DNA from: Clostridiales bacterium | GTDB taxonomy: Bacteria > Bacillota > Clostridia > Oscillospirales > Oscillospiraceae | Assembly (NCBI GenBank): GCA_021205455.1 | Contig: JAJPXL010000089.1 | Location: 1 to 64,000 of the forward strand | DNA length: 64,000 nt | Direction of reading: 5' to 3' | Shown: piece after piece, positions 1 to 64,000 of the stretch | Numbering within the stretch: position 1 is the stretch's first letter | Layout: every line of letters begins with the position of its first letter | The notes under the pieces: model-generated | What the model was told of the DNA's origin: nothing | Seen by the model: only the letters and a program-made list of their open reading frames with translations | Database searches by the model: none | Translations under genes and position numbers: made by a program

Positions 1-373
1 CCCTTAATCCCGATGCAGCTTTGTCTATCCTTTTGGGCTAATTTTAAATGCTGTTGCCCTGAAGCCCAAAAGCCCAATCGCAGGAATCCATTTTTAAGCG
101 TTTAATTAAGCGTCGCATTGTCAATTATAAATACTGATGCGGCAAACTTGATGAAGCTACACATAGCAAAAACAACGTCTGAACATAAGACAGCAACGCA
201 CCTGTTCGACATATATTATTTCTTAAAAATATTCCCGTATTTACCTGTTGGTATCCGTTGCAATTAATCTCAAAAGAGTTTATACTGAACAGGTAAACTG
301 GATTTAATACATCCAGTCTTTTTAAAACGCAAGGGCGCATTTTTATCACAGACGCTGATGTAGGGGGGATTCC

Positions 374-1771
374 ATGAAGCTGTTTGAAGTGATTCCTGAT
401 GAACTGTTTTCCGTGTTGGCATCCCCCAACCGCGAGCTATATGCGGATGCCCTGGATGTACTCTACGCTGCTTATGGGGAAACCCTGAAAATACCAGAGG
501 AGACGCTGTACTCCATGCTGCGCAGCAAGCTGGAACAGCAACTGGCAGACGCTACTTTTGAAGACGAGGATATTGATGAGGAGGAGAAGCGGGATATTTC
601 CGGGCGGGCCAGATTTCTAATTCGCAAGCTCCATAGCAAGGGATGGTTTGAACGGGAGCGAGGAACGGATTTCGAGGAATATATCACTGTCCCCGCTTAC
701 AGCAGCCGCCTGCTGGCGTTATTCCACCAACTGCGGGATGACAGTCCCGTCCGTGGTTACTCCTATGTGTTCGGCACATATTCCACGCTGAAGGTTGCAA
801 ACGAAGGGGACAGCGTGTATGATAGGATGGCTGCCGTTTACAGCGCCTATGACAACACGCACGCTCTCATCAATCTGCTGCAAATGATCTATCACGATGT
901 GAAACACTTCTTTAAAATCCAGATGGAGCTGAACGATGTCAACCGGGTTTTGGCCTCCCATTTCGATGATTTCGGGCAGAAGGTGGTGGAAGCGTATATC
1001 CGCCCGCTGAAAATCAGGGACTCCGTCCCAAAGTACCGGGGCCCGATTCAGACGATTTTATCATCCTGGGTGGAGGATGACGCATTGCTTGTGGCAATGA
1101 CCAACGCCGCTCTCCAGGACCGGCGGGGGCATACGGCTGCGGAATGCCGTTCTGATCTGCTGCAAAAAATCTTCTGGATCAAAGAACGGTATGACTGCAT
1201 AGAACGGGACTATTTGGACGAAATTGACCAGCAGGTGCGCCGCTATACCAGGGCTGCGACGCAGAAAGTCGAAAACCTGACCAACCGTGACCAAAACGTC
1301 CGGGGCAATCTGAACTATCTTCTGCAAGCGCTGTCCCGGAATCGGAGGGCTGCTGAACTTGTGGAACAGATTCAACCTGCATTCCAGCTATATGAGCAGA
1401 CCTTCCTTTCTGATAAGAGCCTCTGGTATCGAAAGCGTCCGGTCAAGCGCACGAAAAACGCCTCTGTGCTGATTGCGGAACAGAATATCAGTCCGGAGGC
1501 AGCGCAGGAGGCTGAACAACTGCTCCATTCGGAGTATGATAAGGCCGCCGTATCTGCCTATATTGAGCATTGGCTGGGGGAATCTGGCATTTGTTGCTCT
1601 GAAGATATGAACTTGACGGATGACAAAGCCTACATTATGAGCCTGCTGGCTGTGCTTGCCAGCAGCGACACTGCCGCAGCCTATACAGTTCAGACGTTGG
1701 AGGGTTCCTTCACGGAAAACGGATACGCAATCCCACGGATGCAGCTTACCCGCAAGGAGGGAAAGAAGTGA
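374..1771 (+). CDS. jetA: Wadjet defence protein JetA (DUF5716-like)
   Basis: 465 aa ORF; first gene of an overlapping four-gene cluster with a DUF4194-like protein, a large SMC-like ATPase and a DUF2220/TOPRIM-like protein; N-terminus MKLFEVIPDELFSVLASPNRELYADALDVLY resembles the JetA/DUF5716 family. Confidence 0.85.
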   Translation: MKLFEVIPDELFSVLASPNRELYADALDVLYAAYGETLKIPEETLYSMLRSKLEQQLADATFEDEDIDEEEKRDISGRARFLIRKLHSKGWFERERGTDFEEYITVPAYSSRLLALFHQLRDDSPVRGYSYVFGTYSTLKVANEGDSVYDRMAAVYSAYDNTHALINLLQMIYHDVKHFFKIQMELNDVNRVLASHFDDFGQKVVEAYIRPLKIRDSVPKYRGPIQTILSSWVEDDALLVAMTNAALQDRRGHTAAECRSDLLQKIFWIKERYDCIERDYLDEIDQQVRRYTRAATQKVENLTNRDQNVRGNLNYLLQALSRNRRAAELVEQIQPAFQLYEQTFLSDKSLWYRKRPVKRTKNASVLIAEQNISPEAAQEAEQLLHSEYDKAAVSAYIEHWLGESGICCSEDMNLTDDKAYIMSLLAVLASSDTAAAYTVQTLEGSFTENGYAIPRMQLTRKEGKK

Positions 1772-2397
1772 ATGTAGATTGGATCAACGGCGCAACGCAG
1801 AAGGAGCTTGAGCAGTTCAAAGCGATCTGCAATCAGCTGCTGAGCCGCACCTATGTGGTCAGAACGCTGTATAAACCGGAGAAGGGGCGGATCAACAATC
1901 CGGACTATACCTTTCTATCTATCCATTATGAGGAGGTACAGGAGTACCTTTCTCTGCTGGATTGGGATTTACGCAAGGACGATTTGAACGGCTACTTTTA
2001 TGTGCGCAATTCTGATGAAGCTAACCGCTGTGACCTAGACAAACGGGAGACGGCCATTCTTCTGGCAATTCGGATGATTTATGATGAAAACCAGGATGAA
2101 CTGGGTATGGAGCAGGACGCAATCTGCACCGTGCGGGACTTGTTGGAAAAGGTGGTGACGGATTACGCGATTCTCCCCGCCAAGCCGAATATGGAAGATG
2201 TGAAACGGGCGCTGACCCGTCTGGAGCATCATTCCGTGATTCAGCGGATTGAAGGAAAGTATAACCAGGGCAGCTGTAAATTCGCGATTTTGCCCACAGT
2301 GCTTTCTGCGGTGCCCGATGAAAAGCTGAACGCTATTGTGTCCGTGCTGAGAAAGGAGGAGGACGATGAAGAGCCTGAAGAAGATCCTGTTGGTTAA
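1768..2397 (+). CDS. jetB: Wadjet defence protein JetB (DUF4194-like, kleisin/MukE-type partner)
   Basis: 209 aa, GTG start overlapping the jetA stop; position and size fit JetB. Confidence 0.83.
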   Translation: MNVDWINGATQKELEQFKAICNQLLSRTYVVRTLYKPEKGRINNPDYTFLSIHYEEVQEYLSLLDWDLRKDDLNGYFYVRNSDEANRCDLDKRETAILLAIRMIYDENQDELGMEQDAICTVRDLLEKVVTDYAILPAKPNMEDVKRALTRLEHHSVIQRIEGKYNQGSCKFAILPTVLSAVPDEKLNAIVSVLRKEEDDEEPEEDPVG

Positions 2398-5300
2398 CTG
2401 GCTATATTTTTCCAGGCAGCTGATTGAGGTGGGGGACATCAATTTCCTGACCGGGAAGAATGGCGCCGGAAAATCCACCGTCATTGACGCGCTTCAAATC
2501 GTCCTTCTTGGGGAGACCAATGTCAGAAATTTCAATCAGGCGGCCAATGAAAAATCTCAACGCACACTGGATGGCTATCTGCGGGCGGATATGGATGACA
2601 ATAATCCCTACTCCCGGAGGGGCAAAGATTTCTCCAGCTACATTGCCTGCGAGTTTTGGGATGATATAGAGGGCACACGGTTCGTGACTGGCATTGTATT
2701 CGATTGTCGCAGCGACAGCAGCCGCCAGGAGCGTTTTTTCCTCTACGATGGCGTGATTCCTGAAAATTGCTTCATCGAGCGAGACGAGGCCATCGACATT
2801 CCCACCCTCCGCACCTTTTTGAAGCAGCAGTATGGCACCCGCGCCAAGCTGTATGACAGTCAAAAGCAGTATCGGACGGATATGTTGGCCAAGTGGAACG
2901 TACACAATGAGCAGGTTACCCGAATGATGAAGAAGGCGGTATCCTTCCGCCCGATTGTGGATATTCAAAAGTTTATCACGGAAAATATCTGCGATATTCC
3001 GGAACGCCCTGACATTGAGGCTATGCAGCAGAACATCCGGGATTACAAGCGGCATGAGCAGCTGGCCCAGCGCCAGGAGGAAAAACTGGCAGCCTTACAG
3101 GAGATTGGCAGGCTTTACCGGGAGGCACAGCAGGCCATCGACCGCTGGCAGCAGCATTCCTTCCTCGTTCTGTGGGCGCAGAAGGAGGACCTGGACGGAG
3201 AGTATAACCGGCTCACCCTGGAGCGGCAGGACTGCGCATTGGGCATTGAGAAGGAGGCGGCGGAGTTTGACGCTGTCGCTGCAAGGATAGACGAGAAGGA
3301 GCGGCGGCGCACAGAGCTGCGCATTGCCTGCGCGCAAAGCGACGTATCCCGCGAAGAAGACCGGCTCCGATCCAGTAAGGAGCGCCTGCTGCAGGAGCAG
3401 CAGACGTTGCTGACCGGCCTGCAAAAGGATGCCTTGGAGATACGTCGGGAAGCTGAGCTGCTGTGCAATTTGTGCTGCACCGTTCTGGACTGGCCCGACT
3501 GTGAGGAGGTCAAGGCTGTGCAGGCTGCCGCCTGTGCTGTGGAGCAGGCGTATGCCGCATTTGCCGGCTGTGATTACCAAATTTTTGCCCAACCGCTGGA
3601 TCTGTTTGAGCGGGCGCAGCAGGCGGCAGCCGATTTTTCCGCTGCTGTACGGGATGCCGCATACCAAATCAAGGTCCTGATGGATGACCTGAGGGGTGAG
3701 CTGGACCAGAAGACCACCGCGCTGGCAAATCTGCGGAAAAACATCAAGGATTATCCTAGAGGGCTGCTCCGGCTGAAAGCCCGCCTCGCATCCGAACTGG
3801 AGAAGGACATTGGGCATCCGGTGCAAATCGACATTCTTGCGGATGTTCTGGAAATCCCTGCATCTGAGGAGCTGTGGCGCAGGGCAGTGGAGGGGTATCT
3901 GAACACTCAAAAGTTCTACCTCTTGATTGACCCGGCCTGTTATCAGGACGCTTTGCAGATTTATGACCGCATCAAGCGGGAGTTTAACGACTATTCCTTC
4001 GGGTTGGTGGACGTAGGCAAGCTGCGGGAGAAGGAACCCATTGCGCCTTGTGATGATAGCCTCGCCAAGAAAATCGAAACCGACCATGCCCTTGCCCGCA
4101 GCTATATCGACTATCTATTGGGTCGGGTGGTATGTTGTACCGATGTGAAGCAGCTGCGGAAGCATCGCACCGCCATCACGTCTGACGGCATGGTATATCA
4201 GGGATATGTGGCAAGGCCGCTTCGGAGAGAGCTGATGGAGGATGCCTTCATTGGCCGCCGGGCCGTTGCACTGAGAATCACCCGGCTGGAATCGGAGCTG
4301 ACCGGGCTGCAGGCTGAGCTTCAACGTTGGCAGCCTGTCTATAAAACGCTCTCTGCCCAGCAAAACCACGCCGACCTGTTCTCCAGATACTTTGTGCAGA
4401 GCATCGTTACCCAGCGGCAGACGGATTACCTGCGGGGTATGACCATCTCCAGAGAACTGGAACAGGTGGAAACCCAGCTGTCGGCGCTGGATTTATTCTG
4501 GCTGGAGGAGCAAAAGCGCAAAATCCAACAGATGGGGGATGAAATCGATGCGTTAAAGAAGGCAATGCTTCATCACAGCAATGAAAAGACCCGCCTGGAG
4601 GAGCGGGCAAGTCAGCTGGACCGCGAGATTCTTCCGAATCTGCAACAGCGGCTGTCCAGCCAAAACGAACGCATTTCGGAGGATTTCACACCGGAGTTTA
4701 TTGAGGGAACCGGGATTCCCCGCTACTGTCAGGAGCTCAAGCGCCTGACAAAGCCTGCCATTGTCTACAGGAATTTCAGCGACCGGCTGAATCAAACCAC
4801 CCGTGAGCGGGAGATTAGCTGGCAAAAGCTGCTTCTGGCGAGGCGCAATTATGTGGACCAGTTTAGGCCCTGTTCCTTCCAGTGCGATGGGATGGATAAT
4901 GAGGAGTTTGAGGCGGAACGGAAGCTGCTGGAAGAAAGCGAGTTGCCCCGCTATCGCGCCAAAATCAAAGCGGCCCGGGAAAGCGCCATGGAGCAGCTCC
5001 AAAACGACTTTCTGGCAAAGCTGAAGTCCAGCATTGACCAGGTGCTGGATCAGGTCAAAAGCCTCAACAAAGCATTGAAGCAGGCACAGTTTGGTACGGA
5101 CAGCTACCTGTTTCGGGTGGACCGGAATCCAGACTACGGGGAGTACTATGATATGATTATGGCGCCGGAGCTGATGGAAGGAGACGTGGGCCTGTTTGCC
5201 CTGCCATTTCAGCAGAAATACGGCAAACTCATGGAGGATTTGTTCAGCCGCATCGCCATGTCTGACGATACGCAGGTCAACGCCAGAAAGCAGAGCGAGT

Positions 5301-5734
5301 TGCAGCAGAACATTGCACGATTTACGGATTTTCGCACCTACCTGAAATTTGACCTGGAAACAACGGACCAAAACGGTTCCAAACAGCTCCTGTCCCAGAC
5401 GCTGAACACCAAATCCGGCGGGGAGACCCAGACGCCGTTCTATATTGCGGTGCTGGCCTCTTTCGCGCAGCTCTATCAGGTCAATAATCTGTCCGGGCTG
5501 GCCAACAATACTGTCCGCCTGGTAGTGTTCGACGAGGCGTTTAACAAGATGGATAGCGAGCGGATCGTGGAAAGCGTCCGCCTGCTCCGTAAGATGGGGC
5601 TGCAAGCCATCATCTGCACACCGCCGGACAAGTTGCCTGACATCATGCCGCTGACGGACCGCACCCTCCTGGTCGCCAAGGACGGGTACCAGATGTACAT
5701 TCTGCCCTACAGTAAGGAGAATGCCCATGTGTGA
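2366..5734 (+). CDS. jetC: Wadjet SMC-like ATPase JetC
   Basis: 1122 aa; Walker A GKNGAGKSTVIDALQ, long coiled-coil middle, signature KSGGETQTPFY, Walker B LVVFDEAFNKMD. Confidence 0.92.
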   Translation: MKSLKKILLVNWLYFSRQLIEVGDINFLTGKNGAGKSTVIDALQIVLLGETNVRNFNQAANEKSQRTLDGYLRADMDDNNPYSRRGKDFSSYIACEFWDDIEGTRFVTGIVFDCRSDSSRQERFFLYDGVIPENCFIERDEAIDIPTLRTFLKQQYGTRAKLYDSQKQYRTDMLAKWNVHNEQVTRMMKKAVSFRPIVDIQKFITENICDIPERPDIEAMQQNIRDYKRHEQLAQRQEEKLAALQEIGRLYREAQQAIDRWQQHSFLVLWAQKEDLDGEYNRLTLERQDCALGIEKEAAEFDAVAARIDEKERRRTELRIACAQSDVSREEDRLRSSKERLLQEQQTLLTGLQKDALEIRREAELLCNLCCTVLDWPDCEEVKAVQAAACAVEQAYAAFAGCDYQIFAQPLDLFERAQQAAADFSAAVRDAAYQIKVLMDDLRGELDQKTTALANLRKNIKDYPRGLLRLKARLASELEKDIGHPVQIDILADVLEIPASEELWRRAVEGYLNTQKFYLLIDPACYQDALQIYDRIKREFNDYSFGLVDVGKLREKEPIAPCDDSLAKKIETDHALARSYIDYLLGRVVCCTDVKQLRKHRTAITSDGMVYQGYVARPLRRELMEDAFIGRRAVALRITRLESELTGLQAELQRWQPVYKTLSAQQNHADLFSRYFVQSIVTQRQTDYLRGMTISRELEQVETQLSALDLFWLEEQKRKIQQMGDEIDALKKAMLHHSNEKTRLEERASQLDREILPNLQQRLSSQNERISEDFTPEFIEGTGIPRYCQELKRLTKPAIVYRNFSDRLNQTTREREISWQKLLLARRNYVDQFRPCSFQCDGMDNEEFEAERKLLEESELPRYRAKIKAARESAMEQLQNDFLAKLKSSIDQVLDQVKSLNKALKQAQFGTDSYLFRVDRNPDYGEYYDMIMAPELMEGDVGLFALPFQQKYGKLMEDLFSRIAMSDDTQVNARKQSELQQNIARFTDFRTYLKFDLETTDQNGSKQLLSQTLNTKSGGETQTPFYIAVLASFAQLYQVNNLSGLANNTVRLVVFDEAFNKMDSERIVESVRLLRKMGLQAIICTPPDKLPDIMPLTDRTLLVAKDGYQMYILPYSKENAHV

Positions 5735-6971
5735 GACCGAGGTTATCCTGTCCCGGCTGTTGGACAAGTATGAAAAGAGCAAGCATTTGACCGCGCCCGG
5801 AACCTCCAACCGAAGGGTAATGCTGCGGGTGGACAGGAAGGAGCTTCCCGAATATTGTTACGAGGACGCGTCCGTACGGGACGCCTTCAATGACGCCGCT
5901 GCCCGGCTGGTGCAGCAGGGGCTGATTTCCGTAGCGTGGTTGAAGGACAGGCCGGTGCTTTCCTGCGTGAGCCTCAATTTGGACCGTGTGTCGGAGTGCT
6001 ACCGCCTGATCGGCCGGATGCACCCCAGGGAACGGGCCGCTGCCGTGGAAGCGATGCTGACTCAGTCGCTCGGGCAAAGTTCTTCGGAGTGGATTTCAGC
6101 CTGGCGGGAGGATGTGCAGACCGAAGCGCACACCCATTACAGGGTGCCTTCCTATTGCAGACAGGAGCTTTCCTTCTTTGCCGACCTGCTGACTGCGTTT
6201 CACGCATACGATGCGCTGCAGGGTGAAGCCATCACGATGCGCGCGTTCAGCAGCAAATGCTACCACGACACAAAATATTTTGAGCATAGAATTCGGGATA
6301 CCTTTCTGCGTATTGCGTTGAAGTACCATACAGGGCTGGCGGCAATCTGCACACAGGGGGAGGTGGGCGTCCGGGAGCAGCTGGCATTTTTGGGCATTTA
6401 TGCGCGCCCGGAATTGTACGAGTTTTCAGGGAACTGCGGAATCATCACGAAGACCGGCGTCATAGATGCTGCCGCTGCGGTGCCCTATGGCCTTGCCCTG
6501 CCCAGCACCGGAGTGGATGCGATTCTGTCCGTAGACCTCCGGGACATTCGCCGAATCATTTTGATTGAGAACAAGACCAATTATGATGAGTATCTTTTGA
6601 CAGAACAAACTCCGGAGGAATTGGTTGTGTATCACGGCGGTTTTCTCAGCCCCCAAAAGCGGAAATGGCTTTCCAAGCTTGCGGACGCACGCGTGCCGGA
6701 CGTAGAGGCTTACTTTTGGGCAGACATTGACCTGGGAGGCTTTCAAATGTTTGCTCACCTCGAAACCATCCTGCCGGGACTGCGGCCCATGCGAATGTCC
6801 GGCGCAGAGGTTACCGCATACCGGAGCAGGGGGCTGAAACGGTCGGAGGACTATCTCTCCGCCCTGCGCGCCGCCCTGGAAGCGGGGGAGTATCCGCTGT
6901 TTTGCGGCGCAATCGAGCGCATTCTGGAATACGGCGTCACCATTGAACAGGAGGCGTTCCTCTCCACATAA
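5721..6971 (+). CDS. jetD: Wadjet nuclease subunit JetD (DUF2220/DUF3322-like, TOPRIM-type)
   Basis: 416 aa overlapping the jetC end; C-terminal IILIENKTNYDEY ... YFWADIDLGGFQMF resembles a TOPRIM Glu / DxD pair. Confidence 0.88.
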   Translation: MPMCETEVILSRLLDKYEKSKHLTAPGTSNRRVMLRVDRKELPEYCYEDASVRDAFNDAAARLVQQGLISVAWLKDRPVLSCVSLNLDRVSECYRLIGRMHPRERAAAVEAMLTQSLGQSSSEWISAWREDVQTEAHTHYRVPSYCRQELSFFADLLTAFHAYDALQGEAITMRAFSSKCYHDTKYFEHRIRDTFLRIALKYHTGLAAICTQGEVGVREQLAFLGIYARPELYEFSGNCGIITKTGVIDAAAAVPYGLALPSTGVDAILSVDLRDIRRIILIENKTNYDEYLLTEQTPEELVVYHGGFLSPQKRKWLSKLADARVPDVEAYFWADIDLGGFQMFAHLETILPGLRPMRMSGAEVTAYRSRGLKRSEDYLSALRAALEAGEYPLFCGAIERILEYGVTIEQEAFLST

Positions 6972-7014
6972 TCTGCCAGTCCAGGCACACAAACACGAAT
7001 AACGCAACAGCCAA

Positions 7015-7050
7015 AAGGAAGACCTCTGCCTTATCGCAGAGGTCTTCCTT
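7015..7050. terminator. Bidirectional intrinsic terminator between jetD and typA
   Basis: Perfect 15-bp stem AAGGAAGACCTCTGC / GCAGAGGTCTTCCTT with loop CTTATC between convergent genes. Confidence 0.8.
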
Positions 7051-7106
7051 ATAAAGAGTGTCTATTCGCTTGTACAGGTTTGGCCCGCCGGAAAACTGCC
7101 GCATTG

Positions 7107-8939
7107 TCAGTGATTCTTCTTGCCGTGGATGGACTTCATCCGCAAGTCGTTGGAAAGGATGCTCTTGCGCAGACGCAGGAAGTGGGGCGTTACTTCCAGC
7201 AGCTCATCGTCCGCCAGGAACTCCAGGCACTGCTCCAGGCTCATCTGTCTGGGCGGAATGAGGTGCAGCGCATCGTCCGAACCGGCGGCGCGGGTGTTGG
7301 TCAGCTGCTTCTTCTTGCAGACGTTGATGGTGATGTCCTCATCCTTGGGGTTCATGCCGATGACCATGCCCTCATACACGTCCACGCCTGCGCCGATGAA
7401 CAGGGTGCCCCGCTGCTGGGCGTTGTACAGGCCGTAGGTGATGCTGACGCCGGTCTCCGAGGCCACCAGAGAGCCGGTGTTGCGGCGCTCCAAGTCTCCG
7501 GCGTAGGGCTGGTAGGAATCAAAGACGGAGGCCATAATGCCCTCGCCCTTGGTGGCGGTCAGGAACTCATTGCGATAGCCAAAGAGACCGCGGGAGGGCA
7601 CCAGGAACTCGATTTTCATACGTTCGCCCACCGGGCTCATGTCCAGCATGGTGCCCTTGCGATAGCCCAGCTGCTCAATGACGGTGCCCATGTAGTCAGA
7701 GGGCACGTCGATGACCACCCGCTCCACCGGTTCGCACTTGACGCCGTCGATGGTGCGGAACAGCACACGGGGCGGGGAGACCTGGAACTCATAGCCCTCC
7801 CGGCGCATGGTCTCGATCAGGATGCCCAGGTGCATTTCACCGCGCCCGGCCACATTGAAGGAGTCCGTGGTATCCGGCACCTCCGTGACCCGGAGGGACA
7901 CGTCCTTCAGCGTTTCCCGGAACAGGCGCTCCCGAATCTGGCGGGAGGTGACGAATTTGCCGTCCCGACCCGCAAAGGGGGAGTCGTTGACGGAGAAGGT
8001 GATTTCCATCGTGGGGGCGGACACCTTGACAAACTCCAGCGGCTCAATGGCCTCCGGCGCGCAGATGGTGTCGCCAATGGTGATGTCCCCAATGCCGGAC
8101 ATGGCGATGATATTGCCTGCCTCAGCCCTGTGGCAGGGGACACGGCTCAGGCCGTTGAACTCAAAGAGGGCGGACGCCTTGAACTTCTTGGAGACGACCT
8201 CCGGGTCGTGGTAGTTGCAGACCTGGATTTCCTCGTTCTGCTCCAGCACGCCACGCTCGATGCGGCCAATGGCGATGCGGCCCACAAACTCATTATAGTC
8301 AATAGAGGACACCAGCATCTGGAAGGGGGCGTCCAGATCCACCTCCGGCGCGGGAATATGCTCCAGAATGGTGTGGAACAGCGGCTCCAGGTCGGTCCCC
8401 CGCACGTCCGGGTCGGTGGAGCAGATGCCTTCCCTGGCGGAGCAGTACAGAAAGGGGGAGTCTAGCTGTTCATCTGTAGCGTTCAAATCCATCAGCAGCT
8501 CCAGCGTCTCGTCCACAACCTCCCGCACCCGCTGGTCAGGCCGGTCGATTTTGTTCACCACGATGATGACCTTATGGCCCAGCTCCAGCGCACGGGACAG
8601 CACGAAACGGGTCTGAGGCATGGGGCCTTCCGCCGCATCCACCAGGAGGATGACGCCGTTGACCATTTTCAGGATGCGCTCCACCTCACCGCCAAAGTCG
8701 GCGTGCCCCGGCGTGTCCACAATGTTGATCTTCGTGTCCCCATAGGTGACGGCGGTGTTTTTCGCCAGAATGGTAATGCCACGTTCCCGCTCCAGATCGC
8801 CGGAGTCCATGACCCGTTCCACGACCTCCTGATTCTTCCGGTAAACGCCGCTCTGCTGGAGCATGGCGTCCACCAGAGTGGTCTTGCCGTGGTCAACGTG
8901 GGCAATAATCGCAACATTTCTCAGTTTCGCCTGTACCAT
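7107..8939 (-). CDS. typA: Translational GTPase TypA/BipA
   Basis: 610 aa; [50 protein letters not shown]. Confidence 0.97.
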
Positions 8940-9531
8940 GTAGTTCTGCCTCTCTTTTGTCGTTCACACATCAATGCAAAGGTAAAATTCTATCCGCGAA
9001 AAAGCGGAAGCTGCGTTTCAATTTCCGGAACTACAGCATTCTATATTATATACCTCTGCCGAAAAATAGCAACCCCATTTTTTCACAATTTCGCGGCTTT
9101 ATAAGGCCAAATGATGCACCTTTCTTATGGAAACTGTCACAATGACGCTGCCTAGCGCCCAACCGTCCGCAAGGGGTGGCTGGGCATTTTTGCTGCTGCG
9201 GATGATTTGCAGGCGAAGGAGGACCAAAATCAGGGCATCACCGGCGCCGGTGAAGGAGAAACCGAGCCGTGGAAGCCCTTTCTGCTCCTGGTGCGCTTGA
9301 AGAAATCACATTATGATGTATCAAGCAGGCTGCCCGCACACCAATCCCTATAAAAGTCTGGATTGCTATCATTTTACTCCATCTTAGTCTGTATATTACC
9401 CATAATTTTGAATATTTGCCTATAAAACTTGCCAAATTGTGTTAGGGTAATTGCAGGCGAATGAAACGCCGGTGGTCAAAACCGTGGCTGGAAATTTGAC
9501 CACATATTTTTTAGAAAGCGAGGCCAAAATT

Positions 9532-10731
9532 ATGGGTAAACGCGGGGAGAACATCAGGAAACGTGCGGACGGAAGATGGGAGGCCAGAGCCATCCTGGGG
9601 AAGTCTGCCGGAGGGAAAACAAGGTACAAATATTTTTACGGCGCGTCCTATCAGGAGGTGCGTCAGAAGAAGAAAACCTTCCTGGAGGAGGACGGCACAG
9701 CCCCTGTGCCGCAGCCGCTGCCGCCCCTGCCGCCACCGCCTGAGGAGAGTAGCCAGGGAGGCGTGCTGTTTCGTGACATCGCCGCGGAGTGGCTGGATAC
9801 CAAGCAGAACGCAGTCAAGGAATCCACCTACGTCTGCTACGCGATGGCATTAGAGAAGCATATTTTTCCCGCCTTGGGAGATCTGCCTGTAAGGGCGATT
9901 GACCGTTCAGTGTTGGAGGAATTTCTGACGGGCATGAAATCGTGCGGGCGGCTGAGCGGCGGTGCGCTGTCCTATAAGTCAGTTGCGGATATGAAATCGA
10001 TTGTGATGCAAATCCTGCGCTACGCCGGAAAATGTGGGGTGATCGGCGTCGTGCCGGACTGTCCCGCCGCGGGAAGCCGCCAACCGGAGATCTGCGTTCT
10101 GACAAAGCAGGAGCAGGAAAAGCTGGAGGAAACCGCCATCCGGGAAGGTACGCCGTTTTGCATGGGGGTGCTGCTTTCCCTCTACGGCGGTCTGCGCATC
10201 GGCGAGGTCTGCGGCCTGCGCTGGGCGGACTTTGACCTGGTGAATGGGACGGTCAGCATCAACAGGACGGTGTCTCGTATTATGAATATGGACGGGCGGC
10301 CCGGTCAAAAGACGAAAGTGATTATCAGCGCCCCCAAGACGATCTGCTCCCTCCGGACCATTCCTCTGCCGGAACCGGTTTTTCAATTGCTGCTCCGGCA
10401 CCGTCAGCCGGACGAAATGTATGTTGCGACGGGAACCGGGCAGTATATGGAGCCGAGAGTCCTCCTTGCCCGCTACAAGCGGCTGCTCCGCAGGGCCGGC
10501 GTGTCTGACCACACCTTCCACACGCTCCGGCACACCTTTGCGACCAGGTGTGTGGAATGCGGCGTGGACATCAAATCCCTCAGCGAAATCATGGGGCACT
10601 CCGATGTCAAAATCACCTTGCAGCGCTATGTTCACCCCTCCATAGACGCGAAAAGACTCCAAATCAACAAGCTGCCCTGCTTCAGAACCGGCGGCCAGAG
10701 CTGTGGTCAGGATTATAAGGAAAGCGCCTGA
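9532..10731 (+). CDS. Tyrosine site-specific recombinase/integrase
   Basis: ATG at 9532 (MGKRGENIRKRADGRWEARAIL, arm-binding type N-terminus); catalytic GLRIGEVCGLRW, HTLRHTFATR, MGHSD, LQRYVHPS. Confidence 0.93.
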   Translation: MGKRGENIRKRADGRWEARAILGKSAGGKTRYKYFYGASYQEVRQKKKTFLEEDGTAPVPQPLPPLPPPPEESSQGGVLFRDIAAEWLDTKQNAVKESTYVCYAMALEKHIFPALGDLPVRAIDRSVLEEFLTGMKSCGRLSGGALSYKSVADMKSIVMQILRYAGKCGVIGVVPDCPAAGSRQPEICVLTKQEQEKLEETAIREGTPFCMGVLLSLYGGLRIGEVCGLRWADFDLVNGTVSINRTVSRIMNMDGRPGQKTKVIISAPKTICSLRTIPLPEPVFQLLLRHRQPDEMYVATGTGQYMEPRVLLARYKRLLRRAGVSDHTFHTLRHTFATRCVECGVDIKSLSEIMGHSDVKITLQRYVHPSIDAKRLQINKLPCFRTGGQSCGQDYKESA

Positions 10732-10911
10732 TGTTCGGCAGTTTCCTGCCGGTTCCTGAAACCCCGCTGACAGCATTTTAAACAGCGGTAGCAGGTAAAG
10801 CAGGGCAGGGAAGGGAAGGAAACAGGAAAAGAATGCAAAAGGGCAGCGCTGCGAAGGCGGCACTGCCTTTCCCGAATGATTGAACCAGGTTCGGCGCTTA
10901 TCGTTTTCCGG

Positions 10912-10939
10912 TTGACATTTTGGGAAACGGCGCTATAAT
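10912..10939 (+). promoter_or_regulatory. Sigma70-type promoter of the metallophosphoesterase/HD cassette
   Basis: TTGACA (10912-10917), 16-bp spacer, TATAAT (10934-10939). Confidence 0.8.
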
Positions 10940-10987
10940 GAACCAAGAAAATGCCGCGTGTTATGCTTTGCAGATGGGAGGGACAGG

Positions 10988-11752
10988 ATGTTTTTCGTCA
11001 CCGGAGATACGCACGGCAGCTTTGACCTTGAAAAGCTGTCGGCGAAGAACTTCCCGGAAGGGAAGACGCTGACCCGCTCGGATTACGTCATCGTCTGCGG
11101 AGACTTTGGCTTTCCGTTCCTCCCTTCGGACGTGTACCCTGATACGGAGTTCATCCCGGACAAGCACGCCAGGGCGTCCAGGAGCCGGTATCTCAAATGG
11201 ATGCGCTGGCTAAGCGAAAAGACGTTTACCGTTCTTTGGCTGGACGGCAACCATGATAACCACCCGTTTTGGGACGGCCAGCCTGTGACAGCGTGGAACG
11301 GCGGCCTGGTGAATCTCCATCCGCTTGCGGAGAATGTGATTCACCTCAGGCGCGGCGAGTATTACACCATCGACGGCACGACCTTCTGGGTCATGGGCGG
11401 CGCCGCCTCCCATGACAGAGAAGGCCGCATTGAGGGCTACAACTGGTGGCCGGAGGAGATTCCCAGCTATCAGGAGCGGATGCACGGCCTTGCCACGCTG
11501 GAGGCCCGCGGGAACCGGGTGGATTACATCCTGACCCATACGCTGCCCCAGTCGATGATGGCTGCGGTTTGCGGAAAAGCATATGCACCCGAGCCGACGC
11601 AGAGCTATTTGGATCAAATTTACGCCAACACGGAGTTCCGATACTGGTTCTGCGGACATATGCACCTGCACAGTGACAAGCCGGGCTATCGCATCCGTGT
11701 GCTGTTCGATGATGTCGTCAAACTGGAGGAGGCTGAACGTGGCCTTGCATGA
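10988..11752 (+). CDS. Calcineurin-like metallophosphoesterase
   Basis: MFFVTGDTHGSFD, VICGDFGFPF, LDGNHDNH, GHMHLH; RBS GGGAGGGACAGG before ATG 10988. Confidence 0.9.
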   Translation: MFFVTGDTHGSFDLEKLSAKNFPEGKTLTRSDYVIVCGDFGFPFLPSDVYPDTEFIPDKHARASRSRYLKWMRWLSEKTFTVLWLDGNHDNHPFWDGQPVTAWNGGLVNLHPLAENVIHLRRGEYYTIDGTTFWVMGGAASHDREGRIEGYNWWPEEIPSYQERMHGLATLEARGNRVDYILTHTLPQSMMAAVCGKAYAPEPTQSYLDQIYANTEFRYWFCGHMHLHSDKPGYRIRVLFDDVVKLEEAERGLA

Positions 11753-12542
11753 GACAGATCAAAAGGCCGTCCTGTTGATGGCGCTGCTCAACGGCCCGAA
11801 GCCGTCTGACGGGTTTTCAGAGCTGCTGAACAGTGGAAAGCTCGGCGCGTGGTATCCGGAGCTGCAGGCGCTGGCAGGCGTAGCTCAAAGCCCGCTGCAC
11901 CACCCGGAAGGGGATGTGTGGACCCATACCATGCTGGTCATCGACTATGCCAGCACAATCAAGGGCCGGGCGCAGAATCCGGCGTGCTTCCTGCTTGCGG
12001 CGCTGTGCCATGACCTTGGAAAACCCGCAACGACAACGACGGATGATCGCGGCCAGATTCACGCTTACGGCCACGATGAGGTCGGCGTGGGGATTGCGCG
12101 CACCTTCCTGACCCGCATCGGCGTGGACGAGGAACCAATCAAATACGTCGAAAACATGGTGGCGCTTCATATGCAGCCCAACCAAAAGGCCAGGGCAAAT
12201 GCGAAGGTCAAGTCCACGAACCAGATGTTTGATAAGTCGGTTTGCCCGGAGGACCTGCTCCTCCTCGCGGAAGCAGACTATTGCGGGAAGGGCGGCCACG
12301 AATCCTATGAGGAAACCAGGGCTTGGCTGCGGCAGCGGCTTCAGCTGTACCGGGAGACGATGGCGGCGCCCCATGTGACCGAGCAGGACCTGACCGGGCT
12401 TGGCATTCCGCCTGGCGCTGAAATGGAGGCCATGCTTTTGCTGGCGCACAAGCTCCAGCTCTCCGGAAACAGCAGGGATGCCGTGCTGAAACAGATCTAT
12501 GCCATGACACGCAAAAGCGGCAGAATGAGGAGGTCCGGCTGA
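11739..12542 (+). CDS. Stand-alone HD-domain protein (resembles the HD portion of CCA-adding enzyme)
   Basis: GTG start at 11739 overlapping the MPP stop; HHPEGDVWTHTMLVIDYAS, LAALCHDLGKPATTTTDDRGQIHAYGHDEVG; no nucleotidyltransferase domain. Confidence 0.78.
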   Translation: MALHETDQKAVLLMALLNGPKPSDGFSELLNSGKLGAWYPELQALAGVAQSPLHHPEGDVWTHTMLVIDYASTIKGRAQNPACFLLAALCHDLGKPATTTTDDRGQIHAYGHDEVGVGIARTFLTRIGVDEEPIKYVENMVALHMQPNQKARANAKVKSTNQMFDKSVCPEDLLLLAEADYCGKGGHESYEETRAWLRQRLQLYRETMAAPHVTEQDLTGLGIPPGAEMEAMLLLAHKLQLSGNSRDAVLKQIYAMTRKSGRMRRSG

Positions 12543-12613
12543 GCGGCGGGCGAATGTACTGCCGCTGCCACAGCGCAGCTATTTTGACCTGAACCGTTCC
12601 GCGGCAGGCGCAC

Positions 12614-12649
12614 AAACAGGGCTAGCCTTTTGCAAGGCTGGCCCTGTTT
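12614..12649. terminator. Intrinsic terminator between convergent genes
   Basis: AAACAGGGCTAGCCTT TTGC AAGGCTGGCCCTGTTT. Confidence 0.75.
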
Positions 12650-12660
12650 CAATTTTGGCA

Positions 12661-13779
12661 TCAATCGTTGCAACTGAACACGATTCGGTTTGATGTCCAG
12701 TAGTTGGTCAGGTATTCGACCTCGACAACGGCGGCATCGTCAGGGACTTCAAACGTGACCGTTCCCTGGGCCTTGTGCCCGGAAGAAATGGTTGCGCTGA
12801 GCGCATCCTCCCGATAGTATTTCTGCGTGCAGGTCAGCCCATCGGCGTAGCAGTCAAAGTCATATATGCTGATATATTCATCACTGTCGCCTGTATTCTC
12901 AAATTCAAACGTGCAAGTGATGTAGTGGTATCCGCCTGTGGGCTGGTCGTAGTCGCTGTCGCTGGTGTCCACTTCACAGGAGAGGTAGGTGATGGTCAGG
13001 CCGCCCGCTTCTATGATGTCGCCCACCGCAAAGGCGTCCGCTGTGGCCTCTGTGGTGCCCTCCAGGACATACCCGGAGTCCTGCTCGCCTTCGTACAGGA
13101 AGGTGATTTTATCCTCCGTGAAGTAATTGGTCGTGTACTCCACCTCAATCTCCTGTGCGTCTTCCGGCACCGTGAAGTAGATATAGCCGGAGGTGGAACG
13201 CCCTGCGGAGAGCGTCGCGGATAAATCATCATCCCCGCCGTAGTACATATCGACACTGTAGCCGTCAGCGTAACCGTCAAAGCTGTAATAGCTGACAGAC
13301 GCATCGTCCGTATTGGACTGGTTTTCAAATGCAAACTGGAGATAGATATACTGGTAGCCCTCCTCAGGCTGCAAATACTCATTGTCCTCTGAATAAATCC
13401 CACTGGACATATAGACGATTTTCATATCGCCGTCCATCAAAATGTCGCCTACATGGTATTCTGTCTGCACTTCCGCCGCAGCGCCCTCGGAAGCGGCGCT
13501 TTCACTGGCAGCAGCATCCTCCGCTTCGCTTGCCTCTGACGAAACAGACGATGCAGCGTCACCGACCGTCCCCACCTTCGTGACGGAGCCGCCGCTGTCC
13601 CCATCGCTGCCAGAAGAGACAATCATCATCAGAAGAACGATGACGATAATCGCGATGACGATCCATTTCGCCATCCCTCCCTTGACCCGTTTCCTACAGT
13701 TGGGGCACACCTTTGCATCATAGGGAATTTCTGTTTTGCAGTGCTTGCATAGCTTTGTCTCTGGTTTTTTCTTTGCCAC
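12661..13779 (-). CDS. Zinc-ribbon, single-TM protein with two tandem DUF4352/DUF5067-like extracellular domains
   Basis: GTG start at 13779 behind AGGAGGAG; N-terminal LCKHCKTEIPYDAKVCPNCRKR; TM segment WIVIAIIVIVLLMMIV; two similar ~110-aa modules starting YHVGDILMDGDMKIVYMS and FAVGDIIEAGGLTITYLS. Confidence 0.7.
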   Translation of the reverse strand: MAKKKPETKLCKHCKTEIPYDAKVCPNCRKRVKGGMAKWIVIAIIVIVLLMMIVSSGSDGDSGGSVTKVGTVGDAASSVSSEASEAEDAAASESAASEGAAAEVQTEYHVGDILMDGDMKIVYMSSGIYSEDNEYLQPEEGYQYIYLQFAFENQSNTDDASVSYYSFDGYADGYSVDMYYGGDDDLSATLSAGRSTSGYIYFTVPEDAQEIEVEYTTNYFTEDKITFLYEGEQDSGYVLEGTTEATADAFAVGDIIEAGGLTITYLSCEVDTSDSDYDQPTGGYHYITCTFEFENTGDSDEYISIYDFDCYADGLTCTQKYYREDALSATISSGHKAQGTVTFEVPDDAAVVEVEYLTNYWTSNRIVFSCND

Positions 13780-13899
13780 AGTTTTCTCCTCCTTGCGCCC
13801 TGCAGCGTGCCGCAGGGCGAATAAATTATGGAGAAATTGTAGCATTCGGTATTTACAATAGCAACCCCCCAAAACGGTGGAAAAAGGCGATAACCGCGC

Positions 13900-14370
13900 T
13901 TATCCGACGTAGGAAACGCTCTTCAGCGGGGGCATATCATGGTCAGCCAGCAGGGCGTTGACCGCATCGATTTCATACAGCTCACGATTGAACGCAATCA
14001 TCAGCACTGCGTCCCTCGGAACCTTTGCGTACAGCTCCGACATCCCGTATAGCTTTAGCGCCCGCTGCGTCTCCTGCAAAGTGAGCTTTGCGCCAAAGCA
14101 GAGCCGGAGAATGTAATCCCGCTGCCTGGTGTTCTTTTCCTGGGTCAGAAGCCGGTAGCCGTATCGGTCCGACAGGTCGGCCCGTTCAAAGACCTCCCGC
14201 TGGGTCAGCCCCTTTTCCCGGATAAGCGTCCGCATATAGCGGGAGAAGGGATACTCCTCGTGGACGAGGCTGTCCGTATAGGTATCCAGGTAGGCGTTGA
14301 TTTCATCCGGCTCCAGCTGCTGCAGCACGCTGTCCAGGGCATCTGTGGAGTTCTGATTGATGGGTTCCAA
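13900..14370 (-). CDS. HTH-containing regulatory protein
   Basis: 156 aa; FSRYMRTLIREKGLTQREVFERADLSDRYGYRLLTQEKNTRQRDYILRLCFG reads as an HTH-like segment; divergent from the kinase gene. Confidence 0.65.
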   Translation of the reverse strand: MEPINQNSTDALDSVLQQLEPDEINAYLDTYTDSLVHEEYPFSRYMRTLIREKGLTQREVFERADLSDRYGYRLLTQEKNTRQRDYILRLCFGAKLTLQETQRALKLYGMSELYAKVPRDAVLMIAFNRELYEIDAVNALLADHDMPPLKSVSYVG

Positions 14371-14446
14371 GGCGGTTTCCTCTTTTCTCTTTGGGATAAA
14401 CGTGATATAATGCAGAAAAACGGGCAGTAGGGGAGAGGTGCTGCAA

Positions 14447-15535
14447 ATGATGCTCTCAGACGAATTGGCGTTGTCCTATTATAAGGTCGTGGCAGACATC
14501 AATGCCGCGCATTCCGTCCAGCTGGTTCAGCATACGGAAACGAAGAAGTTCTTTGTCAGGAAGCGGCTTTCCATATACCATTTGGAGGTTTACCGGTCGC
14601 TGCAGGCGGCGCCGGTGCGCAATGTTCCCCATATCGAGCTTCTTGTGGAGGACGAGTCTGGGCTAACGATTATTGAGGAGTACATTCATGGTGATACGCT
14701 GGAAGAGCTGATGGAACGCAACGGCCCCATGCCGGAGGAGCTGGTGATCAATTGCGCCCTCCAGCTGTGTCAAATCGTTTCCGAGCTGCACCACCGGACG
14801 CCGCCTATCATCCATCGGGACATCAAGCCGTCCAACGTCATTGTGTCCCCGGACGGAGTGGTAAAGCTGCTGGACATGAATGCGGCAAAATACGAGACGC
14901 CAAATCAGTCCCGTGATACCACGCTATTGGGGACGGCGGGCTTTGCCGCGCCGGAGCAGTATGGGTTTGCGCCGTCCGGCACCCAGAGCGACCTGTTCGC
15001 CATTGGTGTGCTGATCAATGTGCTGGCGACAGGGAAACTGCCTACTGAGGTGACTGTCCAGGGGAAGCTGGGGCATATCGTCCAAAAATGTACGGAGCTT
15101 GACCCGGCCAACCGGTATGCCAACGTGGACGAGCTGATACACGAGCTCAGATGTGCGCAGGCAGGCGCTTCCGAAGTGTCAGGCGAAGAACCCGCACAGA
15201 CATGGCGGCGCTATCTGCCTCCGGGATTCCGCAGCGGCTCCGTTCCGCACATGATAGTTGCAACTGTGGGCTATGTCCTCCTTTTCGCGGTGGCACTGTC
15301 CATGGAACTGGAGGCGGCAACGCCCCTGGCGCTGGCGATGAATCGGGTCACGGTACTACTGATTGGCCTTGCGGTGATTTTCTTCTCCGCAGATTATTGC
15401 GGCGTCCAGGCCCGTATGCCGCTGACCAACAGCAGGAATCCGTTCATACGGTGGATCTGCATCATCGTGTATGACATCCTGATTGCGTTTCTGCTTATGC
15501 TGATTCTGGTCCTGATCGAGCCGACGGCTGCCTAG
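14447..15535 (+). CDS. Ser/Thr protein kinase with C-terminal TM segments
   Basis: HRDIKPSNVIVSPDGVVKLLDMNAAK, GTAGFAAPEQYGF, SDLFAIGVLINVLATG, then three hydrophobic segments. Confidence 0.88.
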   Translation: MMLSDELALSYYKVVADINAAHSVQLVQHTETKKFFVRKRLSIYHLEVYRSLQAAPVRNVPHIELLVEDESGLTIIEEYIHGDTLEELMERNGPMPEELVINCALQLCQIVSELHHRTPPIIHRDIKPSNVIVSPDGVVKLLDMNAAKYETPNQSRDTTLLGTAGFAAPEQYGFAPSGTQSDLFAIGVLINVLATGKLPTEVTVQGKLGHIVQKCTELDPANRYANVDELIHELRCAQAGASEVSGEEPAQTWRRYLPPGFRSGSVPHMIVATVGYVLLFAVALSMELEAATPLALAMNRVTVLLIGLAVIFFSADYCGVQARMPLTNSRNPFIRWICIIVYDILIAFLLMLILVLIEPTAA

Positions 15536-15568
15536 CCGCCCGCGCATTCTCGCTACACGGAGAACCGG

Positions 15569-16249
15569 TCACTGGAGGAAGCGGCGCAGCGCTTTCTCCG
15601 AAGCGTCCGGCAAAAGCCTGCGCAGATGCGTCAGCAACCGCTGATAGGAGTCCGCCGGTGGACGCTGATAGACCGCGGAGGTAAACGAGCCGCCGAAGAA
15701 CTTCTCCGGCGTGGAATACTCCGCTACGCCCCAGCCGTACTCGTTTCCGTGTCGGTCTTTCAGATAGACGAAGTTGCTGATGACTGCATAGCCCTGAGCC
15801 TGTAAGCGGTTCATGGAGGCGTCAAAGCCTGTCGTGCCGCCCTTTCTGTAGTTGCCCTCCCGTTTCAGCGTTTTGGACAGCACAGGCGCACGGGCGTCCA
15901 GCAGGTCGTAAAGCTGCTTGTCCTTGTAGGTGGCCAGCCCGTCATCATATCGGGCATCGAAGTCGTACCCATCCCGGCGGTAGTTGGCAAAGTCGGGAAA
16001 CCACTCAGCGCTGACAAATGCCGCCTTGCGCTCGAAGAATTTCCCATAGGCGCAGCCCGCCTCCTGGATGACCGGGCCCTTCCACTCCCACACGCCCGGC
16101 TCTGAGGAGAACCATGCCGAGGGCGCAGTATGCTCCTCCACAGAGAACCCCGGGAGGGAGTTGCAGAACAAGGGCAGGATACCGATTGTTTGAACCGCGT
16201 CAATCAGGTCCTGCTTTGTCTCTATTGTAAAATCCAATGGTTCCGTCAA
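15569..16249 (-). CDS. Uncharacterised protein, possibly AlkZ-related
   Basis: 226 aa ORF with good coding character; family assignment from memory only. Confidence 0.5.
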   Translation of the reverse strand: MTEPLDFTIETKQDLIDAVQTIGILPLFCNSLPGFSVEEHTAPSAWFSSEPGVWEWKGPVIQEAGCAYGKFFERKAAFVSAEWFPDFANYRRDGYDFDARYDDGLATYKDKQLYDLLDARAPVLSKTLKREGNYRKGGTTGFDASMNRLQAQGYAVISNFVYLKDRHGNEYGWGVAEYSTPEKFFGGSFTSAVYQRPPADSYQRLLTHLRRLLPDASEKALRRFLQ

Positions 16250-16355
16250 GGCGGGTTCTCCCTTCCTCTGAGTTTGGGTTGCCGGCCTGCGAAGCGGACA
16301 CCGGGAGGGGGTACGTTTGCCGTCTGCCCGCTTTGCGGCAGACGCTTTTCAATCC

Positions 16356-16949
16356 TCACGACTGCTTTGCCGCAGTGGCCTCCTGGTAAGTCTCCGGGGA
16401 CAGCTCCTTTATCTTCTCCCGGATGCCGATGAGGTCGTCAAAGGTTTCCGGGCGCTTGTTCACGTCCCGCAGCAGGGCGGAGGGGTGGTAGATGGCCGTC
16501 ATCCAGAACTGGCCCTTCTGCACCCATTGGCCGTGTTCCCGGGTGATGCGGTAGCTGGGGTCGATCAGCCGCTGGGCGGCGATGCGGCCCAGGCAGACAA
16601 TCATTTTGGGCCGCACCAGCCGCACCTGGGCGCGGAGATAGGGGATGCAGGCGTCCTGCTCAATGTTCTGCGGGTCGCGGTTCCTGGGGGGACGGCACTT
16701 GACGATATTGACAATATAATACTGAGTGCGGTCCAGGTCAATGATGGCCAGCATCTGATCCAGCAGCTGCCCCGCCGCCCCCACAAAGGGGATGCCGGTC
16801 AGGTCCTCCTGCTCGCCGGGGCCTTCCCCCACGAACATAATGTCCGCATTGGGGTTGCCGTCGCCAAACACCACGTTATGGCGGGTGTCGGCTAGGCTGC
16901 ACTTTTGGCACTGGCCGCACATCGCCTGTAGCTGTTCCCAAGTTACCAT
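16356..16949 (-). CDS. Type-4 (Fe-S) uracil-DNA glycosylase
   Basis: ATG at 16949; MCGQCQKCSLADTRHNVVFGDGNPNADIMFVGEGPGEQED; NIVKCRPPRNRDP; YHPSALLR. Confidence 0.93.
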   Translation of the reverse strand: MVTWEQLQAMCGQCQKCSLADTRHNVVFGDGNPNADIMFVGEGPGEQEDLTGIPFVGAAGQLLDQMLAIIDLDRTQYYIVNIVKCRPPRNRDPQNIEQDACIPYLRAQVRLVRPKMIVCLGRIAAQRLIDPSYRITREHGQWVQKGQFWMTAIYHPSALLRDVNKRPETFDDLIGIREKIKELSPETYQEATAAKQS

Positions 16950-17199
16950 AGCGGATTCTCGCTCCTTCCTTCGGCAAGGTTCGCGTTCGTTATCCTTTAG
17001 TATAACACGGCTTCGCCGGAAAGGGAAGTCTGCCTGCCGCCGTTTTTCCCGGAAATTGCCGTTGCGCCGCGATATTATTCTCCCTGAAATTGTTGCGAAG
17101 CCCCACAAAATGTGCTAAACTAAGATGGAGTATCCCTCTCCTGACCGCCTGCTCTGCAGTGAGGAGAGTCCCTACCATGAAACACAAGGAAGGTGCCTT

Positions 17200-18543
17200 A
17201 TGGCAAAACCAATGATTGCAATCGTGGGCAGGCCCAACGTGGGCAAGTCCATGCTTTTTAACCGGCTGGTCGGGAAGCGGCTGTCCATCGTGGAGGATAC
17301 CCCCGGCGTCACCCGGGACAGGCTGTATGCCGACTGCGAATGGCTGGGCCGGGCGTTCACCGTGGTGGACACCGGCGGCATTGAGCCCCGCAATGACAAC
17401 GAAATTCTGAACTTCATGCGGGAGCAGGCGGAAATCGCCATTCAGAACGCCACCGTCATCGTCTTTGTCTGTGACATCAGGACCGGTATCACCGCCAACG
17501 ATGAGGCGGTGGCCTCCATCCTACAGCGCTCCCACAAGCCCATCGTGCTGGCGGTCAACAAGTGTGACAGCACCGGCCAGGCCGCCCTGAACAACACCGA
17601 CATCTATGAGTTTTACAACCTGGGCCTGGGCGACCCCATCGCCGTCTCCGCCGTCCACGGCATCGGCATCGACGAGATGCTGGAGGCCTGCTTCTCCTAC
17701 TTCCCGAAGGAGGAGGAAGAAGGGGAGGAGGACGACATCATTAAGGTAGCCATCATCGGCAAGCCGAACGTGGGCAAATCCTCCCTGACAAACAAGATTC
17801 TAGGGGAGGAGCGGGTCATCGTCTCCGATGTGGCAGGCACCACCCGGGACGCGGTGGACAGCTACTTTGAGAATCCGTACGGCAAATATTGCTTTATCGA
17901 CACGGCCGGAATGCGGAAAAAGAGCCGCGTCACCGACCGGGTGGAGCAGTTCTCTGTCCTTCGGGCCACCATGGCCATTGACCGGGCGGATGTCTGCCTG
18001 ATTCTGATCGACGCCCACGAAGGCGTCACCGAGCAGGACACCAAGGTGGCCGGGCTGGCCCACGAGGCAGGGAAGGCGTCCATCATTGTGGTCAACAAAT
18101 GGGACGATATTGAAAAGGATGACAAGACCATGGACAGGTTTAAGGAGGATATCCGCCGCGACCTGTCCTATATGCCCTATGCGCCCATGGCCTTTATCTC
18201 TGCCAAGACCGGGCAGAGGGTGAACACGCTGTTCACCCTCATCAATCAGGTCTATGAAGCCTCGCTGATGCGCATTACCACCGGTGTGCTGAACTCCGTG
18301 CTGGCGGACGCCACCACACGGGTGCAGCCGCCCACCGACCGGGGCCGCCGACTGAAGATTTACTATATGACGCAGGTCAGCGTAGCGCCTCCCACCTTTG
18401 TGGTGTTCTGCAACGAGAAGAAGCTGTTCCACTTTTCCTATCAGCGCTATCTTGAAAACCAGATTCGGGGCACCTTTGGGTTGGACGGCACACCGATTCG
18501 CCTGATTATCCGGGAAAAAGGAGACAAGGAGGAGAATTTCTGA
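17200..18543 (+). CDS. der: Ribosome-assembly GTPase Der/EngA
   Basis: Two GTPase domains: IVGRPNVGKSMLFNRL and IIGKPNVGKSSLTNKIL. Confidence 0.97.
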   Translation: MAKPMIAIVGRPNVGKSMLFNRLVGKRLSIVEDTPGVTRDRLYADCEWLGRAFTVVDTGGIEPRNDNEILNFMREQAEIAIQNATVIVFVCDIRTGITANDEAVASILQRSHKPIVLAVNKCDSTGQAALNNTDIYEFYNLGLGDPIAVSAVHGIGIDEMLEACFSYFPKEEEEGEEDDIIKVAIIGKPNVGKSSLTNKILGEERVIVSDVAGTTRDAVDSYFENPYGKYCFIDTAGMRKKSRVTDRVEQFSVLRATMAIDRADVCLILIDAHEGVTEQDTKVAGLAHEAGKASIIVVNKWDDIEKDDKTMDRFKEDIRRDLSYMPYAPMAFISAKTGQRVNTLFTLINQVYEASLMRITTGVLNSVLADATTRVQPPTDRGRRLKIYYMTQVSVAPPTFVVFCNEKKLFHFSYQRYLENQIRGTFGLDGTPIRLIIREKGDKEENF

Positions 18544-19178
18544 TGTTTGAATCATTACCAATGACCATTGGCCTGACCGCCCTGGTGGCGGTGGTCGCCT
18601 ATCTGCTGGGCTGCTGCAACTCGGCGCTGATTATATCCAAATATATCCTTCACGATGACGTGCGCGACCACGGCAGCGGAAACGCCGGCCTGACCAACTT
18701 CTATCGGGTATTTGGCAAGAAGATGGTGGTCTGGGTGGTCATTGGCGACCTGGCCAAGGCCATCCTCGCCTGCGCCTTCGGCGGCTGGATTTTCGGAACG
18801 ATGATGGACTACGCCGTTGCTGGCAAGCTGGTTGGCGGCATTTTCTGCATTCTGGGGCACTCCTTCCCCTTTATGTTCGGTTTTAAGGGCGGCAAGGGCG
18901 TCCTGGCCGGAGCCGGGGTCATCCTCAGCATGGACTGGCGCATTGCGCTGATATGCCTGGGTGTGTTCGCCCTGCTGGTGGCCTGCACAAGGATGGTCTC
19001 TCTCGGCTCCATGGTTGCGGCGGCGCTGTTCCCCATCACCTGCTGGACCATCTACCATGACGGCCTTGTGGTGGTGCTGGCCTGTATCGCCAGTGTGCTG
19101 ATTGTCGTGCGCCACAAGGACAACGCCAAGCGCATCGCCCACGGCGAGGAAAACAAGTTCGAGTTTAAAAAGGAGTAA
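18543..19178 (+). CDS. plsY: Glycerol-3-phosphate acyltransferase PlsY
   Basis: HGSGNAGLTNFYRVFG, LGHSFPFMFGFKGGKGV. Confidence 0.95.
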   Translation: MFESLPMTIGLTALVAVVAYLLGCCNSALIISKYILHDDVRDHGSGNAGLTNFYRVFGKKMVVWVVIGDLAKAILACAFGGWIFGTMMDYAVAGKLVGGIFCILGHSFPFMFGFKGGKGVLAGAGVILSMDWRIALICLGVFALLVACTRMVSLGSMVAAALFPITCWTIYHDGLVVVLACIASVLIVVRHKDNAKRIAHGEENKFEFKKE

Positions 19179-19183
19179 CCGAT

Positions 19184-20194
19184 ATGAAAAAGATTGTTGT
19201 ATTGGGCTCCGGCGCCTGGGGGACAGCGCTGGCGCTGCTGCTGCTGGAAAACGGCAACGATGTGACCATGTGGAGCTTCTTCCAAAGCGAATGTGATACC
19301 CTGCGGACGACCCGCGAAAACCCCATGCTCCAGGGCGTGCCCATCCCGGAGGAGCTGGGCCTGACCGCTGACATGAGCTGCGCCGGGGAGGCGGATGTGG
19401 TGGTGCTGGCGACCCCCTCCTTTGCCTACCGTTCCACCACGGCCCAGCTGAAAACCATCGTCCGCCCCGGTACGATTATCGTCAGCGTGGGCAAGGGGTT
19501 TGAGCAGAAGTCCTCGCTGCGGCTCAGCGAGGTCATTGAGTCAGAGCTCGGCCCGGACTGCCCCATCGTGGTGCTGTGCGGCCCCACCCACGCGGAGGAG
19601 GTGGGGCGGCACGTGCCCACCGCCATTGTGGCGGCCTCCAAGTCCAGGGATGCGGCTGAACTGGTGCAGGACCTCTTTATGAACCAGCGGTTCCGGGTGT
19701 ACACCTCCTCTGACGTGGTGGGCTGCGAGGTCGGCGCCGCGCTGAAAAACGTGATGGCGCTGTGCGCCGGCGTCATTGACGGCATGGGATATGGCGACAA
19801 CACCCGCGCCATGATGATGACCCGTGGGCTGACGGAGATGGCCCGGCTGGGTACCGCCATGGGTGGCTATCAATCCACCTTTGCCGGGCTGACCGGCGTG
19901 GGGGATTTGATCGTCACCTGCACCAGCACCCACTCCCGGAATCACACCGCCGGTGTGCTGATTGGGCAGGGCAAGACGCCCCAGGAGGCGCTGGACGCCA
20001 TGGGCGGCAAGGTGGTGGAGGGCTACTATGCCGCCGCCATCGGTGTGGAGCTGGCGAAGAAATGGAACGTGGAGTTGCCCATCACCCAGGCGGCCTACGC
20101 CGTGCTGTATGAGGGCGAGCGGGTGGAGGATATGTTCCACTCGCTGATGACCCGCAAAAAAAACCATGAGGTAGAGGACGCCTGGGTCAGGTAG
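19184..20194 (+). CDS. gpsA: NAD(P)H-dependent glycerol-3-phosphate dehydrogenase
   Basis: VLGSGAWGTALALLL, CGPTHAEEV, ALKNVMALCAGVIDGMGYGDN. Confidence 0.96.
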   Translation: MKKIVVLGSGAWGTALALLLLENGNDVTMWSFFQSECDTLRTTRENPMLQGVPIPEELGLTADMSCAGEADVVVLATPSFAYRSTTAQLKTIVRPGTIIVSVGKGFEQKSSLRLSEVIESELGPDCPIVVLCGPTHAEEVGRHVPTAIVAASKSRDAAELVQDLFMNQRFRVYTSSDVVGCEVGAALKNVMALCAGVIDGMGYGDNTRAMMMTRGLTEMARLGTAMGGYQSTFAGLTGVGDLIVTCTSTHSRNHTAGVLIGQGKTPQEALDAMGGKVVEGYYAAAIGVELAKKWNVELPITQAAYAVLYEGERVEDMFHSLMTRKKNHEVEDAWVR

Positions 20195-20218
20195 CCGCTT
20201 TGGAGACAGTTATCATTT

Positions 20219-20887
20219 ATGAAGTACCGGACGATTTTATTTGACCTGGACGGCACCCTTTTGAATACGCTGGACGACCTGCACACGGCCTGCAACTATG
20301 CGCTGGCTGCGGTGGGGGAGCCGGCCCGCAGCAGGGAAGAGGTGCGTCAGTTTGTGGGCAACGGCTTAGGGAAGCTGCTGGAGCGGGCGATTCCCGGAGG
20401 CGCTGCCCATCCCCGGTTTGGGGAGGCGCTGGCCCTGCTGCGAAGCTACTATCAGGCCCACGATCGGGTAAAAACCGCCCCTTATGAAGGGGTGCTGCCC
20501 CTGCTGGATGCGCTGGCGGAACAGGGATACCGCCTGGGCGTGGTCTCCAACAAACCGGACGGACCGGTAAAGGCCCTGTGCAGCGCCTATTTTGGGGACC
20601 GAATCTCGGTTGCCATCGGGGAACGGTCGGGCATCCGCCGGAAACCGGCTCCGGATACGGCGCTGGAAGCGCTGCGGGTGCTGGGGGCAGACCCCGCCTT
20701 TGCCCTCTATGTGGGGGACAGCGAGGTGGACATCGCCACAGCGCGGAATGCCGGATTGCCCTGCCTTTCGGTGACCTGGGGTTTCCGCGACAGGGACGCG
20801 CTCATAGCGGCCGGTGCGACGGCTCTGGCAGACAGCCCTCAGGCGGTGCTGTACTTTTTGCAGAAGGAGGAGCCATGCGGGTGCTGA
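20219..20887 (+). CDS. HAD-family phosphatase (phosphoglycolate phosphatase-like)
   Basis: TILFDLDGTLLNTLDDL, GVVSNKPDG, YVGDSEVDIATARNAGLP. Confidence 0.92.
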   Translation: MKYRTILFDLDGTLLNTLDDLHTACNYALAAVGEPARSREEVRQFVGNGLGKLLERAIPGGAAHPRFGEALALLRSYYQAHDRVKTAPYEGVLPLLDALAEQGYRLGVVSNKPDGPVKALCSAYFGDRISVAIGERSGIRRKPAPDTALEALRVLGADPAFALYVGDSEVDIATARNAGLPCLSVTWGFRDRDALIAAGATALADSPQAVLYFLQKEEPCGC

Positions 20888-21312
20888 TTGACGGCGACGG
20901 CTGCCCTGTGGTGAACGATGCGGCGGAGCTGTGCCGCCAGTTTGGGGTGCCCTGCCTCATTTTCTGCGACACCGCCCATGAGCTGCAGCGGGAAGACGCG
21001 GAGACAGTCGTGGTGCCCAAAGGGGCGGACAGCGCCGATTTTGCCCTGGTGAACCGGGTGGAGCCGGGGGATATCGTGGTGACGCAGGATTACGGTCTGG
21101 CGGCCATGTGCCTGAGCCGCCGGGCCGTGGTGCTGAACCAGGACGGCAGGCGTTACACGGAGGATACGATTGACGGCCTGCTCTACACCCGTTACCTCGG
21201 CGGCAAGGTGCGCCGGAGTGGCGGGCGGCTCAAGGGCCCGCCCAAGCGGAAACGGTCACAGACAGATGCCTTCCGCGCCGCGCTTCACCGGCTGTTGGCG
21301 CAGCAAGGCTGA
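20875..21312 (+). CDS. YaiI/YqxD (DUF188) family protein
   Basis: ATG 20875: MRVLIDGDGCPVVNDAAELC; DIVVTQDYGLAAM; overlaps the preceding HAD gene. Confidence 0.9.
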   Translation: MRVLIDGDGCPVVNDAAELCRQFGVPCLIFCDTAHELQREDAETVVVPKGADSADFALVNRVEPGDIVVTQDYGLAAMCLSRRAVVLNQDGRRYTEDTIDGLLYTRYLGGKVRRSGGRLKGPPKRKRSQTDAFRAALHRLLAQQG

Positions 21313-21395
21313 ACCGTTTCCATTGTCAGAATCGGCAGAGAAAGCCGCCATAAGCGGATGATTTTCAGAAATATGCTGAAAATAGAGCTGCTATC

Positions 21396-21425
21396 TTGTC
21401 AAAGAAGAGTGAAATATTGTATAAT
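21396..21425 (+). promoter_or_regulatory. Promoter upstream of the MATE transporter
   Basis: TTGTCA, 18-bp spacer, TATAAT; preceded by IR ATTTTCAG-N7-CTGAAAAT (21361-21383). Confidence 0.65.
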
Positions 21426-21482
21426 AATAGTCCCGGATAACGTGTGCAAAGCGCGAGAAGGAAAAAGGAGGAACCTTTCCAT

Positions 21483-22865
21483 ATGAATGAAAAAAACGCA
21501 TCCGTGCAAGACAACAAAATGGGTGTATTGCCTGTCAACAGGCTGCTGATCAGCATGGCTCTGCCGCTGATTATCTCCATGTTGGTGCAGGCGGCATATA
21601 ACATTGTAGACAGTGTGTTCGTCTCCATGGTCAGTGAGGACGCCCTGACGGCGGTCTCTCTGGCCTTCCCGATTCAGACGGTGATGATTGCCGTAGCCAA
21701 TGGCACCGGCGTCGGCGTGAACTCCATCCTGTCCAAGGCGCTGGGGGAGAAGAAGCATGACGAGGCCACCCAGATGGCAAATCACGGCGTCTTCCTGGCG
21801 TTCTGCTCGTTCCTGGCCTTTGTGCTGGTGGGCGCTTTCGTCAGCGCACCGTTCTATCACAGCCAGGTCAGTGCGGACAGCGAAATTGCCATCGGCGGCA
21901 TTCAGTACATGAGCATCTGCTGCTGCTTCAGTTTCGGCCTTTTCATACAGAATATGATGGAGCGCCTGCTCCAGTCCACCGGGCACACTGTTCAGACCAT
22001 GATCAGCCAGTCCACCGGTGCCATCATCAACATCATTTTGGACCCGATGCTGATTTTTGGCGTGGGTATTTTCCCGGAAATGGGAGTGGTCGGCGCTGCC
22101 GTCGCCACGGTGATTGGCCAGCATGTGGCGGCCTGCATCGCCTTCTTTATGAACATCAGGTACAATACGGAGATCAAGCTGTCTTTCCGTGAGATTTTCC
22201 GGCCCAAACTGCCCATCATCAAGCGCATTTATGTGGTGGGCCTGCCGACCATCATTATGCAGTCCATCGGTTCGGTGACGACCTACGGCATGAACCTGAT
22301 TCTGGTCTCCTTCACCACCACCGCCACCACGGTCTACGGCGTCTATTACAAGCTGCAATCCATATTCTTTATGCCGGTGTTTGGGCTGACCAGCGCCATG
22401 GTGCCTATCATCGCCTTCAACTACGGCGCCCAAAAGCGCAGCCGCCTGGTGCAGACCATTAAGCTGGGCGTCTGTTATGCGTTGGGCTTTATGGCCCTGG
22501 GTATTGTGCTGTTCCAGCTGTTCCCGGCGCAGCTCCTGAGCATCTTCAGCGCGTCGGAGAGTATGCTGGAGATCGGCGTACCCGCCCTACGGACGCTTTC
22601 CCTGAGCTATATCTTTGCTGGGGCCTGTATCGTGCTGGGCACCACCTTCCAGGCGCTGGGGAACGGCGTATACTCCATGCTGGTGTCCTTTGGGCGGCAA
22701 ATCGTGGTGCTGCTGCCGGTGGCCTACCTCCTGTCCAGAGTGGGCGGGTTGGACGCCATCTGGTGGGCCTTCCCCATTGCAGAGCTGGTGAGTATGGGTC
22801 TGTCCATCTACTTTTTCGTCCGGATCTACCGCAGGGTTATCCGAAACGTGCCGGATGTAGCATAA
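21483..22865 (+). CDS. MATE family efflux transporter
   Basis: MGVLPVNRLLISMALPLIISMLVQAAYNIVDSVFV; multiple TM segments. Confidence 0.95.
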   Translation: MNEKNASVQDNKMGVLPVNRLLISMALPLIISMLVQAAYNIVDSVFVSMVSEDALTAVSLAFPIQTVMIAVANGTGVGVNSILSKALGEKKHDEATQMANHGVFLAFCSFLAFVLVGAFVSAPFYHSQVSADSEIAIGGIQYMSICCCFSFGLFIQNMMERLLQSTGHTVQTMISQSTGAIINIILDPMLIFGVGIFPEMGVVGAAVATVIGQHVAACIAFFMNIRYNTEIKLSFREIFRPKLPIIKRIYVVGLPTIIMQSIGSVTTYGMNLILVSFTTTATTVYGVYYKLQSIFFMPVFGLTSAMVPIIAFNYGAQKRSRLVQTIKLGVCYALGFMALGIVLFQLFPAQLLSIFSASESMLEIGVPALRTLSLSYIFAGACIVLGTTFQALGNGVYSMLVSFGRQIVVLLPVAYLLSRVGGLDAIWWAFPIAELVSMGLSIYFFVRIYRRVIRNVPDVA

Positions 22866-22880
22866 GAACCGATTTTCCAG

Positions 22881-22921
22881 AAAAAGGTGTGAAGAAATTT
22901 CAGGTTTCTTCACACCTTTTT
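22881..22921 (+). terminator. Intrinsic terminator after the MATE gene
   Basis: Perfect 17-bp stem AAAAAGGTGTGAAGAAA / TTTCTTCACACCTTTTT. Confidence 0.85.
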
Positions 22922-22987
22922 TACCGTTTTCCGTCAAACTGTGGTAGAATGACGGTATCACGATGTTTGGCGCGGAGGGATACGCAA

Positions 22988-23842
22988 ATGAAGCAATGGA
23001 TAAGGCGGGGCCTGATGTCCCTTTGCCTGCTGCTCTGCCTGGCGGTGCTGCTGGTCTGTTCGTCTGATTCCAACCTGGGGCGATGGACCTATTACCTGCC
23101 GGAGACGGTGGAGTTCAACGGGCAGGACATTGAGGTGGACAGCACCCTGGAGCGCAGCGCGCTGGAGGAGGACAGCTTCTCCCAGGACGAGGACGGGACG
23201 CTGTCCTACAGCGGGGAAGCCCTGTACGGTATCGACCTGTCCGCCCATCAGGGGGAGGTGGACTGGGCTGCGGTGGCGGAGTCCGGGGTGGATTTTGCCA
23301 TGCTCCGGGCAGGCTATCGGGGATACGGCAGCGGCCAGATAGCGGAGGACAGCCAGTTTGCAAATAACCTCACCGGCGCGCAGGAGGCCGGGCTTCAGGT
23401 GGGCGTGTACTTCTTCTCCCAGGCGATTACGGTGGAGGAGGCTCAGGAAGAGGCCGCCTTTGTGCTGGAGCTGCTGGATGGCCAGCCGCTGGACTTACCC
23501 ATCGCCTACGATTGGGAGTACATCACTTATGACGATGCCCGCACTGACAGCCTGGATGCGGAGACGGTGACGGCCTGCGCCGCGGCCTTTTGCGCCGTCA
23601 TAGAGTCCGCAGGGTATGACGCCATGGTGTACTGCAACGGCGAGCTGGGCTATCTGAACTATGATTTGAGCCAGCTGCAGGACTATGAGGTGTGGTACGC
23701 CGAATACGCCGATTCCCCCAGCTTCGCCTATGCCATTGCCATGTGGCAGTATTCCAGCTCCGGCACAGTCAGCGGGATTGACGGCGAGGTGGATTTGGAT
23801 ATCTGGTTTCTCTCGGAGGAATCGGAGGCGGAGGAGAAATAG
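22988..23842 (+). CDS. Secreted GH25 lysozyme-like hydrolase
   Basis: N-terminal signal/TM segment; YGIDLSAHQGEVDWAAVAESGVDFAMLRAGYRG; PIAYDWEY; AMWQYSSSGTVSGIDGEVDLDIWF. Confidence 0.93.
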   Translation: MKQWIRRGLMSLCLLLCLAVLLVCSSDSNLGRWTYYLPETVEFNGQDIEVDSTLERSALEEDSFSQDEDGTLSYSGEALYGIDLSAHQGEVDWAAVAESGVDFAMLRAGYRGYGSGQIAEDSQFANNLTGAQEAGLQVGVYFFSQAITVEEAQEEAAFVLELLDGQPLDLPIAYDWEYITYDDARTDSLDAETVTACAAAFCAVIESAGYDAMVYCNGELGYLNYDLSQLQDYEVWYAEYADSPSFAYAIAMWQYSSSGTVSGIDGEVDLDIWFLSEESEAEEK

Positions 23843-23931
23843 AACCAGATGCGGGAAACAGATTTGCGGAATGACAGGTCGAAAAGGCGAAAAAAAGGGT
23901 TCCGTCCCACCAAAAAATGATTGTTAAACTA

Positions 23932-23960
23932 TTCACAAAAACATGGGATTGTGCTATAAT
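23932..23960 (+). promoter_or_regulatory. Promoter of the ech-hyp operon
   Basis: TTCACA (23932-23937), 17-bp spacer, extended -10 TGCTATAAT (TATAAT 23955-23960). Confidence 0.75.
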
Positions 23961-24028
23961 AATTTAGTATTATGGAGCGGTGTGCGTGAGGGTATTGCGC
24001 GGCCCTTCTAACATCCATTTTGGGCTGA

Positions 24029-24078
24029 CCAGTTGGCATGGATTTCTGAAAAAGAGAGCAGGAATCCGTGCCAACTGG
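24029..24078 (+). promoter_or_regulatory. Long hairpin in the ech operon 5' leader
   Basis: 18-bp stem CCAGTTGGCATGGATTTC / GGAATCCGTGCCAACTGG (two G-U pairs), 14-nt loop. Confidence 0.7.
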
Positions 24079-24151
24079 CGCAGCAAATCGGATCGGATGC
24101 CAATAGGAAGGGACCTGTATCCTGCGCCCATGCGCCGAAAGAGAGAAGGCT

Positions 24152-26080
24152 GTGATTGTGAATTTGATACCCATCCTGATTCTGTTCCCGTTTCTGATGG
24201 CCGCAATCCTCGCGCTGGTAAAGGACGACAAAGCGCGGGGCATCTGTGTGTACATTGGTTCCGGCGTCACGATGGTGCTGGCCCTGGCCGTCAGCGCCTG
24301 GTGGCTATCCCATGGGCAGTCAGACCTGCTGCTGTTTGTGGAAACCTCGCTGGTGGATCATCTGATGATCGTCGGCGACCTGTTCCTGATGTGCCTGGTG
24401 ATCTACATGAGCATCAAGCACAAGAAGTATCCCATCGTCCTGCTCAGCGCTGTCCAGACCATCGGCGTGCTGTGGGTGGAGCTGTTCGGCGGCTCCGTGG
24501 AGGAGACGCCCCATATCCTGGTGGACCGCCTCAGCATCATTCTGCTGCTGATTGTCGCCATCATCGGCGGCCTGATCGTTATCTACGCTGTGGGCTATAT
24601 GCGGGGCTATGTGCATCACCACACGGAGTTTGCAGACCGGAGAGGGTTCTTCTTCCCCATGCTGTTCGTCTTTCTGGGGGCCATGTTCGGCCTGGTGCTG
24701 TCGGCGAGCATGACCTGGATGTATTTCTTCTGGGAAATCACCTCTGTCTGCTCCTTCCTCCTGATTGGCTATACCAGGACCGACGAAGCGGTACACAACA
24801 GCTTCCGCGCCCTGTGGATGAACCTGTTGGGCGGCCTGGGCTACGCGGTAGGCATCATCTGGTTTGCTGTCACCCATCATTCCTTCAGCCTGTCCGCGGT
24901 GGTGGACGCCGGGAAGGGCGGGGATATGGTGGCCGTTGCCTGTGTGGCGCTTCTGAGCTTTGCGGCGCTGACGAAGTCCGCCCAAATGCCGTTCAGCCAG
25001 TGGCTGCTGGGCGCCATGGTGGCCCCTACGCCCACCTCTGCCCTGCTTCACTCGGCTACCATGGTCAAGGCGGGCGTGTACCTGCTGCTGCGGCTGGCCC
25101 CTGCCCTGCAAAATAACTGGGCGGGCTACATGGTGGCCTTCATCGGCGGCTTCACCTTCTTTGTGGCCTCGCTGCTGGCAATTTCCCAGAGCGACGCCAA
25201 GAAGATTCTGGCCTATTCCACCATCTCCAACCTGGGTCTGATCACTGCCTGCGCCGGTATCGGCGCGTCGGAGACCTACTGGGCGGCGGTGTTCCTGATT
25301 ATCTTCCACGCGGTATCCAAATCCATGCTGTTCCAGTCTGTCGGCGCGGTGGAGATTTCCACCGGCAGCCGTGACGTGGAAACCATGCACGGCCTGATGC
25401 TGCGGATGCCGAAGCTGGCCGTTGTTATGGTCATCGGTATCTGCGGTATGTTCCTGGCTCCCTTCGGTATGCTGGTCTCCAAGTGGGCCGCATTGAAGGC
25501 GTTTGTGGACGCAGGCGGCCTGCTGGGTACACTCATGCCGCTGTTCGTCTGCTTTGGCTCCGCCACCACCTGCCTGTACTGGTCGAAGTGGCTGTGCCGC
25601 CTGCTGGTGGTGGACCATATCCGCACGACGAAGGACCTCACCGGCAGGAATGAGTACGTCTCCCTGTTCTCCCACGCCGCGATTATGATTCTGCTGTGCC
25701 TCAGCTTCCCCACGCTGTCCACCAACCTGGTGCTGCCCATCGTCACCGAGCTTTACGGCGAAGTGGACCCCACCATCACTACCGGCAACCTGCTGTTCAT
25801 GGTGGTGCTGCTGTTCTGTGTGTTCGTGATTCCCCTCCTGGTGTTCCTGGTGACCAGGCGCTCCCATCCCCATCCTGTTATGAGTTATGTGGCCGGTATC
25901 AACACCGGAGACAGCCAGCACTTTGTGGACTCCATGGGGGAGGAGAAGGAGATTGAGACAACCTCCTGGTACATGGAGGACTGGTTCGGCGAGAAACGGC
26001 TGATGTTCCCCAGCCTGGCGATTTCCAGCTTTATCATTGTGCTGTGTATGATTCTGCTGTTGGGAGGTGTAGTCGCATGA
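24152..26080 (+). CDS. echA: Ech-type membrane-bound [NiFe] hydrogenase subunit A (NuoL/MrpA-like)
   Basis: 642 aa polytopic protein, GTG start; LLGGLGYAVGIIWFA, KSAQMPFSQWLLGAMVAPTPTSALLHSATMVKAGVYLLLR. Confidence 0.9.
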   Translation: MIVNLIPILILFPFLMAAILALVKDDKARGICVYIGSGVTMVLALAVSAWWLSHGQSDLLLFVETSLVDHLMIVGDLFLMCLVIYMSIKHKKYPIVLLSAVQTIGVLWVELFGGSVEETPHILVDRLSIILLLIVAIIGGLIVIYAVGYMRGYVHHHTEFADRRGFFFPMLFVFLGAMFGLVLSASMTWMYFFWEITSVCSFLLIGYTRTDEAVHNSFRALWMNLLGGLGYAVGIIWFAVTHHSFSLSAVVDAGKGGDMVAVACVALLSFAALTKSAQMPFSQWLLGAMVAPTPTSALLHSATMVKAGVYLLLRLAPALQNNWAGYMVAFIGGFTFFVASLLAISQSDAKKILAYSTISNLGLITACAGIGASETYWAAVFLIIFHAVSKSMLFQSVGAVEISTGSRDVETMHGLMLRMPKLAVVMVIGICGMFLAPFGMLVSKWAALKAFVDAGGLLGTLMPLFVCFGSATTCLYWSKWLCRLLVVDHIRTTKDLTGRNEYVSLFSHAAIMILLCLSFPTLSTNLVLPIVTELYGEVDPTITTGNLLFMVVLLFCVFVIPLLVFLVTRRSHPHPVMSYVAGINTGDSQHFVDSMGEEKEIETTSWYMEDWFGEKRLMFPSLAISSFIIVLCMILLLGGVVA

Positions 26081-26946
26081 TGTTGAGTGCGATCATTGGA
26101 ATCGGATACATTCTGTTGGCTCCGCTAATCGGCGGAATGCTGGACGGTATGGGCCGCGTGGTTTCTGCCCGTATGCAGGGACGGAAGGGCCCGTCCGTGC
26201 TTCAGCCCTTCTGGGACCTGCAAAAGCTGATGAAAAAAGAACTGGTGACCGTCAGCCGTATGCAGCTGATTATGATTGGCTCCTACACGCTGTTTATCAT
26301 TCTGTCCGGCACGCTGTTCTTCAGCGGCAATGACATTATGATGTGCTTCTTCTCTCTGACCACGGCGGATATGTTCCTGGTGGTGGCGGCCAGCTGCACC
26401 GGCTCCCCCTTCTCCACCATGGGTGCAAACCGTGAGCTGATTCAGATGGCTTCCTATGAGCCGATGCTGCTGCTCACCGGCGTGGGGTTCTATCTGGCGG
26501 ACGACACCTTCCGGGTATCCACCATCGGCACCCATGAGGGCCTGCCTGCCATCGTCATGCTGCCCGGCTTTTTCATCGGGGTGGTGTTGATTCTGGTCAT
26601 CAAGCTGCGCAAAAGCCCCTTTGATATCTCCACCTCCCACCACGCCCATCAGGAGATGGTGAAGGGGACCACAACGGAGCTGTCCGGCCCGTCCCTGGCC
26701 TGCTACACCATTGCGGATTGGTATGAGCAGGTCATGCTGATGGGCATCATCGGCATCTTCTTTGCCAACAACCGTTGGTGGTCCGTCGTGGTGGCACTGG
26801 TCTGCATTGTTCTGGTCTACTTCTTCGAAGTGCTGATTGACAACACCTGTGCCCGTGTTAAGTGGCAGCTCATGTTCAAGGTGGCATGGGGCGTTACCCT
26901 GGTGGCCGCCGGCACCAATCTGCTGCTCTTGCAGATGATTCGTTAA
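26077..26946 (+). CDS. echB: Ech hydrogenase subunit B (NuoH-like)
   Basis: ATGA overlap with echA; GMGRVVSARMQGRKGPSVLQPFWDLQKLMKKE; RKSPFDISTSHHAHQEMVKG. Confidence 0.92.
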   Translation: MMLSAIIGIGYILLAPLIGGMLDGMGRVVSARMQGRKGPSVLQPFWDLQKLMKKELVTVSRMQLIMIGSYTLFIILSGTLFFSGNDIMMCFFSLTTADMFLVVAASCTGSPFSTMGANRELIQMASYEPMLLLTGVGFYLADDTFRVSTIGTHEGLPAIVMLPGFFIGVVLILVIKLRKSPFDISTSHHAHQEMVKGTTTELSGPSLACYTIADWYEQVMLMGIIGIFFANNRWWSVVVALVCIVLVYFFEVLIDNTCARVKWQLMFKVAWGVTLVAAGTNLLLLQMIR

Positions 26947-26959
26947 GGAGGGGTAGAAG

Positions 26960-27403
26960 ATGAAATTATCCAGATCTCCCTGGCTGATTCACTACGATTG
27001 CTCCAGCTGCAACGGCTGTGATATTGAGGTTCTGGCGTCCACCATGCCCCGCTATGACCTGGAGCGCTTCGGCATTATCAACTCCGGCGACCCCATGCAC
27101 GCGGACATCCTGCTGACCACCGGCGGCTGCAACGCGCAGAACGCTCCTGTGCTGAAGCAGATTTATGACCAGATGCCCGACCCCAAGGTGGTCGTTGCGG
27201 TGGGCACCTGCGCCTGCACCGGCGGCATCTTTAAGGGGTGCTATAATATCCAGGGCGGCACGGACACGGTGATTCCGGTGGATGTGTACGTCACCGGCTG
27301 CGCGGCCCGGCCTCAGTCCATCATCGACGGCGTGATGCAGGCCCTGGCTATCCTGGACAAAAAGTATGAGGCCTATACCGAAGATCCAAAGGAGGGCATC
27401 TGA
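26960..27403 (+). CDS. echC: Ech hydrogenase small subunit (NuoB-like)
   Basis: YDCSSCNGCDIEVLAS, VAVGTCACTGGIF, VTGCAARPQSIIDGV. Confidence 0.94.
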   Translation: MKLSRSPWLIHYDCSSCNGCDIEVLASTMPRYDLERFGIINSGDPMHADILLTTGGCNAQNAPVLKQIYDQMPDPKVVVAVGTCACTGGIFKGCYNIQGGTDTVIPVDVYVTGCAARPQSIIDGVMQALAILDKKYEAYTEDPKEGI

Positions 27404-27405
27404 GC

Positions 27406-27747
27406 ATGGCAAAACTGACTTACAATGTGGATGACATCGACATTGGCGAGCTGATGCCCCGCTGCGCGGCCTATAAGGGCTACGGCTGGCGGCTGTGCCA
27501 AATCCACAGCGTTCGAACGAAAATCGGCTATGAGCTGACCTACTCTCTGGCCAAGGATTATGAGCTGCACAACTTCCGCGTCACCGTGGAGGAGACGGAG
27601 GAGGTGCCCAGCATCACCCCCATCTATGCCTGCGCATGGATGTATGAAAACGAGATTGCGGAGCTGTTCGGGGTCAATATTGAGAATATTCGTCTGAATT
27701 ACGACCGGAAGCTGTACAAGCTGAACGTCCAGACGCCGTTTAAGTGA
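27406..27747 (+). CDS. echD: Ech hydrogenase subunit D (NuoC, 30-kDa subunit-like)
   Basis: Position, and YACAWMYENEIAELFGVNIENI. Confidence 0.9.
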   Translation: MAKLTYNVDDIDIGELMPRCAAYKGYGWRLCQIHSVRTKIGYELTYSLAKDYELHNFRVTVEETEEVPSITPIYACAWMYENEIAELFGVNIENIRLNYDRKLYKLNVQTPFK

Positions 27748-27762
27748 TCGAGGTGTGCTGAG

Positions 27763-28842
27763 ATGAGTAAAAAAAGTGTGGTACCGTTTGGCCCTCAGCA
27801 TCCGGTCCTGCCGGAGCCGCTCCACCTGGATTTGGTTCTGGAGGATGAAAAGGTCGTGGATGTGATTCCGGAGATCGGCTTCATCCACAGAGGGCTGGAA
27901 CATTTGGTGGACAAACGGGATTTTAAGGACTACGTCTATGTGGCGGAGCGCATCTGCGGCATTTGTTCCTTCATGCACGGCATGGGCTACTGCGAGTCCA
28001 TCGAGTACGGCATGGGGATTGAGATCCCCAACCGGGCCAAATATTTGCGCACCATCTGGGCGGAGATGAGCCGGGTGCACTCCCATCTGCTGTGGCTGGG
28101 CCTGCTGGCGGACGGCTTCGGCTTTGAGTCCCTTTTCAACGAGTGCTGGCGCATTCGGGAGGACGTGTTGGATATGCTGGAGGCGTCCACAGGCGGCCGC
28201 TGCATCTTCTCCGTCAACAACGTGGGCGGCGTCATCAAGGACATGGACAGCGCCATGCTCCACGGCTTTGTGGAAAAGTTTGACAAAATAGAGCGGGACC
28301 TTCACGACGTGGTGGACACCTTCCTGAACGACTATACGGTAAAGAGCCGTTTGGTGGGGGTCGGCTACCTGTCTGAGCAGGCCGCCTGGGGCCTGGGCGC
28401 CTGCGGCCCTATGGCCCGGGCCTCCGGCTGTAATCTGGATATGCGGATGCTGGGCTATGCCGCCTATGGCGATTTGGATGTTAAGATTGCGACCTCAACC
28501 GGCTGTGACTGCTACGCCCGCACAGAGGTCCGCATCCAGGAGATTTTTAACGCCATCGACCTGATTCGCCAGGCAGTGGACAAGATTCCGGCAGGGGATT
28601 TGATTGTCCCGGTGAAGGGGAACCCCACCGGCGAGTTTATGGTGCGCATGGAGCAGCCCCGCGGCGAGGCCTGCTACTTCACCAGGGGTAACGGCACCCC
28701 CTATCTGGACCGGTTCCGTGTGCGCACCCCGACCTTTGCCAACATTCCCGCTATGACTGAAATTATGAAAGGCTGCGACGTGGCGGATATTCCAATGATT
28801 ATCCTGACCATTGACCCCTGCGTCAGCTGCACGGAGAGGTGA
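27763..28842 (+). CDS. echE: Ech [NiFe] hydrogenase large subunit
   Basis: N-terminal Ni ligands ERICGICSF; C-terminal DPCVSCTER immediately followed by the stop. Confidence 0.95.
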   Translation: MSKKSVVPFGPQHPVLPEPLHLDLVLEDEKVVDVIPEIGFIHRGLEHLVDKRDFKDYVYVAERICGICSFMHGMGYCESIEYGMGIEIPNRAKYLRTIWAEMSRVHSHLLWLGLLADGFGFESLFNECWRIREDVLDMLEASTGGRCIFSVNNVGGVIKDMDSAMLHGFVEKFDKIERDLHDVVDTFLNDYTVKSRLVGVGYLSEQAAWGLGACGPMARASGCNLDMRMLGYAAYGDLDVKIATSTGCDCYARTEVRIQEIFNAIDLIRQAVDKIPAGDLIVPVKGNPTGEFMVRMEQPRGEACYFTRGNGTPYLDRFRVRTPTFANIPAMTEIMKGCDVADIPMIILTIDPCVSCTER

Positions 28843-28848
28843 TAGACC

Positions 28849-30012
28849 ATGGGATTGATGACATTTGCCAAGGTTGCCGTGCGCAACCTGTTCTCCAAGC
28901 CGTACACCACCAATTACCCCTATGAACCGGCGTACTACCCGGAGCGCTCCCGCGGCCGCATTCTGCTGGACCACAGCAAGTGCGTCCTGTGCGGCTTGTG
29001 CAGCACCCATTGCCCGACGGACACCATCTTCATCGACCGGAAGGCCGGCACCTGGAACATGAACCGCTTTGACTGCGTCCAGTGCGGCAACTGCGTAAAG
29101 GTCTGCCCCAAGTCAGCCCTGTCCATCGTGCCCGGTTACTTCACCCCCAATGTGACGAAGCTGATTGAGACGAATCAAATCAAGGCTCCCGCCGCCTTCA
29201 CCGGCAACACGACGGAGCCTGGTGCGATTCCTACCGGCCCGGCTATGGCTGTGCCTGTGGTCAACGACGCCTGTATCCTGTGCGGCGCCTGCGCGGCCCA
29301 GTGTCCTGCCGGAGCCATCACGGTGGAGGATGGCTGGTCCGTCAACGCGGAGGCCTGCCTGGGCTGTGAGGGCTGCATCTCTACCTGTCCGGAGAACGCC
29401 CTGAGCATGAAGAGCGCTGTTGCCCCCGGCCACGAGGCGGCCATGGCTGCCTCCGACAAGGAGTGGGGCGTGCAGCGGAAGCTGGGCCGTCGGCCCTATG
29501 TGCCCCAGTTCGACAAGGACGGGGAGGAAATTCCCGTTCCAGCCTGTACGCTGCCGGACTATGTGGATGAGTGGGCCGACCTGCCGGTGTCCACACCTGA
29601 GAACTGCGTGTACTGCGGCCTCTGCTCCAAGCAGTGCCCCAAGGGTGCCATCGTGGTTGACCGTAAGGAAAAGATCTGGGAAGTGGACAACGCCGAGTGC
29701 ATCCGCTGTGGCATCTGCGTAGAGAACTGCCCGAAGCAGGCCCTGACCCTGCCCGATGTCACCAAGGATGTGCCGGTGGAAGAGGAATCGGACTTTATCA
29801 TCGCCTGCCTGGAGCCGGGTTACAACGCCGAATTTACCGACCTGCCCAGGAAGGGCGACGAGTGTGTGTACTGCTCCCTCTGCGCGAAGAAGTGCCCTGT
29901 GAGCGCATTGACCGTGGACCGCAAGACCAAGACCTGGACGGTGGACAACGAGCTGTGCGTCCGCTGCGGCGTCTGCGCCGGCGTATGCCCCAAGAAGTGC
30001 ATTGAGCTTTAA
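28849..30012 (+). CDS. echF: Polyferredoxin-like EchF subunit with eight 4Fe-4S motifs
   Basis: Eight CxxCxxCxxxCP motifs: CVLCGLCSTHCP, CVQCGNCVKVCP, CILCGACAAQCP, CLGCEGCISTCP, CVYCGLCSKQCP, CIRCGICVENCP, CVYCSLCAKKCP, CVRCGVCAGVCP. Confidence 0.9.
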   Translation: MGLMTFAKVAVRNLFSKPYTTNYPYEPAYYPERSRGRILLDHSKCVLCGLCSTHCPTDTIFIDRKAGTWNMNRFDCVQCGNCVKVCPKSALSIVPGYFTPNVTKLIETNQIKAPAAFTGNTTEPGAIPTGPAMAVPVVNDACILCGACAAQCPAGAITVEDGWSVNAEACLGCEGCISTCPENALSMKSAVAPGHEAAMAASDKEWGVQRKLGRRPYVPQFDKDGEEIPVPACTLPDYVDEWADLPVSTPENCVYCGLCSKQCPKGAIVVDRKEKIWEVDNAECIRCGICVENCPKQALTLPDVTKDVPVEEESDFIIACLEPGYNAEFTDLPRKGDECVYCSLCAKKCPVSALTVDRKTKTWTVDNELCVRCGVCAGVCPKKCIEL

Positions 30013-30075
30013 CTGACTTCGTTCAGCCGCCGGTGGGTCTCCCACCGGCGGACTTTCCAATCGGGGAGGGATTCT

Positions 30076-32340
30076 ATGGCCGCTGTGACGGAGCGCATTA
30101 CCGTATATGGCATGGTGCAGGGCATTGGATTCCGCCCCTTCGTCGCCCGTCTGGCGGAGGAGATGGGGGTCGCCGGTACTGTGCGGAACAGCGGCGGCAT
30201 TGTGGTAGCCGAGGTGACAGGGGAGCAGGCTGTGCTGAATCGCTTTGTGGAGCGGCTGGAAGGGGAGTGCCCCTTCGGGGGCCGCATCGACCGCGTTTCG
30301 CGGGAGCAGCTGCCCTTCAGGCAGGACAGCAGCTTTTCCATTGTGGAGAGCGAACCGGCTTCCGGGGAGCCGCCCCTGATTCCACCCGACCTGCCCACCT
30401 GTCCCCGCTGCGCCCGGGAGCTGCATGATAAAGGGAACCGCCGATACCGCTATCCCTTCATCAGCTGCGTGGCCTGCGGCCCCCGCTACAGCATCATCAA
30501 GGCGCTGCCCTATGACCGATGCAATATCACCATGGATATGTTTCCCATGTGTGAGGACTGCCAAAGGGACTATACGGCCAGGCAGGATGTGCGCCGCCAC
30601 GCCCAGACCATCGCCTGCCACAGCTGCGGCCCGGTGCTGGCGCTGGACACCAGGACGGAGCATCTCAACCGGGAAGCGGCCCTCCGGCGCGGAGTGGAGC
30701 TGCTCAAAAACGGCAGCATTCTCGCCGTGAAGGACATCGGCGGCTATCATCTGGCCTGCAACCCCAATCGGGAGGATGCGAACCGCCGCCTGCGGCAGCT
30801 GAAGGGCCGGGAGAAGAAGCCCTTTGCGGTGCTGTTCCATGACGTAGAGGCGGTGCGGCGGTATTGTTACCTCTCCGACGCGGAGGAGCGGCTGCTGACC
30901 GCTGCACCCCGCCCCATTGTCCTGCTGAAAAAGCGGCCGGGCAAGGATTTCGCGCCCTCCTGCTGCGGCAGCAGCCTGGAAATCGGGGCCATGCTGCCCT
31001 GCAATCCGCTGCAAATCCTCCTGTCGGAGGCGTGCGGCCCCCTGGTGATGACCAGCGGCAACCGCTCCGGCCTGCCGATGATGACGGCGGACGGCCCCAT
31101 GCTGGATTGGCTGCGGGAGAGCGACCTGCTGGACGGGGTGTTCTCCCACGGGCGGGAGATTCTGACCCCGCTGGACGATTCCGTGGTCCGCATCGTAGAG
31201 GGGGAGCCGCAGTTCTTTCGGCGGGCCAGAGGGTATGTGCCGGAGCCAATCATGCTGCAACAAAAGACAAACACCCCGTTCTTTGCAGCGGGGGGAGACT
31301 TGAAGGCCTGCTTTGGGCTGGTCAGTGGCGGGCGGGTTTACCTCAGCCAGCATTTTGGTGACCTGGAGGAGTGGGATGCCTTTCAGTCCTACCAGACTGC
31401 GGCAAAACGAATGGAGAACCTGTTCCAAATTGAGCCGGAGTTCGGCGTCTGCGACGGACACCCAGGGTATTTTTCCGGGAAATACGTCCGTCAGCGCTGC
31501 TCCAGCTGTTCCACCGTCCAGCATCACCACGCCCATATTGCCTCGGTCATGGCGGAGTATGGTTTGACGGGGCCTGTGCTGGGGGTGGCCTTTGATGGCA
31601 CCGGGTATGGCACAGATGGCACAATCTGGGGCGGGGAATTTTTGCTCTGCACCGGCCCAGACATGGCTCGTGTGGGCCACATCGCCGCTGTTCCCTTATT
31701 GGGCGGCGATGAGAGCGCCAGAAACGCAGATGCCAGCCTGACGGGCTATTTGCTCCACGCCGGACTGAGCAGGGAAGGGGAGCGCAGCCAAACGGTGGAG
31801 GCGGCGCTCCGGCTGGGCGTCAACACAGTGCGCTCCTCCTCTATAGGGCGGCTGTTTGACGCTGCGGCGGCCCTGCTGGACATCTGCCACTACAATAGCT
31901 ACGAAGGGGAATGCGCTATCCTCCTGGAGCAGGCGGCGGCAAAGGCAGAAGATGCCTACCCCTTGCCCATCCCAGTGCAGGAGCAGGACGGCTGCCTCGT
32001 GGGGGACAGCGCCGCCCTCCTGCAGGCCATGTGGGAAGGGCAGGAAAAAGGCGCGTCCCCTGCGTCGCTGGCCCTGGGCTTCCACCATGCCGTGGCGGAG
32101 CTGACCCTGACGATTTGCCAGCGCCAACGGGCGGCCGACGGCGTGAAGCAGGTGGCCCTGTCCGGCGGAACCTTTCAAAACCGCATCCTGTTGGAGCGTA
32201 CCGCGGCGCTGCTGCGGGCGGACGGCTTCACCGTTTACTACAACCGTCAGGTGCCGCCGGGTGATGGCGGGCTTGCCCTTGGGCAGGCCTGGGTCACGAT
32301 TTTGGCGCAGCAGAGCGACGGATCAGCAGACAATTCATAG
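30076..32340 (+). CDS. hypF: Carbamoyltransferase HypF
   Basis: Acylphosphatase N-terminus, CPRCARELHD / CPMCEDC-type zinc motifs, QHHHAHIASVMAEYGL, VALSGGTFQNRIL. Confidence 0.96.
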   Translation: MAAVTERITVYGMVQGIGFRPFVARLAEEMGVAGTVRNSGGIVVAEVTGEQAVLNRFVERLEGECPFGGRIDRVSREQLPFRQDSSFSIVESEPASGEPPLIPPDLPTCPRCARELHDKGNRRYRYPFISCVACGPRYSIIKALPYDRCNITMDMFPMCEDCQRDYTARQDVRRHAQTIACHSCGPVLALDTRTEHLNREAALRRGVELLKNGSILAVKDIGGYHLACNPNREDANRRLRQLKGREKKPFAVLFHDVEAVRRYCYLSDAEERLLTAAPRPIVLLKKRPGKDFAPSCCGSSLEIGAMLPCNPLQILLSEACGPLVMTSGNRSGLPMMTADGPMLDWLRESDLLDGVFSHGREILTPLDDSVVRIVEGEPQFFRRARGYVPEPIMLQQKTNTPFFAAGGDLKACFGLVSGGRVYLSQHFGDLEEWDAFQSYQTAAKRMENLFQIEPEFGVCDGHPGYFSGKYVRQRCSSCSTVQHHHAHIASVMAEYGLTGPVLGVAFDGTGYGTDGTIWGGEFLLCTGPDMARVGHIAAVPLLGGDESARNADASLTGYLLHAGLSREGERSQTVEAALRLGVNTVRSSSIGRLFDAAAALLDICHYNSYEGECAILLEQAAAKAEDAYPLPIPVQEQDGCLVGDSAALLQAMWEGQEKGASPASLALGFHHAVAELTLTICQRQRAADGVKQVALSGGTFQNRILLERTAALLRADGFTVYYNRQVPPGDGGLALGQAWVTILAQQSDGSADNS

Positions 32341-32352
32341 GAGGAAGGACGT

Positions 32353-32571
32353 ATGTGCGTTGCATTGCCAGGCAGAGTGACGGCGGTGGAAGGCCGCATC
32401 GCCACGGTGGATTTTAGCGGAAATATCGTTCGGGCTCAGGCGGGACTGGTGCCGGTGAAGGTGGGAGACTGGGTGCTGGTACACGCGGGCTGCATCCTAC
32501 AGACAGTAGGCTCATCTGAAGCGGAGGAGCTGGTGGACATCTTCCGGGAGGTGGAGCAGCTTGGCGTTTGA
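32353..32571 (+). CDS. hypC: Hydrogenase maturation chaperone HypC
   Basis: MCVALPGRVTAVEG ... VGDWVLVHAGCIL. Confidence 0.96.
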   Translation: MCVALPGRVTAVEGRIATVDFSGNIVRAQAGLVPVKVGDWVLVHAGCILQTVGSSEAEELVDIFREVEQLGV

Positions 32572-33619
32572 CTTGGATTCGGTCAAGGCCTATCTGGCCT
32601 CCTATGACGGGCCGCCTGTGCGGATTATGGAGGTGTGCGGCAGCCACACCGCTGCCATTTCCAAGCTGGGGATTCCCTCGATGCTCAGCGAAAAAATCCA
32701 GCTGATTTCCGGCCCAGGCTGCCCTGTCTGCGTCACGCCCACGGCCTATATCGACCGATTGATCGACCTGAGCCTGACCGAGGGCTGCGCAGTCTGCACC
32801 TTCGGCGATCTGATGCGGGTGCCGGGAAGCCGGGACAGGGAAGTGCGCACCCTGAACCTGGCGAAGGGGAGAGGGGGTAAAGTTTATATGCTTTACTCGC
32901 CAATGGAAATCCTCCTTTTGGCGGAACAGCACCCGGAATGGACCTGGTACTTTGCCGCCGTGGGCTTTGAAACCACCACGCCGGTTTATGCTTTACTGCT
33001 GCAAGCCTTAGAGGAAAAGGGAATCACCAACGTGAAGCTGGTGACGGCCCTGAAAACCATGCCTTCTGTGATTGCGCATTTGTGCGAAAATGGCGCGAAT
33101 ATTGACGCTTTTCTTGCGCCTGGTCATGTCAGCGTCGTAACAGGGAGCCAGGTGTTCCAACCGCTGGCGGAGCGGTATCAGCTGCCCTTTGTCGTGTCCG
33201 GCTTCCAGGGCGGCGAGCTGTTGGCTGCAATCTATGGGGCGGTGCGCTCCGTGGGGCAGGGCCGCGTGCTGAACCTGTATCCCTCCGTGGTAACAGAACA
33301 GGGAAACTGTGAAGCACAAACCCTTGTCAGCCACTATTTCCAGCCGTGCTCGGCTGTTTGGCGGGGCATGGGGGAAATCGTCGGCTCCGGCATGATGCTT
33401 TGCCCTGAGTTTTCCGCTTACGAAGGGGGCAGCGCCGGTTTGAACCGGGACAACGCCAATCCGGCCTGCTCCTGTGGTGCGGTTTTATCCGGCAGGCTGC
33501 GGCCCCAGGACTGTCCCCTCTTCGGCAGGGGATGCACCCCAATGAACCCCCAGGGGGCGTGCATGGTCTCCACCGAGGGGAGCTGCTTTCAGTATTTGAC
33601 GAATCATCGTGACAGGTAG
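32561..33619 (+). CDS. hypD: Hydrogenase maturation protein HypD
   Basis: MEVCGSHTAAISKLG, GPGCPVCVTP, AVGFETTTP; TTG start overlapping hypC. Confidence 0.96.
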   Translation: MAFDLDSVKAYLASYDGPPVRIMEVCGSHTAAISKLGIPSMLSEKIQLISGPGCPVCVTPTAYIDRLIDLSLTEGCAVCTFGDLMRVPGSRDREVRTLNLAKGRGGKVYMLYSPMEILLLAEQHPEWTWYFAAVGFETTTPVYALLLQALEEKGITNVKLVTALKTMPSVIAHLCENGANIDAFLAPGHVSVVTGSQVFQPLAERYQLPFVVSGFQGGELLAAIYGAVRSVGQGRVLNLYPSVVTEQGNCEAQTLVSHYFQPCSAVWRGMGEIVGSGMMLCPEFSAYEGGSAGLNRDNANPACSCGAVLSGRLRPQDCPLFGRGCTPMNPQGACMVSTEGSCFQYLTNHRDR

Positions 33620-34615
33620 GTGTTCACCATGAAAATCACTATGGCCCACGGTGCCGGCGGCAGAGCCACCGGAGAATTGATTGGGCGAATTTTCGCCCGC
33701 CACTTCGATAACGAGATTTTGAACCAGATGGAGGACAGTGCCGTGGTGCCCGCCTCCGGGCACATCGCCCTGACCACAGACAGCTTCGTGGTGACGCCGC
33801 TGACCTTCCCCGGCGGGGATATTGGGCGGCTGTGCGTCTGCGGTACGGTGAACGATTTGGCCATGCGTGGCGCGATTCCCCAATACCTGACCTGCGGCTT
33901 TATCCTGGAGGAGGGGCTGGACAGCGCGCTGCTGGAAACCCTGGTGGCGAGCATGGCCGCCACGGCCCGAGAGGCCGGAGTGACCATTGTGGCCGGCGAC
34001 ACCAAGGTCGTGGAAGGCCAGGGCGGCCTCTATGTCAACACCGCCGGTGTGGGCTTTGTCCCGGACGGGGTGGAGATTTCCGCAACCTGCTGCACTCCGG
34101 GGGACGTTGTGCTGGTGTCCGGCGACTTGGGCGACCATCATGCCTGCATCCTCAGCCAGCGCATGGGGATTCAAACCGGCATTCAGAGTGATTGCGCCCC
34201 CCTCGGCGGGATGGTGCAGGAGCTGCTGGAGGCGGGCATCCAGGTGCACGCCCTCCGGGATGTGACCCGGGGCGGCCTTGCCACCGTCTTAAAGGAATTG
34301 GCTGAGGCATCCGGATGCAGCATCACCCTGGAGGAGGAAGCCCTTCCGGTGAACCCCCAGGTGCGGGATTTCTGCGGCCTGCTGGGGCTGGACCCGCTCT
34401 ATATGGGCAACGAAGGTAAGCTGGTTGCTATCCTCCCGGCTGCCCAGGCCGAGGATGCCCTGGCGGTGCTTCGGCGGAACAGATACGGTGGCCACGCCGC
34501 CTGCATCGGCACAGTTGGAGACGAAGAACCTGGCCTCCTGACAATCAAGACCTCCATCGGCGGCAGGCGGGCGCTGGATGTGCTACAGGACGAAGGGTTG
34601 CCCAGAATCTGCTAA
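33620..34615 (+). CDS. hypE: Hydrogenase maturation protein HypE
   Basis: MAHGAGGRATGELI; C-terminal PRIC motif. Confidence 0.96.
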   Translation: MFTMKITMAHGAGGRATGELIGRIFARHFDNEILNQMEDSAVVPASGHIALTTDSFVVTPLTFPGGDIGRLCVCGTVNDLAMRGAIPQYLTCGFILEEGLDSALLETLVASMAATAREAGVTIVAGDTKVVEGQGGLYVNTAGVGFVPDGVEISATCCTPGDVVLVSGDLGDHHACILSQRMGIQTGIQSDCAPLGGMVQELLEAGIQVHALRDVTRGGLATVLKELAEASGCSITLEEEALPVNPQVRDFCGLLGLDPLYMGNEGKLVAILPAAQAEDALAVLRRNRYGGHAACIGTVGDEEPGLLTIKTSIGGRRALDVLQDEGLPRIC

Positions 34616-34634
34616 TTTACTGTGTATAACAGCG

Positions 34635-34686
34635 TTTGGCGGCTATTTTGTGTCTTTTCTGACGCAAAATGGCCGCCAAATTTTTT
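34635..34686 (+). terminator. Terminator of the ech-hyp operon
   Basis: 20-bp stem TTTGGCGGCTATTTTGTGTC / GACGCAAAATGGCCGCCAAA followed by a T-run. Confidence 0.85.
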
Positions 34687-34713
34687 ACATAAAATAATAA
34701 GGAGAGGTTCCCT

Positions 34714-35418
34714 TCACTTTTTTTCACTTGCGGCCTGCACCGGATTGCCATATTCGTCCAGCGCCTTCCATTTGCGGACAAACTCCGGCACCAGCACCCC
34801 GTCGGTCGATGCCTGCCATTGGCAGTAGAGCGCCTTGGCAAAATCCACCCGTGTTTTGCTGTGAGGGAAGCGCAGATACCTGGGATTTAAGTCCCAGATG
34901 CGCACCCGATCCAGGCCGTCAGCGTCCTTTAAGAGCTTTGCCAGCAGGGTGCCCCGCGCCCTGTCCTGCACCTGGTATCGCTCCAGCATCTGGGGCAGAA
35001 GGGCATCGTCCCTGGCGTGAACGTCTACCGCTGCGCAAATCTCTGCCAGATCCTCCCCGGTGCGGCCGGTCAGCTCCCCCAGCCGCCGGGCAGAGCGTCG
35101 GCCATGCTCGGTGTCCTCCCGGTCGTTGATGCGGCCCACATCGTGGTAAGCGCAGGCGTCCAGCAGCAGACTGGTGTCCGCTTCGGTGCAGCCCTCCTCC
35201 ATGGCCCCCATGGCTCCGTGGCAGATGGTGCGTACAATGTGGCCCACGCCGTGAAGGCTGCTCTCATAGAGGGCGTCCCGGTTCAGCCGGTTCAGCGCGT
35301 CGGCGCAGCAGACAGCGTAGGGGCTTTTCAGAAACCGGGTCACCAGAGGGGCGTCCGCGCCCCAATCCGCGCTGCGCAGGAGGGTCATCAGCCGTTCGCC
35401 GTCATCCATTTCGTTCAC
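34714..35418 (-). CDS. HD-domain phosphohydrolase
   Basis: SLHGVGHIVRTICHG, LLDACAYHDVGRINDREDTEHGRRSARRL; ATGA overlap with pcrA. Confidence 0.85.
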   Translation of the reverse strand: MNEMDDGERLMTLLRSADWGADAPLVTRFLKSPYAVCCADALNRLNRDALYESSLHGVGHIVRTICHGAMGAMEEGCTEADTSLLLDACAYHDVGRINDREDTEHGRRSARRLGELTGRTGEDLAEICAAVDVHARDDALLPQMLERYQVQDRARGTLLAKLLKDADGLDRVRIWDLNPRYLRFPHSKTRVDFAKALYCQWQASTDGVLVPEFVRKWKALDEYGNPVQAASEKK

Positions 35419-37919
35419 TCCTTCCGCTTCATGTGCTGCACGGCCGCCTTCAGCATCAGCCGTTTCGTGCCCACTGTGTCGAAGGCGATTTCCACCAGCG
35501 CATCGCCGCCCATGGGCAGCACGCTGACAATCATGCCACGGCCAAAGGCGGTGTGCTCCACCACGGTGCCCTTCTGGTACTGGCTGAGCAGTTGGAAGGA
35601 CGCCTGCACCGCCCGCTGACCAGTGGGCTTCGCGTCGTGGTGAATGCTGATGCCGCCGCCCATGGGGCCGCGGCTCCTCTGGGATTGGTGCGACTGCCTG
35701 CCATAGCGGCTGCCCTGCCCATGCTCGGCGTTTTCCTGGCTGGCCTGGGGCTGGTCGCTGTCCTTCCAGCGGCCCCCGTACTCCCGCTTGTCGGCCTCAT
35801 AGGCCCGACCACTTTTCTCCAAATATTCTTCGGGAATTTCCTCAATAAAGCGGGAGGGGCGGTTGGAGTTGGTGCGTCCGAACAGCATCCGCTGAGTGGC
35901 GGAGGTCAGGAACAGCCGCTCCTTGGCCCTGGTCATGGCCACATAGCACAGCCGCCGTTCCTCCTCCATCTCCTCATGCTCGCCAATGGAGCGCAGGCCC
36001 GGGAAGATGCCTTCCTCCACCCCGGCCACAAAGACCCAAGGGAATTCCAGCCCCTTGGCGGCGTGCATGGTCATCATCAGGACGCAGTTGTCGCTGTCCT
36101 GGGCGCTGTCCAGGTCGGTGTAAAGGGCCACTTCGTCCAGGAAACCCGCCAGGGTTGGTTGGACGGCGTTCTCCACATAGGATTGAATGTTGGACCGCAG
36201 CTCCCTGACGTTCTCAATACGATTCCGGTTTTCAAAGGTGTTCTTGGCTTCCAGCGCCGCCACATAGCCGGTGGCGGTCACCACCTCATCGTAGAAGTCG
36301 CAGAGGTCCATCAACTCCGATTTCCGGCGCAAATCGTCGATCATGGCGAGGAATGCGTCCAGCTTGGCGCTGCTCTTAGCCAGCGCCGGGTAGGAGCGGG
36401 ACTTGCGGAGAATGGCGGCAATCGGCTGATTCTCCTGATGCGCCAGCTCAGTGGCGCTGTCCACCGTCTTGGCCCCAATGCCGCGGGCGGGCACGTTGAT
36501 GATGCGGCGGAGGCGCAGGTCGTCCGCCTCGTTGTGAATCACGCAGAGGTAGGACAGCATATCCTTGATCTCCGCCCGGTCAAAGAATTTCATGCCCCCG
36601 ATCACCTTATAGGGGATGCCGTTGCGCTTGAAGCCCTGCTCGATGGCGTTGGATTGGGCGTTCATCCGGTACAGCACGGCGCAATCCTTCCACGCCATGC
36701 CGGAGCTGACTGCCAGCATGATTTGGGCGGAGATGTACTGGGCCTCGTCCGACTCATTGACGGCGGAGTAGCATTTGATCTTTTCCCCGTCGGGATGCTC
36801 CGTCCACAGGTTTTTGCCCTTGCGCTCGGTGTTGTTGCCGATGACGGCGTTGGCCGCGCGCAGGATGTTCTTGGTGGAGCGGTAGTTCTGCTCCAAGCGG
36901 ATAACACGGGTGCCTTGATACTGATGCTCGAACTGTAGGATATTCTCAATGGTGGCGCCGCGGAAGCGATAGATGGACTGGTCGTCATCACCCACCACGC
37001 AGATGTTTTCCCACTTTCCCGCCAGGAGGGATACCAGAAGGTATTGAAGGTGGTTGGTGTCCTGGTACTCATCCACCAGCACATAGCGGAATTTATCCTG
37101 CCAGTAGGAGCGCACCTCCTCATTTGCCTCCAGCAGCCGCACCGTATGTAGGATAAGGTCGTCAAAGTCCAGGGCGTCAGCCTCCCACAGGCGGTGCTCA
37201 TACTCCTGGTAGACCCTGGCGATCTGCTGCTTGTGAAGGTCCCCGGAGTCCCTGGCCTTCTGGGCGTAATCCCCGGCCAACAGCATCTCCTCCTTGGCCT
37301 TGGAGATGGCGGAGAGGACGGCGCGGGGGGCCAGCGTCCGGTCATCCAGGTTGAAGGATTTCAGCACATCCTTCACCACCCGGAGGGAATCATCTGTGTC
37401 GTAAATGGTGAAGGAGGTGGAAAAGCCGAGCTGGTCAATATGCCTGCGCAGGATGCGGACGCAGGCGGAGTGGAAGGTGGAGGCCCAGATGCCATCCGCC
37501 TCCACCCCCAGTCGGGCGGCCAGCCGTTCCTTCAGCTCACCGGCGGCCTTATTGGTGAAGGTGATGGCGAGGATGGACCAGGGCGTGACCGGATGGCACC
37601 GGCACAGCATTTCCGCCCGGCGGGTGCCCTCCGGAGAAGGATGGGCCAAATAGCCCTCCAGAAACTCCACATCCTCAGGGGCAGCCCAATCCGGCGTCTC
37701 GTCGCACTGGGGGTCGCTGCCGCAGCCGTATTTAATCAGGTTGGAGATGCGGTCGATCAGCACCGTCGTCTTTCCGCTGCCCGCCCCGGCCAGCAGCAGC
37801 AGCGGGCCTTCTGTGGCAAAGACGCCCTGGCGCTGCTCCGGGTTCAGGTGCAGGTATTCTGTTTCAATGACGGCCCGCCGCAGCTGACAGAAGCGCTGGG
37901 CCTGTGCAGTTTCCAACAT
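35415..37919 (-). CDS. pcrA: UvrD/PcrA-type superfamily 1 DNA helicase
   Basis: LNPEQRQGVFATEGPLLLLAGAGSGKTTVLI, VDEYQDTNHLQY, VVGDDDQSIYRFRGA, MTMHAAKGLEFPWVF. Confidence 0.96.
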   Translation of the reverse strand: MLETAQAQRFCQLRRAVIETEYLHLNPEQRQGVFATEGPLLLLAGAGSGKTTVLIDRISNLIKYGCGSDPQCDETPDWAAPEDVEFLEGYLAHPSPEGTRRAEMLCRCHPVTPWSILAITFTNKAAGELKERLAARLGVEADGIWASTFHSACVRILRRHIDQLGFSTSFTIYDTDDSLRVVKDVLKSFNLDDRTLAPRAVLSAISKAKEEMLLAGDYAQKARDSGDLHKQQIARVYQEYEHRLWEADALDFDDLILHTVRLLEANEEVRSYWQDKFRYVLVDEYQDTNHLQYLLVSLLAGKWENICVVGDDDQSIYRFRGATIENILQFEHQYQGTRVIRLEQNYRSTKNILRAANAVIGNNTERKGKNLWTEHPDGEKIKCYSAVNESDEAQYISAQIMLAVSSGMAWKDCAVLYRMNAQSNAIEQGFKRNGIPYKVIGGMKFFDRAEIKDMLSYLCVIHNEADDLRLRRIINVPARGIGAKTVDSATELAHQENQPIAAILRKSRSYPALAKSSAKLDAFLAMIDDLRRKSELMDLCDFYDEVVTATGYVAALEAKNTFENRNRIENVRELRSNIQSYVENAVQPTLAGFLDEVALYTDLDSAQDSDNCVLMMTMHAAKGLEFPWVFVAGVEEGIFPGLRSIGEHEEMEEERRLCYVAMTRAKERLFLTSATQRMLFGRTNSNRPSRFIEEIPEEYLEKSGRAYEADKREYGGRWKDSDQPQASQENAEHGQGSRYGRQSHQSQRSRGPMGGGISIHHDAKPTGQRAVQASFQLLSQYQKGTVVEHTAFGRGMIVSVLPMGGDALVEIAFDTVGTKRLMLKAAVQHMKRKE

Positions 37920-37965
37920 ATCAAAATTCCCCTATTCTATTGATACAATCATCGGTTCTGACCTT

Positions 37966-37994
37966 ATTTTACGCCTTTTCTTTCTGGATTGCAA
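37966..37994 (-). promoter_or_regulatory. Putative pcrA promoter
   Basis: Minus strand TTGCAA, 17-bp spacer, TAAAAT. Confidence 0.55.
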
Positions 37995-38050
37995 CTGGAG
38001 AATCTGGCCTGGAACCTTTGGCCTTTTTCACAGGAATCCCCTCCAGCCCC

Positions 38051-38079
38051 TTGACAGCAGTCGAACAAATGTTTATAAT
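38051..38079 (+). promoter_or_regulatory. Perfect-consensus sigma70 promoter of the radical SAM operon
   Basis: TTGACA (38051-38056), 17-bp spacer, TATAAT (38074-38079). Confidence 0.9.
38063..38074. promoter_or_regulatory. LexA/SOS-box-like site 1 (in promoter spacer)
   Basis: cGAAC-AAAT-GTTT; one mismatch from the GAAC-N4-GTTC core. Confidence 0.55.
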
Positions 38080-38081
38080 TA

Positions 38082-38093
38082 GAACATCAGTTC
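38082..38093. promoter_or_regulatory. LexA/SOS box 2 (on predicted transcription start)
   Basis: aGAAC-ATCA-GTTCg; exact GAAC-N4-GTTC core of Firmicutes LexA boxes. Confidence 0.75.
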
Positions 38094-38114
38094 GATAGAA
38101 GGGAGGACGTCACT

Positions 38115-39368
38115 GTGGAGCTGATGGACAAGCTGACCATCCTGACCGACGCCGCAAAGTATGACGCCGCCTGCACCTCCAGCGGCCTGGACCGTCAGGC
38201 CCGGAAGGGGAGAATGGGGAGTACGCTGCCCGCCGGCTGCTGTCACACCTTTTCCGCAGACGGGCGGTGCGTGACGCTGCTGAAGGTGCTGCTGACCAAC
38301 ATCTGCTGCTATGACTGCCAATACTGCGTGAACCGGCGCTCCAATGACCTTCCCCGCACCGCGTTCACCCCACGGGAGCTGGCGGAGCTGACCATGCAGT
38401 TTTACCGCCGGAACTATATCGAGGGGCTGTTCCTGTCCTCCGCCGTTCTCCGCTCTCCGGACTACACCACGGAGCTGATGATTCGGGCGCTGACCATCCT
38501 TCGGAAGGACTACGGCTTCCGCGGCTACATCCATGCCAAGGCTATCCCCGGAGCCGACCCGGCCCTGACCTGGCAGCTGGGCCTCCTGGCTGACCGCCTC
38601 AGCGTCAACATTGAGCTGCCCAGTGAGCGGAGCTTGGGCCTGCTGTGCCCGGACAAGAGCCGGAAGGCCATCTTCCGGCCCATGGCCCAGATTCGGGACG
38701 GCAGCCATCAGTATGCGCTGGAGCGCAGGAAGTCCCGCAACGCGCCCCGCTTTGCCCCCGCCGGGCAGTCCACCCAAATGATCATCGGCGCCACCCCGGA
38801 GACTGACCTGCATATTTTGCAGCTCACCTCCGCCCTCTACCGGAAGTACAGGCTGAAACGGGTCTTTTACTCGGCCTATATGCCGGTGGCGTCTTCTCCG
38901 CTGCTGCCCGCCCCGGAGGGGTATCAGCCGCCGCTGCTGCGGGAGAACCGGCTGTATCAGGCGGACTGGCTGCTGCGCTTCTATCACTTCTCCGCCAACG
39001 AGCTGCTGGATGACCAGAATCCGAATTTTGACCCAAATCTGGACCCGAAGTGCAGCTGGGCGCTGCGGCATCCGGAGTTCTTCCCGGTGGAGGTCAACAC
39101 CGCCGACTATGAAGCCCTGCTGCGGGTGCCGGGCATCGGTGTCACCTCCGCCAAGCGCATCGTCACCGCCCGACGGGTGGGGCCGCTTCACTTTGACGGG
39201 CTGAAGAAGCTGGGCGTGGTGCTGAAACGGGCCCAATACTTTCTGACCTGCTGCGGGCGGATGTGCGAAGGGCTGTCCCTCAGCGAGGATGCGGTGCTGC
39301 GCCAGCTGGTAGCCGAGGAAGCGCCGCGCCTGACTCAGTATCAGCCGGAGCAGCTTTCCCTTTTCTAA
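38115..39368 (+). CDS. Putative DNA modification/repair radical SAM protein (TIGR03916-like) with C-terminal helix-hairpin-helix
   Basis: CX3CX2C in NICCYDCQYCVNRRSND; HhH LLRVPGIGVTSAKRIVTARR. Confidence 0.88.
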   Translation: MELMDKLTILTDAAKYDAACTSSGLDRQARKGRMGSTLPAGCCHTFSADGRCVTLLKVLLTNICCYDCQYCVNRRSNDLPRTAFTPRELAELTMQFYRRNYIEGLFLSSAVLRSPDYTTELMIRALTILRKDYGFRGYIHAKAIPGADPALTWQLGLLADRLSVNIELPSERSLGLLCPDKSRKAIFRPMAQIRDGSHQYALERRKSRNAPRFAPAGQSTQMIIGATPETDLHILQLTSALYRKYRLKRVFYSAYMPVASSPLLPAPEGYQPPLLRENRLYQADWLLRFYHFSANELLDDQNPNFDPNLDPKCSWALRHPEFFPVEVNTADYEALLRVPGIGVTSAKRIVTARRVGPLHFDGLKKLGVVLKRAQYFLTCCGRMCEGLSLSEDAVLRQLVAEEAPRLTQYQPEQLSLF

Positions 39369-39395
39369 GGAACTGGAACCCGATTGGAGGTACTC

Positions 39396-39821
39396 ATGCT
39401 GCAAGTAACGTTTCTCACCGCTGTCCCTCAGGAGCAGCTGCAATTTGCCGTTATTTTGGCCCGTTGCCAGGGGAAGTGGGTGCTGTGCCGCCACAAGGAC
39501 CGCGCCACCTGGGAGTTCCCAGGTGGAAAGCGGGCGCGCTGCGAACCCATTGAGCAGACCGCCCGGCGGGAGCTTTACGAGGAGGCGGATGCCCTGCGCT
39601 ACACCCTCGCCCCCATCGGCCCATACTGCGTCACCCGGGAGGACGGCAGCCAGAGCTATGGGATGTTCTATGCGGCGGAGATCCTGCGCTTCGGGGACGG
39701 GCTCCATCACGAAATCGCGGAGTATCGCCTGTTTGACACCCTGCCCGCCCGCTGGACGTATCCTCAGATCCAGCCCGCACTGCTGACGCGGTACCGCAGC
39801 TGGGAGGCGCGTCGTGTCTGA
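39396..39821 (+). CDS. NUDIX hydrolase
   Basis: Nudix box GGKRARCEPIEQTARRELYEEADAL (consensus Gly replaced by Asp). Confidence 0.85.
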   Translation: MLQVTFLTAVPQEQLQFAVILARCQGKWVLCRHKDRATWEFPGGKRARCEPIEQTARRELYEEADALRYTLAPIGPYCVTREDGSQSYGMFYAAEILRFGDGLHHEIAEYRLFDTLPARWTYPQIQPALLTRYRSWEARRV

Positions 39822-40593
39822 CTGGCCCCTGGTCAATTACCAGTATGACGGCACCTTTGCCGGATTCCTCTCCTGCGTATATGACAGCTTCACCTACCGC
39901 GAAGCCCCCGCTGCCTTCTACACGCCGGAGGAAGCCCGCATCTCCTTCTACACCACCCGCGTGGTGGAGACCGACGAAGCCCACGCCAGGCAGGTCTACG
40001 CCTCCTGGAAGCGCCGCATTTCACCGGAGGCCCAGCAGCTGGCAGCCAACGGCTTCCTGACCTGTATGCCGGAGCGGGAGATGGCCATTTACCGCTTTGT
40101 CGCGCTGGGGTATCAGGTGGGTGCGGACATTGTCCACTGGCTGACGGATGAGCGGGTGGAACCGCTGTACAAGTCGGTGCAGTTCCTGAAGAATGAGGCC
40201 CATCTGCTGAAGGGCTTCCTGCGCTTTGCGGACTACGGGGCCTTTCTGGCGGGGCGTATCCAGCCCAGGAACCGGGTGCTGCCCCTGCTGCGGCCTCACT
40301 TCTGCGCCCGCTACAACACGGAGCATTTCCTGATTTATGATGAAACCCATCAGGAGGCCCTGTTTTATCGGCCCTATCAGTGGGCGATTGTGCCGCTGGA
40401 AGCACTGGAGCTGCCTCCCATCACCAGGAACGAGGCGGGGTATCAGGCGCTGTGGAAGCGGTTTTACGACACCGTGGCCATTGAGGGGCGATACAACCCC
40501 AAGCTGCGGAGGAACAACGTACCCAAACGGTATTGGAATCACATGGTGGAATTGAAGGATGAGTTGGAGCCCCACAGCCGTCAGCCCCACTGA
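39814..40593 (+). CDS. TIGR03915-like putative DNA metabolism/repair protein (DUF4130)
   Basis: YQYDGTFAGFLSCVYDSF ... NTEHFLIYDETHQEALFYRP ... RYWNHMVEL; GTG start overlapping the NUDIX stop. Confidence 0.85.
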   Translation: MSDWPLVNYQYDGTFAGFLSCVYDSFTYREAPAAFYTPEEARISFYTTRVVETDEAHARQVYASWKRRISPEAQQLAANGFLTCMPEREMAIYRFVALGYQVGADIVHWLTDERVEPLYKSVQFLKNEAHLLKGFLRFADYGAFLAGRIQPRNRVLPLLRPHFCARYNTEHFLIYDETHQEALFYRPYQWAIVPLEALELPPITRNEAGYQALWKRFYDTVAIEGRYNPKLRRNNVPKRYWNHMVELKDELEPHSRQPH

Positions 40594-40631
40594 GCTGCGT
40601 ATCAGGGCGACCATTTTTGGGAAAGCCGACC

Positions 40632-40662
40632 AGGCCCCTGTCGGAAATTCCGGCAGGGGCCT
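40632..40662. terminator. Intrinsic terminator between convergent genes
   Basis: 13-bp stem AGGCCCCTGTCGG / CCGGCAGGGGCCT. Confidence 0.65.
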
Positions 40663-40687
40663 GATTGCGTTTAGATTGAATTGATGC

Positions 40688-42007
40688 TTAGAATTGTACG
40701 ACCGCGCCGCCATCGGTGGGGACCCAGTAGTAGTCATCGTCGTCCGGGCCTCCGTCGGCGTGGTACTGCACCCAGCCGCCGCATACATTGATCAGCTCAC
40801 AGTCGGCTGTACTCAGAATGACCACTTCACTGATATTGCTGAGGTTTGCCTTGGTCAATGCGCCGCCGTTGTCCGGATTGGAGAAGTAGATCCAGCCATC
40901 ATAGATGTTGATGGACTGCATGGTCATGCTGCTCACCAGCGTGTAGGTGCTGGTTCCGGCCTCCATCTTGTACAGGCCGCCATTATCCATGTCGGTAAAA
41001 TAAACGGTGCCGTCCACGTAGTCGATGCCGCCAACACGGCCATCAAACCAGAGCTGTTTGTCCGAGCCGTCCAGCGCGACAGAGAATCCTCTCCTGCCGT
41101 CCCTGGTATCGACATAGTAAATGCGGGTGTCCGTCACGCAGCAGTAGAAGACAACGCCATCCGTGATTCTGACCTCGTTGGAGCCGTCCAAATCGCAGCG
41201 ATACAGGTCATAGGAGTCGTCAGACTGGTCTTCGTAGTAGATGTAGGAACCGACCACCTTGGGTTCGTAGATGTCGCGGGCCACCAGTACGGTGTCGCTT
41301 CCGGTTTCCACGTTGAGACGGTGCAGGTAGCCTGTTCCCAGCGCACGGTAATAGAGGTAATCCCCCAACATACTGATATGCCTTGCAGATGTGGAGGAAA
41401 CCAGGGTTTGCTCCGTACCGTCCGTCCGCATCTTCCAGATGGAGAAGTTGTTGTTCTGCGAAACGTAGTAAATCCAGTCGCCGGATGCCACCATGGTTCC
41501 GCCCTGAGACGAGTTTTCAAACGAATTCCCATAATAGCTCCGGTCATCCGCATAGGCGCTGGTCAACGGGGAGGCGTCCGAGCCTTCTGTCTCCGGCTCA
41601 TCCTCCGGTTCTTCTTCCTCTGGCGCAGCTGCAGACGATTCTGCCGAGGTGTCGTTGGATATCTCCGCGTCTCCTTCCGCCTCTGTCTCATCGGAGACGG
41701 TGCTGTCAGCATAGCCCTCTGACTGAGCGGACGATGCGCCGTCCGGTTCGGTGCCTGCATCATCGCTTTCTTCCACCGTCTGCTGGGATGCGCCCAGGTG
41801 AATGCGGTCTGTGGCGACTGCCCAGCCGAAGGCAACGCCCACCAGCAGTAAAAGCACCAGGACAACGACCAGGGCGATAACCGATTTGCTGGGAGGCGTC
41901 TTTTTCGGCTCCGGACGTGTTGTCGGCACAACCGTAATCGGCTTCCCGCAGGCGGCGCAGAATTTTGCGCCGTCTGCATTCTGTTTTCCACAGTATTTGC
42001 AATACAT
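40688..42007 (-). CDS. Zinc-ribbon, TM-anchored protein with DUF5050-like beta-propeller domain
   Basis: MYCKYCGKQNADGAKFCAACGK, one TM segment, acidic Ser/Glu linker, repeats such as GDWIYYVSQNNNFSIWKMRTDGT. Confidence 0.8.
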   Translation of the reverse strand: MYCKYCGKQNADGAKFCAACGKPITVVPTTRPEPKKTPPSKSVIALVVVLVLLLLVGVAFGWAVATDRIHLGASQQTVEESDDAGTEPDGASSAQSEGYADSTVSDETEAEGDAEISNDTSAESSAAAPEEEEPEDEPETEGSDASPLTSAYADDRSYYGNSFENSSQGGTMVASGDWIYYVSQNNNFSIWKMRTDGTEQTLVSSTSARHISMLGDYLYYRALGTGYLHRLNVETGSDTVLVARDIYEPKVVGSYIYYEDQSDDSYDLYRCDLDGSNEVRITDGVVFYCCVTDTRIYYVDTRDGRRGFSVALDGSDKQLWFDGRVGGIDYVDGTVYFTDMDNGGLYKMEAGTSTYTLVSSMTMQSINIYDGWIYFSNPDNGGALTKANLSNISEVVILSTADCELINVCGGWVQYHADGGPDDDDYYWVPTDGGAVVQF

Positions 42008-42206
42008 ATTCTCACTCCTCAATATAAGAACGCCAGGTTTACATCAGGTATCTTAATTCCTATTTAGGCAGATTCGTGCGTAGGGATAGGGATGGAGTGC
42101 GATGCCTACAAATGCGGTCAGATCCTGCAAGGCGTTGTCGTACAGGCAGGGGAAGATGCGCCGATCCACCGTTCATCCGTTTTTCAGGCGTGACGGCGCG
42201 AGGCAA

Positions 42207-45197
42207 TCAGCTTTTTGCCTTTGCCGCTTTCCGTTCCGCCAAATATGCCTTGTATGCGGCATACTCCTCGGTCTTGCGGAATTTCCGCACGCCAATAATC
42301 CACAGCACTGCGAACAGCAGGGCGAAGAAGGCGGCGGCGCAAGTGATGATTTCCGCTATGAAAATGACGGTAGGCTGGGTCAGCTTGATGGTGGTATCCG
42401 CCCCAACGCCGTTCATGCCCACGGAGTTGGCGATGGCGTACAGGTCACGGTGGCTGGCCTCCCGCATGGCGGTGACCACCACAGCGTCGTCCTCATAGTC
42501 CGGGAGCTGGTCGGTGACATAAGGCAGCATAGCGTCGTAGATGGAGACGCCCGCCATCACGCCGTCCACACCGTTGACGTAGTTGGTGAGGACGTTGTCA
42601 GTGATGATCATGCCGTCACAGCCCCACTCCTCCCGGAGGATGCCGGTGATCAGGCCATAGTTGCCGCCGGACCAGGTGCAGCCCCAGCGGGTGTAGGCCA
42701 CCATGACGCCGTTGCCGTTGCCCTCCTCAATGGGGGCCTGGAACGCCTTCAGGTAGAGCTCACGGGCGGTCTGCTCATTGAGCCACACGCCCAGGCCGAT
42801 ACGGTCCTGCTCGCAGTCGTTCAGCGCGAAGTGCTTCATCACCACCTGGACGCCCTTGGCCTGGATGGCAGCTACTTCGTACTGGCTCATCTTGCCGGAC
42901 AGGAAGCCGTCCTCGGAGTAATACTCAAAGTTGCGTCCGCCGTAGGGGGTGCGGTGGATGTTGTTGCCGGGGCCGTACAGGCAGGTGATTTCTGCCTCCA
43001 GGCAGTTGTTGCCGATAACGTTGCCGATCTCGGTCATAATGTCCACGTTGAAGGTGGCGGCCATCACGTCCTCAGAGGTGAAGGCGGTGGCTTCCAGCTG
43101 GGTGGCATCAGAGCCGAGCAGGCTGGCGGTCAGACCCTGAGGACCGTTCTCGTCCCGGGTGCCGGGGGCCTGTATCGACTCGATGGGCATGGTCCAGTGG
43201 AAAGCGTCGCCGATGAGGCTGACCATCTCGTCAAAGCTCATCTGATCCAGCAGGTCGTCCCACAGGGGGTCGTCATAGTCCAGACCGATCATGTCATACA
43301 GGGTCAGGCCGTTGTCGGCGTTCAGGGTGGGCATTTCCACGCTGTCGTAGTCAGAGGCGTCATACTGCACGTCCTGCAGGTCCGCAATCAGGGTATCGCT
43401 CAGGGTAAACTGCACCGTCTCAGACGGCCAGGTGCCGTTCCAATCGCTCCGGGAGAGCCAGGTGACTTCGGTATCGATTCCCTCATACAGGTTGGGGTCG
43501 GCGTCGGAGAGCTGATTGGTGATTTCCGTGCCGTTGGCGGAGACGGCGTAGGTGGTGGTGTCCAGAGTGTCCTCCGTCCAGGAGTAAACCAGGGAGGTGT
43601 CGCCGTCGGCAGTCATGCCGTCGGCCACGGTGTAGCCCTTTGCGGCCAGGATGTTGTTCACGGCGTCATGGGCGTCGGTGGCGGCAGTCAGGTAGTAGTC
43701 GCCAGCGTCCAGGATGTAGGTGCCTGCGCCGTAGGTGTCAAAGGAGGCGATATCGCTCTTGTTGACGGTGATGGCCAGGGTTTCGGATGCGCCGGGGGCG
43801 AGGATCTCCGTCTTGCCAAAGCCCACCAGGGAGACGGATGCCTTCTCAACGCCGTTTTCCTTATCATAGTCAGTGTAGGGGGACTGGACGTAGACCTGGA
43901 CAGTCTCCTTGCCGGAATAGGTATCGCCGGTGTTGGTGACGGTGACGGAGACGGTATAGGTGTCCTCTCCTGCGTCATACGTCACGGTCATATCGCTGTA
44001 GGCAAAGGTGGTATAGCTCAGACCGTAGCCGAAGGGGAAGGCCACATCGTCGGAGTAGACATAACCCTCTGTGTTGCCCGTTCCCATCACCGTATCCTCA
44101 TAGCGGGTCTCGTAATACTTGTAGCCAACGTAGATACCCTCCTGATAGACCATGTAGGTATCTGCGCTGCTGGAGATGGCGCTGGTGTCCCCGCTGTAGG
44201 TCACAGGGGTGAAGTTGGCCATGGCAGGGGAGGAGTAGTTGTCATAGCAGTAGGTGTCCACCAGGCTGCCGGAGGGGTTGACATCGCCGCACAGAATCTC
44301 AGCCACGGCATTGATGCCGGTGATGCCCACATCGCCAATCCACAGGCAGGCGTCCACGTCGTATTCGTTGTCCTTCAGGAAGTCCACCTGAAGGGCGTTG
44401 GCGGAGTTGATGAGGACGATGATTTTGTCCACCGTACCGGCCTCCTTCATGGCGGCAAGCTGGGACATCATCTCTTTCTCATTTTCGTCCAGCGCCAGAT
44501 AGTTGGTCTCCTCGTACTCCAGGTCGGCGCCCTCGCCGCCGATCCGGGAGAGCACCACGATGGCGGCGTCGCCGTAGTCGGCCACGGAGTCGATGACCTC
44601 ATCGGTGTATACGCTCCAGGGAGCTTCGGAAACGGTAGCGTTGGCGGTGCTCACCATGCTGGACGAGGCTCTGGCGTAGTCAGCCCCTGCGCCGTTGGTA
44701 TAAAACTCCCACAGGGTTTCGTTGACGGAGAAGCCAGCCTTCTCCAGCGCGGTTTTCAGAGTGTCGGCGCTGGAGGCGTCGATGTTGCCCGAGCCGGTGC
44801 CGCCGTAGACCAGGTTCACGGACGAGGTGGAGAAGCAACTCACCGCAGCTCCGCTATCCAGGGGCAGGGCGTTGTTTTCATTCAGCAGCAGGGCCGCGCC
44901 TTCCGCCTCCACCAGCTGAGCCAGTTCCAGACCGTACTCCGTCATCTCCTCAACGGAGTCGAAGTCGCTGGTGTAGTACTGCGCACTCTCGTCCTCATTC
45001 ACCAGCTCCCAGAAGGTGCCGCCCACATAGGCCGCTACCGTATTGTCAAAGATAGACAGGACAATAAAGACGGGGGCCATAATGGCCGCAATGACGATAC
45101 ACAGGATGCTCAGCCCCTTAAAGGGCCGGATGGATTTGCGCTTCGCCTGCTTGTAGGCTTTTTTCAGCGCTTTTTTCTTTGCTTTTTCTTCTTTCAT
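42207..45197 (-). CDS. GH3 beta-glucosidase-like protein with N- and C-terminal TM segments
   Basis: VQVVMKHFALNDCEQDR, GCDGMIITDNVLTNYVNG, ALLLNENNALPLD; terminal hydrophobic helices flanked by Lys/Arg-rich stretches. Confidence 0.9.
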   Translation of the reverse strand: MKEEKAKKKALKKAYKQAKRKSIRPFKGLSILCIVIAAIMAPVFIVLSIFDNTVAAYVGGTFWELVNEDESAQYYTSDFDSVEEMTEYGLELAQLVEAEGAALLLNENNALPLDSGAAVSCFSTSSVNLVYGGTGSGNIDASSADTLKTALEKAGFSVNETLWEFYTNGAGADYARASSSMVSTANATVSEAPWSVYTDEVIDSVADYGDAAIVVLSRIGGEGADLEYEETNYLALDENEKEMMSQLAAMKEAGTVDKIIVLINSANALQVDFLKDNEYDVDACLWIGDVGITGINAVAEILCGDVNPSGSLVDTYCYDNYSSPAMANFTPVTYSGDTSAISSSADTYMVYQEGIYVGYKYYETRYEDTVMGTGNTEGYVYSDDVAFPFGYGLSYTTFAYSDMTVTYDAGEDTYTVSVTVTNTGDTYSGKETVQVYVQSPYTDYDKENGVEKASVSLVGFGKTEILAPGASETLAITVNKSDIASFDTYGAGTYILDAGDYYLTAATDAHDAVNNILAAKGYTVADGMTADGDTSLVYSWTEDTLDTTTYAVSANGTEITNQLSDADPNLYEGIDTEVTWLSRSDWNGTWPSETVQFTLSDTLIADLQDVQYDASDYDSVEMPTLNADNGLTLYDMIGLDYDDPLWDDLLDQMSFDEMVSLIGDAFHWTMPIESIQAPGTRDENGPQGLTASLLGSDATQLEATAFTSEDVMAATFNVDIMTEIGNVIGNNCLEAEITCLYGPGNNIHRTPYGGRNFEYYSEDGFLSGKMSQYEVAAIQAKGVQVVMKHFALNDCEQDRIGLGVWLNEQTARELYLKAFQAPIEEGNGNGVMVAYTRWGCTWSGGNYGLITGILREEWGCDGMIITDNVLTNYVNGVDGVMAGVSIYDAMLPYVTDQLPDYEDDAVVVTAMREASHRDLYAIANSVGMNGVGADTTIKLTQPTVIFIAEIITCAAAFFALLFAVLWIIGVRKFRKTEEYAAYKAYLAERKAAKAKS

Positions 45198-45367
45198 GAC
45201 AACCTCCTTAGTTGTGATGCGGAAGCCTCCCGCCCCTTTTTGCGCGCCAGCCAGACCCTGCAGTGCGACAGCGGATGCAGCCATCGTCGCCCGGCTGCGC
45301 ATCCGGGGAGCGTTGAGCGAATGGTGTAATGCGGGAGATTCTTCCATGTTGGACATTCCTAGCAAGT

Positions 45368-45396
45368 ATCATATCATAAAAAAACGTTTTTTTCAA
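45368..45396 (-). promoter_or_regulatory. GH3 promoter with a palindromic operator-like element
   Basis: Minus strand TTGAAA, 17-bp spacer, TATGAT; spacer contains most of AAAAAAACGTTTTTTT (45378-45393). Confidence 0.65.
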
Positions 45397-45637
45397 TCGC
45401 TCATTGCAATATTTTTCGTTTTTTTGAACACTCAGAACATCGAATGGGAAGTATTTGCCGTATTTTCCCGAATGGCCGGTTCTTCTTACGGGCCAATACA
45501 GGGAACAGGTTCTCAGGCAGCAGCTGCAAATTTCATAAAATTTTAGTTGCCTTTTCCATCTGTTTCCTGTAAACTAAAGATAGAAGAATGCCGTTCCCGC
45601 CCCGTCAGGGGCAGACGTAAGGTCTATGGAGGTTCCT

Positions 45638-45799
45638 ATGAATACCAATAAGCTGAAACTCATCTGGAAAATCGTCGGCGTCAGCCTTGCTATCACGGGC
45701 CTGCTGTGCTGCATTCTCAAGCTGTGCGGGCGTTTTAGCAACCTCTGCCTGGAGATTGTGGAGGACGAGGATAACGATTTGGGCTATTACACCATCTGA
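45638..45799 (+). CDS. Small membrane protein (53 aa)
   Basis: MNTNKLKLIWKIVGVSLAITGLLCCILKLCGRFSNLCLEIVEDEDNDLGYYTI; GGAGG RBS upstream; one hydrophobic segment; absent from the supplied ORF track. Confidence 0.6.
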   Translation: MNTNKLKLIWKIVGVSLAITGLLCCILKLCGRFSNLCLEIVEDEDNDLGYYTI

Positions 45800-45820
45800 G
45801 TCAGGAGGGGGCTGATTGCC

Positions 45821-46222
45821 TTGAAGCGCAGGAAGATGTGGCTCGTGCTTTTGCCGGTGGCAGCGATCCTGCTGGAGCTTTTGCCCTACGGCGCTGTGCT
45901 GAATTTTGCCGACCAGGCGGCGGACGGCAGCATTAGTACGATTCGGAAGACCTATTCCTATTTCAGCCTGATGCCCTTTGGGTACGGGCAGTTTGGCCCG
46001 CTGCTGACGGCTATCCTCTCCTGCCTGCTGGTGGCGTTAGGCGTGTTGTATTTGTGGGCAGGGAAGGGGAAATCGGCGCTCAAGGGATTGTCCGTTGTTG
46101 CTGTCCTGACGTCCCTGTCCCCGCTCCTGTTTGGGGTCGCTTATTTCACCGTTCTGGGCGGCCTCATTTCCACCCTGCTGCTGGCAGAGACTGTGGCGGC
46201 CTTCTGTTTCAACCCGGCTTGA
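45821..46222 (+). CDS. Integral membrane protein of unknown function
   Basis: 133 aa with about four hydrophobic segments; TTG start after AGGAGGGGG. Confidence 0.65.
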   Translation: MKRRKMWLVLLPVAAILLELLPYGAVLNFADQAADGSISTIRKTYSYFSLMPFGYGQFGPLLTAILSCLLVALGVLYLWAGKGKSALKGLSVVAVLTSLSPLLFGVAYFTVLGGLISTLLLAETVAAFCFNPA

Positions 46223-46232
46223 AGAAAAACAA

Positions 46233-46276
46233 GCAGCATCCGTTCCGATGGAAAACCGGAACGGATGCTGCGTTTT
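46233..46276. terminator. Intrinsic terminator
   Basis: Perfect 15-bp stem GCAGCATCCGTTCCG / CGGAACGGATGCTGC followed by GTTTTT. Confidence 0.85.
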
Positions 46277-46314
46277 TATTTTCCCGCCGACTTGATTGCC
46301 GACGGTGTTGCTGT

Positions 46315-47805
<1,491 letters not shown>

Positions 47806-47864
47806 TTATTAATCGCAAAGCTATCGGTAAACGCCGGGGAACCGACTCCGTTGGGAATCGCAGC

Positions 47865-48470
47865 TTATCTGCCCTGAATCAACAGCGTCTGCTTACAGCA
47901 CAGGTCGCTCAGGTCATCCATGGTGGCGGCAGGCAGGCGCAGGGCGTTGCCGCAGCGGCTGCAAACCACTTCGATGGCGGAATAGTGGACCTTCAGCTGC
48001 CACTCCCTGCTGCCACAGGTGCAGGATATTCCGCCCCGCTGAGCGATGTCCTTCAGCTCGTCCAGCATTTCCGTCATGACAATCTCGTTCAGGAAAGAAC
48101 CCTGGGCGTCTTTGGCCGCCTCCAACTGGTCTGTGCGGGCCTCCAGGCGGGTCAGCGCATCGTAGACGACGCCTTCCTCCCCCACATAGCAGCAGTCCAG
48201 CCCCGTTTTCTTACAGGAAAACGCCATGCCCCGGCGGGTGCGGAAGTCCTTGGCAGAGCAGTAAACCGTGTGGTTGCTGCCGCAGGTCACGCAGGGGGCG
48301 TTCAGCTTGAACTGGTCCCCGGAATATTCAATGATGAGCCGGGAGCCGCCGCAGGGGCAAGGAATGACGACAGGGACAGACGTCAGCGTAAACATATCCT
48401 TGTCCACCACAACGCTTTTGTGGCACTTGGGACAGATATAACCGATGGTGCGGCTATCCTCCAATCCCAT
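47865..48470 (-). CDS. Zinc-ribbon-containing protein of unknown function
   Basis: CPKCHKSVVV, CPCGGSRLII, CVTCGSNHTVYC, CTCGSREWQ, CSRCGNALRLP. Confidence 0.7.
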   Translation of the reverse strand: MGLEDSRTIGYICPKCHKSVVVDKDMFTLTSVPVVIPCPCGGSRLIIEYSGDQFKLNAPCVTCGSNHTVYCSAKDFRTRRGMAFSCKKTGLDCCYVGEEGVVYDALTRLEARTDQLEAAKDAQGSFLNEIVMTEMLDELKDIAQRGGISCTCGSREWQLKVHYSAIEVVCSRCGNALRLPAATMDDLSDLCCKQTLLIQGR

Positions 48471-48703
48471 GACAGATGCACCTCCTAATGATACAATCCT
48501 CAATGTGAGGGTGATATTTTGTGTAGTATAGCAGATTGCGACGGGAAAAACAAGGGCCGACGGCGACAAACAAAAACAGGGATTTCTCGTCAACTTTGGC
48601 GTTTTTTGATAATACCGTTTGGCGGCAGTTGGGATTTTTCCATCCGCCTACGGATAAAATTTCTGGCGCTGCAAACAATAGGCGGGAAAGGTTGTGAGGA
48701 CAG

Positions 48704-49723
48704 TTGGAAACCAAAAAGAAAGGAACGCAAACTTTCGCCCTGGCCAATCCGCCCAGCCTGGCAGGCTTTGCCAGCGTGGCGGGGAAGAAGGAGGGGGAGG
48801 GCCCCCTGCGGGAGAGCTTTGACCTGATTCAGCAGGACACCACCTTCGGGGAATCCACCTGGGAGAAGGCGGAGAGCGCCATGCAGCAGCTGGCGCTGGA
48901 GAAGGCGCTGGAAAAGACGAAGCAGCCCATGTCCGGCATGGATCTCCTCTTTGCGGGGGACCTCCTGAATCAGTGCATCGCGGCAGGGTACTCCGCCCGG
49001 AAGGCGGCGCGGCCCTTCTTTGGGCTGTATGGAGCCTGCTCCACCATGGGGGAGGCGCTGGCCCTGGCCGCTATGGCGCTGGACGGCGGCTTCGGGGAGT
49101 GGGCTGCCGCGGTGGTTTCCTCTCACTTCTGCTCTGCCGAGCGGCAGTACCGCACGCCGTTGGAGTACGGCGGCCAGCGCACCCCCACCGCCCAATGGAC
49201 GGCTACCGCCGCCGGTGCGGCGGTGCTGGCCAGGGCAGGGGAGGGGCCCTATATCACCCATGTGACGGTGGGGAAAATCAACGATATGGGCATCAGGGAT
49301 GCCAACAATATGGGGGCGGCCATGGCTCCTGCGGCCTGCGATACCCTTCGCGCCCACTTCACCGACACAGGCCGCAGCCCGGAGGATTATGACCTGATTT
49401 TGACCGGCGACCTGGGGATGCTGGGGCGGCAGCTCTGCCGGGAGCTGCTGAACCGGGAGGGCATCGACCTGTCCGACCGCTATAACGACTGTGGCTGCCT
49501 GCTCTACGATGTGGAGGGGCAGGATGTCCACTGCGGCGCGTCCGGCTGCGGCTGCTCCGCCAGCGTTCTGTGCGGCTATGTGCTGAACGGCATGAAGACA
49601 GGGAAGTGGAACAGGGTGCTGTTCTGCCCCACCGGAGCGCTGCACTCCCCGGTGTCCCTGGCCCAGGGGGAGAGCATCCCCGGCATCTGCCACGCCATCG
49701 CCCTCTCCAACACCATCGAATGA
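48704..49723 (+). CDS. spoVAD: Stage V sporulation protein AD
   Basis: Thiolase-like fold; QTFALANPPSLAGFASVAGKKEGEGPLRESFD; GYSARKAARPFFGLYGACSTM. Confidence 0.93.
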   Translation: METKKKGTQTFALANPPSLAGFASVAGKKEGEGPLRESFDLIQQDTTFGESTWEKAESAMQQLALEKALEKTKQPMSGMDLLFAGDLLNQCIAAGYSARKAARPFFGLYGACSTMGEALALAAMALDGGFGEWAAAVVSSHFCSAERQYRTPLEYGGQRTPTAQWTATAAGAAVLARAGEGPYITHVTVGKINDMGIRDANNMGAAMAPAACDTLRAHFTDTGRSPEDYDLILTGDLGMLGRQLCRELLNREGIDLSDRYNDCGCLLYDVEGQDVHCGASGCGCSASVLCGYVLNGMKTGKWNRVLFCPTGALHSPVSLAQGESIPGICHAIALSNTIE

Positions 49724-49733
49724 GGTGAACAGT

Positions 49734-50102
49734 ATGGAAGTGTTTCTATCCTTTTTGAAGGCGTTCGTCTGTGGCGGCATTATCTGCCTGATCGGCCAGC
49801 TCCTGATCGACAAGACCAGCCTGACCCCGGCCAATATCCTGACCTGCTATGTGGTGGCGGGGGTGATTCTGGGGGCTTTGGGCCTGTACGAACCGCTGGT
49901 GAATTGGGCAGGGGCCGGAGCCACAGTGCCCCTCAGCGGCTTTGGCTACAATCTGGCAAAGGGCGTCAGGACGGCGGTGGAGCAGAACGGATTGCTGGGG
50001 GCCTTCACCGGCGGCGTCACAGCTGCGGCGGGGGGCATCTGCGCGGCCATCTTCTTCGGCTGGCTGGCGGCAGTGATTTTCAAACCTGGCGGCAAAAGCT
50101 GA
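49734..50102 (+). CDS. spoVAE: Stage V sporulation protein AE
   Basis: FLKAFVCGGIICLIGQLLIDKTSLTPANILTCYVVAGVILGALGLYEPLVNWAGAGATVPLSGFG. Confidence 0.93.
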   Translation: MEVFLSFLKAFVCGGIICLIGQLLIDKTSLTPANILTCYVVAGVILGALGLYEPLVNWAGAGATVPLSGFGYNLAKGVRTAVEQNGLLGAFTGGVTAAAGGICAAIFFGWLAAVIFKPGGKS

Positions 50103-50168
50103 ACCTCACCCGCCATTGACAACCGCGCCGCCAACCGTTATACTTTCCAGCAGAAGGAAGGTGAGGCT

Positions 50169-51095
50169 GTGCGGCGCATGGAGCTGATAATCCCCCCGGA
50201 GTGCGCGGGGAAAGAGGTGGGGTGGATTCTGCGCCACGTCCTGCACCTGTCCAAGACCAAGGTGAAGCGGGCAAAGTTCGCCCCCGGCGGGCTGATGCTG
50301 GACGGGCAGGCTGTCCGTTCCAATCAGCCGGTCACAGCGGGGCAACTGTTACAGGTGGCTATCCCGGAGCAGGAGGAAAGCGCCATCGTCCCGACCCCCG
50401 GCCCGGTGGACATCCGCTATGAGGATGAGTGGCTTTTAGTGGTGGAGAAGCCCGCAGGGCTCAGCGTCCACCCCGGACCGGGGCATTACACTGATACCCT
50501 TGGCAACTACCTGACCTGGCACTATCGGCAGCAGGGCCAGCCCTTTGTGCTGCGGCTGGTGAATCGGCTGGATAAGGGCACCTCCGGGCTGCTGGTGGCG
50601 GCGAAAAGCGCAGCCGTTCAGGAGGCGCTGATGCGGCAGCTCCACACGGACCAGTTTCGCCGCCAATACCTGGCCATCTGCCAGGGGGAGCCGCCGGAAC
50701 GGGAGGGCACCATCGACCTGCCCATCGGCAAGCGCCCCGGCGCACTGAATGAATATCAGGTGCGCCCGGACGGCCTGCGGGCCAGAACGGACTACCGGGT
50801 GCTGGAACAGCGGGGCGATCGCTGTCTGCTAGAGCTGACGCTGCACACCGGACGCACCCACCAGATTCGCGTCCATTTGGCGGCGCTGGGCTGCCCGCTG
50901 GCAGGGGACGCCCTCTACGGACGGGGCGGCCCGCCAGACCGCCCTGCCCTCCATTCCTGTAAAGTAAAAATACTTCATCCGATGTACGGCAGCCTGATTT
51001 CCGTGGAAAGCCCTCTGCCTGAGGACATGAGCGTGTTTTGGAAAGAACTGCCGGGTTTTGATAACGAAAGCAGGAGCTATCCGCGCATAAATTGA
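50169..51095 (+). CDS. RluA family pseudouridine synthase
   Basis: VNRLDKGTSGLLVAAKS; HTGRTHQIRVHLAALGCPLAGDALYG. Confidence 0.95.
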   Translation: MRRMELIIPPECAGKEVGWILRHVLHLSKTKVKRAKFAPGGLMLDGQAVRSNQPVTAGQLLQVAIPEQEESAIVPTPGPVDIRYEDEWLLVVEKPAGLSVHPGPGHYTDTLGNYLTWHYRQQGQPFVLRLVNRLDKGTSGLLVAAKSAAVQEALMRQLHTDQFRRQYLAICQGEPPEREGTIDLPIGKRPGALNEYQVRPDGLRARTDYRVLEQRGDRCLLELTLHTGRTHQIRVHLAALGCPLAGDALYGRGGPPDRPALHSCKVKILHPMYGSLISVESPLPEDMSVFWKELPGFDNESRSYPRIN

Positions 51096-51117
51096 ACTTC
51101 TGCGCGGATAGCTTTTT
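51075..51117 (+). terminator. Intrinsic terminator overlapping the 3' end of the RluA gene
   Basis: 13-bp stem AGCTATCCGCGCA / TGCGCGGATAGCT followed by TTTT. Confidence 0.7.
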
Positions 51118-51147
51118 CTGGCCTTACGGCCGTAAAGGAATGCTGAT

Positions 51148-52830
51148 TTACACGATTTTAAACTGGTTGACGTCCACCACGCCCAGCGTGGTCAGCTTCA
51201 AAGAGGGGATCACCGGCAGGCTGGCGAAGGACAGCGTCATAAAGGGGTCGATGGCCCGGTTCACGCCGTTTTCCCAGGCGGTGTTGGAGATGTGGTCTAC
51301 CCTGGCTGCCGCTTCCTCGGCGGGGAGGTCGCTCATCAGTCCGGCTACCGGCAGCGGCAGCTCATCCAGCACCTTGCCTTGGTTCACGATACACATTCCG
51401 CCGTGCATCTCCCGAATGTGGTTCACCGCGAAGGCGATTTCCTCATCGCTGGTACCCACCACAATGACGTTGTGGCTGTCATGGGCCACGGTGGTGGCGC
51501 AGGCGCCGGAGCGCAGGCCGTAGCCCTTCAGCAGGCAGACGCCGATGTGTCCGGTGTTGTGGTGGCGCTCTACGACGCAGAGCTTCAAGATGTCATGTGC
51601 CAGGTCGTAGTCTGTGCCCTCCCCACAGTCGTCGGTGATGAGGGAGCCGGGGTTCAGGCCGATAATTTTCTCCGGAATCCGGCGGAGCCGGAAGTCCTCC
51701 GCCGTAACCGGGCTCAGATGCACCGTGTCCTTCAACGCCTGGGGCACCGGAGCCGCAGGCAGGGACAGATGCTGGCCGACGGTGTAGACCGGCTTTCCGC
51801 CCTTGTAGACAGTGCAGATGTCTACCTTGATTGGGTCGTTTAGCACCACCAGATCAGCCAGGTAGCCCGGTGCGATGGCACCCCGATAGGGGAGGTTGTG
51901 GCAGAGGGCGGCGTTGAGAGATGCCATCCGGTAGGCACTGGCAGGGGAGGCCCCCAGGGCGATGGCCTTGCGGATGATGTGGTCGATCTGCCCGATCCGC
52001 ACCAGGTCGCCGGGATGCTCATCGTCAGTGCAGAGGGCGCAGCGATAGGAATAGGGCGCTTCAAACAGGGGCAGCAGTGCCTCCAGGTTCTTGGCGGCAG
52101 TACCTTCCCGCACCAGCACCCACTGGCCCAGGCGCAGCTTCTCCAGAGCCTCCTCCAGCGTGCTGCACTCATGGTCATTGGTGACACGGGCGGTCACATA
52201 GGCGTTCAGCGTCTTGCCGGTGAGGCCGGGGGCATGGCCGTCCACTATGCCGCCCTGGGCCAGAGTGGCGTTCACCTTGGCGGCAATCTCCGGGTCGCCC
52301 CCCACTGTGCCGGGGAAGCCCATCAGTTCCGCCAGCCCCAGCACACGGGGCAGTTTTAACGCCTGGGCCACATCCTCATGATCAAAGACGCAGCCCGACT
52401 CATCGAAGGGGCTGGCGGGGACGCAGGAGGGCACCATCAGAAAGACGTCCAACGGAAGCTCCTTTGTAGCCTCCCAGATATAGTCAAACCCCGCCCTGCC
52501 GGAAACGTTGGTGATTTCATGGGGGTCGGCAACGACAGCGGTGGTGCCGTGGGGCAGGGCAGCCTCTGCAAAGTGAGCGGGCATGACCATGGTGCTTTCC
52601 AGGTGCATATGGCTGTCAATGAAGCCGGGCACCACCGTTTTCCCGGCGCAGTCCACCTCCTGCACCCCCTGGTAAGAGCCGACTCCAACCACTACGCCAT
52701 CGGCAATGGCAATGTCGTCCTCTAAAAATTCACCTGTGAATACATTCAGATAGGCGGCGTGCTTCAGCACCAGCTGAGCAGGCTGATCGCCACGGGCCGT
52801 AGCCATCAGCGTTTCGTTTAAATAAGACAT
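51148..52830 (-). CDS. ade: Adenine deaminase
   Basis: VPGFIDSHMHLESTMVMPAHFAEAALPHGTTAVVADPHEITNVSG. Confidence 0.96.
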   Translation of the reverse strand: MSYLNETLMATARGDQPAQLVLKHAAYLNVFTGEFLEDDIAIADGVVVGVGSYQGVQEVDCAGKTVVPGFIDSHMHLESTMVMPAHFAEAALPHGTTAVVADPHEITNVSGRAGFDYIWEATKELPLDVFLMVPSCVPASPFDESGCVFDHEDVAQALKLPRVLGLAELMGFPGTVGGDPEIAAKVNATLAQGGIVDGHAPGLTGKTLNAYVTARVTNDHECSTLEEALEKLRLGQWVLVREGTAAKNLEALLPLFEAPYSYRCALCTDDEHPGDLVRIGQIDHIIRKAIALGASPASAYRMASLNAALCHNLPYRGAIAPGYLADLVVLNDPIKVDICTVYKGGKPVYTVGQHLSLPAAPVPQALKDTVHLSPVTAEDFRLRRIPEKIIGLNPGSLITDDCGEGTDYDLAHDILKLCVVERHHNTGHIGVCLLKGYGLRSGACATTVAHDSHNVIVVGTSDEEIAFAVNHIREMHGGMCIVNQGKVLDELPLPVAGLMSDLPAEEAAARVDHISNTAWENGVNRAIDPFMTLSFASLPVIPSLKLTTLGVVDVNQFKIV

Positions 52831-52939
52831 AAAAAATCCCTCTTTTTCCCAAATTCACTATACCTATTGTACCCCATCTTCGCCGGAAAGGCAACGGAGA
52901 TTTTGCACCACAGCGCATCATATGTCCCAAATCGGGCCG

Positions 52940-52970
52940 AAAAACCACCCCTGGCTTACGCCAGGGGTGG
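52940..52970 (-). terminator. rpoC terminator
   Basis: Minus strand stem CCACCCCTGGC / GCCAGGGGTGG followed by TTTTT. Confidence 0.8.
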
Positions 52971-52996
52971 CAGTTGTGTGTCGCAAAGTGGGAGAG

Positions 52997-57010
<4,014 letters not shown>

Positions 57011-57034
57011 AATGCTTTTTGACCTCCTCTATGA

Positions 57035-60000
57035 TTATTCGTCGTAATCCAATTCGCTGCTGTCAGAGTCAATGGACAGCTCGCCCTCTTCTTCGAAGGC
57101 GACATCGGAGATCACGCTGCCGTCCTCATCCATGGTGCCGGTGGTGAAGCCGTGATTTTCATACTCTCTGTCGCTGTCGGAGTAATCATAATCATCGTCC
57201 TCCAGCCTGCGGATGCTCTGATAATCCGGCTCGTCATCGTCGTCCTTCAGCTCCACTTCATTGCCGTCCTTATCCAGAATATGAATGTTCAGGCACAGGG
57301 CTTCCAGCTCCTTGACCAGCACCTTGAACGCCTCAGGCACACCGGGCTTGGGTACATTGTGGCCCTTGACGATGGCTTCGTAGGTGCGGACACGTCCGGT
57401 GACGTCGTCGCTCTTGACGGTCAGGATTTCCTGGAGGCAGTAGGCCGCGCCGTAGGCTTCCAGCGCCCAAACCTCCATCTCGCCGAACCGCTGGCCGCCG
57501 AACTGGGCCTTGCCGCCCAGAGGCTGCTGGGTCACCAGGCTGTAGGGGCCGGTGGAGCGGGCGTGAATCTTATCGTCCACCAGATGGTGCAGTTTCATGA
57601 AGTAGACGTAGCCCACCGTTACCGGATTGTCAAACCGCTGGCCGGTGCGGCCATCGTAGAGCCAGCTCTTGCCGTTCTCATTCAAACCGGCCTGCTTCAG
57701 CAGCTCCTGAATGTCCTTCTCGTTGGCGCCGTTGAAGATGGGGGTAGCCACCTTCCAGCCCAGGGCCTTGGCGGCATAGCCCAGATGAACCTCCAGCACC
57801 TGGCCGATGTTCATACGGGAGGGCACGCCCAGGGGGTTCAGCACGATATCCAACGGCGTGCCGTCTGGAAGGAAGGGCATATCCTCCACCGGCATAATGC
57901 GGGAAACAACGCCCTTGTTGCCGTGGCGGCCGGCCATCTTATCGCCCACGGAGATTTTCCGCTTCTGGGCGATGTAGACGCGCACACACTGATTGACGCC
58001 CGGGCCAAGCTCGTCGTCGTTTTCACGGCTGAAAACCTTGACATCGATGACAATGCCGTACATACCGTGGGGCACCTTCAGGGAGGTGTCGCGGACCTCC
58101 CGCGCCTTCTCGCCAAAGATGGCGCGGAGCAGCCGCTCCTCGGCGGTCGGGTCGGTCTCGCCCTTGGGGGTGACCTTGCCCACCAGAATGTCGCCGGGGT
58201 TGACCTCTGCGCCGGGACGGATGATGCCCCGTTCGTCCAGGTCTTTCAGGGCATCCTCGCCCACATTGGGGATGTCCCGGGTGATTTCCTCCGGGCCCAG
58301 CTTGGTGTCGCGGGCTTCCAGGTCGTACTCTTCAATGTGGATGGAGGTGAAGACGTCCTCCTTCACCATTCGCTCACTGAGCAGGACGGCGTCCTCGTAG
58401 TTGTAGCCCTCCCAGGTCATGAAGCCCATGAGGATGTTGCGCCCCAGGGCAATCTCACCGTTGCAGGTGGAGGGGCCGTCGGCCAGGGTCTCACGATACT
58501 TCACCCGCTGGCCCACGTCCACGATGGGGCGCTGGTTGATGCAGGTGGTGTGGTTGGAGCGGAGGAACTTGGTCAGCTTATAGGTTTTCACATCGCCCCG
58601 GTCATAGCGGACGGTGATATAGTTGGCGTCCACACGCTCTACCACGCCGTCGCCCTCGGCCAGCACACAGACCGCCGCATCCTGGCAGTTCTTGTACTCC
58701 TGGCCGGTGGCCACGATGGGGGCCTCGGTGACCAGCAGCGGCACGGCCTGCCGCTGCATATTTGCGCCCATCAGGGCACGGTTGGCGTCGTCGTTCTCCA
58801 GGAAGGGAATCATGGCGGTGGCCACGGACACCATCATCTGGGGGGAGATGTCCATATAGTCCACCCGGTTGCGGTCCACGTCAATGATTTCGTCCAGGTG
58901 GCGGCAGGTGATACGCTTGTTGGCCAGGCAGCCGTTCTCATCCAGCGGCTCCGTGGCCTGGCAGATGACGAATTCATCCTCCACATCGGCGGTCATATAT
59001 TCATACTCATCGGTGACCTTGCCGGTGGCCTTGTCAATTTTGCGGTAGGGGGCCTCGATGAAGCCGTACTTGTTGACCCGGGCGTAGGAGGCCAGATAGG
59101 AGATCAGGCCGATGTTGGGGCCTTCCGGCGTCTCAATGGGGCAGAGGCGGCCATAGTGGGAGTAGTGAATATCACGAACATCGAAGGAGGCGCGTTCACG
59201 GCTCAGGCCGCCGGGGCCCAGGGCGGAGATACGGCGCTTGTGGGTCAGCTCCGCCAGGGGGTTGGTCTGGTCCATAAACTGGCTCAGAGGGGAGGAGCCG
59301 AAGAACTCCTTAATGGCGGCGGTGACCGGACGGATGTTGATCAGGGACTGGGGGGTGACGATGTCCAAATCCTGAATGGTCATGCGCTCCCGAATGACCC
59401 GCTCCATCCGGCTGAAGCCGATGCGGAACTGGTTTTGCAGCAGCTCGCCCACGCAGCGCAGGCGGCGGTTGCCCAGGTGGTCGATGTCATCCTTGTGGCC
59501 TACGCCGTGGGCCAGGCAGTTCAGGTAGTTGACGGAGGCCAGCATATCGTCCACGATGATGTGCTTCGGCACCAGGTCGTCCACATGGGCCTTCACCTGG
59601 GCTTTCAGCTCATCACCGGAGTACTGCTCCAGCAGCTCCTTCAGGACGGTAAACCGGACGGGGACGGAGATGCCCACCTCCTCCGGATCGAAGTCCACAT
59701 AGGGGGTCATATTCACCATGTTGTTGGAAAAGACCTTGACCTGCTGGCCTTCCACCTCAATGACGGCCTCATTGACGCCCCGTTTTGCCAGCTCGTTGGC
59801 CCGCTCACGGGTCAGCACCTCGCCGGGCATGACGATCACTTCGCCGGTCCAGGGGTCAATGACGGGCTGGGCTACGGTCTGCCCGTTCAGGCGGCGGGAG
59901 ATGTCCAGCTTCTTGTTGAACTTATAGCGGCCAACGGAGGACAGGTCATAGCGCCGGGGGTCGAAGAACATATTCTGAATCAGCGTCTCGCAGGAGTCCA

Positions 60001-60757
60001 CCGTAGGAGGCTCGCCGGGGCGTAGCTTGCGGTAAATCTCCAGCATGGCCTCCTCATAGGTCTTGCAGGTGTCCTTCTCCAGGGTGGAGACGATGCGCTC
60101 ATCCTCGCCAAAGACCTCCAGAATCTCCTCATTCGTCTTGAGGCCGATGGCCCGCAGCAGGCAGGTGATGGGGAGCTTGCGGTTCTTGTCGATCCGGACG
60201 TAAAACATATTGCTGTAGTCCGTCTCATACTCCAGCCACGCGCCGCGGTAGGGGATGACCGTTGTGGTGTAGGAGATGTTCCCGGCCTTGTCAGTCTCGA
60301 TGCCGTAATAGATGCCGGGGGAGCGGACGATCTGGGAGACGATAACACGCTCTGCCCCGTTGATAACGAAGGTGGCGCCGTCTGTCATAATGGGGAAGTC
60401 CCCCATAAAGATCTCCTGCTCTTTAATCTCCTCTGTCTCCCGAATCTCCTCTGTCTCCCGGTTGCGCAGGCGCACCCGCACCTTGATGGGGGCGGCGTAG
60501 GTTGCGTCCCGGGCCTTGCACTCTTCTACGTTGTACTTAGGCGGCTCGTCCATTGAGTAGTCAATGAAGGAGAGCTCCAGATTCCCCTGATAGTCCGTGA
60601 TGCAGCCAACATCACGGAACACTTCCCGCAGGCCAACATCGAAGAACCATTGATAGCTCTGCTTCTGGATGTCCAGAAGGGCAGGCATATCGATGATAGT
60701 CTGTTTCCGCGCAAAACTTTTTCGCAGGGTGTTGCCGAAGTAGACGTCTTTGACCAT
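57035..60757 (-). CDS. rpoB: RNA polymerase beta subunit
   Basis: [65 protein letters not shown]. Confidence 0.98.
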
Positions 60758-61033
60758 AGATGCTTCACACTCCGTTTTTCATTTCGCTTGTCACTTTTTG
60801 GGTAAAGCTGACAAATGGATTGAGCAAAATTCACAAAACCACGTTGCCCGAGACAAGCTGACACGCCCGGATAAGTGGATTGGAATTTTGCGTTTTTCCC
60901 AATCTCCTCTTGCGCTTTCGGGAAGAACGTGGTATCCTGTTAGCGGGAAGATTGGGGAACACATGGCGGCACAATATCCATATTAACGATTTATTTTACC
61001 GCAATTTCCAATCCCTGTCAATAGTTTTTTCAG

Positions 61034-61068
61034 GAAAGCGCAGAATTTTTCTGCGCTTTCTTTTCTTT
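61034..61068 (+). terminator. Orphan intrinsic terminator
   Basis: 11-bp stem GAAAGCGCAGA / TCTGCGCTTTC followed by TTTTCTTT on the + strand; no annotated + strand gene precedes it. Confidence 0.65.
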
Positions 61069-61228
61069 GGCTTCCCACCGGTCGAAGGAACCGCCGGGAT
61101 TCCATCCTGTTTGCGGGGAGCGGACGGGTCGAAAGAAAGCGCCGGTTTGCAATCTTAAGGAAAACTTAAAACGCTCCGGCCGCTTTTGCTGTAGAATGGA
61201 GGCATCAAAGAGAGGGCGGTTGGATGAT

Positions 61229-62110
61229 ATGACAAAAATTCGGAAGTGTTGGCGGCGTGCTGCGCTGCTTCTCCTGGCTGCGCTGGTGCTGCTGGCCGCT
61301 GCGGTCCTGTATTGGAAACCGCGCTGGCGTTACCGCCTGCTTGAGGAGATTGCCGTTTACACGGAGTCCAAGGTGTATCTGACCGAAGCGGACAATCTTA
61401 CCCTGGAACGCTACACCGTGGCGGAGCTGCGGGAGGACAGGCGGGTCACCTTTGACCAATCCCTGCTGCTGGTGAACAGCGACCATCCCCTGACAGAGGA
61501 CTTTGCCGCCGACATCGTCTGCTATGGAGACACGGACGTACAGATGAACCGCTGCGTGACGGAGGCCTACCGCCTGTTGGCGGCGGACGTGCTGGAGCAG
61601 TTTGACGAACACCTCTATATCCGCTCCGCCTACCGCACGGCGGAGGAGCAGGCGCAGACCATTGCGGAGGACGGCGACGTTGCCGCGCCGCTGAACGCCA
61701 GCGAGCATCAGGCGGGGCTGGCGCTGGACGTATACGTTCCCTACTTCGCGGGGATGGGCTTCCTGGACTGCGAAGCGGGACAGTATGTAAACGACAACTG
61801 CTGGCGATTCGGCTTCATCATCCGCTATCCGTCCTATGGAGAAGAGGAGACGGGCATCTCCTATGAGCCGTGGCATCTGCGCTATGTGGGCGCGCCCCAT
61901 GCGGAGATCATCGCAAAGAACCGTCTGACCCTGGAGGGATACATCGCCTCCCTGGAGCCGGGCGTCAGCTACCAATACGGCGACTACCTGATTTCCCGCC
62001 AGACAGGGGAGACGCTGCTGCTGCCGGAGGACTTTTCCTTGGCAGTGCTTTCGGAGGACAATCTGGGCGGATATATCGTCACCGTACAGCTGGAGGGCGG
62101 GAATGACTGA
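61229..62110 (+). CDS. VanY-type D-alanyl-D-alanine carboxypeptidase
   Basis: N-terminal TM segment; SEHQAGLALDVYVPY and YEPWHLRYVG motifs. Confidence 0.9.
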   Translation: MTKIRKCWRRAALLLLAALVLLAAAVLYWKPRWRYRLLEEIAVYTESKVYLTEADNLTLERYTVAELREDRRVTFDQSLLLVNSDHPLTEDFAADIVCYGDTDVQMNRCVTEAYRLLAADVLEQFDEHLYIRSAYRTAEEQAQTIAEDGDVAAPLNASEHQAGLALDVYVPYFAGMGFLDCEAGQYVNDNCWRFGFIIRYPSYGEEETGISYEPWHLRYVGAPHAEIIAKNRLTLEGYIASLEPGVSYQYGDYLISRQTGETLLLPEDFSLAVLSEDNLGGYIVTVQLEGGND

Positions 62111-62209
62111 ACAGTGCGTTACGCCCTTCTTTCGACGAATTTCTCGGCAAAATTTGAGTAAAACGCTAAAAATTGAGAGGAATCCACCTCAAACTTTGCC
62201 GTTTTGCCG

Positions 62210-62239
62210 TTGACATGGAAACTTGAAAGTATATATAAT
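62210..62239 (+). promoter_or_regulatory. Promoter of the DUF6465-like gene
   Basis: TTGACA, 18-bp spacer, TATAAT. Confidence 0.8.
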
Positions 62240-62428
62240 ACAAATAATGAACCTGAACCGGTTTATTGAAATGAGGGAACCCACGTTTCCCTGTGAGCTG
62301 CAAGCGTGCGGCTCAGTTTGGACACGAAAGCTGTGTTAACCGATGCTCCGGTTTGGCGGTATGCCGCCGAGCCAAACGCACGGTACAGTTACATGAACAC
62401 ATTGATTAGGAAGGATTGTGTGATTATA

Positions 62429-62812
62429 ATGGCGAATGTTACCAATGATGAGATTAAGAAGGCTGCTTCTGACGCCGTTGAGGCCGTAGCCGAGGCTGTG
62501 GAGCCCACCGTGAAGAAGGCCCGCAAGGCCGCCAAGAAGGGCATGGACGCCGTAGAGCCCACCGTCAAGAAGGCCCGCAAGGCCGCCGACAAGGCTGTCA
62601 AGAAGGCTTCCGCTCCTCTGAAGCCGGAAATCTATCTCCAGTTCGACTATAAGGAGGCCAACGTCAACGACTTGGTGGTGGCTGCCAAGGCTGCGTTCCA
62701 TGCAGAGCAGGGCCGTGTTGCCGTGAAGAGCTGCAAGATTTACCTCAAGCCCCAAGAGAATGCCGCTTACTACGTCATCAATGAGGACTATGTAGGCAAG
62801 CTGGATCTGTAA
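62429..62812 (+). CDS. Histone H1-like Lys/Ala-rich N-terminus fused to a DUF6465-like domain
   Basis: Repeats EPTVKKARKAAKKGMDAV / EPTVKKARKAADKAV followed by KPEIYLQFDYKEANVNDLVVAAKAAF. Confidence 0.75.
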   Translation: MANVTNDEIKKAASDAVEAVAEAVEPTVKKARKAAKKGMDAVEPTVKKARKAADKAVKKASAPLKPEIYLQFDYKEANVNDLVVAAKAAFHAEQGRVAVKSCKIYLKPQENAAYYVINEDYVGKLDL

Positions 62813-62860
62813 GCCAGGCCGCGCCTTCTTTAGCAAATCCCCTATTTGTCACAACGATGA

Positions 62861-62894
62861 AACGTCCGGGCAGAATTTGTCTGGACGTTTTTTT
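62861..62894 (+). terminator. Intrinsic terminator after the DUF6465-like gene
   Basis: AACGTCCGGGC AGAATTT GTCTGGACGTT followed by a T-run. Confidence 0.8.
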
Positions 62895-62958
62895 AACGAC
62901 GTTTGCCCGAGAGAGATACAAAACTGTGCGCCGTTTGGCGCGGGAGCGAGGGACGATT

Positions 62959-64000
62959 GTGAAACGGTTACTTGTCTACCTGAAGGATTATAAAAAGGAA
63001 AGCATACTGGCGCCGCTGTTCAAGCTGCTGGAAGCCTGCTTCGACCTGCTGGTGCCGCTGGTCATGACAGCCATCATCGACGTGGGTATTGCCCAGGCGG
63101 ACAGGCCCTATATTTACCGGATGTGCCTGGTGCTGGTGCTGTTGGCTGTGGTGGGCATGGTCAGCGCCGTCACCGCCCAGTATTTTGCGGCCAAGGCCGC
63201 CGTAGGCTTTGGCGCGCAGGTGCGCCACGCCCTGTTCCGCCACATTCAGCACCTGAGCTTTGGCGAGGTGGACCGCATCGGTACCAGCACCTTGATCACC
63301 CGGCTGACCAGCGACTGCAACACGGTGCAAAACGGCGTCAATATGGCGCTGCGGCTGCTGCTCCGCTCCCCCATTGTGGTCTTTGGGGCGCTTATCATGG
63401 CCTTCACCATTGACTGGCAATGCGCCCTGATTGTGGCGGCGGTAATTCCGCTGATTGCAGGGGCTGTCTTTGGTATCACTGGCATCACCATTCCCGGCTA
63501 TAAGCGGGTGCAGGCCAAGCTGGACAGGGTGCTTGGCGTCACCCATGAGAACCTGACCGGCGTCCGGGTGCTGCGGGCCTTCCGCCGGGAGGACGCGGAG
63601 GTGGAGCGGTTCGACGCCGGGAACGAGGCCCTGACCCAGGAGAATCTCCGGGTGGGGCGCATATCGGTGCTGCTGAACCCGCTGACCTATCTGATTATCA
63701 ACCTGGGTGTGCTGGTCATCATCTATGTGGGCGGCTTCCGGGTGGAGGCCGGCACGCTGACTCAGGGGCAAATCGTAGCGCTGGTGAACTATATGGCGCA
63801 GATTTTGGTGGAGCTGGTAAAGCTGGCCAATCTGATCAATCAGCTGTCCAAGATGCTTTCCTCTGCCGACCGCATTGCCGCGGTGCTGGCGGTGGAGCCC
63901 GGCATGGGTGCGCCGGAGGAAGCGCCTGCAATGCAGAGCGCCGCTCCCGCCGTCTCCTTCCAGCACGTCAGCCTGACCTATCAGGGGGCAGGCGCGGTGA
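62959..64000 (+). CDS. ABC transporter (fused permease/ATPase, multidrug-export type), truncated at the window edge
   Basis: GTG start; VKRLLVYLKDYKKESILAPLFKLLEACFDLLVPLVMTA; TGVRVLRAFRRE-type segment; NBD start PAVSFQHVSLTYQGAGAV at the edge. Confidence 0.88.
   Translation, partial: MKRLLVYLKDYKKESILAPLFKLLEACFDLLVPLVMTAIIDVGIAQADRPYIYRMCLVLVLLAVVGMVSAVTAQYFAAKAAVGFGAQVRHALFRHIQHLSFGEVDRIGTSTLITRLTSDCNTVQNGVNMALRLLLRSPIVVFGALIMAFTIDWQCALIVAAVIPLIAGAVFGITGITIPGYKRVQAKLDRVLGVTHENLTGVRVLRAFRREDAEVERFDAGNEALTQENLRVGRISVLLNPLTYLIINLGVLVIIYVGGFRVEAGTLTQGQIVALVNYMAQILVELVKLANLINQLSKMLSSADRIAAVLAVEPGMGAPEEAPAMQSAAPAVSFQHVSLTYQGAGAV

Follow-up and report, generated by a model that had tools for sequence, protein, structure and literature searches.

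The EchF subunit in its canonical form, as known from M. barkeri, T. kivui and the rumen butyrivibrio type, has an anchor followed by one two-cluster unit, and its gene is the last of the subunit genes. For Ech2 of T. kivui, H2 formation was shown to depend on ferredoxin and to be coupled to ion transport, and the purified enzyme accepted electrons from reduced ferredoxin (PMC9356269); a separate HycB2 subunit was also reported for it (PMC4320612, PMC9356269). Polyferredoxins are known from methanogens, with 6 clusters in EhaP, 10 in EhaQ and 14 in EhbK, in addition to 8 in FwdF and 12 in MvhB in other complexes (PMC3087415). In the human gut, [NiFe] hydrogenases of group 4e are moderately abundant and still need functional characterisation (PMC12578642).

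The window, which is the whole stretch of 64,000 nucleotides that was analysed, carries a complete set of six ech subunit genes, as identified by Pfam matches, in the order A-B-C-D-E-F and followed by hypF, hypD and hypE (Table 1). EchE has both [NiFe] CxxC motifs (RICGIC and DPCVSCTER), unlike complex I, and all four of their cysteines (C65/C68 and C353/C356) were unchanged throughout the EchE alignment, while the solved structures nearest to it were HycE of formate hydrogenlyase (FHL) and the alpha subunit of MBH. The locus holds only the six-gene ech set and the hyp genes; the Eha/Ehb gene set with its many extra subunits is absent. Judged by its gene content, the operon is an Ech-type energy-converting [NiFe] hydrogenase with the six subunits EchABCDEF, and it probably belongs to group 4e.

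Table 1 Genes of the ech locus and parts of the EchF protein, in window positions
Feature	Position	Strand	Description
echA	24152..26080	+	Antiporter-like membrane subunit, 642 aa, GTG start; Proton_antipo_M 1.1e-50, Proton_antipo_N 2.3e-8 (Pfam)
echB	26077..26946	+	NuoH-like membrane subunit; start inferred, overlaps echA stop; NADHdh 9.2e-37 (Pfam)
echC	26960..27403	+	NuoB-like small hydrogenase subunit; Oxidored_q6 1.9e-29 (Pfam)
echD	27406..27747	+	NuoC-like subunit; Complex1_30kDa 7e-9 (Pfam)
echE	27763..28842	+	NuoD-like [NiFe] large subunit; Complex1_49kDa 2.3e-54, NiFeSe_Hases 6.3e-14 (Pfam)
echF	28849..30012	+	8-cluster polyferredoxin form, 387 aa
EchF N-terminal anchor	28849..28962	+	aa 1-38, as in canonical EchF/NuoI (EchF alignment)
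EchF unit 1	28963..29130	+	aa 39-94, canonical EchF dicluster; groups with the first units of other EchFs
EchF unit 2	29254..29412	+	aa 136-188, divergent clostridial-ferredoxin-like dicluster, pair spacing 28
EchF unit 3 leader	29542..29586	+	aa 232-246, ACTLPDYVDEWADLP, C233; common to the last linker of G009
EchF unit 3	29587..29754	+	aa 247-302
EchF unit 4 leader	29803..29847	+	aa 319-333, ACLEPGYNAEFTDLP, C320; duplicate of unit 3 leader
EchF unit 4	29845..30009	+	aa 333-387, tandem duplicate of unit 3
hypF	30076..32340	+	Maturation gene; HypF_C_2 3.3e-73 (Pfam)
hypD	32561..33619	+	Named by sequence reading; homologues at same place in relatives
hypE	33620..34615	+	Named by sequence reading; homologues at same place in relatives

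The echF ORF begins with ATG six bases past echE, is preceded by GGAGAGG, a good ribosome-binding site, and is stop-free. The original prediction of one 387-aa protein whose eight CxxCxxCxxxCP motifs make up four two-cluster units was borne out by the motif positions (starts at aa 45, 76, 142, 170, 253, 284, 339 and 370), which form four pairs with within-pair spacings of 31, 28, 31 and 31, and by eight stretches matching Pfam Fer4 (E = 7e-46), a value that places the eight-motif pattern far beyond chance; the sequence strings quoted with it were also correct. Residues 6-97 matched NuoI and PRK08348 profiles, the anchor with unit 1 also matched MbhN (6cfw_N) by sequence as well as by Foldseek, and unit 2 had the highest FdxA-family score among the four units (46 bits). 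By its N-terminal anchor and its NuoI/MbhN-like dicluster unit the protein is a genuine EchF, which has been expanded from two to eight clusters as had been proposed for this hydrogenase. It differs from the canonical EchF by three more two-cluster modules, all at the C-terminal side, and lies outside the usual size of two clusters and about 110-190 aa, which is usual but not strictly defining.

Five more genomes of the genus encode this 387-aa, eight-motif protein (95-97% identical), so it cannot be an artefact of assembly; the low likeness of the DNA copies of the units (63-76% over 41 nt) likewise excludes a duplication made during assembly. Across the six orthologous genes, dN/dS was 0.062 overall and 0.00, 0.05, 0.06 and 0.12 for units 1 to 4, respectively (with dN = 0 in unit 1), and 35 out of 35 cysteines were unchanged. 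By these measures, the added units are long established and purifying selection acts on them. Two conserved cysteines that are not ligands, C233 and C320 (about 29545 and 29806), lie in the duplicated leaders before units 3 and 4.

Using EchE as bait, we read the adjoining EchF in relatives. Among 95 counted loci (a few genomes being counted twice, and one count of 4 being set by hand at a degenerate motif), EchF had 2 clusters in 57, 4 in 31, 8 in 4 and 10 in 3. Culturable hosts of a four-cluster EchF include Mediterraneibacter glycyrrhizinilyticus and an Anaeromassilibacillus strain (L109 and L139). The 80 named Clostridia loci had mostly 2 clusters, often 4 and in a few cases 8 or 10; since these were the best 80 matches, the proportions cannot be taken as unbiased frequencies. 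Within the wider family and order, in which the adjoining EchE was 60-98% identical to that of the window, the count was 2, 4 or 8, and all 29 further EchFs taken from a phylum-wide sample had two clusters. These numbers agree with the earlier description of the canonical EchF as a small two-cluster protein, and the survey that had been suggested with it yielded a 2/4/8/10 series in which the eight-cluster form is not the norm of the clade, though it is common to close congeners. As two clusters are the norm, the simplest view is that the long EchFs originated inside this group, and the presence of relatives with two to ten clusters indicates that the subunit was lengthened repeatedly in evolution.

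The EchE tree (97 rows) requires no fewer than 15 changes in cluster number (the mean for shuffled numbers was 32.7). EchFs with at least 8 clusters were present in the lineage of the window and G009, a genome of the same genus, in the lineage of L073, L080 and L086 (the contig of the last ends after five EchF motifs), and in L041 and L065, each on its own branch. When the starred branches alone were considered, at least 2 changes were forced for each of the classes 8 and 10. Eight or more clusters have arisen in at least three hydrogenase lineages, in addition to once in an MBH-type hydrogenase. The EchF of G009 (L063:4322-5626, - strand) has ten motifs in 434 aa, and its adjacent units 3 and 4 are 82% identical, as in a more recent tandem duplication. 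In the EchF of an uncultured Gemmiger isolate, E37__bin93 (L102), unit 1 has a degenerate second motif (CVQPCNRVNNC); either one cluster of this core unit may have been lost, or the base calls may be wrong. Another record, L140 (JAMPEQ010000008.1), is titled 'Bacteroides sp.', and its EchE is identical to that of G462 (L042), which belongs to the Clostridia and to the order of the window, so the name looks wrong.

Ferredoxin modules were also identified outside the EchF of Ech hydrogenases. Two EchD proteins (L147:9379-9999 and L039:857-1501, both on the + strand) carry, as a C-terminal fusion, a two-cluster ferredoxin cassette of the kind that is appended to EchF; in L039 it shares 88% identity with the second unit in the adjoining EchF, and in L147 the module is on EchD only. 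Such fusions would be expected if the position of a module matters less than its nearness to the complex. In G035, the F/N-type subunit of an MBH-like hydrogenase, normally a two-cluster protein, has eight motifs in 406 aa (L057:3649-4869, - strand), with linkers of about 31-51% Ala+Pro, and two relatives of this kind have four motifs. An Ech2-like identity was ruled out for the G035 hydrogenase since it is adjoined by the Mrp-type genes MnhB, MnhE, MrpF and MnhG, which make it MBH-like.

Units 3 and 4 had been said to strongly resemble unit 1. This wording is loose, as unit 1 shares 44% identity with unit 3 and 38% with unit 4, compared with 51% between units 3 and 4; unit 2 shares 35-40% with the others. 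The module phylogeny suggested with the original prediction was built from 55 modules over 55 columns and is weakly resolved, with most forks unsure; in it, this EchF clade's first units (n = 19) all came together and the appended units fell outside, while the first unit of G035, from the MBH-like clade, was a long outlier. The nearest relative of window unit 1 was unit 1 of G009 (69%), that of unit 3 was unit 5 of G009 (64%), and the best matches of unit 4 (up to 64%) were modules appended to other EchFs. Only unit 1, with the anchor, corresponds to the canonical EchF core, and units 2-4 to a separate, weakly resolved group of appended modules.

When aligned together with their leaders (AC..P.Y..E..DLP), units 3 and 4 showed 37 identities in 69 positions, and the score of leader 3 against leader 4 was equalled by 0.25% of shuffles. 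By this alignment, they are a tandem duplicate of a repeat of about 86 aa that includes the leader. The repeated internal duplication that had been proposed thus holds for units 3 and 4 but not for unit 1 as their source, an origin that was ruled out by the identities and by the module tree, the latter to be read with caution at its small number of columns. Linker 2 and unit 3 of the window matched linker 4 and unit 5 of G009 with 53 identities in 89 positions. In the simplest history, this shared last unit would have been inherited by both congeneric lines and then duplicated in the line of the window, and the line of G009 would have gained a different pair, its units 3 and 4.

In the AlphaFold2 model of the window EchF, which is weak (13 sequences, mean pLDDT of 60), the units had pLDDT near 65-82, the linkers of 30-58 aa were mostly below 50, and pTM was 0.34. 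Results for the ten-cluster EchF of L080 were alike (mean pLDDT 59.7, pTM 0.24, linkers below 50). Across multi-unit EchFs, Ala+Pro averaged 28.6% in linkers and 12.6% in modules, with extremes of 71-75% in the linkers of two proteins and just 17-29% in those of the window. These features bear on the extended electron wire of the original prediction. In a rigid form of such a wire, the eight clusters would be packed in an ordered chain like that of FwdF or MvhB and would connect the hydrogenase to a distant bound redox enzyme. MvhB and FwdF are indeed among the nearest multi-cluster proteins of solved structure by sequence (PDB), FwdF was the top Foldseek match (E = 4e-8), and the Eha/Ehb polyferredoxins have been proposed as electron carriers (PMC3087415). 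However, the TM-score to FwdF was about 0.15 with an rmsd near 21 Å, meaning that single units match and not their arrangement, which was rejected as a structural match; the linkers are long and of low confidence; and module number varies freely in close relatives (8 versus 10 within one genus). A rigid wire is therefore not favoured and we regard it as unlikely.

The long low-confidence linkers, their average Ala/Pro content and the poor overall fit to FwdF rather favour a tail of tethered ferredoxins. On balance, the tail probably resembles beads on a string, with ferredoxin modules on long linkers that act as a built-in, locally concentrated ferredoxin pool and docking array. The anchor and unit 1 would sit in the hydrogenase and pass electrons to the cluster of EchC and then to the [NiFe] site of EchE, with unit 1 as a fixed conduit and units 2-4 as mobile entry points. 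These three 2[4Fe-4S] modules, tethered behind unit 1, would make ferredoxin more concentrated locally and may serve as docking points for donors, and the tail would collect low-potential electrons from donors such as free ferredoxin or PFOR and hand them to unit 1. Occupancy of the clusters, flexibility and mobility of the tail, a flow from ferredoxin to H2 and a benefit are presumed here. A bound partner could order the tail, its flexibility being suggested by low model confidence and composition. The lower Ala/Pro content of the linkers in the window EchF, compared with those of some relatives, and the conservation of one leader motif speak against this reading. Modules would accumulate as a dicluster cassette, available ready-made, is duplicated in tandem and exchanged, and their number would therefore drift (2, 4, 8, 10) between lineages.

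Plausible partners, either donors or competitors, are present in the genome: PFOR, Rnf, [FeFe] hydrogenases and a single free clostridial ferredoxin. The docking of several donors that had been predicted is possible. By eye, the content of Rnf, PFOR and [FeFe] hydrogenases showed no association with this EchF, as most genomes of the genus have them regardless. Perhaps the tail instead takes the place of a HycB-like connector and holds a single dedicated partner, e.g. PFOR, in a physical complex. No HycB-like gene was seen in the ech locus of the window, compared with the separate HycB2 of T. kivui Ech2, and the leader motif around C233 is kept in G009, hinting at a specific contact. Against this, no partner gene was found to travel with long EchF among the ech and hyp genes that were looked for, hyp neighbours being present at every cluster number, and we consider such a specific docking subunit quite improbable.

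It is very unlikely that the main role of the extra clusters is to hold electrons and even out bursts, with the donor unchanged: cluster number does change frequently between lineages, as for a capacity trait, but six extra one-electron sites per complex are, by general reasoning, few compared with the cellular ferredoxin pool. Least probable of all is a near-neutral gain and loss of modules by slippage with little benefit, for which the many changes on the EchE tree and the degenerate motif of L102 could speak, since purifying selection is strong, the ligands are invariant in units 2-4, and the dN/dS of 0.05-0.12 already weakens it.

Returning to the tethered ferredoxin pool, a broader and much more tentative idea, possible but not what we would expect, is that gut Clostridia repeatedly turned the entry subunit of Ech, and separately of MBH-type hydrogenases, into a swinging-arm device. 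By analogy with the lipoyl domains of pyruvate dehydrogenase, dicluster cassettes on flexible, often Ala/Pro-rich tethers would form a covalent ferredoxin pool, freely evolving in number and movable between EchF and EchD. A tethered pool, if true, would offer a redox parallel to swinging-arm enzymes, and a principle by which ferredoxin-dependent catalysts might be coupled by design. The natural series of one hydrogenase with 2, 4, 8 and 10 clusters lets the effect of extra modules on electron entry, donor choice and energy coupling be asked.

In the literature searched, which lay mostly outside subscription journals, neither a description of an expanded bacterial EchF nor a paper joining 'polyferredoxin', 'Ech hydrogenase' and 'EchF' was found. 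The Eha/Ehb polyferredoxins, likewise encoded with an energy-converting [NiFe] hydrogenase, are the known precedent; they are archaeal and additional proteins, whereas in the window the extension is in the core EchF itself, whose first unit is canonical. FwdF and MvhB likewise consist of tandem 4Fe-4S ferredoxin modules but belong to other enzymes. Multi-cluster forms of RnfB with extra ferredoxin modules are also known. In A. woodii (PDB 9eri, chain B), RnfB is likewise a multi-cluster ferredoxin-like subunit of a bacterial ion-pumping complex, although both the complex and the core are different and the ferredoxin modules alone match the window EchF. The HycB-type subunit of T. kivui Ech2 likewise brings extra clusters to the electron-entry side of an Ech hydrogenase, there as a separate subunit and here as a fused tail.
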